Origin: an uncultured Ruminococcus sp.
Lineage (GTDB): Bacteria; Bacillota; Clostridia; Oscillospirales; Acutalibacteraceae
Assembly: GCA_902785355.1 (NCBI GenBank)
Contig: CACZYF010000023.1
Location: 27,274 to 69,595 of the forward strand
DNA length: 42,322 nucleotides
Direction: 5' to 3'
The position numbers and the translations under genes are program-made. Below are positions 1-42,322 of the stretch, in pieces. The notes under the pieces are model-generated. The model saw only the letters and a list, made by a program, of their open reading frames with translations, was not told the origin of the DNA and did not search any database. Position 1 is the stretch's first letter. The number at the start of each line of letters is the position of its first letter.

Positions 1-18
1 CAACGTGAATGAATGTGA

Positions 19-96
19 CTCGCTTCGCTCAAACAATCAATACAATTCATCCGCCTCCTTGCGGAGGCACCTTCCTTTCCCAAAGGAAGGCTTTTT
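19..96 (+). repeat. Two-hairpin intergenic repeat, copy A
   Basis: It begins with CTCGCTTCGCTCAAACAAT, then a CCGC/GCGG hairpin (51-64), then CCTTCCTTT-CCC-AAAGGAAGG (70-90) followed by CTTTTT. A relative at 11,211-11,287 has the same lead and layout, but its stems differ and still pair. The second hairpin with its T run could end transcription arriving from the left on the plus strand. Confidence 0.6.
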
Positions 97-114
97 AGGC
101 TTTTCTACAATCTG

Positions 115-140
115 AAGGCTGCCGCTTATGCGACAGCCTT
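115..140 (-). terminator. Possible terminator of the amylase gene
   Basis: AAGGCTG (115-121) pairs with CAGCCTT (134-140), with an inner CGC/GCG stem and one mismatch. It lies 38 bases past the amylase stop codon. The following minus-strand sequence has only a weak T run, so the call is tentative. Confidence 0.4.
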
Positions 141-177
141 GCTTGATTTTATTCGCTTTGTTTCGTGACGGTGAACC

Positions 178-1659
178 TTATTTCTCCGCGACGAGGATGT
201 AGAACTCAAAGGGCTTGTAGTCCTTCTTCTCGAAGTCCGCCTTCGTCATTTTCGTCTCGGTCGTGTCGAGCTTGGCGCCGTCATGGTGCATGACGACGGT
301 CGCTTCCTCGAAGCCGCAGTCGACCGTGACGCCCGTCATCGCTTCCTTCGACAGACTGCCGATGAAGTAAACGGCGCTGTCGTCGGCGCTGCGCGAGCAG
401 GCGAAGAGCTTCGAGTTGTCGGGCTCGTGGAAGGTGATGTCGGCGGAGGTAGAGGCGAGGGCTTTGTTCTCCGTTTTCAGCTTCGAGAGCGCTGTGATCA
501 GCGGCGCGTAGACCGGCTCGTCGTCCCACTTGACCGTGTCCTTCTCAAAGAACTCCAGCTCGTGGTCGTACGCCGTTTCGTCGGAGGTGTAGATCAGCGG
601 GATGCCCGGCGCCATGTAGGACAGCGCGAGCAGGGCGGGGTAGGCGTTCTCCAGACGGTAGACGATACTGCCCTCGTAGGAGTTTTTGTCGTGGTTATCC
701 AGATAGTTCATCGGGAAGCTGCCCGCGGCGTACTGGGTACTGCCCGCCATCGCGTCCTTGATGGAGCTTACGGCGACGCCGCCGAGAATGGTGTCCGCGT
801 GGCTGTAGAAGCCGTCGTTGTAGCAGCTGTCAAAGGCGTATTCGGTCAGTCCGATGTTCTCGGAGTTCTCAGCGAGCATCATAATCTCGCTGTTGATGGA
901 TTTCAGCTTATAGACCGCCGCGTTCCAGAAGTTGTTCGGTACGCCGATCGCGTGGTCGCAGCGGTAGCCGTCGATCCCGACGTCCTCGACCCAGTACTGC
1001 ATGCAGCGGATCATCTCGGCGCGCATATCGTAATTATCGTAATTGAGCTTTGCGACGTCCGTCCAGTCGAAGGGGGAGACGACCTTGCCGCTCTCGTCGC
1101 GGACGTACCAGTCCTCATGCTCCTTGAGCCAGCTGTTGTCCCAGCCGGTGTGGTTCGCGACCCAGTCGAGCAGCACCTTGAAGCCCATCTCGTGCGCCTT
1201 GTCGACGAGGTGCTTGAAGTCGTCGATGGTGCCGAACTCGGGGTTGACGGCTTTATAGTCGCTGACCGCGTAGTACGAGCCCAGAGTGCCCTTGCGCCCG
1301 GTCTCGCTGATGGGGTGGATGGGCATGAACCACAGGGTATTGATCCCCATGCCTTTCAGCCGCTCGAGGTGACCTTCAAATGCCTTGAAGGTGCCTTCCT
1401 CGGTGAACTGGCGGACGTTGACCTCGTACAGCACGCAGGTGTCGAGCCAAGAGGCGGCGGACTTCTTCAGGATCGGGTCTTTCCCGTCGATCAGGGTCAT
1501 TACGCCGTCTACGACGGACTTTTCATCGACCTGATCGGAGAGCTTGTATTCGCTCTTCTGAGCGGCGGGTTCGGTCGGCGTTTCAGCCTTCTTTTCGCCG
1601 CAGGACGCGAGCGACAGGATCATAAGGACGGCGAGCGTCAGTGCAAGGATCTTTTTCAT
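178..1659 (-). CDS. Lipoprotein alpha-amylase family glycoside hydrolase (GH13)
   Basis: A 493-residue extracellular alpha-glucan hydrolase anchored as a lipoprotein. The signal peptide ends in LASC with the lipidated Cys at residue 20. The GH13 barrel regions are visible: DWVANHT near 168, GYRCDHA with the nucleophile Asp235, LAEN with the probable acid/base Glu264, and YLDNHD with Asp324. A small beta-rich C-terminal domain follows. It probably degrades starch or malto-oligosaccharides at the cell surface; exact specificity (alpha-amylase, neopullulanase-like or cyclomaltodextrinase-like) cannot be read from sequence. The start is supported by GGAGGG upstream and a strong promoter. It is transcribed alone, divergently from the STAS-NRPS operon. 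No carbohydrate-binding module or transporter gene is adjacent. Confidence 0.9.
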   Translation of the reverse strand: MKKILALTLAVLMILSLASCGEKKAETPTEPAAQKSEYKLSDQVDEKSVVDGVMTLIDGKDPILKKSAASWLDTCVLYEVNVRQFTEEGTFKAFEGHLERLKGMGINTLWFMPIHPISETGRKGTLGSYYAVSDYKAVNPEFGTIDDFKHLVDKAHEMGFKVLLDWVANHTGWDNSWLKEHEDWYVRDESGKVVSPFDWTDVAKLNYDNYDMRAEMIRCMQYWVEDVGIDGYRCDHAIGVPNNFWNAAVYKLKSINSEIMMLAENSENIGLTEYAFDSCYNDGFYSHADTILGGVAVSSIKDAMAGSTQYAAGSFPMNYLDNHDKNSYEGSIVYRLENAYPALLALSYMAPGIPLIYTSDETAYDHELEFFEKDTVKWDDEPVYAPLITALSKLKTENKALASTSADITFHEPDNSKLFACSRSADDSAVYFIGSLSKEAMTGVTVDCGFEEATVVMHHDGAKLDTTETKMTKADFEKKDYKPFEFYILVAEK

Positions 1660-1689
1660 GGTATTCCCTCCATAGCAAGTATAAAAAAT

Positions 1690-1718
1690 ATTATAACCTG
1701 TGTACGGTTATTTGTCAA
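1690..1718 (-). promoter_or_regulatory. Sigma-A-type promoter of the amylase gene
   Basis: On the minus strand TTGACA (1713-1718) and TATAAT (1690-1695) are 17 bases apart, both perfect consensus. A short AACC/GGTT inverted repeat lies in the spacer and could bind a regulator. Confidence 0.8.
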
Positions 1719-1735
1719 TTATGCACAGATAAGCA

Positions 1736-1764
1736 TTGACATTTTCCGCTGTAAAAACTATAAT
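1736..1764 (+). promoter_or_regulatory. Sigma-A-type promoter of the STAS-NRPS operon
   Basis: TTGACA (1736-1741) and TATAAT (1759-1764) with a 17-base spacer, a perfect consensus promoter. Transcription would start near 1771, about 45 bases before the STAS start codon. It lies back to back with the amylase promoter, so a regulator bound between them could affect both. Confidence 0.8.
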
Positions 1765-1815
1765 TAATATGGATTCATGTTGTATGAACTAATATTAAAA
1801 AAAGAGGCGATTAAC

Positions 1816-2112
1816 ATGACTGTACAGAAAACTTTAGACGGAACCAAGCTGACCGCGGCGATCAGCGGACGACTGGATACCGCGACCACTCCCGAGGCTG
1901 AGAAGGCGCTGAAGGACGGTCTCGATAAGGTGACCGAGCTCGTGCTCGACTTTAAGGAGCTCGACTATATCTCGTCCTCCGGTCTGCGCCTGCTGCTCTC
2001 TCTGCAAAAGCAGATGAACACCCAGGGCTCGATGAAACTCATCAACGTCAATGATATCGTCGGCGAGATCTTTGAGATCACCGGTTTCGCTGATATATTG
2101 ACCGTGGAGTAA
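1816..2112 (+). CDS. STAS-domain protein, anti-sigma-factor-antagonist type
   Basis: A 98-residue single STAS domain like SpoIIAA/RsbV. The family motif reads DYISSSGLRLLL, and Ser55 occupies the position of the Ser that partner-switching kinases phosphorylate. I use ATG 1816, which has AAAGAGG upstream; an in-frame ATG at 1777 would place 13 extra residues almost on the promoter. It is the first gene of the operon and stops five bases before the NRPS gene. Known relatives bind an RsbW/SpoIIAB kinase and free a sigma factor or other partner. No such kinase or PP2C phosphatase lies in this window, so the partner is unknown. Here it may regulate or scaffold the NRPS pathway (inference). Confidence 0.88.
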   Translation: MTVQKTLDGTKLTAAISGRLDTATTPEAEKALKDGLDKVTELVLDFKELDYISSSGLRLLLSLQKQMNTQGSMKLINVNDIVGEIFEITGFADILTVE

Positions 2113-2117
2113 GCGCT

Positions 2118-5108
2118 ATGACAGATATCATCAAGCTGCTCGAACAGTACACGAAAGAAAATCCCAATGCCGCGATACTGTTCGACGACGCACATACCAA
2201 GGGCTTGACTTATACGATGCTCGACGATATGACCGGCAGGGTCTATGCGTATTTAAAGGATAAGGGCATCGGTAAAGAGGACTTCGTCCTGATCGACCTG
2301 CCTCGCGGCGTGCTGCCGATCGTTGCGATGATCGGCGTATGGAAGGCCGGCGCCGCCTGGGCGCTGGTAGAGGATACCTATGCGCCGGATCGTATCGCCT
2401 ATATCCGCGAGGACTGCGGCTGTAAGCTGGAGCTGAACGCGGATAACTGGGACGAGGTCATGCATTGGGAACCCCGCTCGGGTCACGAGGAGACCGATCC
2501 TCACGACGCGGCTTACGCGATCTATACCTCCGGTACGACCGGCAACCCCAAGGGCGTTCTGCACGAGTACGGCAACCTCAGCCGTGCGATCGAGTCCATC
2601 CGACTGGACGGCGTAAACCCCTTCAAGAGTAAGGACAGACTCGCGCTCCTCGCGCCTATGAATTTCGTCGCTTCGGTTATCGTTATCTTAGAGGTGCTGA
2701 GCATCAGCTGCGCCAAGATGTATGTCGTCAGCTACGCGACCATCAAGAACCCGCTGCTGCTCAAGGCGATGTTCCTCGAGAAGCGCATCACCATCACCTT
2801 CCTGACTCCGTCCTATGTCCGTATGCTGGGCAACCAGACGGGTCCCTTCCTGAGAATGCTGTTCGTCGGCAGCGAGCCCGCGAACAACCTGTATAACAAG
2901 AATCTCGACCTCATCAATATTTACGCCGCCTCCGAGAGCGGCTTCGCCGTCGGCGTGTTCAAGATCGACAAGGCATACGAGACCTGCCCGATCGGCAAGC
3001 CCGAGATCGACACCAAGATCACCCTGCTGACCGAGGACGGTACCGAGGCGCAGGACGGCGAGATCGGCGAGCTGTGCTTTGAGAATCCCTACGTCCGCGG
3101 CTATATCAACCTCCCCGAGGAGAGTGAGAAAGCGTTTGTCAATGGCGTCTACCACACCGGCGACCTCGCCCGCATGGAGCACGACGGCAACTATGTTCTG
3201 CTCGGACGCTCCGGCGATATGATCAAGATCAACGGCAACCGTATCGAGCCCGCCGAGATCGAAGCGGCGGTCAAGCAGGTGCTCGGCATCAATTGGGCGG
3301 CTGCACGCGGCTTTGAGGAGAACGGCACCAGCTACCTGTGTGCGTATTATACCGCCGATATCACGATCGACGAGGAGCATCTGCGCGCGGAGCTCTCCAA
3401 GCGCCTGCCGTACTACATGATCCCCGCTCACTTCATCAAGATCGACAAGGTGCCTTTGAAGAAGAACGGCAAGATGGACCGCAAGGCGCTCCCGAAGCCC
3501 GAGACCGTAGACCTCAGAACCGATTACGTCGCTCCCACCACCGAGGAGGAGGAGAAGCTCTGTCAGGCGATGGCGACGGTGCTCAAGGTCGACCGCGTCG
3601 GTATCCATGACGATTTCTATACGATGGGCGGCGACTCCCTCGGCTCGATCCGCGTGGTCGCCGAGAGCGGTCTGACGGGTCTGAACGCAGGCTTGATCTT
3701 CCGCGGCAGAACGCCCGAGAAGATCGCGGCGCTGTATCTTGAAGCCCACGCGAACGACGACGGCGAGTCGAATGACGCAAAGCTCGAGCGTTCCTTAAAG
3801 CAGGACCATCCGCTCACGGTGGAACAGCTCTACATGGTCGACTACCAGCTTTATACCCCCCGCTCCACCATGTACAACCTGTACTCGATGCTCAGGATCG
3901 ATAAGGAAAACTTCGATATGCAGAAGCTCGCCGAGACCATGCATACCGTTATCCGGCATCATCCCGCGCTGCTGACGACCTTCCACTTCAACAAGGACGG
4001 CGAGATCATCCAGCGCTATACGCCCGAGATCCTCGAGGATATCCACGTCGAGAAGATGAGCGAATTCGAGTTCGAGAACCTGAAGGATACGCTGGTACAG
4101 CCCTTTAAGATCATCGGCGGCAAGCTCTATCGCTGCCGTGTATTCGAGACCGAGAAGAACGGCTATGTATTCTTTGACGTCCACCATACGCTCTTTGACG
4201 GCACCTCGCTGAAGGTGTTCATGGGTAACGTGGGTAAGGTATATATGGGTATGATGCCCGAGACCGACTACTACTATCTGATGCTCCATAACCGTGAGAA
4301 CGAGGTCAACGATCCGTTCTATCTGGAGTCGAAGAAGTACTTCGAGGATCACTTCGAGGGCGTCGAGTGGTCGAGCCATCCCGACTTCGACCACGATTCC
4401 CGCGATAACGAGATGGGCGAGATTTTCGCCGATCTGGGTATCGAGCAGGCACAGATGAACGCCGTCGAGCGCACGTACAAGATCAGCCGCAACGAGTTCT
4501 TCATCACCGTAGCGGCGCTTGCGATCGCGGTCTATAACGATAAGCGCGATATCAAGCTCTCGTGGATCTACAACGGCCGCGAGAACATGGAGATGATGAA
4601 TACCGTCGGTCTGATGTTCCGCGATCTGCCGATCGGCTTACACCTGAACGAGAAGATGAGCCTGCGCGAGCTTTATGCCGAGGTGCATGACCAGGTGCAG
4701 AAGGGCATCGAGCACTCCTGCTACCCCTATGTCGACCTCAACGACCAGATCATCTTCGGCGAAGCGGCGTATCTGCTGTATCAGCAGGATATCCGCGATA
4801 TGGGCGGTCTCGAGGAGATGAACGTCGAGTCGATCGACATCCGCCAGAACCAGGCGGCGTCCCAGACCGTGCTCGATATGGAGATCCTCGACGGCTCCGA
4901 CGGACTCATGCTGATGATCGACTATGCCGCAAGCCTGTATGAAGACTCCAGCATGGAGAGATTCCGCGATCTCTTCGTCCGCGTCGCGCGTACGCTGGTT
5001 ACGCAGGTATCTCAGGAGGACGTCAACCTCGGAAAGCTCTATTATAAGATCATGGAGAAAACCAACATTCTCGACTTACTTATTCACAGATTCAGGAGAA
5101 AAAGATAA
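2118..5108 (+). CDS. NRPS with adenylation, carrier and condensation domains (A-T-C)
   Basis: A 996-residue synthetase. The adenylation domain (about 5-475) has YTSGTTGNPKG (136-146), HTGD (346-349), GRSGDMIKINGNRIEP (from about 362) and the catalytic Lys452 in KNGKMD. The carrier domain (about 485-555) has GGDSL with the phosphopantetheine Ser507. A condensation domain (about 564-990) has the active-site HHTLFDG (689-695). There is no thioesterase, reductase or second carrier. The normal substrate Asp of amino-acid adenylation domains is not seen; Asn182 or Val184 stands there, which suggests an aryl or other non-amino acid. The C domain would then join the acyl group to a free amine or an acceptor on another protein (inference). 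It lies five bases after the STAS gene and overlaps the esterase start. Base use matches its neighbours. Confidence 0.9.
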   Translation: MTDIIKLLEQYTKENPNAAILFDDAHTKGLTYTMLDDMTGRVYAYLKDKGIGKEDFVLIDLPRGVLPIVAMIGVWKAGAAWALVEDTYAPDRIAYIREDCGCKLELNADNWDEVMHWEPRSGHEETDPHDAAYAIYTSGTTGNPKGVLHEYGNLSRAIESIRLDGVNPFKSKDRLALLAPMNFVASVIVILEVLSISCAKMYVVSYATIKNPLLLKAMFLEKRITITFLTPSYVRMLGNQTGPFLRMLFVGSEPANNLYNKNLDLINIYAASESGFAVGVFKIDKAYETCPIGKPEIDTKITLLTEDGTEAQDGEIGELCFENPYVRGYINLPEESEKAFVNGVYHTGDLARMEHDGNYVLLGRSGDMIKINGNRIEPAEIEAAVKQVLGINWAAARGFEENGTSYLCAYYTADITIDEEHLRAELSKRLPYYMIPAHFIKIDKVPLKKNGKMDRKALPKPETVDLRTDYVAPTTEEEEKLCQAMATVLKVDRVGIHDDFYTMGGDSLGSIRVVAESGLTGLNAGLIFRGRTPEKIAALYLEAHANDDGESNDAKLERSLKQDHPLTVEQLYMVDYQLYTPRSTMYNLYSMLRIDKENFDMQKLAETMHTVIRHHPALLTTFHFNKDGEIIQRYTPEILEDIHVEKMSEFEFENLKDTLVQPFKIIGGKLYRCRVFETEKNGYVFFDVHHTLFDGTSLKVFMGNVGKVYMGMMPETDYYYLMLHNRENEVNDPFYLESKKYFEDHFEGVEWSSHPDFDHDSRDNEMGEIFADLGIEQAQMNAVERTYKISRNEFFITVAALAIAVYNDKRDIKLSWIYNGRENMEMMNTVGLMFRDLPIGLHLNEKMSLRELYAEVHDQVQKGIEHSCYPYVDLNDQIIFGEAAYLLYQQDIRDMGGLEEMNVESIDIRQNQAASQTVLDMEILDGSDGLMLMIDYAASLYEDSSMERFRDLFVRVARTLVTQVSQEDVNLGKLYYKIMEKTNILDLLIHRFRRKR

Positions 5109-6808
5109 TGCCGCAGAAGAAAAATAATTCTGCTGCTATGTCCCCCGGGGAGCGAGTCCGCAGTACCTACGGCGTGAATCGCTCCATCACGGGCGAATAT
5201 GACGCCGCGCTTGCTGCTCGCTGTGTCAACGGCACCTTTGTCGGCAGGGCTGACGGCGACATTACCGTTTTCCGCGGGATCCCGTTCGCAAAGCCGCCTG
5301 TCGGCGGGCTGCGCTGGAAGCGTCCCGCTCCCGTCGAGCCCGACAGCGGCGTTTATGAGGCGTACTTTAACGGCAAGAGTCCCATCCAGACCGAGTGGCA
5401 CACCGAACAGGCGTCCTATTACCCGCAGGGCGAGGACTGCCTGTATCTGAACGTATGGGTCAACCGCGCCTGCGACGTGAAGGACAAGACCGTCATGGTG
5501 TTCCTCCACGGCGGCGCCTACGGCTGGGGCGGTACTGCCGATCCGCTGTATGACGGCGCGAACTTCGTGCGTGCCAACCCCGATATCGTGCTCGTCACCG
5601 TCGCCTACCGCACGGGATTGATGGGCTTTGTCGACCTGTCTTACTTTGCCGGCGGTGAGGAATACCCCGACGCGCCGAACCTCGGACTGCTCGACCAGAT
5701 CGAGGCGCTGCGCTGGGTGCGCGGGAACATCCGCTCCTTCGGCGGAGATCCCGGAAACGTGACCATTTTCGGCGAGTCAGCCGGAGGCGGCAGCGTGTCG
5801 CTTTTACCGCTCATCCCCGAGGCGAAGGGACTGTTTCGCCGCGTGATCGCCGAGAGCGGCTCCGTGGCGCTGACCTTCTCGAAGAAGGAGTGCAGGGAGT
5901 TCACCCGTCGCTTGATGAAGGAGAGCGGAATCCGATCGATGAAGATGTTGAGCGCGCTGACCGAAAGTCAGCTCCGCTCCCTGAATGAAAAGCTGAATAT
6001 CTATAACAACTATCCGCAGCGCGACGGCAGGCTGATCCCCGAGGATCCTTATACGCCGTATGAGAACGGCACAACCGCCGATGTGGATATGCTGATCGGA
6101 ACCAACGCCGACGAGATGAACTACTGGGTCAGCGAGATCGGCGGCATTGTGCCGTACCGTTTCAGCATTCCCGTGAAGTTTGAGAATGATTACAGGACCC
6201 TCAGCCGCGTCGCAAAACGGCGCGTTGATCTCTTTATGAAGCTGCAGAAGGGTCAGAAGAGCCACAGCATCTGGGCTATGTCGGAGTTCTACGATGAGAT
6301 GATGTTCCGCCTGCCCGCCGTGAAGCAGGCTTCGGAACACGCGAAGAACGGCGGTAAAGCGTTTATGTACTACTGGACGCAGCCGTCGACGAACTCCTTC
6401 TGCGACGCATGTCACGCGGTTGAGCTTGCGTATGTATTCGGTAATCTTGACGAGACCATCTACACCGGTGAGCGCGGGGACGAGAAGCTCTGCCGCACGG
6501 TGATGGAGATGTGGACGAGCTTCGCCCGCACCGGCGACCCCTCCGTCGAGGGGCTCGAGTGGCTCCCGTATGAAACCGAAAACCGCTTTACGATGGAGCT
6601 GTGTACCGAGCCGAAGCTCAGGAAGGATATTTTGCCTGAGCAGCGCGCGCTGCTGACGCCGCTCTTGCGTTACAAGATCAACCCCTCCTACGCTACGCTG
6701 GACTATAACGTCCCCTTCGTGCGAAAGACGGCGGGTATCATCGCGCTGGGCGTGACCTCCGCGATCGCCCTGGGTATCTCGGCGTATAAGTTTTTGAAAA
6801 GTGAATAG
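5108..6808 (+). CDS. Type B carboxylesterase with C-terminal membrane segment
   Basis: A 566-residue alpha/beta hydrolase of the carboxylesterase/para-nitrobenzyl esterase family. The triad is visible: Ser224 in GESAGG, Glu336 in NADEMNYW and His436 in CHAVELAYVFG. The oxyanion segment is FLHGGAYGWG. Family proteins run about 490-550 residues. A hydrophobic stretch near 541-560 followed by KFLKSE looks like a C-terminal membrane anchor; no clear N-terminal signal peptide is present, so it may be a tail-anchored cytoplasmic enzyme. Its ATG overlaps the NRPS stop (TAATG), implying coupled translation. It could hydrolyse, trim or release the NRPS product; the substrate is unknown. Confidence 0.9.
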   Translation: MPQKKNNSAAMSPGERVRSTYGVNRSITGEYDAALAARCVNGTFVGRADGDITVFRGIPFAKPPVGGLRWKRPAPVEPDSGVYEAYFNGKSPIQTEWHTEQASYYPQGEDCLYLNVWVNRACDVKDKTVMVFLHGGAYGWGGTADPLYDGANFVRANPDIVLVTVAYRTGLMGFVDLSYFAGGEEYPDAPNLGLLDQIEALRWVRGNIRSFGGDPGNVTIFGESAGGGSVSLLPLIPEAKGLFRRVIAESGSVALTFSKKECREFTRRLMKESGIRSMKMLSALTESQLRSLNEKLNIYNNYPQRDGRLIPEDPYTPYENGTTADVDMLIGTNADEMNYWVSEIGGIVPYRFSIPVKFENDYRTLSRVAKRRVDLFMKLQKGQKSHSIWAMSEFYDEMMFRLPAVKQASEHAKNGGKAFMYYWTQPSTNSFCDACHAVELAYVFGNLDETIYTGERGDEKLCRTVMEMWTSFARTGDPSVEGLEWLPYETENRFTMELCTEPKLRKDILPEQRALLTPLLRYKINPSYATLDYNVPFVRKTAGIIALGVTSAIALGISAYKFLKSE

Positions 6809-6817
6809 AGAAAAGGA

Positions 6818-6853
6818 AACGGCAGTCGGAATCCCGGCTGCCGTTGCTGTTTG
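6818..6853 (+). terminator. Terminator after the esterase gene
   Basis: A 12-pair stem with one G-T pair (6818-6829 with 6834-6845, loop AATC) begins ten bases after the esterase stop and is followed by GCTGTTTGT. The T run is modest. It would end the STAS-NRPS-esterase transcript. Confidence 0.65.
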
Positions 6854-6860
6854 TATAAAT

Positions 6861-6940
6861 CGTCATTGCGAGGGCTGCGCCCGCGGCAATCTCAACCGAT
6901 TAAAACGTCATTGCGAGGAGCACAAGCTCCGCGATAATCC
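6861..6940 (+). repeat. Two CGTCATTGCGAG hairpin repeat units
   Basis: Units start at 6,861 and 6,906 with CGTCATTGCGAG. Each contains a small hairpin, GGGC/GCCC in the first and GGAGC/GCTCC in the second, and ends in a GCAATCTC or GATAATCC block. Similar CGTCATTGCGAG repeats are widespread in bacterial intergenic DNA. Confidence 0.75.
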
Positions 6941-6948
6941 TAATCGGG

Positions 6949-7506
6949 TTATGCCCACGGGTCGGCGGACTTCGGCGGGCGGATACCGACGAGGATCATC
7001 TGCTCGCTGAGGTACCATTTGCCCTCGCTCGGCTTCAATCTCAGCTTGATCTGACGGGGCGAATCGGCGCCGCCGGAGGTCAGGTGCAGGGTCGCCCGGC
7101 CCTCGTTTTGGAACGAATACGGATTCGAGAAAACGGTCAGGGTGAAGGGCTTGTCGGGCGAGTAGCTGTTTTCGGGCACAGCTCCCTTGAAGTAGGAGAA
7201 CGGCACGAGCTTTGAGTCACGGAAGCGGTCGTTGAGAAAGCTGATCTCATAGGGCGAGAGGGGAGCGGGTCCCTTGAGAAAGTTCAGCATCTCGGTACCG
7301 ATCGCGGGAGCGGCGGCGTAGGCGCACAGCGCGCATACGGTCAGCGCGGCGGTCTTGTAGGGCGTGTCGAGCGCCGCTTCGGGCAGGGCTTTCAGCTCCT
7401 GTACGCTCTCGGGCAGGCGTTCAAATGTAAAGGTGAAGCTGCCTTCCTCGGGCTTTGCTGCGGGAGCGGGTGCAGCGGGCTGATTCAGACTGTCAAATAT
7501 ACTCAT
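6949..7506 (-). CDS. Protein of unknown function, possibly DUF6935 family
   Basis: A 185-residue soluble protein. It has an Ala/Pro-rich N-terminal linker (about 8-22), an LPESVQELKALPEAALDTPYK segment, a small Ala-rich hydrophobic helix (CALCAYAAAPAIG), and a C-terminal half with alternating strands ending in an IRPPKSADPWA tail. From memory this resembles Pfam DUF6935, which I could not check. The start at 7506 is chosen because AAGGAGG sits seven bases upstream; an ATG at 7512 is only one base from it. It lies between the esterase and PPTase genes on the other strand and has its own promoter, so membership in the NRPS pathway is unproven. Confidence 0.7.
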   Translation of the reverse strand: MSIFDSLNQPAAPAPAAKPEEGSFTFTFERLPESVQELKALPEAALDTPYKTAALTVCALCAYAAAPAIGTEMLNFLKGPAPLSPYEISFLNDRFRDSKLVPFSYFKGAVPENSYSPDKPFTLTVFSNPYSFQNEGRATLHLTSGGADSPRQIKLRLKPSEGKWYLSEQMILVGIRPPKSADPWA

Positions 7507-7527
7507 GTTCATTCCTCCTTTTCTTTC

Positions 7528-7556
7528 ATCATACCATCCCGCCCGCGTTTTGTAAA
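7528..7556 (-). promoter_or_regulatory. Promoter of the unknown gene at 6,949-7,506
   Basis: Minus strand TTTACA (7551-7556) and TATGAT (7528-7533) with 17 bases between. It lies just upstream of the AAGGAGG site. Confidence 0.6.
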
Positions 7557-7563
7557 TAAGTAT

Positions 7564-7592
7564 TTGCAACTTAGCGCAGTTTGTTGTATGAT
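7564..7592 (+). promoter_or_regulatory. Promoter of the PPTase gene
   Basis: TTGCAA (7564-7569) and TATGAT (7587-7592), spacer 17, start site near 7599. This excludes upstream in-frame starts and supports ATG 7621. It is divergent from the promoter at 7,528-7,556. Confidence 0.65.
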
Positions 7593-7620
7593 GGATGTAT
7601 CAAAATTATTCGGAGTCGCT

Positions 7621-8232
7621 ATGAAGATCGCTTATGTCACGACCGGGGGCTTGACCTTCGGTATGTTAACGGAATATCTCCCGCTTCTGCCCCCTGAGCG
7701 GCAGGAGAAGATCATGCGCTATCGCTTTGAAGAGGATAAGCTGCGTTCGCTGCTTGCGGGTCTGCTGATCCGCCGCGTCACGGGCGGCGCGCCCCTGCGC
7801 TGCGGCGAGCACGGCAAGCCGCTGTGTGACGGCGTGAACTTCTCTGTATCGCACAGCGGAGAGCTCGTCGCGATCGCTGTCGGCGACTGTGCGGTCGGCC
7901 TCGACGTCGAGCAGATACCGCCGGAGGATCGGCTGAAGATCGCCGACCGCTTCTACCATCCCGCCGAGCGGGCGTATGTACACGGTGCGGATGATCCGCC
8001 GGTCGCCTTCTGTGAGATCTGGACGCGGAAGGAAGCGGTGCTCAAGATGACGGGGGAGGGGATAGCAACCGACCTGACCGCCTTCGATACCACCGCTGAG
8101 TCGCTGAGCGGTCAGCTCTTTACGACAAGGCTCGGCGACTGCTGTCTGTCCCTCTGCACGGAAATGCCGCTCGAGGATAATGACATTCAAATTTCTGAAT
8201 TAGAATTAAAAGAATTACGGCTGTCGGATTGA
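7621..8232 (+). CDS. 4'-phosphopantetheinyl transferase, Sfp type
   Basis: A 203-residue enzyme that moves the phosphopantetheine arm of coenzyme A onto a carrier-protein Ser, here most likely Ser507 of the NRPS. Signature motifs are VGLDVEQ with Asp95 and Glu97, and EIWTRKEAVLK with Glu132, Lys137 and Glu138, which bind Mg and CoA. It is slightly shorter than Sfp (about 224 residues). The start is ATG 7621 with GGAG at the right distance; a longer open frame from 7564 runs through the promoter. It is monocistronic and its stop lies inside its own terminator. A dedicated Sfp-type enzyme 0.8 kb from the NRPS operon suggests the locus is self-sufficient. Confidence 0.9.
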   Translation: MKIAYVTTGGLTFGMLTEYLPLLPPERQEKIMRYRFEEDKLRSLLAGLLIRRVTGGAPLRCGEHGKPLCDGVNFSVSHSGELVAIAVGDCAVGLDVEQIPPEDRLKIADRFYHPAERAYVHGADDPPVAFCEIWTRKEAVLKMTGEGIATDLTAFDTTAESLSGQLFTTRLGDCCLSLCTEMPLEDNDIQISELELKELRLSD

Positions 8233-8246
8233 CAGCCGTTTTTTTC
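8217..8246 (+). terminator. Rho-independent terminator of the PPTase gene
   Basis: ACGGCTGTC (8217-8225), loop GGATT, GACAGCCGT (8231-8239), then a run of eight T. The PPTase stop TGA is in the loop. Confidence 0.9.
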
Positions 8247-8247
8247 G

Positions 8248-8751
8248 TTAATTACCGATCGCGAGATTCTCATAATTCGCCTGACGGGAAGCCTTAATCG
8301 TTTTGATATCCTCCTTGATCATGTCGACCAGCTCGCCGATCGCCTCATCGGTCAGCGGCAGCTCGAACCTCGTCGGCTTCATCATCAGGACGTAGTCGTT
8401 CGCGACCGTGGTTTTATCGACGCCCCGGATGACGACGCGGCACGGATCGGAAAGCTCGTTCCGATAATAATACAGACCGATCCTGTCGTAGAGGACGTGG
8501 ATGTTACCCGTCTTGCTGTCTCTGTCAAAGGTTTGCAGCGAGATATGCACGCGGATATTGTCGAACACGCCTTCGATGTACTGCCAGTTGCGCAGATCGT
8601 ACGGTTCGCCGTCGAGCGCTGCGCCGTAACGCTCGGAGCCTGCGGCGGCTTTTCTGTTCTCAAAGCCCGCGTTCTTTAAGGCGAGTGAGATGCGGTCGCG
8701 CTCTTCCTTTCGCTTTTCCATGTATGCCTGCTTCGCTTCGATAAAGGTCAT
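8248..8751 (-). CDS. Conserved-looking protein of unknown function
   Basis: A 167-residue soluble protein that I do not recognise. It opens with a charged helix (MTFIEAKQAYMEKRKEERDR) followed by alternating strand segments such as NIRVHISLQTF and NIHVLYDRIGLYYY, and a C-terminal helix (EAIGELVDMIKEDIKTI). There is no signal peptide, membrane segment or cysteine cluster. AGGAG five bases before the ATG supports the start. It lies 71 bases downstream of the CNNM-type gene on the same strand and may be cotranscribed with it. Its stop is close to the PPTase terminator, which may serve both strands. Confidence 0.7.
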   Translation of the reverse strand: MTFIEAKQAYMEKRKEERDRISLALKNAGFENRKAAAGSERYGAALDGEPYDLRNWQYIEGVFDNIRVHISLQTFDRDSKTGNIHVLYDRIGLYYYRNELSDPCRVVIRGVDKTTVANDYVLMMKPTRFELPLTDEAIGELVDMIKEDIKTIKASRQANYENLAIGN

Positions 8752-8822
8752 GATTGCTCCTGTTATGTGTGATCATAGAAGAAATCCCGCATATATCGTG
8801 GATAAATACGCGGAAAATGCTG

Positions 8823-10061
8823 TTATTTCTTTTCCGCGAGTGCCGAGATGATACGGCGGTTTCTGACGCGCTTGACGGTGAAGATCAGGTCTTCGTAGCG
8901 GATGCGCTGGCCGCGGATGGGGATGTCGCCGAACTGCTCGACGATGAAGCCGCCTACCGAGTTGCTCTCGATATCCTCGTCGCGCTTCATCTCGAAGAGC
9001 TCCAGCAGCTCGTCGAGCTCCATATCGCCCGATACCAGATACTTGTCCTCGCCGAGCTTGGTGCAGGTGTGTTCCTCGTCCTCGTCCTCGTCCCAGATAT
9101 CGCCGACGATCTCTTCGAGCAGGTCCTCCATCGTCACGATGCCCAGCATCCCGCCGTATTCGTCGGTGACGATGGCGATATGCAGCTTGTTGGCGCGGAA
9201 GTCGTTGAGGATATCGGAGAGCTTGAGGTTCTTGTAGATGAAGTGGGCGGGGGTCAGCATGGAGCGGATATCCACCTCGCCGTCGATCGCCTTTTCGAGG
9301 TAGTCGCGGGTGTGTAGGATACCGATGATGTTGTCGATCTCGTTTTCATAGACGGGGATGCGCGAGTAGCGCTCCTTGATGATCAGGTCGTGGATCTCCT
9401 CGACGCTGTCGTCGATGTCGATGACCGTGACGTCGACGCGGGGGGTCAGGATCTCCTGAGCGGTCTTTTCATCGAATTCCAGCGCGCTCTGTACCAGCTC
9501 GCTCTCCTGTTCCTCAAGGATGCCCTCCTCCTCGATGCTCTCGATGATGTATTTGAGCTCGTCCTCGGTGACGGAGGGGGAGTCCCTCTTGATATGGGCG
9601 AGCTTCATGAAGACGGTTTTGATTCCTGTAAAGAAATATACCAGCGGCAGCAGCACATAGGTCAGTACCTTCAGGATCAGCCCCGTATGCAGCACGATGC
9701 CATCGCTCATCTCGCGGCCGAGACACTTCGGGATGACCTCGCCGAAGATCAGTACCAGAAGGGTCGTCGCGCCGGTCGCGATCGCGGCGCCGTAGTTCTT
9801 GAAGATATTCAGGCACAGGATGGTCGCCAGAGACGAGCACCCGAGATTCACCACGTTATTGCCGATCAGGATAGCGGTCAGCGCCTTGTCAAAGTTGTCG
9901 CAGACCCACAGCGCGTTCTTCGCCCGACGGTTGCCGTTATCGATCAGCGATTTAAGGCGGATGGTGTTCGCGCTCGAGAAGGCGGTCTCTACACAAGAGA
10001 AGAACGCCGACAGCAGAATCAGCACTGCGATGATCACGCCGTAAATTCCGTTCGTACTCAT
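8823..10061 (-). CDS. CNNM/CorC (HlyC) family membrane protein with CBS pair
   Basis: A 412-residue integral membrane protein. The N-terminal DUF21/CNNM domain (about 1-185) has several hydrophobic helices and the FFSCVETAFSSAN and FGEVIPKCLG motifs. A tandem CBS pair follows (about 195-320, with TPRVDVTVID and IVTDEYGGMLGIVTMEDLLEEIVGDI), and the end is a CorC_HlyC domain (about 335-405). Relatives such as YhdP, YrkA and MpfA are linked to magnesium export or tolerance; the haemolysin name is historical. GGAGGAAAA lies directly before the ATG. It is transcribed divergently from uppP. Confidence 0.92.
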   Translation of the reverse strand: MSTNGIYGVIIAVLILLSAFFSCVETAFSSANTIRLKSLIDNGNRRAKNALWVCDNFDKALTAILIGNNVVNLGCSSLATILCLNIFKNYGAAIATGATTLLVLIFGEVIPKCLGREMSDGIVLHTGLILKVLTYVLLPLVYFFTGIKTVFMKLAHIKRDSPSVTEDELKYIIESIEEEGILEEQESELVQSALEFDEKTAQEILTPRVDVTVIDIDDSVEEIHDLIIKERYSRIPVYENEIDNIIGILHTRDYLEKAIDGEVDIRSMLTPAHFIYKNLKLSDILNDFRANKLHIAIVTDEYGGMLGIVTMEDLLEEIVGDIWDEDEDEEHTCTKLGEDKYLVSGDMELDELLELFEMKRDEDIESNSVGGFIVEQFGDIPIRGQRIRYEDLIFTVKRVRNRRIISALAEKK

Positions 10062-10153
10062 TTTTCCTCCGAAAAACAGTTTCTATATACATTAAGAATA
10101 CACTACTCTCATATATTTAATTTGACAATATAGAAAAATAATCATTTTTCTTC

Positions 10154-10182
10154 TTGAAGAATCCGCCATATAGTGTTATACT
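10154..10182 (+). promoter_or_regulatory. Promoter of uppP
   Basis: TTGAAG (10154-10159) and TATACT (10177-10182) with a 17-base spacer. It places the start about 45 bases before ATG 10235 and rules out the longer open frame that begins at 10154. Confidence 0.65.
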
Positions 10183-10234
10183 CTATCATGAAATACTATT
10201 GCTATACCTTATATCTGAAAAGGAGCGAATACAT

Positions 10235-11173
10235 ATGACGATTTGGGAAGCGATCATCCAGGGTATCGTGCAGGGTCTGACCGAGTTCCTGCCCGTATCC
10301 AGCAGCGGTCATCTCGCCATCACCCAGCATGTGCTCGGGCTTGACTTAGAGGGAGGCAACCTCTTCTTCAACGTGATGCTGCACATCGGTACGCTGGTGG
10401 CGGTTGTCGCCTTCTATCACAAGCTGATCTGGCGGCTGATCAAGGCGTTTTTATCGATGATCGGCGATATTTTCACCGGTAAATTCAAGTGGAAGACCCT
10501 CTCCGACGACAAGCGCATGGTGATCATGGTCATCATCGGACTTTTGCCGCTGGTGCTTCTGTTCGTGCCTGTCCCGGGTACGGGCATGAAGCTCAAGGAC
10601 TTTGTCGAGAGCTTCAATACCCCGAAGTACTTCATCGTGGTCGGTATCTGCCTCTTGCTGACCTCGCTTCTGCTGTTCATCGGCAACCGCTGCTCGCGCA
10701 GCGACGTCCCGATGCGCCACGCGAAGAACGGCGAAGCCGGCAGAACCGGTCTGAACGTTGTCGACGCGCTGGTGATCGGCGTGACCCAGTGCTTTGCTAC
10801 CCTGCCGGGTCTGTCCCGCTCCGGCTCGACCCTCGCGGCGGGTCAGATGCGCGGGCTGAATAAGCAGACGGCGCTCGACTATACCTTTATCCTCGGTACG
10901 CCCGCGATCGTAGCGGCGGCGCTGCTCGAGGGTAAAGAGGCGCTTGAAGGCGGTACCGAGGCGATCACCGCGAACCTTCTCCCGATCATCGTCGGCATGG
11001 TGGTCGCGGCGGTCGTGGGCTATCTTTCGATCGCCCTGTTCAAGTGGTTGCTCAAGACCGATAAGATGATCGTGTTCATCCTGTACACCGCGATCATCGG
11101 TATCGCGGTCGTCGTGATCAGCGTGATCGAGATGAACACCGGCGTGAACCTGTTCTCGGGCGCGCCGATATAA
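10235..11173 (+). CDS. uppP: Undecaprenyl-diphosphatase UppP/BacA
   Basis: A 312-residue polytopic membrane enzyme that dephosphorylates undecaprenyl diphosphate so that the lipid carrier for peptidoglycan precursors can be reused; overexpression gives bacitracin resistance in known cases. Both family signatures are present: EFLPVSSSGHLAI near the N terminus and LPGLSRSGSTLAAG near the middle. About eight hydrophobic helices are seen. ATG 10235 has AAAAGGAG upstream; a further 27 residues in frame lie over the promoter and are excluded. The segment around 100-185 is longer than in E. coli BacA. It is monocistronic, followed by a hairpin repeat. Confidence 0.93.
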   Translation: MTIWEAIIQGIVQGLTEFLPVSSSGHLAITQHVLGLDLEGGNLFFNVMLHIGTLVAVVAFYHKLIWRLIKAFLSMIGDIFTGKFKWKTLSDDKRMVIMVIIGLLPLVLLFVPVPGTGMKLKDFVESFNTPKYFIVVGICLLLTSLLLFIGNRCSRSDVPMRHAKNGEAGRTGLNVVDALVIGVTQCFATLPGLSRSGSTLAAGQMRGLNKQTALDYTFILGTPAIVAAALLEGKEALEGGTEAITANLLPIIVGMVVAAVVGYLSIALFKWLLKTDKMIVFILYTAIIGIAVVVISVIEMNTGVNLFSGAPI

Positions 11174-11210
11174 AACCGCTGCAATATCTGCAAGTATTAT
11201 AGTATTTGAT

Positions 11211-11287
11211 ACTCGCTTTGCTCAAACAATGATACAATCCCTCCACCGCTGATCGCGGTCTCCCGCCCTTTACCAAAGGGCGGCTTT
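11211..11287 (+). repeat. Two-hairpin intergenic repeat, copy B (possible uppP terminator)
   Basis: It shares ACTCGCTTTGCTCAAACAAT with copy A near base 19. Hairpin 1 is ACCGC/GCGGT (11245-11259). Hairpin 2 is CCGCCCTTT-ACC-AAAGGGCGG (11263-11283), then CTTT. The stems differ from copy A but still pair. The second hairpin may end the uppP transcript. Confidence 0.7.
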
Positions 11288-11321
11288 ACAGAAACCAAAA
11301 CTCAGGAAGAGGAGTGATCGT

Positions 11322-14120
11322 TTGGCTGCCAAGAATACGAAAGGCAAATCAAACACCAAGAACACCAAAAATACAAAGAAACCGAGTCCCGCCGCAAAGG
11401 GCAGGCGCGCTCAGGCGCCCGAGCCGCGCCGCGGACTGAATCCCCAGATCAAGGCGATCCTGCTGTGCGCGGTCGGCGCGGTGCTGCTGGCGCTCGTGCT
11501 GATCCCCGGCGGCAACCTCTGGCATGATATCCGCTCGTTCGTTTTCGGCATCTTCGGCTTCTGCTCGATCCTTGTCCCGATGGTATTTTTCTATATGGGA
11601 ATTATGACGGCGAAGGAAAAGCAGATGGCACATAAGGGCGCCAAGATCGCGTTATCCGTCGTTGTCGTGGTGATGATCTGCACGCTGATCTATCTGCAGG
11701 GCGCGGTCGATTATAACGAGGGCAACACCTATCCCGCGGCGCTGGGAGCGGCTTACGCCGGCTCCTTCACGCTCAAGAGCCTCTGCGGTCTGCTGGGCGC
11801 GGTGCTCGGCTATCCGATGCGCGCGTTCCTGACTACTGCCCCCGCCGTGATCATCACGGTCATCGTGCTGATCGTCGCGTTCATGGTGCTGTTCGGCGTA
11901 ACGCTGATCGATGTCGCCAACGTCGCGAAGAAGGGCTACCGCAAGACCCGCGAGCAGCAGCAGCGTATCCGCGAGCACCATCGCGAGCGTGCCGAGGAAC
12001 GCCGCCGTATCCGTGAGGAACGCGAAGAACAGGAGGCGCTTGCCCGTCGGGAACAGCCCGAACAGGATTATCCCGAGCTTTCGCAGGCGCCTGTACGCGA
12101 ACCCTCGTCCCATACCCGTTATGACGCGCCCCGCCGCGACGGCAGAACGCGGATCGATATCCCGCTGGACAAGCCCGATAAAAAGCCCCGCGTCAAGGAT
12201 GACAGCGAGGTGTTCGAGGAACAGAGCCAACAGGATATCCTGAATATCATCAAGAACGCGAACGCGGGAGTGGGTAACGTAACGGATGACGGTATGTCCG
12301 CTTCCGACGTTGCGAAGGAGATCTCAGATAAGAAGAACTCCCGCCGTATGACGAAGGGCGCGAAGCAGCCCGATCCCGAGACGGTGGAGGTCGATCTGGA
12401 CGATGATTTCGAGGAAGAGAAATTCGATCTGAAATCCGAGACCCGCAATATGCGCGCCGAGGTCAAGCGCAGCGCCGAGCAGCAGGAGGAGAAGGAGGCT
12501 TACGTCTATCCGCCGACAAAGCTGCTCCAGCCGCCCGCCGATTCCGAGAGCGACAGCGCCTATATGGAGATGCAGAACAACGCCACCAAGCTGGTCGATA
12601 CCCTGAACAGCTTCGGCGTCAAGGTGAACATCGTCAATATCTGCCGCGGTCCGTCCGTCACCCGCTATGAGCTGCAGCCCGCGCCGGGTGTGAAGATCAG
12701 CAAGATCACCAACCTTTCCGACGATATCGCCCTCAACCTCGCTGCTACCGGCGTGCGTATCGAGGCGCCGATCCCCGGTAAGGCGGCTGTCGGTATCGAG
12801 GTACCGAACAAGGTCACCTCGATGGTAACGCTCCGCGAGCTGATCGAGACCGACGATTTCAGAAACAATAAATCCAAGCTCAACTGCGTGCTCGGACGCG
12901 ATATCTCCGGCGAGATCATCTGTACCGACCTTGCGAAGATGCCTCACCTGCTGATCGCCGGTACCACCGGCTCCGGTAAGTCCGTCTGCGTGAACGCGCT
13001 GTTGATGTCGATCCTCTTCAAGGCGACTCCCGACGAGGTCAAGCTGCTCCTGGTCGACCCGAAGATGGTCGAGTTCTCTAAGTATAAAGGTATCCCGCAT
13101 CTGCTCGTTCCGGTCGTCTCCGACGCGAAGAAGGCGGCGGGCGCCCTGAACTGGGCGGTCTCCGAGATGCTCTCGCGATACCGTATCTTTGCCGAATATG
13201 ACTGCAAGGGCATCGACAGCTATAATGAGCTGATCGACAAGAACCTTGCCTATATCGAGGGGCAGAAGCTCCTGCCCGATTATGACCCCGAGGCGGAGGA
13301 ACAGCCGTGTCTGGAGGTCGAGGGCTTGAAGGTGCCGACCGAGCACATGTGCCGCGTCGTCATCGCGATCGACGAGCTCGCCGACCTGATGATGGCGGCT
13401 CCCGCCGAGGTGGAGGAGAGCATCTGCCGCTTGGCGCAGATGGCGCGTGCCGCGGGCATGCACCTGATCCTCGCGACCCAGCGACCCACCGTCAACGTCA
13501 TCACCGGTCTGATCAAGGCGAACATCCCCTCGCGAATCGCCCTGCGCGTATCGTCCCAGATCGACTCGCGTACCATCCTCGACGCCGGCGGCGCCGAGAA
13601 GCTGATCGGCCGCGGCGACCTGCTGTATTCGCCCGTCGGCGCGCCGAAGCCCATCCGCGTGCAGTGCTGCTTCACCCGTGATGATGAGATCGAGCGCGTG
13701 ACCGCCTTCATCAAGAAGTCGCACACCGCCGAGTATAACAAGGAGATCGAGGACAAGATCCGCAAGATCGCCGCCGAGGAGCTGAACACCGGCAAGGGCG
13801 GTAAGGACAGCGGCGTGACGCCCGGCAACGCGCCCGAGGTCGACTCCATGATGGAGGACGCGATCAAGTTCGTCATCGAGAGCGGACAGGCGTCCACCTC
13901 CATGCTCCAGCGACGCCTCAAGGTCGGCTATGCGAGAGCGGGCAGAATGATCGACGATATGGAGCAGATGGGCATCGTCGGACCGCACCAAGGGTCTAAG
14001 CCCCGCGAAGTGCTGATGACCTACAACGACTGGCTCGAACGCAATAACCTGCTCGGCTCACCCGATGAGTCCCCCGAGGGCGAGGATAACCCCGAATCCG
14101 ACGAGGATGATCCGTGGTAA
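11322..14120 (+). CDS. ftsK: DNA translocase FtsK/SpoIIIE
   Basis: A 932-residue septum-located ATPase that pumps DNA during division or sporulation. The N terminus is basic and rich in Lys, Asn and Thr, then come four to five membrane helices (about 42-200). A long charged linker rich in Arg and Glu follows (about 205-400). The motor has Walker A GTTGSGKS (547-554), LLLVDPK, IDELADLMM and the ATQRPTVNVITG region. A C-terminal winged-helix gamma domain (about 855-920) recognises DNA polarity sequences. The start is TTG 11322 with GGAAGAGGAG upstream. It is monocistronic, between uppP and tyrS. FtsK and SpoIIIE cannot be separated by sequence alone. Confidence 0.95.
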   Translation: MAAKNTKGKSNTKNTKNTKKPSPAAKGRRAQAPEPRRGLNPQIKAILLCAVGAVLLALVLIPGGNLWHDIRSFVFGIFGFCSILVPMVFFYMGIMTAKEKQMAHKGAKIALSVVVVVMICTLIYLQGAVDYNEGNTYPAALGAAYAGSFTLKSLCGLLGAVLGYPMRAFLTTAPAVIITVIVLIVAFMVLFGVTLIDVANVAKKGYRKTREQQQRIREHHRERAEERRRIREEREEQEALARREQPEQDYPELSQAPVREPSSHTRYDAPRRDGRTRIDIPLDKPDKKPRVKDDSEVFEEQSQQDILNIIKNANAGVGNVTDDGMSASDVAKEISDKKNSRRMTKGAKQPDPETVEVDLDDDFEEEKFDLKSETRNMRAEVKRSAEQQEEKEAYVYPPTKLLQPPADSESDSAYMEMQNNATKLVDTLNSFGVKVNIVNICRGPSVTRYELQPAPGVKISKITNLSDDIALNLAATGVRIEAPIPGKAAVGIEVPNKVTSMVTLRELIETDDFRNNKSKLNCVLGRDISGEIICTDLAKMPHLLIAGTTGSGKSVCVNALLMSILFKATPDEVKLLLVDPKMVEFSKYKGIPHLLVPVVSDAKKAAGALNWAVSEMLSRYRIFAEYDCKGIDSYNELIDKNLAYIEGQKLLPDYDPEAEEQPCLEVEGLKVPTEHMCRVVIAIDELADLMMAAPAEVEESICRLAQMARAAGMHLILATQRPTVNVITGLIKANIPSRIALRVSSQIDSRTILDAGGAEKLIGRGDLLYSPVGAPKPIRVQCCFTRDDEIERVTAFIKKSHTAEYNKEIEDKIRKIAAEELNTGKGGKDSGVTPGNAPEVDSMMEDAIKFVIESGQASTSMLQRRLKVGYARAGRMIDDMEQMGIVGPHQGSKPREVLMTYNDWLERNNLLGSPDESPEGEDNPESDEDDPW

Positions 14121-14136
14121 AGGAAAATCGGAGATT

Positions 14137-14200
14137 TTCGGTGAACGGTGAATAGAGAACGGTGAATGGTGAAGGGCGGGACATCCGCACCCGTTTTGTT
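14137..14200 (+). repeat. Heptamer repeat with terminal hairpin
   Basis: Degenerate seven-base units (GGTGAAC, GGTGAAT, AGAGAAC, GGTGAAT, GGTGAAG) are followed by GGCGGGACATCCGCACCCG and GTTTTGTTGTT. The end resembles the GGCGGG...CCCGCACCC hairpin next to different heptamers at 32,331 and 36,120. The hairpin and T-rich tail could terminate ftsK. Confidence 0.7.
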
Positions 14201-14222
14201 GTTAATTATATTCCTGTTTCGC

Positions 14223-14251
14223 TTGACCTTTGCACCGAAAGTCGCTATACT
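14223..14251 (+). promoter_or_regulatory. Promoter of tyrS
   Basis: TTGACC (14223-14228) and TATACT (14246-14251) with a 17-base spacer. The leader is only about 30 bases, so there is no room for a T-box. Confidence 0.75.
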
Positions 14252-14286
14252 ATAAACAGATTTCGACAAATTAAGGAGGAAAACCT

Positions 14287-15516
14287 TTGGGAGTATATGA
14301 AGAGCTGGTAGCCCGCGGTCTGATCGCGCAGGTTACCGACGAAAAAGAAATCAGAGAATTAGTCAATACGGGCAAGGCGGTGTTCTATATCGGCTTCGAC
14401 CCGACTGCCGACAGCCTGCACGTCGGACATTTCATGGCGCTGTGCCTGATGAAGCGTCTGCAGCTTGCCGGCAACAAGCCGATCGCCCTCGTCGGCGGCG
14501 GCACCGGCATGATCGGCGACCCCTCGGGCAGAACCGACATGCGCCAGATGATGACCAAGGAGACCATCGCCCATAACTGCGAGTGCTTCAAGAAGCAGAT
14601 GTCGAAGTTCATCGACTTCTCCGACGGCAAGGCGCTGATGGTCAACAACGCCGACTGGCTGCTCGACCTCAACTACGTTGAGCTGCTCCGTGAGGTCGGC
14701 GCGTGCTTCTCCGTCAACAATATGCTGCGTGCCGAGTGCTACAAGCAGCGCATGGAGAAGGGTCTCTCGTTCCTCGAGTTCAACTACATGATCATGCAGA
14801 GCTACGATTTCTATGCTCTGTATCAGAAATACGGCTGCAACATGCAGTTCGGCGGCGACGACCAGTGGAGCAACATGCTCGGCGGTACCGAGCTGATCCG
14901 CAAGAAGCTCGGTAAGGACGCTTACGCCATGACCATCAACCTGCTCCTCAACTCCGAGGGTAAGAAGATGGGCAAGACCCAGAAGGGCGCTGTGTGGCTC
15001 GACGCGGAGAAGACCACTCCCTTCGAGTTCTACCAGTACTGGCGCAACGTCGACGACGCCGACGTCATCAAGTGCCTTAAGATGCTGACCTTCCTGCCGC
15101 TCGAGCAGATCGACGAGCTTTCTAAGCTTGAGGGCTCCGAGCTGAACAAGGCGAAGGAGATCCTCGCCTTCGAGCTGACCAAGATGATCCACGGCGAGGA
15201 AGAGGCGAACAAGGCGCAGGAGGGCGCACGCGCGCTCTTCGGCGGCGGTGCGAATACCGACAACATGCCTACCACCGAGTTGACCGACGACGACTTCACC
15301 GACGACGGTATCGCGATCCTCGACCTGCTCGCAAAGTGTAAGCTGATCGCCTCCAAGGGCGAGGGCAAGCGCCTGATCCAGCAGGGCGGCATATCGGTAG
15401 ACGACGAGAAGATCACCGATATGTTCTTAAAGATCGAGAAATCCGCCTTCGAGAAGGGTCACGTCATCATCAAGAAGGGCAAGAAGGTCTTTCATAAGGC
15501 GACACGCGTGTCATAA
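14287..15516 (+). CDS. tyrS: Tyrosyl-tRNA synthetase
   Basis: A 409-residue class I aminoacyl-tRNA synthetase charging tRNA-Tyr. The HIGH-equivalent is LHVGH in [12 protein letters not shown], and the tyrosine pocket includes GFDPTADSL and the [10 protein letters not shown] segment. The KMSKS-equivalent reads KKMGKTQKG, the KFGKT-like form common in bacterial TyrRS. A C-terminal S4-like RNA-binding domain (about 345-405) ends the protein. The start is TTG 14287 with TTAAGGAGGA at the right distance. It has its own promoter and no T-box leader, unlike tyrS of Bacillus. Confidence 0.96.
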
Positions 15517-15677
15517 TACGCCATACTGTGCAGCACTGCGGCAGTCGGAGGCGCTTGTATCACCGTGTTTGGATCTGATGACCTACAGCTTCCCCGCAAA
15601 GCGAGGAGGATCACCTATACCAAATAGTCTATACTGTCGGTTAATTCCGATAAAGAAATAAAAAGGAGTGCAGAACA

Positions 15678-16094
15678 TTGAAAAAGTTTTTTGGCGAATT
15701 TAAGGAATTCATCATGCGCGGTAACGTCATGGATCTCGCTGTCGGCGTTATCATCGGCGGTGCGTTCGGTGCGATCGTAACCTCCCTGACCGACGACATC
15801 ATCTCTCCGCTGATCGGTCTGATCGGCGACGTCGACTTCTCCGACATGGTCGCGAAGGTCGGCAACGTAGATATCCGTTACGGCGCTTTCATCACCGCGA
15901 TCATCAACTTCCTGATCATGGCGCTGATCATCTTCCTGATGGTCAAGGCGATCAACAAGGTGATGTCCATCGGCAAGAAGAAAGAGGAAGAGGCGGCACC
16001 CACTACCAAGAAGTGCCCCCATTGCTGTGAGGAAGTCAACATCAACGCTACCAAGTGCCCCCACTGCACCGGCGACATCCCTGCCGAGGAATAA
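15678..16094 (+). CDS. mscL: Large-conductance mechanosensitive channel with C-terminal zinc ribbon
   Basis: A 138-residue inner-membrane channel that opens under membrane tension and releases solutes on hypo-osmotic shock. The N-terminal [21 protein letters not shown] is the MscL signature, with two transmembrane helices (about 18-45 and 72-97). A linker of Lys and Glu follows. The C terminus then carries [18 protein letters not shown] (about 113-130), a four-cysteine zinc ribbon absent from E. coli MscL. Start TTG 15678 has AAAAAGGAG upstream. The 161-base gap before it shows no convincing promoter. Confidence 0.93.
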
Positions 16095-16120
16095 TCTCAA
16101 TATCTATTTTGCTTGATAAG

Positions 16121-16153
16121 AAAGCTCCCGAGTCATACGATTCGGGAGCTTTT
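16121..16153. terminator. Bidirectional terminator between mscL and the sigma-factor gene
   Basis: AAAGCTCCCGA (16121-16131) pairs with TCGGGAGCTTT (16142-16152) and is followed by T-rich sequence on both strands. It lies between convergent genes. Confidence 0.88.
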
Positions 16154-16210
16154 GTGTTATGGTGTTATGTTGTGAAAAGGTATGTCGGCTATGAGGGATA
16201 TCAGCTTTAT

Positions 16211-16687
16211 TTACGCCTCGCCCAGCGATTCGCGAAGGAGGGCGCGGGCTTTGTTTAAGCGGCTCTTGACGGTTCCCTCGGGGATGCGGAGAATCTCTTT
16301 TATTTCTTTAATCGAATAATCTTCAACATAAAACAGGATGACCGTTATCCTCAGCTTCTCGGGCAGTGCGTCGATCGCCGCACCGACCTCGACGGACAGG
16401 TATGGATCATCCCGCGACGCGATACCGGGGAGGATCTCCCCGGTATCGGTGAAGCGCCTGCGCTGTCTGAGCGCCTTGTGACATTGATTGATCAGGATGC
16501 GTACCAGCCATGTGCTGAAGTACTGTTCGTTTTTCAGCCTGCCGCGGTTCTCGTAGGCTTTCAGGATCGCCTCATGCACCGCGTCCTGCGCGTCGTACTC
16601 GTTTTTGAGCATTGCCATCGACACGCGGTAGAGGGTCTCGGTCTGTGCCGTGACGAGCGTCTCAAAGCTCTTGTTGTCAAGCATCAT
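16211..16687 (-). CDS. ECF-type sigma-70 family sigma factor
   Basis: A 158-residue sigma factor with region 2 (about 8-78, including NEYDAQDAVHEAILKAYEN and FSTWLVRILINQC) and region 4 (about 100-155, ALPEKLRITVILFYVEDYSIKEI and GTVKSRLNKARALL). It would direct RNA polymerase to a specific promoter class in response to an envelope or other signal. The start at 16687 (or 16684) overlaps the end of the upstream membrane-protein gene, indicating coupled translation. The usual order is sigma factor first and anti-sigma second; here it is reversed. Targets are unknown. Confidence 0.88.
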   Translation of the reverse strand: MMLDNKSFETLVTAQTETLYRVSMAMLKNEYDAQDAVHEAILKAYENRGRLKNEQYFSTWLVRILINQCHKALRQRRRFTDTGEILPGIASRDDPYLSVEVGAAIDALPEKLRITVILFYVEDYSIKEIKEILRIPEGTVKSRLNKARALLRESLGEA

Positions 16688-18050
16688 TTTGTACCTTGAA
16701 CAGATAGGTGGTATAGTCACCTGTGCCTTCGTGGGCGGGCTCGACGATACTGCTGATCCCGTTGATCGTGAGATAAGCGCGGTCGAGCATATCGGCATTA
16801 CAGAGGATGCCTACGGTAACGATCAGTTTTTCTTTCGCGCGGAGTGTGGGGATATAGAAGCTCTTGCCCTCACCGTGAGGCGACAGATAGGTGATCTCGG
16901 TATCACAGCATTCGCTGCTGTAGGTGCGGTTGTCGGGATCGATCGTCTCGGCGTGCGTAAAGCTGTCGCCGTTACGATTCATCACACTTAAGCCGTAGGG
17001 GATATACAGCTCGATATCCTCATCGCTGAGATTTTCGAAGGTGATTTCGGTCAAGATCAGCCGCTGCTCCTTATTCTCGCGGCTCAGCTCTTCGTAGGTG
17101 GACGAGAATCCGTCGCCCTCGTTGAAGGTGATAAACTCCTTTGGCTTAAGGTTTCCGTTTGCATCCGCGATCTCGGTACTCGGACGGCTCTCGTTGAAAC
17201 AGCTTTTATCCAGACTGTCGATGGTGTCTGTGATGCGGACGTCGGAGATCTGAGCGGTATAACGCAGGCTTTCATCCTGCTTTTCGTGAGAGTATGCCTT
17301 GAAGATCAGCTTGGTTTCGAGCGATTTTTCTATGAACGCTTCATCGTATTTGTATGTGGCCTTAGAATCCTGTCGTTCATCATACGGCTTATACAGTTCT
17401 GTATGATCGCCGACAGTTCCCTCGGTAAAGCTGATTCCGCTGACAAAGTCGTTGAGCTGTTGTTCGGTGATATTCGAATGGTAGATCAACAGCATGACAT
17501 TAACGTCCTCGAAGTAAACGTACAGCCGATCGTATGTACCCTTGACGTTGGTGATGCGGACCTCGTACGCCTGATGGCCGTTGATCATCCGCTCCGTACA
17601 ATCCTTCACGTTGGCGATATACGCTTTCTGATCCGTGCTTTCGGCTCGCATCGGGAAAAGGGAGAAGCCGTTGGTATAGGGCGTATCTGCCGTGAGGCTG
17701 CAGTATTTCAGGTCGTCGGTGTTGGGGACGGCGGCGAAGCCCTCGGGGATCTCGACGTGCATCTTGACGTATTCGGGATAATCCTCAGCGGCGGTCGCGT
17801 TGTCCCTGCCGATCGACAGACCGTAGTTGTCGACGGGCTGTGCGATCAGCTCATAGAGCTTGCCGGCGCCGATCACCGCCGTCGGGATCAGTGCCGCGAT
17901 CAGCAGAACGGCGATTGCGACGCGCCAACCCTTGCCGATGCGGTGCTTTGCGGGAGAGGGGAGAGAGGTCGCCTCGCGCGCCGCTTCGCTCACGGTATAG
18001 CGGAAGCGCTCCGGCGCGGGCTTGAAGGCATTTTGCAGTTTTTCTTTCAT
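16677..18050 (-). CDS. Single-pass membrane protein, probable sigma-factor regulator
   Basis: A 457-residue protein with a cytoplasmic N terminus of about 43 residues, one membrane helix (about 44-66, VAIAVLLIAALIPTAVIGAG) and a large extracytoplasmic part. The latter has two beta-rich sections, the second containing LTEITFENLSDEDIELYIPYG, similar in style to DUF4179/DUF4352-type domains of Firmicutes sigma-linked proteins. No zinc anti-sigma motif (His-x3-Cys-x2-Cys) is present. It overlaps the sigma-factor gene and is transcribed before it. An anti-sigma or signal-sensing role is inferred from position and topology only. AGGAG is upstream of the start. Confidence 0.78.
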   Translation of the reverse strand: MKEKLQNAFKPAPERFRYTVSEAAREATSLPSPAKHRIGKGWRVAIAVLLIAALIPTAVIGAGKLYELIAQPVDNYGLSIGRDNATAAEDYPEYVKMHVEIPEGFAAVPNTDDLKYCSLTADTPYTNGFSLFPMRAESTDQKAYIANVKDCTERMINGHQAYEVRITNVKGTYDRLYVYFEDVNVMLLIYHSNITEQQLNDFVSGISFTEGTVGDHTELYKPYDERQDSKATYKYDEAFIEKSLETKLIFKAYSHEKQDESLRYTAQISDVRITDTIDSLDKSCFNESRPSTEIADANGNLKPKEFITFNEGDGFSSTYEELSRENKEQRLILTEITFENLSDEDIELYIPYGLSVMNRNGDSFTHAETIDPDNRTYSSECCDTEITYLSPHGEGKSFYIPTLRAKEKLIVTVGILCNADMLDRAYLTINGISSIVEPAHEGTGDYTTYLFKVQNDA

Positions 18051-18074
18051 AATGATTGCTCCTAAATTAAACTT

Positions 18075-18092
18075 TCAGAATCTCGATTCTGA
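18075..18092 (-). promoter_or_regulatory. 18-base perfect palindrome in the leader of the sigma operon
   Basis: TCAGAATC-TC-GATTCTGA is an 8-2-8 perfect inverted repeat about 25 bases before the start codon. A minus-strand GAACC, then 15 bases, then CGCTCTA lies just upstream (about 18100-18127) and resembles an ECF-type promoter, which would suggest self-regulation. Both readings are inferences. Confidence 0.55.
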
Positions 18093-18191
18093 CTATTAGA
18101 GCGTTTAAAAGGGGAAAAGGTTCATTTATCAAATGCAATTGTTGTTGTGAGGAACGACCGCAGGTCATGGCGTGGCAGTATCAGTCTGATA

Positions 18192-18229
18192 CACAAACAA
18201 AAAAGCGGTACGATCGCCGTACCGCTTTT
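18192..18229 (-). terminator. Terminator of the wall-hydrolase gene
   Basis: AAAAGCGGTAC (18201-18211) pairs with GTACCGCTTTT (18219-18229). On the minus strand it is followed by TTTGTTTGTG, 14 bases past the stop codon. Confidence 0.85.
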
Positions 18230-18242
18230 GATGTTGATTTGA

Positions 18243-19844
18243 TTATGCCTGGAATCTTCTGCCGGTCTGCTGCTTTTTCTTCTCGATCGCGTAAACAACA
18301 GTGAACGCGATCAGCATGACGGCGATCATGATAACCAGCCAGATGATGAACTGGAAGTTGGTGGCGTTATCGCCGCGCTTGAAGAGGGGAGAGTCGGTGA
18401 CCGCAGCTACGCCCTTGGAGGAGAGCTCAGTGGTCTTCTTCTCGACCTCAGTGTTGGGAGCTGCGCCGGTGTTGGCGGGAGCCGCGTTGTTGGCGGTGGT
18501 GCCTGCGCTCTTGCTCGCTGTCAGACCCTGGTTCGCTTCCTTGGGAGTGTTGGGGGTCGCGGCGACAGCAGTGGAGCCGACAGCAGTCGTCTGAGCGTCG
18601 GTATCCTCGGTCTCGGGGACAGTGTTCTTCACAGCGCCGTCGGAGAAGATCAGGTCATACGCGTCCTGATCGATGATACCGCTCGCCTCTAAGCCGTTAG
18701 CGGTCTGGAAGCTCTTGACAGCCTCCTCGGTAGCGGAGCCGAATTCACCGTCGGCAGTGCCGCTGAGATAGCCCAGCTCGATCAGACGAGCCTGTACCAG
18801 AGCGATATCGTCGCTGTAGTCGCCTAATGCCATCTTGAATTCAGCCTCGGTGGGCTCGATGATCGCGCCGGTCTCGGCAAGGTCAGCCTTATCCTCAGCG
18901 ATCTCAGTGGTCTCGGGCTCAGTCTCGGTTTCTGCGGTCTCGGTCTTGGTCTCAGCCTTCTTTTCTTCCTTTACATAAGCGGGAGCGTCGTCGGCATAGA
19001 GGTAATCGGTGTCGGAACCTGCGATACCGTCAACATACAGACCGATGGTCTTCTGGAACAGCTTGAACGCCTTCTCGGTGTTCTCGCCGAAGTCGCCGTC
19101 GATCTCGCCGGTGTAGTAGCCGAGCTCAGCCAGTCTTTCCTGGAGCTTCTCGACCTTGGAGCCGGTGGAGCCCTTCTGCAGAGGGCCGTTGCTCTCGGTC
19201 TTCTTGGAAGAAGAGGAAGAGGAGGATGAAGAGGAAGAAGCGGTGGAGGAGGGAGTGGTGTCGCTTCGACCGGTGGAATCAAAGTAATAGGTTACACCGT
19301 CGATGGTTCTCGAGGTGTTGACGATGTACTCGCCGTTCTCATAGTAGTAGCTGTCGCCGTTGAAGGACTCCCAGCCGTTCTCGGGATAGCTGACAGCGGT
19401 GAGCTTGAACCAGCAGTCCCAGTTGTTGTAGCCATTCTCGCCGATCTGCTGGTAGCATACGCCGTAAGCGCTGCCGCGAGCGTCGACCTCCATGCCGTCA
19501 GCAATGTAAACGCCGACATGGCCGGGACGGGAAAGGCCTAAGCCGTGAACGCGGGGGATACCGCTGCTGACATAACCCCAGTCTCTGCCGTGCTCCTGAG
19601 CGTCGGAGAGCATGCTGGTTCTATTGCCGCCGCAGTAAGAGGTGATCATACCGGAACAGTCTACCGCGCCGGGTGTGTCGCCGCCCCATACGTAGCTCCA
19701 GCCTTCATTGTAGGCCTTCAGAGCCCATTCCGCCAGACCTGCGCCGGTACCGGAAGCGCCGGAAGATACCGTACTGACGACGCAGATGGTGGCGATGACA
19801 GCGGCGACCATCAAAAGTGAAATGATTTTCTTAAACGTTTTCAT
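18243..19844 (-). CDS. Secreted NlpC/P60 wall hydrolase with binding repeats and C-terminal anchor
   Basis: A 533-residue exported protein. The signal peptide covers about 1-30. The NlpC/P60 domain (about 35-155) has catalytic Cys63 in GAVDCSGM and its His in RPGHVGVYI; such enzymes cut peptide bonds in peptidoglycan. Next come an aromatic wall-binding repeat (DGVTYYFDSTGR), a poly-Ser linker, a PG_binding_1 domain (GSKVEKLQERLAELGYYTG), a Thr/Glu-rich linker, a second PG_binding_1 domain (DIALVQARLIELGYLSG), an Ala/Thr-rich linker and a membrane helix near the end followed by KKKQQ. ATG 19844 has GGAGG upstream. The C-terminal helix would tether the enzyme to the membrane, unusual for secreted P60 proteins. 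Confidence 0.88.
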   Translation of the reverse strand: MKTFKKIISLLMVAAVIATICVVSTVSSGASGTGAGLAEWALKAYNEGWSYVWGGDTPGAVDCSGMITSYCGGNRTSMLSDAQEHGRDWGYVSSGIPRVHGLGLSRPGHVGVYIADGMEVDARGSAYGVCYQQIGENGYNNWDCWFKLTAVSYPENGWESFNGDSYYYENGEYIVNTSRTIDGVTYYFDSTGRSDTTPSSTASSSSSSSSSSSKKTESNGPLQKGSTGSKVEKLQERLAELGYYTGEIDGDFGENTEKAFKLFQKTIGLYVDGIAGSDTDYLYADDAPAYVKEEKKAETKTETAETETEPETTEIAEDKADLAETGAIIEPTEAEFKMALGDYSDDIALVQARLIELGYLSGTADGEFGSATEEAVKSFQTANGLEASGIIDQDAYDLIFSDGAVKNTVPETEDTDAQTTAVGSTAVAATPNTPKEANQGLTASKSAGTTANNAAPANTGAAPNTEVEKKTTELSSKGVAAVTDSPLFKRGDNATNFQFIIWLVIMIAVMLIAFTVVYAIEKKKQQTGRRFQA

Positions 19845-19883
19845 AAGAAACCTCCATATCATCTGTCGGTGCTGCCGATGAAT

Positions 19884-19912
19884 ACTATATATTGTATATG
19901 GAATTATTACAA
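19884..19912 (-). promoter_or_regulatory. Probable promoter of the wall-hydrolase gene
   Basis: Minus strand TTGTAA (19907-19912) and TATAGT (19884-19889), spacer 17. A 12-base palindrome TACAAATTTGTA (19908-19919) covers the -35 and could be an operator. Confidence 0.5.
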
Positions 19913-19919
19913 ATTTGTA

Positions 19920-20324
19920 TTCAAAAGCAGTGACGAGATGTGTGTTTTAAATTGGGTTGGTAACAAAACTGTCATTATTATAGCAGAGAATTATTCCAAT
20001 ATCAAGTATTTCAGGGAAAATATTGTGATAATGCTAATAAAATTAAGAATTTATTCATAGTTATATACAAAATATACAAAAAGATGCCTGATTTCGACAG
20101 GTTACAACCTGTAACCTTTAATTTGATTTTGGAAAAAAGAGCCATCGGGATAAGTTTTGACAATTCTCGACAAGAACTAAAAACGGCGTTTAATGCGTTT
20201 TGAGAAATAACTGTTACGCAGCTGTTAACATTCTTCTACGCAATTATGAATATTGGGTGACAACGCCGTAAGATTTGGCGGTGTTCCGCTTTCTATATAT
20301 TATATATAGGGAATTTGTCTTTGG
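19920..20324. other. AT-rich intergenic region without a gene
   Basis: About 400 bases much richer in A and T than the coding DNA, with no reading frame that has a ribosome site. It holds the overlapping palindromes at 20,097-20,117, a direct repeat of CTGTTA near 20,210-20,230, AAAACG/CGTTTT arms near 20,180, and an alternating TATATA stretch near 20,295. I cannot assign a function; a small RNA or a regulatory region is possible. Confidence 0.5.
20097..20117. promoter_or_regulatory. Overlapping palindromes built from AGGTTACA half-sites
   Basis: ACAGGTT-AC-AACCTGT (20097-20112) and AGGTTACA-ACC-TGTAACCT (20099-20117) are both perfect and share their centre, giving three half-sites. It could be a protein-binding site or two competing hairpins. 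No promoter is obvious next to it. Confidence 0.5.
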
Positions 20325-20368
20325 ACAAAAGAAAACACAGCGTCCGCGTTCACGGATGCCGTGCTTTC
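20325..20368 (-). terminator. Probable terminator of the guanine deaminase gene
   Basis: A 16-pair stem (20331-20346 with 20353-20368, several G-T pairs) with a 6-base loop. On the minus strand it is followed by TTTTGTCC, about 100 bases past the stop codon. Confidence 0.65.
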
Positions 20369-20410
20369 TCTAAGTGTTATTACAACGCTCATCCTGTTGC
20401 GCTTCGCGCC

Positions 20411-20437
20411 GAGCTGAAACAATTCAGCCCCTACAAT
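20411..20437 (-). repeat. TGTAGGG hairpin element
   Basis: On the minus strand TTGTAGGG is followed by GCTGAA-TTGT-TTCAGC. Relatives with other stems lie at 30,655, 40,727 and 40,839. Confidence 0.55.
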
Positions 20438-20470
20438 ACGACGAAACGCCCGTACCGATCGCTTTAAGCT

Positions 20471-21754
20471 TTACGCGGACAGCTCGATCTGTTTTCCCCG
20501 GCAATATTTTGCCGAAAGCGCCTTGACATCGCCGCCGAGGTAGATCGCGCGCTCGAGGCGCTCTTGTACGGTCAGGGGTCGGGGGGTAGGGAGGAGGCTG
20601 TCATCGATGACGACGGCGTCGCACTCGTAACCGTCCTCAAATGATCCGACCTTACCGAAAAACTCACCGCCGCCCTTGGTCGTCATGTAGAACACCTCGG
20701 CGACGTTCAGCGGGGTCGCCGTGCTGTCGACGAGCCGCCAGTACAGGCGGCTGACCTGTAATGCTTCGACCATCGCGGTGAAGAGGCTCTCTGTCTGACC
20801 GCCCGCGAGGTCGGAGCCTAATCCGACGCGCAGTCCTTCGCTGAGATAGCGGCGGATGGGCGCGATGCCCGAGGCGACGTTCATGTTGGAGGCGGGACAG
20901 TGGGCGATGAACACGCCGTTCTCTTTCATCATCGCGATCTCGCGGTCGTCGGAGTAGACGCAGTGCGCCATGACGGTTTTTTGCGGTTTGCCGAAGAGTC
21001 CGAAGCGTTCGTAGGCCGCGCCGTAGTTCTCCGCCCACGGACACAGCTCGCGTACCCATGCGATCTCGCCGGGGTTCTCGCTCAGGTGCGACTGTACGGG
21101 GATCCGATACTGCGCGGCAAGCCTGCCGAGTCCCTCCATCAGCTCGTCGGTGCAGGAAGGGATGAAGCGCGGGGTGATGATCGGCTGCGTGTTCCGATAT
21201 TTGTTCGAGGTTTCCTTGATGAACCGCTCGGTATCTTTGATCGACGCCTCTGCGGAAGCTTCGCGGAGGGTATTGGGGGCGTTGCGATCCATGTTGACTT
21301 TGCCGACATAGCTGACGATGCCGGTACGATCCAGCTTATCCATAAGCAGCTTTGTGGCTTCCCGGTGCATAGTGCCGAAGACGACAACGCGGGTGGTGGC
21401 GCTGCGCTTCATTCCTTCGGTAAAGATCGTATAGGCGCGGTCGGCATAAGCAAGATCGCTGTACTTCGCCTCCTCGGGGAAGGCGTAGGTGCTGAGCCAC
21501 TCGAGCAGCTCACGATCCATGCCAAGCCCGCGGAAGGCGTACTGCGGCGCGTGGGTGTGCAGATCGATCAGTCCCGGGATAATCAGCTTTTTGCCGTGAT
21601 CGTGAAGCGGGAGCTGCGCGTGTTCCTCGGGTATCTTATCGTAAATGCCCTTGCAAATGCCATCAACACAGACAAGGTAGCTGTCGAGACGGGTGATAAG
21701 CGTATTTTGATCGGCGCTGTAACAGATATCGCCGTGAAGGATCATGCTGTTCAT
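20471..21754 (-). CDS. guaD: Guanine deaminase
   Basis: A 427-residue zinc amidohydrolase that converts guanine to xanthine and ammonia. Metal ligands and family motifs are DLHTHAPQ (His66, His68), PRFIPSCTDELM, HLSEN, MAHCVYSDD and GLGSDLAGG; the PRF and SC motifs and DLAGG point to guanine deaminase rather than to other AtzA-like enzymes. The start at 21754 has AAGGAGGG six to seven bases upstream; an open extension of 62 residues runs through the promoter and is rejected. It lies divergent to a nucleoside ABC transporter, fitting a role in purine salvage or use of purines as nitrogen source. Confidence 0.9.
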   Translation of the reverse strand: MNSMILHGDICYSADQNTLITRLDSYLVCVDGICKGIYDKIPEEHAQLPLHDHGKKLIIPGLIDLHTHAPQYAFRGLGMDRELLEWLSTYAFPEEAKYSDLAYADRAYTIFTEGMKRSATTRVVVFGTMHREATKLLMDKLDRTGIVSYVGKVNMDRNAPNTLREASAEASIKDTERFIKETSNKYRNTQPIITPRFIPSCTDELMEGLGRLAAQYRIPVQSHLSENPGEIAWVRELCPWAENYGAAYERFGLFGKPQKTVMAHCVYSDDREIAMMKENGVFIAHCPASNMNVASGIAPIRRYLSEGLRVGLGSDLAGGQTESLFTAMVEALQVSRLYWRLVDSTATPLNVAEVFYMTTKGGGEFFGKVGSFEDGYECDAVVIDDSLLPTPRPLTVQERLERAIYLGGDVKALSAKYCRGKQIELSA

Positions 21755-21788
21755 GGGCTCCCTCCTTAATGGAAGATGATTTACCTTG

Positions 21789-21817
21789 ATTATATCGCTT
21801 TCAAAAGCGACATGCAA
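21789..21817 (-). promoter_or_regulatory. Guanine deaminase promoter with a palindrome filling the spacer
   Basis: Minus strand TTGCAT (21812-21817) and TATAAT (21789-21794), spacer 17. The perfect palindrome TCGCTTT-CA-AAAGCGA (21795-21810) occupies 16 of those 17 bases, the expected place for a repressor operator. Confidence 0.75.
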
Positions 21818-21940
21818 GAAAAACACGTAAAATGCTCGTGAAGAAATAAGTATTTTTCTCGGAGAGAAATATCGTTCATATCTTGTTAAAAATGATAAAA
21901 TAAGCCGATCTGAAAAAAGCAAATTTGACAGTATTTGCAA

Positions 21941-21969
21941 TTGCCAAGGAATGGCGGATTATGTATAAT
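21941..21969 (+). promoter_or_regulatory. Promoter of the nucleoside transporter operon
   Basis: TTGCCA (21941-21946) and TATAAT (21964-21969), spacer 17. A small hairpin TGCTCCGA/TCGGGGCA (21983-22002) lies in the leader. No purine riboswitch core is seen. Confidence 0.7.
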
Positions 21970-22035
21970 TGACGTGTAGGCTTGCTCCGATCATTCGGGG
22001 CAAAAATATCCTAGTTATAATAATTGGAGGAAAAA

Positions 22036-23295
22036 ATGAGAAAGATTATTGCAATGCTTCTTGCTGTTCTGTTCGTTTGCGGCGCTCTCGCTGCTTGCGG
22101 CGGCAACAACAATGCCAACAACAACAGCAAGACTGACAACAAGGGCACCGCTGACACCGCTTCTACCGCTGATCAGAAGCCCGCTGCTACCGGTTTCAAG
22201 GCCGGCTTCATCTTCCTGCATGACGAGAACTCTACCTATGACCTCAACTTCATCAATGCTGCTAAGGCTGCTTGTGAGAACCTGGGCGTAGAGTGCATCA
22301 TCAAGACCAACATCCCCGAGTCCAACGAGTGTAAGGAAGCCGCTCTGGATCTTGCCGATCAGGGCTGCGGCATGGTATTCGCCGATTCCTTCGGTCATGA
22401 GGACTTTATGATCGCTGCCGCTAAGGAGTGCCCGGACGTACAGTTCTGCCACGCTACCGGCACCAAGGCTCACACCGAGGGCCTCGATAACTTCCACAAT
22501 GCTTTTGCTTCCATCTATGAGGGCCGTTACCTCGCCGGCGTTGCCGCGGGTCTGAAGCTCAACCAGATGATCGAAGAGGGCAAGATCACTGCCGAAGAGG
22601 CGAAGATCGGTTATGTAGGCGCTTACACCTATGCAGAGGTTAAGTCCGGCTACACCTCCTTCTTCCTCGGCGCTCGTTCCGTATGCCCCACCGCTACCAT
22701 GGAAGTCCAGTTCACCGGCTCCTGGTATGACGAGACCCTGGAGAAGGAAGCTGCTACCACTCTGATCAACAACAAGTGCGTCCTGCTCTCTCAGCATGCC
22801 GACTCCATGGGCGCTCCGACCGCTTGTGAGAACGCGGGCGTTCCCGACGTTTCCTACAACGGTTCTACCGTAAGCTCCTGCCCCAACACCTTCATCATCT
22901 CTTCCAGAATCGACTGGACTCCCTACATGGAGCTCGCGATCAAGGCTGCGATGAACGGCGATAAGATCGACGCTGACTGGACCGGCACCCTGGCTACCAA
23001 GTCCGTCGCTCTGAGCGAGATCAACGATAAGGCTGCCGCTCCCGGTACCGCCGAGAAGATCGCTGAGGTCCAGAAGGGCCTTGAGGACGGCAGCATCCAT
23101 GTATTCGATACCGCTACCTTCACCGTAAAGGGCGAGACTCTGACCTCTTACAAGGCAGACGTCGATACCGACGAGGCTTATACTCCCGACACCGAGGTAA
23201 TCTCCGACGGTTACTTCCACGAGTCCGAGTTCCGTTCCGCTCCTTACTTTGATCTTGATATCGACGGTATCACCCTGCTGAACACCGCGTTCTAA
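22036..23295 (+). CDS. BMP-family substrate-binding lipoprotein, probably for nucleosides
   Basis: A 419-residue binding protein of an ABC importer, related to PnrA/BmpA. The signal peptide ends at lipobox LAAC with Cys21, followed by an Asn-rich linker. The BMP domain runs from about 55, with FLHDENSTYDLNFINAAK, ADSFGHEDFMIAAA and IGYVGAYTYAEVKSGYTSFFLGA. Start ATG 22036 follows GGAGG; a TTG at 22024 overlaps that site. It is first in an operon with an ATPase and two permeases. Guanine deaminase next door favours purine nucleosides as the ligand, but BMP proteins of unknown ligand exist. It is codon-biased toward strongly expressed usage (many GCT, TCC, AAG). Confidence 0.9.
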   Translation: MRKIIAMLLAVLFVCGALAACGGNNNANNNSKTDNKGTADTASTADQKPAATGFKAGFIFLHDENSTYDLNFINAAKAACENLGVECIIKTNIPESNECKEAALDLADQGCGMVFADSFGHEDFMIAAAKECPDVQFCHATGTKAHTEGLDNFHNAFASIYEGRYLAGVAAGLKLNQMIEEGKITAEEAKIGYVGAYTYAEVKSGYTSFFLGARSVCPTATMEVQFTGSWYDETLEKEAATTLINNKCVLLSQHADSMGAPTACENAGVPDVSYNGSTVSSCPNTFIISSRIDWTPYMELAIKAAMNGDKIDADWTGTLATKSVALSEINDKAAAPGTAEKIAEVQKGLEDGSIHVFDTATFTVKGETLTSYKADVDTDEAYTPDTEVISDGYFHESEFRSAPYFDLDIDGITLLNTAF

Positions 23296-23313
23296 TCAGA
23301 CTTATTTTAATCG

Positions 23314-23345
23314 GTAAAGGGAAGCCTTTTTCGGCTTCCCTTTAC
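23314..23345 (+). other. Strong hairpin after the binding-protein gene
   Basis: A perfect 13-pair stem (23314-23326 with 23333-23345) and loop TTTTTC. There is no T run after it, so it more likely protects the 3' end of the binding-protein message or partly terminates, giving more lipoprotein than ATPase. Confidence 0.65.
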
Positions 23346-23361
23346 GTGGTTTATGAAAATA

Positions 23362-23456
23362 GTGGTTAGTGATCAACGGTCAGCGGTTTTAGAGCCGCAT
23401 TGAGCCGGCTGACGTGAACGCTGATCACTGATCACTGTTTAACGGTTCACAAAAAC
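23362..23456 (+). repeat. Fold-back element with heptamer-like arms
   Basis: AGTGATCA (23368-23375) and GTCAGC (23379-23384) are mirrored by GCTGAC (23408-23413) and TGATCACT (23422-23429). The right arm repeats AGTGATC units in reverse. It resembles the heptamer elements in the histidine operon in layout but not sequence. Confidence 0.5.
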
Positions 23457-23473
23457 AATGAGGGGGTAAAACA

Positions 23474-25027
23474 TTGGATAAGCAAACACCTGCCGTAAGC
23501 CTGCGCCATATCACCAAGGCGTTCGGCAGCAAGGTCGTCGCCAACAAGGACGTTTCCATGGATATCATGCGCGGTGAGATCCTGGCGCTTCTCGGCGAGA
23601 ACGGCTCCGGTAAGACGACCCTGATGAATATGCTCTCGGGCATCTACCGTCAGGATTCCGGCGTGATCTATGTCGACGGTAACGAGGTACACATCACCTC
23701 GCCGAAGGACGCCTTCGATCTGGGTATCGGCATGATCCATCAGCACTTCAAGCTGGTCGACGTCTTTACCGCGACCGAGAATGTTGCGTTGGGAATGGAT
23801 AAAAAGACCACCGGCGGCGCTAAGGAGATCGCGAAGGCGATCGCCGATATCTGTGACAGATACGGCTTCGATATCGACCCGAAGCAGAAGGTCTATAACA
23901 TGACCGTATCGCAGAAGCAGACGCTGGAGATCGTCAAGACCCTGTACCGCGGCGCGAATATCCTGATTTTGGACGAGCCTACCGCCGTACTGACCCCGCA
24001 GGAGACCGATAAGCTCTTTGCGGTACTGCGCAATATGAAGGCGGACGGCAAGTCGATCATCATCATCACCCATAAGCTCAACGAGGTGCTCGCGATCTCC
24101 GACCGCGTAGCGATCCTCAGAAAGGGCGAGTTTATCGGCGACGTCAAGACCTCTGAAGCGTCCGTCCAGTCGCTGACCGATATGATGGTCGGCGCGAAGG
24201 TCGAGCTCGATATCGAGCGTCCCCTGATCGAGGACAGACCCCTGCTCCTCTCCGTCAGCCACCTGACCTGTCTCGATAAATACGGCGTCAAGGCGCTGGA
24301 CGACGTGAGCTTCGACGCTTACGGCGGCGAGATCCTCGGTATCGCGGGCATCTCCGGCTCCGGTCAGAAGCAGCTGCTCGAGGCGATCGCCGGTCTGCAG
24401 AAAGCGGAGGCGGGCTCTTCGATCACCTATAACGACATCGAGAAGGGCGAGACCGAGGAGCTGATCGGTAAATCCGTCAGCGAGATCAAGAAGATGGGCG
24501 TTGCGCTCTCCTTCGTCCCCGAGGATCGTCTGGGCATGGGTCTGGTCGGTACGATGGGTATGTCCGACAACATGATGCTCCGCTCCTATCAGAAGGGTAG
24601 TATCATCTTCACCGACCGAAAGACGCCCCGCGACCTCGCGACAAAGGTCAAGGAAGAGCTCGAGGTCGTCACCCCCAATATCAATACCCCTGTCCGCAAG
24701 CTCTCCGGCGGTAACGTCCAGAAGGTGCTGGTCGGCCGTGAGATCGCCTCCGATCCGAAGGTACTGATGGCGGCTTACGCCGTGCGCGGACTGGATATCA
24801 ATACGTCCTACACGATCTATCGCCTCCTCAACGAGCAGAAGAAGAAGGGCTCCGCCGTTATCTATGTCGGCGAGGATCTGGATGTTCTGATCGCGCTGTG
24901 CGACCGTATCGCCGTTCTGTGCGGCGGTAAGCTCAACGGCATCGTGGACGGCAGAACCGTCACCAAGGAGGAAGTCGGTCTGCTGATGACCCATATCGAC
25001 GACTCAAAGAAGGAGGATGAGGCATGA
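23474..25027 (+). CDS. ABC transporter ATPase with two nucleotide-binding domains (nucleoside/sugar type)
   Basis: A 517-residue cytoplasmic energiser of the RbsA/NupO class. Domain 1 has Walker A GENGSGKTT, and LILDEPTAVLTPQE as Walker B and D-loop; its signature reads MTVSQKQTLEIVK. Domain 2 has the degenerate Walker A GISGSGQKQ, the signature LSGGNVQKV, and a variant Walker B (LMAAYAVRGLDI). This asymmetry is normal in the class. The start is TTG 23474 after GAGGGGG. The stop overlaps the next gene's ATG. It belongs to the importer with the BMP lipoprotein. Confidence 0.9.
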   Translation: MDKQTPAVSLRHITKAFGSKVVANKDVSMDIMRGEILALLGENGSGKTTLMNMLSGIYRQDSGVIYVDGNEVHITSPKDAFDLGIGMIHQHFKLVDVFTATENVALGMDKKTTGGAKEIAKAIADICDRYGFDIDPKQKVYNMTVSQKQTLEIVKTLYRGANILILDEPTAVLTPQETDKLFAVLRNMKADGKSIIIITHKLNEVLAISDRVAILRKGEFIGDVKTSEASVQSLTDMMVGAKVELDIERPLIEDRPLLLSVSHLTCLDKYGVKALDDVSFDAYGGEILGIAGISGSGQKQLLEAIAGLQKAEAGSSITYNDIEKGETEELIGKSVSEIKKMGVALSFVPEDRLGMGLVGTMGMSDNMMLRSYQKGSIIFTDRKTPRDLATKVKEELEVVTPNINTPVRKLSGGNVQKVLVGREIASDPKVLMAAYAVRGLDINTSYTIYRLLNEQKKKGSAVIYVGEDLDVLIALCDRIAVLCGGKLNGIVDGRTVTKEEVGLLMTHIDDSKKEDEA

Positions 25028-26145
25028 TGGCAACCATAACCAAGAGCACCGGCAAGGAGCCGCTGTTCCATATCGTCAGGCGGACGGATATGCCCATATG
25101 GAAGTCGTGGCTGATCCGAATCCTCTCCGTACTCGCTTCGCTGATCGTCTGTGCGGTGATCATCGTCCTTGTAACGGGCGATAATCCGATCCAGATCTAC
25201 GCGACCATGTTCAAGGGCTCGTTCGGCTCACCCCGCCGTTTCTGGGCGCTACTGCAGGGTATCGCGATGCTGCTGTGCGTATCGCTGGCGCTTACCCCGG
25301 CTTTTAAGATGCGCTTCTGGAACATCGGCGGTGAGGGTCAGGTGCTGATGGGAGGTCTGGGCGCTACCGCCTGCATGATCCTCTTCGGCAACAAGCTTCC
25401 CGCGCCCGTCGTACTGCTGCTGGTCATCGTCGTCAGCATTTTATGCGGCGCGATCTGGGGCTTGATCCCCGCGGTCTTCAAGGCGTTCTGGAACACCAAC
25501 GAGACCCTCTTCACCCTGATGATGAACTATATCGCGATCCAGATCGTCAGCTACTTCACCTATATCTGGTCGTCCAACAAGGGCAACAACGTTATCAATA
25601 CCATCAACAACGATACCCACGCGGGCTGGCTGGAGCTGCCCTCGTCGGTCGATAAATACGGCTATATGCTCAACGTGCTGATCGTCGCCGCCCTGACGAT
25701 TATGATGTACTTCTACCTCAAGTACAGCAAGCAGGGCTACGAGATCTCCGTCGTCGGCGAAAGCGAGAATACCGCGAAGTACGCCGGCATCAACGTCAAG
25801 AAGGTCATCATCCGTACCATGATCATCTCCGGCGCGCTGTGCGGCGTAGCCGGTATGCTGCTGGTCTCCGGTACCGACCACACCATCAACCCCGATACCG
25901 CGGGCGGCAGAGGCTTCACCGCGATCATGGTATCGTGGCTCGCAAAGTTCAACCCGCTGTTCATGGTCGTCACGTCGCTCCTGATCGTCTTTATGCAGAA
26001 GGGCGCGATCGAGATCTCGACCCAGTTCGGCTTGAACTCCTCTTTCTCGGATATCATCACCGGCATCATCATCTTCTTCATCATCGGTTCCGAGTTCTTT
26101 ATCAACTACAAGATCCAAAAACGCGCAAAGGAGGTTGAAGCATAA
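25024..26145 (+). CDS. ABC transporter permease 1 (nucleoside type)
   Basis: A 373-residue BPD_transp_2/LivH-like permease with about nine hydrophobic helices from residue 30 on. It resembles NupP/YufP: long form with an N-terminal cytoplasmic stretch, FWNIGGEGQVLMGGLGA, and GESENTAKYAGINVKK in the coupling loop. Its ATG overlaps the ATPase stop (ATGATG), and its stop overlaps the next gene (TAATG). It forms the membrane channel with permease 2. Confidence 0.9.
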   Translation: MMATITKSTGKEPLFHIVRRTDMPIWKSWLIRILSVLASLIVCAVIIVLVTGDNPIQIYATMFKGSFGSPRRFWALLQGIAMLLCVSLALTPAFKMRFWNIGGEGQVLMGGLGATACMILFGNKLPAPVVLLLVIVVSILCGAIWGLIPAVFKAFWNTNETLFTLMMNYIAIQIVSYFTYIWSSNKGNNVINTINNDTHAGWLELPSSVDKYGYMLNVLIVAALTIMMYFYLKYSKQGYEISVVGESENTAKYAGINVKKVIIRTMIISGALCGVAGMLLVSGTDHTINPDTAGGRGFTAIMVSWLAKFNPLFMVVTSLLIVFMQKGAIEISTQFGLNSSFSDIITGIIIFFIIGSEFFINYKIQKRAKEVEA

Positions 26146-27149
26146 TGGTCGCTGCATTTATCCACCGCGCTATCATGCAGGGTATCCCGCTACTCTTCGG
26201 CGCGACCGGTGAGATCGTCACCGAGAAAAGCGGAAACCTCAACCTCGGTATCCCCGGCGTTATGTATGTCGGCGGTATCTCCGGCGTTATCGGCGCGTTT
26301 TTGTATGAGAATTCTCTCGCGGACAAGAGCCAGGCGAACGGCTTTTTGGCGATCATGATCCCGATGCTGTGCTGTCTGCTCGGCTCGCTGATCATGGGTC
26401 TGATCTACTCCTTCCTGACGACGACCCTGCGTGCGAACCAGAACGTGACCGGTCTCGCCATCACTACCTTCGGCGTAGGTCTGGGCAACTTCTTCGGCGG
26501 CTCGCTGATCAAGATCGTCGGCGCCGACGTTCCGTCCATCACGCTGTCCGTCACCTCCAAGTTCTTCTCCGCGTCGCTTCCCTTCGCGTCAAATCTCGGC
26601 TGGTTCGGCGAGATCTTCCTGTCCTACGGCTTCCTCGCGTATTTAGCGATCATCATCGCGATCGTGACCTCGCTGTATCTGAAAAAGACCCGTTCCGGTC
26701 TGAACCTGCGCGCCGTCGGCGAGAACCCCGCGACTGCTGACGCGGCGGGCATCAACGTTACCCGCTATAAGTATGTTTCCACCTGCGTAGGCAGTATGAT
26801 CGCCGGCCTGGGCGGATTGTACTACGTAATGGATTACGCCAACGGTATCTGGTCGAACAACGCCTTCGGCGACCGCGGATGGCTGGCGATCGCGCTGGTT
26901 ATCTTCACCGTTTGGAAGCCGAACTTCGCGATCATCGGCTCAATAATCTTTGGCGGTCTGTATATCGTCCATAATTATCTGAATCAGTTCTTCCCCTTCA
27001 TCCCCGTGGATATGAGTACTCAGGAGCTGATCAAGATGGCGCCTTACGTGATCACCGTTCTGGTGCTGATCGTCAACAGTATGCGCAGAAAGCGCGAGAG
27101 CCAGCCGCCCGAGGCGCTGGGTCTGTCGTATTTCCGCGAGGATCGCTAG
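26145..27149 (+). CDS. ABC transporter permease 2 (nucleoside type)
   Basis: A 334-residue permease like NupQ/YufQ with about eight helices. Typical segments are PLLFGATGEIVTEKSGNLNLGIPG near the start, and LNLRAVGENPATADAAGINVTRYK in the coupling loop. It ends the four-gene operon and is followed by a terminator. The pair of unequal permeases, the two-domain ATPase and the BMP lipoprotein match the Bacillus nucleoside importer. Confidence 0.9.
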   Translation: MVAAFIHRAIMQGIPLLFGATGEIVTEKSGNLNLGIPGVMYVGGISGVIGAFLYENSLADKSQANGFLAIMIPMLCCLLGSLIMGLIYSFLTTTLRANQNVTGLAITTFGVGLGNFFGGSLIKIVGADVPSITLSVTSKFFSASLPFASNLGWFGEIFLSYGFLAYLAIIIAIVTSLYLKKTRSGLNLRAVGENPATADAAGINVTRYKYVSTCVGSMIAGLGGLYYVMDYANGIWSNNAFGDRGWLAIALVIFTVWKPNFAIIGSIIFGGLYIVHNYLNQFFPFIPVDMSTQELIKMAPYVITVLVLIVNSMRRKRESQPPEALGLSYFREDR

Positions 27150-27180
27150 GCTCGTTATAACAGAATCGTATATGAAATGA

Positions 27181-27211
27181 AAGAGGGAGGAGCGCGCTGC
27201 TCCTCCCTTTT
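27181..27211 (+). terminator. Terminator of the nucleoside transporter operon
   Basis: AAGAGGGAGGAGC pairs with GCTCCTCCCTTTT around a short GCGCT loop region, 31 bases after the stop. Confidence 0.88.
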
Positions 27212-27219
27212 GACGTAAA

Positions 27220-27337
27220 ATACTAATCCTTAATAAAAACCTTTATCATCTATTGCGCTATATTTCGTATAGCTTTGTTGGGCTCCTTGACAGGCGCCAG
27301 CCTGTCTGCGTCTCCCCGGACAGGGGCTTCCCTGTCC
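27220..27337 (+). repeat. Long intergenic repeat with two hairpins, copy 1
   Basis: Bases 27,220-27,316 are identical to 42,225-42,321 at the window end. The left half is AT-rich. The right half has hairpins GACAGGC-GCCA-GCCTGTC (27289-27306) and GGACAGGG-GCTT-CCCTGTCC (27318-27337). A shorter TTGTTGGGCTC match lies near 29,587. Confidence 0.9.
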
Positions 27338-27356
27338 GTTGTTTTATCTGATGACT

Positions 27357-29456
27357 TTACGATTGCACGCTGAACAGCAGCTCGCCGTAGCTCGGGTACG
27401 GCCAGTATTCGGCGGCGGTACACATCTCCATCTCGTCGCTGATCTCACGCAGGCGCTCCATAGTGCTGAGCACCTCGGTGGCGTTGTACTCCGCGTGGCG
27501 CTGGATGCTCTTGCGGTAGCCTGCCGCGCCGCCGACCTTGCTGTCGAGCTCGTCGATGGTATCGGAAAACCTGCTTAACAGATCGCTGAGCTTTTGCAGG
27601 AGCTTGATTTCACTGTCTACGCGGATATTCTCGCTGACGGCACGCTTGCGGGCAATCGTCTCGGCTAGCTCACCGGTGAACGCGGAAACGGCGGGGAAGA
27701 TGTCCTTCTTCGCCATATCCAGCATGGTCAGCGCCTCGAGGTCGATGATCTTGATATAGTTTTCGAGCAGAATTTCCTGCCGCGCCTTGACTTCCTTCTC
27801 GGAGAAGATGTGGTTGCGGCGGAAGAGCTCGATGTTCTTCTTAGCGGTGTAGCGCTTGAGCGCGTCGGGGGTGGATTTCAGGTTCAGTAAACCGCGATTC
27901 TCCGCTTCGGCGACCCACTCGTCGGTGTAGCCGTCGCCGTTGAAGATGATACGGCGGTGCTTCTTGAGGTTCTTGCGGATCAGGCGGCGCACTGCGGCGT
28001 CAAAATCCGCCGCCTTCTCCAGCTCGTCGGAAAAGCTGCTGAGTACATCCGCGACCATGGTGTTGAGCATGATGTTGGGGCAGGAGATGTTCAGCGCCGA
28101 GCCTAAGGAACGGAACTCGAATTTGTTGCCCGTGAAGGCAAAGGGGGAAGTGCGGTTGCGGTCGGTGGTATCCTTGCGGATCTCGGGCAGCGCCTCTGCG
28201 CCGGTATTCAGCACGACCTTGCCCTGGCTCTCGTACTCTTCGCCGTTGATGATCGCTTCGACGATCGCTTCGAGGTCGTCGCCGAGGAACATCGAGATGA
28301 TCGCGGGAGGCGCCTCATCGCCGCCTAAGCGGTGATCGTTGCCCGCCGTGGCGACGGACAGGCGCAGCAGATCCTGATAGTCGTCCACCGCCGTGATGAC
28401 CGCGGTCAAAAACAGCAGGAACTGGGTGTTCTCCTCGGGCTTCTTACCGGGCTTCAAGAGATTCTCGCCGGTGTCGGTGGAGAGAGACCAGTTATTGTGT
28501 TTACCGGAGCCGTTGACGCCCTTGAAGGGCTTTTCGTGTAAAAGACAGACCATGCCGTGCTTGCGGGCGATGCGCTTCATCAGCTCCATCGTCAGCTGGT
28601 TGTGGTCGGCGGCGATATTCACGGTCGTGAAGATGGGCGCGAGCTCATGCTGGGCGGGCGCTACCTCGTTGTGCTCGGTCTTGCTGTAGATGCCGAGCTT
28701 CCACAGCTCCTCGTCGAGTTCCGCCATGAACGCCTTGACGCGCTGCTTGATCGCGCCGAAGTAGTGGTCGTCGAGCTGCTGACCCTTGGGCGGACGCGCA
28801 CCGAAGAGGGTGCGTCCGGTGTAGCGGAGATCCTTACGGCAGTCGTAGACCTCCTTGTCGATGAGGAAGTATTCCTGCTCGGGACCGACGGTCGCGTCGA
28901 CGCGGGTGATGTCGTCCCTGCCGAACAGGTGTAGGATGCGTACCGCCTCGTGATTGATCCGATCCATCGAACGCAGCAGAGGGGTTTTTTTATCCAGCAC
29001 GTCGCCGGTATAGGACACGAAGGCGGTCGGGATGCACAGGGTATTATCCTTGACGAAGGCGGGGGAGGTGGGATCCCATGTGGTGTAGCCGCGCGCCTCA
29101 AAGGTGGCGCGGATACCGCCGGACGGGAAGGAGGAAGCGTCGGGCTCGCCCTTGATCAGCTCCTTGCCGGAGAACTCCATCATCACATGGCCGTCCTCCA
29201 TCGGGGTCAGGAAGCTGTCGTGCTTCTCGGCGGTGATGCCGGTCATCGGCTGGAACCAGTGGGTGTAGTGGGTGCAGCCCTTCTCGATCGCCCAGTCCTT
29301 CATCGCGTCGGCAACGGCGTTGGCGACATGGATATCCAGTGGCTGGTCGGAGTCGATGCTCTCGCGGTAGCTGATATAGGTGTCGTGAGGCAGCCGCTCG
29401 CGCAGCTTCTCATCGTTGAATACATTTGAGGCAAAGATGCCCGGTACGTCGATCAT
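27357..29456 (-). CDS. glnN: Glutamine synthetase type III
   Basis: A 699-residue cytoplasmic enzyme that makes glutamine from glutamate, ammonia and ATP; GSIII proteins are about 700-730 residues and form double-ring dodecamers. Features are the GSIII N-terminal block ([17 protein letters not shown]), [73 protein letters not shown] and [16 protein letters not shown]. The start at 29456 has GGAGG upstream. A strong promoter precedes it. It is single-gene and probably responds to nitrogen supply; no PII gene is nearby. Confidence 0.97.
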
Positions 29457-29502
29457 AGGAACCTCCGATTCGTGTTCATTATGATAGTGTAATACATTCT
29501 AA

Positions 29503-29531
29503 AGTATAGCCATTTCACGTTTCAATGTCAA
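29503..29531 (-). promoter_or_regulatory. Promoter of glnN
   Basis: Minus strand TTGACA (29526-29531) and TATACT (29503-29508), spacer 17. Confidence 0.75.
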
Positions 29532-29639
29532 TAAAAAACCATATCGTGCCGATTAGCTTTGTGAAACTCACACAGAAAGCGTATGCATTGTTGGGCTCGG
29601 TTTATGACTTGTTGACCCGTTAGAACCCTCGCGGAATTA

Positions 29640-29668
29640 TTGACTTCACCCTTGAGAATGTGTATAAT
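29640..29668 (+). promoter_or_regulatory. Promoter of dapF
   Basis: TTGACT (29640-29645) and TATAAT (29663-29668), spacer 17. Start site near 29,675 and about 32 bases of leader. Confidence 0.8.
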
Positions 29669-29706
29669 AAAACAGTATGTAATATTATGTAAAAAGAGGA
29701 ATTATC

Positions 29707-30558
29707 ATGGAACTGCGCTTTACCAAAATGCACGGCATATCAAACGACTATATCTATATCAGCACCTTCGATCAGCAGGTCGACGATCCCGAGGCGCTTT
29801 CGATCGCTCTGTCCGATCGCCGTACCGGTATCGGCGGCGACGGCGTGATCCTCGTCTGTCCCTCCGAGGTCGCGGACGCGAAGATGCGTATTTTCAACGC
29901 CGACGGAAGCGAGGGAAAGATGTGCGGCAATGGTATTCGCTGCGTAGGCAAGTTCGTGTATGATAAAGGGCTGGTTTCCGCCGATAAAACAACCATCACC
30001 ATCGAGACCCTCAGCGGCGTCAAGACGCTGGAGCTTTCTGTAGAGGACGGTAAGGTCGTCAGCGTTCGCGTCGATATGGGCGCCGCGATCCTCAACCCGT
30101 CCGAGATTCCCGCGAACTTCCGCGGCAGTAAGGCGGTCAACAAGCCGCTGATCGTTGACGGCCGTGAGTGGTATGTCACCGCGGTTTCGATGGGCAATCC
30201 CCACTGCGTAACCTTCGTCAAGGACGTAGACGTCCTCGAACTCGAGAAGATCGGCCCCGGCTTTGAGAAGCATCCCGCCTTTCCCGACAGGGTGAACACC
30301 GAGTTCGTTCGTGTGATCGATAATCATACTTTGCAGATGCGCGTATGGGAGCGCGGCTCGGGCGAGACCTGGGCATGCGGTACCGGCGCCTGCGCGACCG
30401 TAGTCGCCGCGTGTCTGAACGGCTACTGCCGCAAAAATACCGACGTTACCGTGCGCCTGCGCGGCGGCGATCTCGTGATTCGTTATACCGACGATACCGT
30501 CGTCATGACAGGTCCTGCCGCAACGGTCTTTGAGGGCGTAGTAGAAGTGGATCAATAA
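29707..30558 (+). CDS. dapF: Diaminopimelate epimerase
   Basis: A 283-residue cofactor-independent racemase that turns LL- into meso-diaminopimelate for lysine and peptidoglycan synthesis. The two catalytic cysteines are Cys73 in KMCGNGIRC and Cys224 in WACGTGAC. Substrate-binding NADGSEGKM and WERGSGETWACG are intact. AGAGGAA precedes the ATG. It has its own promoter and stops about 20 bases before the histidine promoter. The cell wall is therefore probably of the meso-DAP type. Confidence 0.97.
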   Translation: MELRFTKMHGISNDYIYISTFDQQVDDPEALSIALSDRRTGIGGDGVILVCPSEVADAKMRIFNADGSEGKMCGNGIRCVGKFVYDKGLVSADKTTITIETLSGVKTLELSVEDGKVVSVRVDMGAAILNPSEIPANFRGSKAVNKPLIVDGREWYVTAVSMGNPHCVTFVKDVDVLELEKIGPGFEKHPAFPDRVNTEFVRVIDNHTLQMRVWERGSGETWACGTGACATVVAACLNGYCRKNTDVTVRLRGGDLVIRYTDDTVVMTGPAATVFEGVVEVDQ

Positions 30559-30579
30559 CCGTTATACGGGGCGGTTCGC

Positions 30580-30608
30580 TTGACTTTATCGTGATAAAGT
30601 GGTAAACT
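30580..30608 (+). promoter_or_regulatory. Promoter of the histidine operon
   Basis: TTGACT (30580-30585) and TAAACT (30603-30608), spacer 17. The leader before the first gene is about 95 bases; I see neither a run of His codons nor a T-box in it. Confidence 0.7.
30584..30599 (+). promoter_or_regulatory. Palindromic operator in the histidine promoter
   Basis: CTTTATC-GT-GATAAAG is a perfect 7-2-7 inverted repeat overlapping the end of the -35 and filling the spacer. A bound dimer would block RNA polymerase. The regulator is not in the window; a TrpR-like HisR is one possibility (inference). Confidence 0.7.
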
Positions 30609-30654
30609 GCTGATAAGCGCTTCATAAAAAACAGAGAGCAGAGTATCTGCGTTC

Positions 30655-30690
30655 TGCCGGCGGGACGTTGAGGCGCCGTCCCCTACATTC
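30655..30690 (-). repeat. TGTAGGG hairpin element in the histidine leader
   Basis: On the minus strand TGTAGGGGACGG leads into the GGGACG/CGTCCC stem (30662-30667 with 30677-30682). It lies in the 5' leader of hisZG, so the message would carry the hairpin about 25 bases before the start. Confidence 0.55.
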
Positions 30691-30709
30691 GTGATAAAAG
30701 AGGTAAGAT

Positions 30710-32284
30710 ATGAACATAGATGATCGCGTACTGAGCTTTACCGAGCGGCTCACCTTCTCGCTGAGAAGTCTGTACAGCAGTCACGGCTACCGTAACTATC
30801 GGATGAGCAAGTTCGAGGATTACGACCTGTACAGCCGCAATAAGGACTTTCTGATCTCCGATCAGGTCATCACCTTCAACGATATCGGCGGTAAGCTCAA
30901 GGCGCTCAAGCCCGACGTTACCCTCAGCATCATCAAGAACCATAAGGACGGCGAGACCATCAAGCTGTATTATGATGAGAACGTCTACCGCGTGTCTAAA
31001 GACAGCGTCGGCTATAAGGAGCTAAAGCAAGCCGGTGTGGAGTGCATCGGCGAGGTGGACAGCCGCCTCGTGGGCGAGAGCCTGTATCTCGCTGCCGAAA
31101 GCCTGAGCCTGATCGGCGGCAGCTTCGTGCTGGATGTATCGAGCCTCGATATCCTCGACGCGGCGCTGATGCAGATCACCGACAGCCGATCCTTGCAGGA
31201 TGAGCTCGTCAAGTGCGTCAGCGAGAAGAACGTCCACGGCATTCTCTCCCTGTGTGAGGAGAACGGACTCGACCCGATCTCTGCCGACCCGCTGATCGCG
31301 CTGATCGGTCTTTGCGGCGCTCCCGACAGGGTACTGCCGAAGCTGACCGACCTTTGTGAGCAGCTTCACTGTGAGGACGCGGCGACAGAGCTGAAGGAAG
31401 CGCTCTCCGTGATGCGGGACAGTGATTTCCTGAGTAAAATACAAATCGACTTCTCGGTCGTCAGCGACCGGAGTTACTATAACGGCGTGATCTTCAAGGG
31501 CTTTCTGAGCGGGGTTCCCGACAGCGTGCTGTCCGGCGGCCGCTACGACAAGCTGATGCGCCGTATGAAGAGAAGGAGCAAGGCGGTCGGCTTCGCGGTC
31601 TACCTCGATACGCTCGAGCGCGTCGATCTCCATGCCGACGAGATCCCGCAGGATCGTATGCTCAATGTCGCCCTGCCCAAGGGCAGGCTGGGCGAGAAGG
31701 TCTACGCGATGTTCGAGGCGGCGGGCTTTCCCTGTCCTTCGATCCGCGAGAACAACCGCAAGCTGATCTTTGAGAATCCCGACGCCGGCGTACGCTACTT
31801 CTGGGTCAAGCCCAGCGACGTCGCGATCTATGTCGAGCGCGGCGCTGCCGATATCGGCGTAGCGGGCAAGGATATTCTGCTCGAATATCAGCCCGATGTG
31901 TATGAGCTGCTCGATCTGGGCTTCGGCAAGTGCCGCATGGCGGTCGCCGCTCCCAAGGGCTTCGAGGATGATACCCGCCGTACCCTGCGTGTGGCGACGA
32001 AGTTCAGCCATATCGCCGCGGAGCATTACGCCTCCAAGGGCAGGGATATCGACATCGTCCACCTGAACGGTTCGATTGAGATTGCGCCGATCTTAGGATT
32101 GACCGACGTGATCGTCGATATCGTCGAGACCGGCACCACCCTCAGGGAGAACAACCTCGAGGTGGTCGAGAGCATCGTCCCGATCTCGGCGCGCCTGATC
32201 GCGAACAAGAGCAGTTACCAGTTCAAGGGCGACAGCATCATGAAGTTGAGCCGGGAGCTGAAGGAACAGACGGAAGTTAATTAG
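30710..32284 (+). CDS. hisG: HisZ-HisG fusion: ATP phosphoribosyltransferase with regulatory domain
   Basis: A 524-residue fusion. Residues 1 to about 314 are HisZ, a histidyl-tRNA-synthetase-like regulatory domain, with motif 2-like KPDVTLSIIKN...ENVYR and motif 3-like GGRYDKLM (276-283). Residues 317-524 are a short-form HisG, MLNVALPKGRLG to the PRPP loop ETGTT (473-477), which joins ATP and PRPP in the first step of histidine synthesis. In most bacteria with short HisG the two are separate proteins forming a hetero-octamer. Here one uninterrupted frame encodes both. The HisZ part is shorter than usual (about 330-420). The first gene of the his operon; AGAGGTAAGAT precedes the ATG. Confidence 0.92.
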   Translation: MNIDDRVLSFTERLTFSLRSLYSSHGYRNYRMSKFEDYDLYSRNKDFLISDQVITFNDIGGKLKALKPDVTLSIIKNHKDGETIKLYYDENVYRVSKDSVGYKELKQAGVECIGEVDSRLVGESLYLAAESLSLIGGSFVLDVSSLDILDAALMQITDSRSLQDELVKCVSEKNVHGILSLCEENGLDPISADPLIALIGLCGAPDRVLPKLTDLCEQLHCEDAATELKEALSVMRDSDFLSKIQIDFSVVSDRSYYNGVIFKGFLSGVPDSVLSGGRYDKLMRRMKRRSKAVGFAVYLDTLERVDLHADEIPQDRMLNVALPKGRLGEKVYAMFEAAGFPCPSIRENNRKLIFENPDAGVRYFWVKPSDVAIYVERGAADIGVAGKDILLEYQPDVYELLDLGFGKCRMAVAAPKGFEDDTRRTLRVATKFSHIAAEHYASKGRDIDIVHLNGSIEIAPILGLTDVIVDIVETGTTLRENNLEVVESIVPISARLIANKSSYQFKGDSIMKLSRELKEQTEVN

Positions 32285-32441
32285 GAATGAGGATAGTTAG
32301 GAGTTAGGAATTAGGAATTAGGAATGAATGGCGGGCGCTGCCCGCACCCCGTTTATATGATAACAGGAAAGGTTCATATTGTTTCGTTATCAGGAATCCA
32401 AAACGCAAAGTATTTCCCATCATTCCTCATTTCTCATTTTC
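32285..32441 (+). repeat. Heptamer and hairpin element between hisZG and hisD
   Basis: Left arm of TTAGGAA/TTAGGAG units (32,281-32,329), then AATGGCGGGCGCTGCCCGCACCC (hairpin GCGGGCGCTGCCCGC), a 60-base unique part, and a right arm CATTCCTCATTTCTCATT in opposite sense (about 32,418-32,440). The core recurs inverted at 36,120-36,166. Confidence 0.85.
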
Positions 32442-32457
32442 AAGTTGGAGGGTTACT

Positions 32458-33738
32458 ATGATCAAAATACTGAATTACAACGAGCTGTCCTACGATGAGA
32501 TCTTCGCTCGCTTTGAGCCGACCTCGTCGGTCGAGGGCATCGTTACCGATATTATCAAGACCGTCAGAGAGCAGGGCGACAAGGCGCTCTTTGACTATAC
32601 CGCCCGCTTCGACAAGGCGCAGCTTGATTCTCTCCTTGTGACCAAGGAGGAGATCGCGGAAGCCCGATCGCTGGTCGAGCCGCGCTTCATCGACATCCTG
32701 GAGCGTGCGGCGAAAAACATTCGCAGGTTCCATGAGGCGCAGGTGCGCCGCAGCTTCATCATCAATGATGAGGACGGTATCGTCATCGGACAGAAGGTTA
32801 TCCCCGTCGATCGCGCGGGTCTGTATGTGCCCGGCGGTACGGCGGCTTATCCCAGCACCGTGCTGATGGACGCGATCCCCGCCAAGATCGCCGGTGTGCG
32901 CGAGGTGGTCATGGTGACCCCTCCCTCCGCTGACGGTAAGGTGAATCCCGCGATCCTCGCGGCGGCGTCCGTCGCGGGCGTAGACAAGATCTTCAAGGTC
33001 GGCGGCGCTCAGGCGATCGCCGCGCTCGCCTACGGTACAGAATCCGTGCCGAAGGTGGATAAGATCGTCGGCCCCGGCAACGCCTTCGTCGCCGAGGCAA
33101 AGAAGCAGGTGTTCGGCGTGGTTTCCATCGACATGATCGCGGGCCCCTCCGAGATCCTGGTCGTTGCGGACGGCAAGAGCAATCCGCGCTATGTCGCCGC
33201 CGATCTGCTCAGCCAGGCGGAGCATGATAAGCTCGCCTCCGCGGTACTGGTCACCGATTCTATGGAACTCGCCGAGGCGGTATCTGCTGAGCTCGAGCGC
33301 CAGATCCCGCTGCTCGACCGCGCCGAGATCGCGCGCGCTTCCATCGACAATAACGGCAAGATCATCGTCGCCGATAACCTGAACGTCGTCATCGATATCG
33401 CCAACGAGATCGCTCCCGAGCACCTTGAGCTGTGCGTGGACAATCCCTTTGACTGGCTCGATAAGATCCGTCACGCGGGTTCGATCTTCATGGGTCGGAG
33501 CTGTCCCGAGGCGCTGGGCGACTACTTCGCGGGTCCGAACCACACCCTGCCGACCTCCGGCACGGCGAAGTTTTCGAGCCCCCTGTCTGTGGATGATTTC
33601 GTTAAAAAGACCCAGTACACCTATTACACCGCCGACGCGCTGAAGAAGGTCGCCGAGGACGTGGCGTATTTCGCACGTCAGGAGGGCTTGACCGGTCACG
33701 CGAAGTCTGCGGTCATCCGTCTGGAGGATGAGGCATGA
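32458..33738 (+). CDS. hisD: Histidinol dehydrogenase
   Basis: A 426-residue zinc enzyme for the last two steps, histidinol to histidine with two NAD. Family segments are VPGGTAAYPSTVLM, VGGAQAIAALAYGT, DKIVGPGNAFVAEAKKQVFG, DMIAGPSEI and, at the metal site, SQAEHD; GPNHTLPTSGTAKFSSPLSVDDF closes the active site. TTGGAGGG lies before ATG 32458. The stop overlaps the hisC start by four bases. Confidence 0.97.
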   Translation: MIKILNYNELSYDEIFARFEPTSSVEGIVTDIIKTVREQGDKALFDYTARFDKAQLDSLLVTKEEIAEARSLVEPRFIDILERAAKNIRRFHEAQVRRSFIINDEDGIVIGQKVIPVDRAGLYVPGGTAAYPSTVLMDAIPAKIAGVREVVMVTPPSADGKVNPAILAAASVAGVDKIFKVGGAQAIAALAYGTESVPKVDKIVGPGNAFVAEAKKQVFGVVSIDMIAGPSEILVVADGKSNPRYVAADLLSQAEHDKLASAVLVTDSMELAEAVSAELERQIPLLDRAEIARASIDNNGKIIVADNLNVVIDIANEIAPEHLELCVDNPFDWLDKIRHAGSIFMGRSCPEALGDYFAGPNHTLPTSGTAKFSSPLSVDDFVKKTQYTYYTADALKKVAEDVAYFARQEGLTGHAKSAVIRLEDEA

Positions 33739-34799
33739 GCCGCTTTTTCAGTCAGAAATACAGTAACTTAGAGGCGTACACCCCCGGCGAGCAGCCGAAG
33801 GACATGCAGTACGTCAAGCTCAATACCAACGAGAGCCCCTTCCCGCCGTCCGAAAAGGCGATGGCGTATGCCGCACAAGCGGCAGAAAGGCTGCAGCTCT
33901 ACTGTGACCCCGAGTGTACGAAGCTCGTCGGAGAATTCAGCAAGCTCTACGGCATCGGTACCGATCAGGTGATCTTCACCAACGGCTCGGACGATGTGCT
34001 GAACTTCTGCTTCATGGCGTTCTGTGATGAACAGCATCCCGCCGCCTTCCCCGACATCACCTACGGCTTCTATCCCGTATTCGCGGAGCTGAATCACATC
34101 CCGTATTCCGAAATTCCTCTGAGAGAGGATTTTACCATTAATACCGCCGATTACTGCGGCATCGGAAGAACGATCTTCATCGCGAATCCGAACGCGCCGA
34201 CCGGTATCGCGCTGACGCTCGATGAGATCGAGCGGATCCTACGGTCGAATCCCGATAACGTCGTCGTCATCGACGAGGCGTATGTCGATTTCGGCGCACA
34301 GAGCGCGGTCGGTCTGATCGAAAAGTATGAGAATCTGATCGTGACCCAGACCTTCTCGAAGTCGCGCTCGCTGGCGGGCGGACGACTCGGTATGGCGATC
34401 GGCAATTCTTCGCTGATCCGTGATCTGAACACCATCAAGTATTCCACGAATCCCTATAATATCAACAGCATGACCCAGGCGGCGGGCATCGGCACCCTGC
34501 TCGATGACGCTTACTGCCGCCGCAACTGTGAAACAATCGCCGAAAACCGCGCTTATCTGACCGACCGGCTCGAAAAGCTCGGCTTTGTCCACACCCCCTC
34601 GGTTAGCAATTTCGTTTTCGCAAAGCATACGGATTTAGACGGCGAGAAGCTCTATCTGGAACTGAAAAAACGCGGCGTGCTGATCCGCCACTTTACCAAA
34701 GCGCGCATACGCGACTACAACCGCATCACCGTAGGCACGCGCGAGCAGCTCGATATCCTGCTCGATAAGATCAAGAAAATAATGGAGGAGAACGCATGA
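33735..34799 (+). CDS. hisC: Histidinol-phosphate aminotransferase
   Basis: A 354-residue PLP enzyme that transfers an amino group from glutamate to imidazole acetol phosphate. It has LNTNESPFPPS, NGSDDVLNF, NPNAPTGI, VVIDEAYVDF and the PLP Lys209 in TFSKSRSLAG. The ATG overlaps the hisD stop (ATGA), and its own stop overlaps hisB in the same way, so the three are translationally coupled. Confidence 0.96.
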   Translation: MSRFFSQKYSNLEAYTPGEQPKDMQYVKLNTNESPFPPSEKAMAYAAQAAERLQLYCDPECTKLVGEFSKLYGIGTDQVIFTNGSDDVLNFCFMAFCDEQHPAAFPDITYGFYPVFAELNHIPYSEIPLREDFTINTADYCGIGRTIFIANPNAPTGIALTLDEIERILRSNPDNVVVIDEAYVDFGAQSAVGLIEKYENLIVTQTFSKSRSLAGGRLGMAIGNSSLIRDLNTIKYSTNPYNINSMTQAAGIGTLLDDAYCRRNCETIAENRAYLTDRLEKLGFVHTPSVSNFVFAKHTDLDGEKLYLELKKRGVLIRHFTKARIRDYNRITVGTREQLDILLDKIKKIMEENA

Positions 34800-35383
34800 G
34801 AACCGCCGAGATCATCAGAACAACCAAAGAGACCGATATTCGCCTGAGCCTGAACCTCGACGGCACCGGCAAGAGCGAGATCAAAAGCGGCGTAGGCTTC
34901 CTCGACCACATGCTGACCCTGTTCGCTAAGCACGGTCGGTTCGATCTGACCCTGACCTGTAACGGCGACACCTACGTCGACGACCACCACAGCGTGGAGG
35001 ATATCGGTATCGCGCTGGGTCAGGCGTTCGAGCAGGCGCTTTCTGACAAGCGCGGCATCATCCGCTACGGCAGCTTCATCCTCCCGATGGATGAGACGCT
35101 GATCCTCGCCGCTGTCGATATCTCCGGCAGAGCCTATCTGAACTATGACCTGCATATCCCGACCGAGAAGGTCGGCACCTTTGACACCGAGCTTACGGAG
35201 GAATTCTTCCTCGGCTTCACCCGCAACGCAAACCTGACCCTGCACCTAAAGCAGCTCGAGGGCAGGAACAGCCATCATATCATCGAAGGCACCTTCAAGT
35301 GTGTCGCCCGCGCGATGAAGCAGGCGGTCGCGATCGACGAAGCTTTCAAGGACGAGATCCCCTCTACCAAGGGGGTGCTGTGA
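34796..35383 (+). CDS. hisB: Imidazoleglycerol-phosphate dehydratase
   Basis: A 195-residue manganese enzyme, the monofunctional form without the phosphatase domain of E. coli HisB. Metal-binding repeats are GVGFLDHMLTLFAKHG, DDHHSVEDIGIALGQA and, in the second half, HHIIEGTFKCVARA. The phosphatase role is supplied by the PHP protein at the operon end. It starts in overlap with hisC and its TGA overlaps the hisH start. Confidence 0.97.
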   Translation: MRTAEIIRTTKETDIRLSLNLDGTGKSEIKSGVGFLDHMLTLFAKHGRFDLTLTCNGDTYVDDHHSVEDIGIALGQAFEQALSDKRGIIRYGSFILPMDETLILAAVDISGRAYLNYDLHIPTEKVGTFDTELTEEFFLGFTRNANLTLHLKQLEGRNSHHIIEGTFKCVARAMKQAVAIDEAFKDEIPSTKGVL

Positions 35384-35988
35384 TGATCGCCATTATCGAC
35401 TACGGCGTCGGCAATCTCTTCTCGCTGCAGAGCTCCTTCGGAGCGATCGGAGAAGAGGCTGTTGTAACGGCTGATGAAAAGGTGATCTCAGCCGCTGACC
35501 GACTGATCCTGCCGGGCGTAGGCGCCTTTGAGGACGCGGCGACTAAGCTGCGTGACACCGGAATGGCGGACGTCGTGAAGCGTGAAGCCGCTTCGGGCAA
35601 GCCGATCATGGGTATTTGTCTGGGTATGCAGCTGCTGCTAGACAAGAGCTTCGAGTACGGCGAGCATGAGGGACTCGGGTTGATCAGGGGCAACGTCCGT
35701 CCGATCGCCGACGTGATCGACAGCGGGCTGAAGATCCCGCACATCGGCTGGAACCGCCTGATCGTGAAGAAGCCGAGCCCGCTCTTCAAGTATCTGAAGG
35801 ACGGCGACTGCGTGTACTTCGTCCACTCCTACTATGCCGCCGACTGCGATGACGCGACGTCCGTCGCGGAGTACAGCGCCGAGCTGACCGCCTCGATCGA
35901 GCGCGGCAACGTCTACGGCTGCCAGTTCCACCCCGAAAAGAGCGGCGACGTAGGCCTGAAGATACTCAAGGCGTTCTGTGAGATCTGA
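35383..35988 (+). CDS. hisH: Imidazole glycerol phosphate synthase, glutaminase subunit
   Basis: A 201-residue class I glutamine amidotransferase that feeds ammonia to HisF. The nucleophile is Cys79 in GICLGMQLL; His183 and Glu185 in CQFHPEKS complete the triad. The start ATG overlaps the hisB stop (TGATG); a longer open frame from 35,299 lies inside hisB and is rejected. It is separated from its partner hisF by a repeat-rich gap and hisA. Confidence 0.95.
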   Translation: MIAIIDYGVGNLFSLQSSFGAIGEEAVVTADEKVISAADRLILPGVGAFEDAATKLRDTGMADVVKREAASGKPIMGICLGMQLLLDKSFEYGEHEGLGLIRGNVRPIADVIDSGLKIPHIGWNRLIVKKPSPLFKYLKDGDCVYFVHSYYAADCDDATSVAEYSAELTASIERGNVYGCQFHPEKSGDVGLKILKAFCEI

Positions 35989-35993
35989 AATAT

Positions 35994-36188
35994 AATGAGG
36001 AATGAGGAATTAGGAGTTAGGAGTTTTGGGAAAGCCTGACGGCTTTTTGAGATAGAAATGTCTTTGGCTCTTTATAAAGGACTACAGGCGGTGTATATTT
36101 ATCAAATGTATTACAAATCGGGTGCGGGCAGCGCCCGCCATTCATTCCTAATTCCTAACTCCTAACTTCTAACGACTCCTAACTATTT
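35994..36188 (+). repeat. Heptamer arms and hairpin core between hisH and hisA (inverted copy)
   Basis: Left arm ATGAGGA/ATTAGGAG units (35,995-36,024), a short AAAGCC-TGAC-GGCTTT hairpin with T run (36,031-36,047), a unique middle, and then the core and heptamers of the 32,285 element in reverse complement (36,120-36,166), continuing as CCTAACT-type units to about 36,186. The short hairpin could weakly attenuate the operon. Confidence 0.85.
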
Positions 36189-36216
36189 TGTTTCCCTCTG
36201 AGGAGGTATATGATTT

Positions 36217-36930
36217 ATGATTCTTTTTCCTGCTATTGACATCGTGGGAGGTAAGGCGGTTCGCCTGTACAAGGGCGACTATAACCAAATGACCGTCTAC
36301 AGCGATAACCCCGCCGAGATTGCGCTGGACTTCAAGGCGTGCGGCGCACAGCACATCCATATCGTAGACCTTGAGGGTGCCCGCGACGGCGGTACACCTA
36401 ATTTAGATACTGTATTGGAAATAAAAAAACAAGCGGGCTTGTTCTGTGAGATCGGCGGCGGCATCCGCAGTATGGAGGTCGTCGACCGCTATCTGTCCGC
36501 GGGTATCGATCGCGTGATCCTCGGTACTGCCGCGATCAAGGATGAGGCGTTCCTCAAAAAGGCTGTCGAGAAGTACGGCGAGCGCATCGCCGTAGGCGCC
36601 GATATCCGCGACGGCTTCATCGCCGTGAAGGGCTGGCTGGAGCGCAGTGAGGTCACTGCCGACGAGTTCTTTGAGAAAATGCAGAATCTCGGCGTCAAGA
36701 CCATAATTTGTACCGATATCAGCAAGGACGGCGCGATGCAGGGTACGAACCTGCACCTTTACCGCACCTTATCCCGCCGTTATGACGTGGATATCACCGC
36801 GTCGGGCGGCGTGAGCTCGATGGACGACATCAAAGCGCTCGCCGAGATGGATATGTACGCCGCGATCATCGGCAAGGCGTACTATACCGGCGCGATCGAC
36901 CTGAGAGAGGCGGTGAAGGCGGTACAATGA
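36217..36930 (+). CDS. hisA: ProFAR isomerase
   Basis: A 237-residue TIM barrel that isomerises ProFAR to PRFAR. The N-terminal FPAIDIVGGKAVRLYKGD carries the first catalytic Asp, and TDISKDGAMQGTN the second. Phosphate sites are GGGIRS and ASGGVSS. GAGGAGG precedes the ATG by a normal distance. The stop overlaps the hisF start (ATGA). Confidence 0.97.
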   Translation: MILFPAIDIVGGKAVRLYKGDYNQMTVYSDNPAEIALDFKACGAQHIHIVDLEGARDGGTPNLDTVLEIKKQAGLFCEIGGGIRSMEVVDRYLSAGIDRVILGTAAIKDEAFLKKAVEKYGERIAVGADIRDGFIAVKGWLERSEVTADEFFEKMQNLGVKTIICTDISKDGAMQGTNLHLYRTLSRRYDVDITASGGVSSMDDIKALAEMDMYAAIIGKAYYTGAIDLREAVKAVQ

Positions 36931-37685
36931 TCACGAAGCGTATCATCCCCTGCCTCGACGTCAAGAACGGCAGGGTCGTCAAGGGCGTGAACTTCGAGGG
37001 TCTCAGCGACGTCGCTTCTCCCGTAGAGCTCGCGCAGTACTACAGCTCCTGCGGCGCGGACGAGCTGGTTTTCTATGATATCACCGCTTCTGCTGAGGGC
37101 AGAGCGTTGTTCACCGATATTCTGACCGAGACGGCGAAGAAGGTGTTCATCCCTCTTACCGTCGGCGGAGGCATCAACACCCTCGATGACTTCGATCGTG
37201 TGCTGAAATGCGGCGCGGACAAGGTCAGCGTGAACAGCGGCGCGATCCGCAACCCCGATCTGATCTATGAGGCGGCGAAGCGCTACGGCGACCAGTGCGT
37301 GGTCATCTCCGCCGACGTAAAGCGTCAGGACGGCATGTTTCGCGTTTACGCAAAGGGCGGACGTGAGGACACCGGCATGGAGGCGATCGGCTGGATCAGG
37401 CGCTGCGTCGATAACGGTGCGGGCGAGGTCGTGCTCAACTCCATCGATACCGACGGCGTGAAGGGCGGCTTCGACCTCGAGATGCTCGAGGCGGTCAGCA
37501 ACGCCGTGAGCGTGCCTGTGATCGCGTCGGGCGGCGCAGGTAAGATCGAGGATTTTATCACGTTATTCAAGACCCTGCCGAAGGTCGACGCGGGTCTCGC
37601 CGCTTCGATCTTCCACTTCGGTGAAGTGAAGATCGCTGACCTGAAAGCCGCGATGGCTGAGGCGGGTATCCCCACGAGGGTGTAA
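36927..37685 (+). CDS. hisF: Imidazole glycerol phosphate synthase, cyclase subunit
   Basis: A 252-residue TIM barrel that makes IGP and AICAR from PRFAR and the ammonia tunnelled from HisH. Segments are RIIPCLDVKNGRVVKGVNF, with the catalytic Asp, VGGGINTLDDF, SVNSGAIRNPDL and LNSIDTDGVKGGFD with the second Asp. AICAR links the pathway to purine synthesis. It overlaps hisA. Confidence 0.97.
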   Translation: MITKRIIPCLDVKNGRVVKGVNFEGLSDVASPVELAQYYSSCGADELVFYDITASAEGRALFTDILTETAKKVFIPLTVGGGINTLDDFDRVLKCGADKVSVNSGAIRNPDLIYEAAKRYGDQCVVISADVKRQDGMFRVYAKGGREDTGMEAIGWIRRCVDNGAGEVVLNSIDTDGVKGGFDLEMLEAVSNAVSVPVIASGGAGKIEDFITLFKTLPKVDAGLAASIFHFGEVKIADLKAAMAEAGIPTRV

Positions 37686-37705
37686 TATAGGATGGAGGAA
37701 CAACG

Positions 37706-38362
37706 ATGATCGATATAAACGAACTGAAATTTGATGAAAAAGGTCTGATCCCCGCTGTCGTGGTCGACAGTATCACGAAGCAGGTACTGACCGTTGCGTA
37801 TATGAACCGCGAGAGCCTCGCGATCTCGATGGAGAAGGGACTGACCTGCTTCTGGAGCCGTTCCCGTCAGGAGCTCTGGCTCAAGGGCGAGACCTCCGGC
37901 AACTACCAGCACATCGTCAGCATCACTGCCGACTGCGACAAGGACGCGCTGGTCGTGATGGTCGAGCCCGACGGTCCCGCATGTCATCTCGGTACCACCT
38001 CGTGCTTTACGAATCCCGTCTGGGAAAGCGACGAGCTTAAGGAATTCTCCTACGAGGGGCTGATCGAGCTGATCAAGGGTCGTAAGACCGACCCGCAGGA
38101 GGGCTCTTACACGACCTATCTCTTCGACAAGGGTCTGGATAAGATCCTCAAGAAGGTTGGCGAGGAGTGTACCGAGGTCATCATCGCCGCCAAGGCGGAG
38201 GATAAGAAGGAGACGATCTATGAGATCGCCGATCTCGCGTATCATGTCATGGTGCTGATGATCGAGCAGGGCATCTCTCTCGAGGATATCCACCGTGAGC
38301 TCGCTTCCCGCCACGTGATTGACAAGAAGGTCAAGCAGGAGAAGATGACAGGTGACAACTAA
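37706..38362 (+). CDS. hisI: Bifunctional PR-AMP cyclohydrolase / PR-ATP pyrophosphatase
   Basis: A 218-residue HisI-HisE fusion for steps two and three. The HisI half (1 to about 110) has [29 protein letters not shown] and the zinc-binding DCDKDA and CHLGTTSCF. The HisE half (about 115-218) has [31 protein letters not shown], an all-helical MazG-like fold. GGAGGAACAACG precedes the ATG, 21 bases after hisF. Confidence 0.96.
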
Positions 38363-39104
38363 AGATTTGCATATGCACACCTGCTACTGCGACGGCAAGA
38401 ACACGCCCGAGGAAATGGTGCAGAGTGCCATCAAAAAGGGGCTTTCTACCGTCGGTATCAGCGGTCACAGCTATACCTTCTTTGATGAAAGCTACTGCAT
38501 GCAGCGTGAGGATATTCCGCGCTATCTTGCCGAGTGCCGCTATCTGCGCGCAAAGTACTTCGATCAGATCCATGTCCTGTGCGGCGTGGAGCAGGATTAC
38601 TACAGCGATTATCCGACCGATGACTTCGACTATGTGATCGGTTCGGTGCATTACGTGAAGGCGGGGGAGGAGTATATCCCCGTTGACGAAAGTATCGCGA
38701 TACTTTATTCTGCGGCAGATAAACACTTCAACAAAGATATTTATGCGCTCTGTGAGGCATATTATAAAACCGTTTCTGACGTCGTGAACAAGACTTTCTG
38801 CGATATCATCGGGCATTTTGACCTGATCTCGAAGTTCATCGAACGTGAACCGCTCTTTGATACGAACCATCCGCGTTATGTTGCGGCGTGGCAGAGGGCT
38901 GCCGATGAACTGCTGAAAACCGGCGTTCCCTTTGAGATCAACACCGGCGCTATCTCGCGCGGCTACCGCTCCGAGCCCTATCCGAGCGGGGCGATGATCG
39001 ACTATATCAGAGAGCACGGCGGGAGATTTGTCCTGTCCTCCGACGCCCACAGCGCCGAGAATATCGGATTTCGTTTTGAAGAATACGAAGAGTTTTCCCT
39101 TTGA
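38352..39104 (+). CDS. hisK: Histidinol phosphatase, PHP family
   Basis: A 250-residue PHP-domain phosphatase that removes phosphate from histidinol phosphate, the step E. coli does with the HisB N-terminal domain. Metal ligands lie in [38 protein letters not shown] and [11 protein letters not shown], matching HisK/HisJ. The start is GTG 38352 with AGGAG upstream and it overlaps the hisI stop by 11 bases. It closes the operon, which then has all steps of the pathway. Confidence 0.9.
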
Positions 39105-39132
39105 GGGGAAGGCTGAAAATACCCGAAAAACT

Positions 39133-39165
39133 AACCCGGCAGGTTGTTCTGCCGGGTCGTTTTAT
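39133..39165. terminator. Bidirectional terminator after the histidine operon
   Basis: ACCCGGCAG (39134-39142), loop GTTGTT, CTGCCGGGT (39149-39157), with T-rich runs on both strands. It serves hisK from the left and the small gene at 39,166-39,324 from the right. Confidence 0.9.
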
Positions 39166-39324
39166 TTATTCAGCGTCTTTTTTGTCGGTGTTTTTTAGAT
39201 ATTGTTTTAGAACCATATTGATATACTGTGAAAAAGAACGATCGTCCTCTTCGCTGAGTTCTTTGATTCTGTTGATAATATCATTGTCGAGAGTGATACT
39301 TACCTTGCTTTTTAAGGGCTTCAT
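39166..39324 (-). CDS. Small ribbon-helix-helix protein
   Basis: A 52-residue protein starting MKPLKSKVSITLDNDI. KVSITLDN is the N-terminal DNA-binding strand, followed by two helices (about 16-25 and 31-44, SFSQYINMVLKQYL), the ribbon-helix-helix fold of Arc/CopG/MetJ-type DNA-binding proteins. The C terminus is charged (KNTDKKDAE). GGAGG lies seven to eight bases before the ATG. It may be a small transcription regulator or an orphan antitoxin; no toxin gene is next to it. It is convergent with the histidine operon and divergent from serC. Confidence 0.85.
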   Translation of the reverse strand: MKPLKSKVSITLDNDIINRIKELSEEDDRSFSQYINMVLKQYLKNTDKKDAE

Positions 39325-39375
39325 ACTTTATCCTCCGATTTTTAAGTATATTATACGAAAATATCTATAACTTCT

Positions 39376-39402
39376 TATTTCTTAGTTCTTAGTTCTTAGT
39401 TC
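39376..39402. repeat. GTTCTTA heptamer array
   Basis: Three to four near-perfect tandem copies of a GTTCTTA unit between the small regulator and serC. It is the same kind of seven-base array as at 14,137 and 32,285, without a hairpin core. Confidence 0.6.
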
Positions 39403-39521
39403 AGCTCAAAAAACTGTCATATCTCATTACAAATTGTTTGATTTTGTCTGATTTTTTGCAAAATGTCCAAAAATAGAGACGATTCGTTGTAAAAATTCCA
39501 AACCCGATTTCTCGGTTGTTA

Positions 39522-39550
39522 TTGAATTAACAGCCCGTTTGTCATATAAT
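39522..39550 (+). promoter_or_regulatory. Promoter of serC
   Basis: TTGAAT (39522-39527) and TATAAT (39545-39550), spacer 17. The leader is about 73 bases. Confidence 0.7.
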
Positions 39551-39629
39551 TGTAACTGGTATTATTAGTTTGTAATTGGTAACGACTCCGTTATCCGCTA
39601 ATACTTATCAAATTTAGGAGGTATATATT

Positions 39630-40715
39630 ATGGCAAGAGTTTACAATTTTTCGGCAGGTCCTTCGATGCTGCCCGAAAGCGTACTGAAGACCGCAGCAGC
39701 CGAGATGCTCGACTACAAGGGCACCGGCGAGTCTGTCATGGAGATGTCCCACCGTTCCAAGGAGTACGGCGCGATCATCACCGAGGCTGAGTCTCTCTTA
39801 CGCGAAATTATGAACATCCCCGATAACTACAAGGTCCTGTTCCTGCAGGGCGGCGCTTCCACCCAGTTCGCCGCGATCCCGCTCAACTTCATGAACGGCT
39901 CCGGCAAGGCTGACTATGTCATCACCGGCCAGTGGGCGAAGAAGGCGGCTCAGGAGGCTTCCCGTTACGGCGAGGTCAATATCGTCGCTTCCTCCGCTGA
40001 CAAGACCTTCTCTTATATTCCGAAGCTCGACAAGAGCACCTTTACCCCCGACGCGGATTACTTCTATATCTGCATGAACAACACCATCTACGGTACCGTT
40101 TATCACGAGCTGCCCGAGACCGGTGATGTTCCGCTGATCGCCGATATCTCTTCCTGCTTCCTGTCCGAGCCCCTCGACGTCACCAAGTTCGGTATGCTCT
40201 ACGGCGGCGCTCAGAAGAACGTGGCTCCCGCAGGCGTGACCATCTGCATCATCCGCGAGGATCTGCTCGGCAAGGCGCGCGATATCTGCCCGACCATGCT
40301 CAACTACCAGATCCATGCCGATAACGGTTCTATGTACAATACGCCTCCCTGCTACACCATCTACATCATGAAGCTCGTCCTCGAGTGGATCAAGAACGAG
40401 GTAGGCGGTCTGGAGAAGATGAAGGAGCTCAACGAGCGTAAGGCAAAGATCCTGTATGACTTCCTCGATTCCTCCGGGCTGTTCAAGGGTACCGTTGTCC
40501 CTGAGGACCGTTCTCTGATGAACGTCCCCTTCGTTACCGGTGACGCCGACCTCGACGCGAAGTTCGTCAAGGAGGCTACCGCGGCCGGCTTCATCAACAT
40601 CAAGGGTCACCGTACCGTCGGCGGTATGCGCGCTTCTATCTACAACGCGATGCCGATCGAGGGTGTTGAGAAGCTCGTCGCCTTCATGAAGAAGTTCGAA
40701 GAAGAGAATAAATAA
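39630..40715 (+). CDS. serC: Phosphoserine aminotransferase
   Basis: A 361-residue PLP enzyme that turns 3-phosphohydroxypyruvate into phosphoserine using glutamate. It has FSAGPSMLPESVL, LFLQGGASTQFAAIPLN, ADISSCFLSEPL and the PLP Lys196 in GGAQKNVAPAG. TAGGAGG precedes the ATG. With serA downstream it supplies two of three steps of serine synthesis; serB is not in the window. Pyridoxine synthesis is a second known role of SerC in some bacteria. Confidence 0.97.
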   Translation: MARVYNFSAGPSMLPESVLKTAAAEMLDYKGTGESVMEMSHRSKEYGAIITEAESLLREIMNIPDNYKVLFLQGGASTQFAAIPLNFMNGSGKADYVITGQWAKKAAQEASRYGEVNIVASSADKTFSYIPKLDKSTFTPDADYFYICMNNTIYGTVYHELPETGDVPLIADISSCFLSEPLDVTKFGMLYGGAQKNVAPAGVTICIIREDLLGKARDICPTMLNYQIHADNGSMYNTPPCYTIYIMKLVLEWIKNEVGGLEKMKELNERKAKILYDFLDSSGLFKGTVVPEDRSLMNVPFVTGDADLDAKFVKEATAAGFINIKGHRTVGGMRASIYNAMPIEGVEKLVAFMKKFEEENK

Positions 40716-40726
40716 TCAACCGAATT

Positions 40727-40863
40727 GTAGGGCGGGGGCTTGCTCCCGCCGCTTACATTTCCTCTTTTTGCTCGTTTATCATACAGCAGACCGGTAACCT
40801 CTGCTGTGTTATTAAGTATCAATAAGGCAGAAGCGCTTCGGCGGGAGCAAGCCCCCGCCCTAC
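40727..40863. repeat. 25-base inverted repeat (two TGTAGGG elements) between serC and serA
   Basis: Bases 40,727-40,751 and 40,839-40,863 are perfect reverse complements, 87 bases apart. Each arm is itself a GGCGGG/CCCGCC hairpin, so the message can form two local hairpins or one long stem. Either could change serA expression relative to serC. Confidence 0.85.
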
Positions 40864-40895
40864 GGAAGACGCTGCTGTGAAAGGGAGATTTCCAA

Positions 40896-42041
40896 ATGTA
40901 TAATATCTTAAAGCTCAACAAGATCGCCGCGATCGGTACCGACCGTCTGGGCGAGAATTACAACTGTGTTGACGAGTGCGCCGCTCCCGATGGTATCCTC
41001 GTCCGCTCCGCTTCCATGCATGACATGGAGCTGCCCGAGAGCCTGCTGGCGATCGCCCGTGCAGGCGCCGGCGTCAACAACATCCCGCTCGACAAGTGCG
41101 CCGAGAAGGGTATCTGCGTATTCAACACCCCCGGCGCGAACGCGAACGCCGTTATGGAGCTGGTCGTTGCCGGTATGCTGCTGGCTTCCCGCAAGATCGC
41201 TCAGGGTATCGCGTGGAACAAGACCCTCGCGGACGATGAGAACTGCCTCAAAACCGTAGAGAAAGGCAAGAGCCAGTTCGTCGGTCCCGAGATCAAGGGC
41301 AAGACCCTCGGCGTTGTCGGTCTGGGCGCGATCGGCGTTCTGGTCGCGAACGCAGCGCGTGCGCTGCACATGCGCGTCGTCGGTTACGATCCTTATCTGA
41401 GCGTAGACGCGGCGCTCCATCTGAGCCGTCATGTCACCATCGTCAAGAATATCGACGAGATGTACGCACAGGCTGACTACATCACCTATCATCTGCCGCT
41501 CAACGACGGCACCCGCGGTATGATCAACGCCGAAACCATCGGTAAGATGAAGGACGGCGTCCGTATCCTGAACTTCTCGCGTGACGGTCTGGTCAAGTCC
41601 GCCGACATCATCGCGGCTCTCGAGAGCGGTAAGATGGCGGCTTATGTCACCGACTTCGCGACTCAGGATCTGCTGACCGTTGACGGCGTTGTTGCGATCC
41701 CGCATCTGGGCGCTTCCACTCCCGAGAGCGAGGACAACTGTGCTGTGATGGCTGCCGATGAGATCAAGGATTACCTCGAGCTCGGCAACATCAAGAACTC
41801 CGTCAACTTCCCGAATGTTTCCATGCCCAGAAGCGGCGAGACCCGCTTCTGTGTTTTCCATCAGAACACCCCGAAGATCATCTCGCAGCTGCTTGATATC
41901 ATCGGCGGTAACGTAGAGAACATGGAGAACAAGAGCCGCGGCGACTATGCGTACACCATCATCGACGTCACCGGCGCAAACAAGGGCTGTGATGACGCCC
42001 TCAAGGCTATAGACGGCGTGATCCGTGTCAGAGAGCTGTGA
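40896..42041 (+). CDS. serA: D-3-phosphoglycerate dehydrogenase
   Basis: A 381-residue NAD enzyme that opens serine synthesis. The Rossmann motif is VVGLGAIGVLVA (about 146-157). Catalytic residues are Arg229 in NFSRDG and His270 in IPHLGAST. The Glu of the usual triad seems to be Gln257 in TDFATQDLL. A C-terminal ACT-like domain (about 311-381) is likely to mediate serine feedback. Length fits the short clostridial SerA. GGGAG lies before the ATG. A TPESEDNCAVMAADE helix is typical of the family. Other hydroxyacid dehydrogenases are possible in principle, but serC next door supports SerA. Confidence 0.93.
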   Translation: MYNILKLNKIAAIGTDRLGENYNCVDECAAPDGILVRSASMHDMELPESLLAIARAGAGVNNIPLDKCAEKGICVFNTPGANANAVMELVVAGMLLASRKIAQGIAWNKTLADDENCLKTVEKGKSQFVGPEIKGKTLGVVGLGAIGVLVANAARALHMRVVGYDPYLSVDAALHLSRHVTIVKNIDEMYAQADYITYHLPLNDGTRGMINAETIGKMKDGVRILNFSRDGLVKSADIIAALESGKMAAYVTDFATQDLLTVDGVVAIPHLGASTPESEDNCAVMAADEIKDYLELGNIKNSVNFPNVSMPRSGETRFCVFHQNTPKIISQLLDIIGGNVENMENKSRGDYAYTIIDVTGANKGCDDALKAIDGVIRVREL

Positions 42042-42080
42042 TTGTCAGTTCAAAGCTCAATCTTATTATCAACAAAAAAT

Positions 42081-42116
42081 ACACCGGAGTTGCCTTCGCG
42101 GCGGCTCCGGTGTTTT
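42081..42116 (+). terminator. Terminator of serC-serA
   Basis: ACACCGGAG (42081-42089) pairs with CTCCGGTGT (42105-42113), followed by TTT. An inner GCC/GGC stem extends it. Confidence 0.85.
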
Positions 42117-42184
42117 GCGTTTGCGGCGTTTCTGTCTCGGCTTGATACGACGGCTTTTCGGGGATAATTACACGACTTTGCTAC

Positions 42185-42213
42185 TTGTCAAGCGGCGGTG
42201 ATGTTGGTATAAT
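42185..42213 (+). promoter_or_regulatory. Strong promoter reading toward the window end
   Basis: TTGTCA (42185-42190) and TATAAT (42208-42213), spacer 17, with TGG before the -10 (extended -10). Transcription would start near 42,220, five bases before the 97-base repeat. Confidence 0.75.
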
Positions 42214-42224
42214 GGGGAAGAATC

Positions 42225-42322
42225 ATACTAATCCTTAATAAAAACCTTTATCATCTATTGCGCTATATTTCGTATAGCTTTGTTGGGCTCCTTGACAGGC
42301 GCCAGCCTGTCTGCGTCTCCCG
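42225..42322 (+). repeat. Long intergenic repeat, copy 2 (cut by window end)
   Basis: Identical to 27,220-27,316 over 97 bases, then one C fewer. It includes the GACAGGC/GCCTGTC hairpin. It lies directly behind a strong promoter, so it would be the leader or body of a transcript. Confidence 0.9.

Follow-up and report, generated by a model that had tools for sequence, protein, structure and literature searches.

The window (the whole stretch of 42,322 nucleotides analysed here) carries an operon in which a gene for a STAS-domain switch protein, a gene for an A-T-C non-ribosomal peptide synthetase (NRPS) and a carboxylesterase gene follow one another and, judging from gene order in related genomes, constitute a real unit that is conserved in gut and rumen bacteria. 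This unit probably makes a small molecule, for which the sequence-only reading had proposed an acyl-amide. In our main reading, to which we give a probability of about 0.6, the operon would be the biosynthetic arm of an NRPS-exporter system of rumen and gut Clostridia under the control of a partner switch; the STAS protein would act on the exporter post-translationally, and the substrate of the synthetase would not be an ordinary alpha-amino acid. The features of the region, with their coordinates in the window, were the following:

1736-1764, forward strand: sigma-70-type promoter of the STAS-NRPS-esterase operon, perfect TTGACA-17-TATAAT, 12/12 (motif scan)
1816-2112, forward strand: STAS-domain switch protein, 98 aa (Pfam STAS, 55.3 bits)
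2118-5108, forward strand: A-T-C non-ribosomal peptide synthetase, 996 aa (Pfam AMP-binding, PP-binding and Condensation)
2142-3473, forward strand: adenylation (A) domain of the NRPS, signature VAIFFGIFAK (alignment to LgrA; Pfam AMP-binding, 165 bits)
3552-3665, forward strand: carrier (T) domain of the NRPS, with Ser507 (codon 3636-3638) in GGDSL (Pfam PP-binding, 25.1 bits)
3807-5018, forward strand: C-terminal condensation (C) domain of the NRPS, HHTLFDG intact (Pfam Condensation, 129.4 bits)
5108-6808, forward strand: type-B carboxylesterase, 566 aa (Pfam COesterase, 335.9 bits)
6818-6845, forward strand: terminator-like hairpin 3' of the esterase gene, with a weak T run (hairpin scan)
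6949-7506, reverse strand: divergent DUF6935 gene, a neighbour outside the unit (Pfam)
7621-8232, forward strand: Sfp-type phosphopantetheinyl transferase (PPTase; Pfam ACPS, 60 bits)

The arrangement described in the sequence-only reading (a perfect promoter, a STAS gene, an NRPS gene after a five-base gap, an overlapping esterase gene, a divergent gene and an Sfp-type PPTase gene) was thus recovered. The STAS gene likely starts at ATG 1816, behind AAAGAGG, its start in the list of open reading frames being ATG 1777. Five bases lie between its stop (2112) and the ATG of the NRPS gene (2118), and the NRPS stop shares one base with the ATG of the esterase gene (5108). Promoter-like sites numbered 8 in the region against 3.8 +/- 1.8 in shuffled sequences, and terminator-like sites were no commoner than chance (6 in the region, 5.6 in shuffles). 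At 1690-1764 there are two perfect sigma-70 promoters (12/12 each), arranged back to back between an amylase-family gene and the STAS gene. A perfect promoter was rejected as a conserved trait of the unit: in a scan of the stretch from 300 to 570 bases ahead of the NRPS gene, valid for 41 loci, only L040, L041 and L072 had a 12/12 site. The scan row of L077 is an artefact, this locus beginning inside the NRPS gene with no upstream sequence. Like the locus of the window, L040, L041 and L072 had no match to a PP2C phosphatase, kinase or MATE exporter ahead of the STAS gene.

Gene order was compared in 60 genomes of the same genus, the own genome included. Some NRPS match at E <= 0.001 was found in 59 of them, and 26, again counting the own genome, carried a full-length copy of the synthetase at 71% identity or more. 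One further genome (G039, locus L064) contained a relative at 50%, with the STAS gene downstream. The STAS gene was located directly upstream of the orthologous NRPS gene in 25 of the 26 loci, being missing in L052 (genome G058), and the esterase gene directly downstream in 23, being missing in L060-L062. Only 7 PF01740 matches occur in the 2.2 Mb of the own genome, so the adjacency of STAS and NRPS genes in 25 of 26 loci is not due to chance. The sequence-only reading had grouped STAS protein, synthetase and esterase, and had named a lack of conserved order in related genomes as the sign of an accidental association; within the genus the order was kept, so the three genes hold as a unit there.

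Outside the genus the distribution was patchy. A family sample of 300 genomes (including the own genome, G039 and at least two more members of the genus) yielded orthologues in four genomes of other genera at 69-71% and in one at 37%; in a phylum sample of 398 genomes, the orthologue occurred in the own genome and in one other, at 68%. The four family loci from other genera (L098-L101) had a STAS gene directly upstream and an esterase match directly downstream, that of L099 being of only 52% in a frame that looked interrupted. Twelve named loci came from assemblies of uncultured Clostridiales, Clostridia, Oscillospiraceae, Ruminococcaceae, Lachnospiraceae and Ruminococcus, several of them RUG or roe deer omasum or abomasum assemblies, and from two named strains, Butyrivibrio sp. 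LC3010 (NRPS at 61%) and Lachnospiraceae bacterium NC2004 (58%), in the latter of which NRPS, MATE and STAS genes occur together. In these loci the STAS gene was directly upstream of the NRPS gene in L069, L070, L072 and L079 and downstream in L073, L074, L075 and L080; no STAS match was found in the fetched stretch of L071, L076 or L078, and none in L103. L076 and L103 are apparently the same contig (both 51,747 bases), and L076 was left out of the alignments. In a tree of 42 synthetases, four members of the genus grouped with three rows from other genera at 100/100, and the Lachnospiraceae rows L103 and L078 were placed with Oscillospiraceae rows on starred branches; the positions of the long branches L064 and L080 are unsafe. 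These groupings across genera and families fit horizontal transfer.

To see what accompanies the unit, genes neighbouring the NRPS loci were clustered, and representatives were analysed with Pfam. The clusters listed included three partners: a PP2C phosphatase of the SpoIIE type, a HATPase_c_2 kinase of 136 aa, and a MATE exporter of 589 aa that carries a C-terminal HATPase_c_2 domain. A Bax-inhibitor-like membrane protein and an unassigned protein of about 230 aa were less regular neighbours. In the 25 other loci of the genus, several of which lie on short contigs, the phosphatase was found in 15, the kinase in 14 and the cassette-type MATE in 7. All six genes occurred together in five genus loci (L046, L048, L049, L051 and L057) as well as in two of the named loci, L069 and L070, the kinase of L070 being fused to the phosphatase. 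L079 showed the order of L069 and L070 up to the NRPS gene, where the locus ends. Other orders were PP2C-HATPase, NRPS, MATE and STAS in L080, and NRPS, MATE, STAS, kinase and PP2C in L074 and L075. A Bax-inhibitor-1-like gene recurred near the cassette in L041, L043, L044, L046, L049, L056 and L069, and also near a PP2C-kinase pair on contig C32 of the own genome (L104:8271-9107).

The own locus contains neither a PP2C phosphatase nor a HATPase kinase, and relatives of the partners are encoded elsewhere in the own genome: of the MATE exporter at 64% on contig C22 (L067:13728-15494), of the phosphatase at 66% on contig C38 (L107:4867-6306), and of the kinase at 44-49% on contig C32, beside another PP2C gene and the Bax-inhibitor-like gene. 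The earlier statement that the system has no transporter is not supported, a MATE exporter being part of the locus in some relatives and its 64% relative being present on another own contig. When the MATE of L051 was used as query against the 60 genus genomes, 16 matches at E <= 1e-90 were obtained. Fourteen genomes had a MATE at 56% or more, and all 14 had the synthetase; in seven of them (the own genome, G021, G024, G052, G053, G055 and G058) the MATE gene was on a contig other than that of the synthetase. The two weaker matches (36-37%) were in G012, which has the synthetase, and in G019, which lacks it. Co-occurrence gave a Fisher p of 5.6e-7 for the 14 genomes and of 3.3e-4 for the seven other-contig cases alone, in a test that ignores shared ancestry. 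No MATE at 56% or more was found in 12 of the 26 synthetase genomes.

The individual components were compared with known partner-switch proteins. PDB matches of the STAS protein were 4hyl, RsbV (6m36_B) and SpoIIAA (1th8_B). Its Ser54 (codon 1975-1977) aligned with Ser58 of SpoIIAA, which we take to be the phospho-acceptor, and this position was Ser in all 38 STAS rows, in agreement with the assignment of the protein to partner switching in the sequence-only reading. The solo kinases keep the N-box and glycine motifs, and that of L048 matched RsbW (6m36, E 7e-5). The domain of the cassette-type MATE keeps the N-box (EEL..N) and has Cys for the glycine of DxG in each of the 11 aligned sequences. 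It may accordingly bind STAS while lacking kinase activity; the MATE domains of the type found on own contig C27 keep DNG. In an hhalign comparison, 11 MATE domains matched 8 solo kinases at 90.8%. An AlphaFold2 model of the C-terminal domain of the L069 MATE (mean pLDDT 64, from 3 sequences) was searched with Foldseek, and ranks 1-18 (E 2e-7 to 2e-4) were chains of SpoIIAB, RsbV/RsbW, UsfX-RsfB and sigF/anti-sigma-factor entries, several of them complexes with a STAS partner; rank 20 was a chain of the SiaB-SiaC complex. As modelled, the domain resembles the SpoIIAB/RsbW fold. Among 14 MATE proteins of about 566-615 aa, HATPase_c_2 was over the Pfam cut-off in 8, including L051 and L069, below it in 3 (the own-genome copy with 26.8 against 27.4 bits) and without match in 3. 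The MATEs of L074 and L080 lacked the C-terminal extension (2/2).

Similar neighbourhoods were found around other NRPS genes of the genus. A PF00668 match was present in 40 of the 60 genomes, and NRPS genes are thus common but not universal in the genus. From the NRPS matches in these genomes, 20 loci of other NRPS genes were chosen. A MATE gene adjoined the NRPS gene in 15, and in the other five (L121, L125, L129, L138 and L140) the NRPS gene runs into a contig end; PP2C was present in 12 of the 20 and STAS in 13 (on the opposite strand in L139). Ten MATEs of such loci all had C-terminal extensions comparable in length (whole proteins of 566-615 aa), with HATPase_c_2 over the cut-off in five, below it in two and without match in three. 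One of these clusters lies on own contig C27 (L068), in the order STAS, NRPS, MATE with HATPase_c_2, PP2C-HATPase fusion and second STAS. As in the window operon, the STAS gene is directly upstream of the NRPS gene; unlike it, the cluster encodes an A-T-C-A-T-reductase NRPS (1978 aa, 31% identical to the window NRPS), and no esterase match was found in the fetched stretch. A small dockerin-domain protein is encoded after the MATE gene on own contig C22 (L067:13353-13724), and a related protein past the STAS gene on C27 (L068:5128-5496); it is possible that the genus produces cellulosomes. In G046:C146, G034:C6, G042:C1 and G050:C8, large NRPS frames are interrupted by a single in-frame stop codon and could be split genes, decayed genes or assembly errors.

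Taken as a working model, the kinase would phosphorylate Ser54 of the STAS protein, and the phosphatase, upon a signal, would remove this phosphate. Unphosphorylated STAS would bind the MATE exporter at its kinase-like domain, and perhaps the synthetase as well. Product synthesis and export would thereby be switched on post-translationally, with no evident sigma factor between. We infer that the kinase-like domain of the exporter is the likely target of the switch. A wider proposal, which we find conceivable and somewhat short of an even chance, is that a sigma-independent switch of this kind, with dephosphorylated STAS docking on the SpoIIAB/RsbW-like domain of the MATE, gates export generally for NRPS products of rumen and gut Clostridia, and possibly of methanogens, having spread between families by horizontal transfer. 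Classical partner switching would explain the same genes in another way: an RsbW-like anti-sigma kinase would be made by the STAS protein to release a sigma factor whose gene lies elsewhere, and control would be transcriptional. STAS, kinase and PP2C are the textbook set for such a switch, and the authors who described a cluster of this kind in Methanobrevibacter ruminantium read it as sensing and regulating NRPS expression (PMC2812497). However, no sigma factor was found in the six recurrent neighbour clusters put through Pfam (c3-c5 and c7-c9, but not c10-c12 with three loci each), the promoter of the window operon is a perfect one of the housekeeping type, and a target is at hand within the locus in the form of an exporter fused to a kinase-like domain. 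We regard transcriptional control as unlikely.

Analysis of the synthetase gave indications about the chemistry. AMP-binding, PP-binding and Condensation were all over their Pfam cut-offs, and AMP-binding_C was just under (22.7 against 24.5 bits); among the NCBIfam matches listed (25 of 105), no family reached its cut-off for the NRPS. The motif TSGTTG was present in 43 of 43 NRPS rows aligned, GGDSL in all of the 41 rows for which this motif was listed, and HHxxxDG in 42 of 43, the remaining row lacking that stretch. Ser507 is the serine of the GGDS motif of the carrier domain. The best PDB match was the linear gramicidin synthetase LgrA, from which the A-T-C protein differs in that LgrA is multi-modular and carries Asp in its first A domain at position 235 (in what we take to be PheA numbering), where our proteins have V or I. 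Asp235 holds the alpha-amino group of the substrate, and its presence marks activation of alpha-amino acids. In the alignment to LgrA it was replaced by Val in the window protein; the position was V or I in 43 of 43 rows, 28 of which had the signature VAIFFGIFAK, and Val was likewise present in the first A domain of each of the four C27-type synthetases analysed. Among 22 A domains from other NRPSs, the same script gave Asp for 6, and several of those without it were visibly misaligned; signatures of second and third A domains of large NRPSs were dropped, several being misplaced with SFD visible some columns off. Because the A domain is without Asp235, the substrate is probably not an ordinary alpha-amino acid but another carboxylic acid, which the synthetase would load in our model. 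Beside the unit of G018 (L059:856-4470), and seen once, are genes for a TPP/ferredoxin 2-oxoacid oxidoreductase pair and an AMP-binding protein that presumably resembles phenylacetate-CoA ligase; they possibly supply the acid. On own contig C22, that of the MATE relative, two proteins with HTH, cupin and AMP-binding ligase domains are encoded beside 2-oxoacid oxidoreductase genes (L067:4204-9372).

A C domain at the C-terminus is able to release a product on its own if its HHxxxDG motif is intact. The window protein keeps this motif, and release by condensation with a soluble nucleophile, which would be a small amine or alcohol, is therefore likely. The esterase is a type-B carboxylesterase with a COesterase domain and conserved triad motifs (the Ser in GESAGG, and motifs that we take to hold the Glu and His): GESAG and ACHA were present in 30 of 32 rows, and the other two were short rows without the stretch (L071, 132 aa, where the locus ends; L099, 19 aa, its frame interrupted or mis-set). 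Its nearest PDB matches were the carboxylic ester hydrolase 8wdm and p-nitrobenzyl esterase. By eye, the esterase has a conserved hydrophobic C-terminal tail. The C-terminal tail of the synthetases is basic (RRKR or RRKK in 9 of 12 rows listed); the two tails may place both proteins at the membrane, where the tethered esterase would trim, release or inactivate the product. An off-loading role, in which the esterase replaces a thioesterase and cleaves the acyl-carrier thioester and not the finished product, would suit the lack of a TE domain in the NRPS protein (Pfam), the translational overlap of the two genes and their linkage in 23 of 26 loci. Against it stand the C domain, which can release the product itself, and the NRPS genes without an adjacent esterase match in L060-L062, L064, L073-L075 and L080, so that we look on this role as rather doubtful.

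Our main reading, with the exporter as the output of the switch, has also to be weighed against a direct action of STAS on the synthetase, as a docking or gating subunit, with the exporter controlled separately. The closer linkage of STAS to the NRPS gene (25 of 26 genus loci, against a cassette-type MATE on the same contig in 7 of 26) speaks for such an action, as does the STAS gene ahead of the 31%-identical NRPS on C27. In L064, L073-L075 and L080, however, the STAS gene is downstream of the NRPS gene, and in L052, L071, L078 and L103 no STAS match was found; moreover, we know of no NRPS with a STAS subunit. Direct action on the synthetase is, in our judgement, a little less probable than transcriptional control.

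The genes around the operon do not share its conservation. PPTase, DUF6935 and amylase genes adjoined the unit only in the own species, that is, in the own locus and in L072 (NRPS 98% identical), and they were rejected as members. No PPTase gene was present beside the NRPS gene within an equivalent distance in any of the 25 other genus loci, of which L039, L041, L045 and L051 end too early and L060 just short; in L056 a PPTase match (29%) lay 10.7 kb from the unit. The DUF6935 gene was beside an orthologue only in L072 besides the own locus, and a relative of the amylase gene (65%) was located about 7 kb upstream in L041. The PPTase had been counted as a member of the group in the sequence-only reading, an assignment that is not supported. 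Since it is the only PF01648 match in the own genome, it is probably the only PPTase there and would serve all carrier proteins of the genome without belonging to the unit; no separate AcpS was found in the PF01648 search, and the PPTase may load the fatty-acid ACP as well as the NRPS carriers. Accidental grouping, which holds for these three neighbours, is rejected as virtually inconceivable for the three-gene core, given its conservation in the genus (25 of 26 loci for STAS, 23 of 26 for the esterase) and in L098-L101.

To our knowledge, the products and control of NRPS clusters of rumen bacteria are almost unexplored. The recurrence of STAS, PP2C, kinase and MATE genes beside NRPS genes suggests one signalling logic for many clusters, and the switch genes offer a way to find such clusters. 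The system is not categorically new: NRPSs, MATE exporters and partner switching are all familiar, and there is one earlier description of a similar neighbourhood. What is new is the generality of the arrangement and, possibly, direct control of an exporter. In M. ruminantium M1, mru0066-mru0071 comprise an NRPS gene amid genes for two serine phosphatases, an anti-sigma factor antagonist (STAS) and a MatE protein, and a further (third) cluster, mru0513-0516, encodes a PPTase, a phosphatase, an antagonist and a kinase; the authors of the 2010 report read these clusters as serving sensing, expression control and export (PMC2812497). The earlier description of the pathway as undescribed was thus too broad for the STAS/phosphatase/MATE/NRPS neighbourhood, given this precedent (PMC2812497), and it stands for the STAS-A-T-C-esterase order, which we did not find in print. 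Among the papers listed from the open-licence literature, outside which most subscription papers fall, no second comparable locus was seen, PMC6118326 and PMC11747023 showing nothing on this one, and in these searches we found neither that order and its spread nor the kinase-like domain of the MATE nor the dispersed arrangement of the own genome.

The M. ruminantium cluster is like the cassette of Clostridia in that STAS, serine phosphatases and a MatE efflux protein flank the NRPS; it differs in its archaeal host and in an NRPS of two C-A-T modules with a terminal release domain in place of A-T-C, and, as described in the available part of the report, it comes with no mention of an esterase or of a kinase-like MATE domain and with regulation understood as regulation of expression (PMC2812497). 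The RsbU/RsbV/RsbW and SpoIIE/SpoIIAA/SpoIIAB switches of B. subtilis share the PP2C phosphatase, the HATPase_c_2 kinase and the STAS serine at the same place. Compared with them, no sigma factor was found among the recurrent neighbours tested, and the position of the output is taken by an NRPS, frequently together with a MATE that has a kinase-like domain. The SiaABCD system of P. aeruginosa is a partner switch with a non-sigma output, acting on a diguanylate cyclase. In having such an output it is like the system proposed here, and a chain of its SiaB-SiaC complex (6kko) matched the MATE domain; it differs in that the output is a cyclase, not an exporter or an NRPS. An exporter with a built-in domain like that of anti-sigma kinases would be a new output for partner switching.
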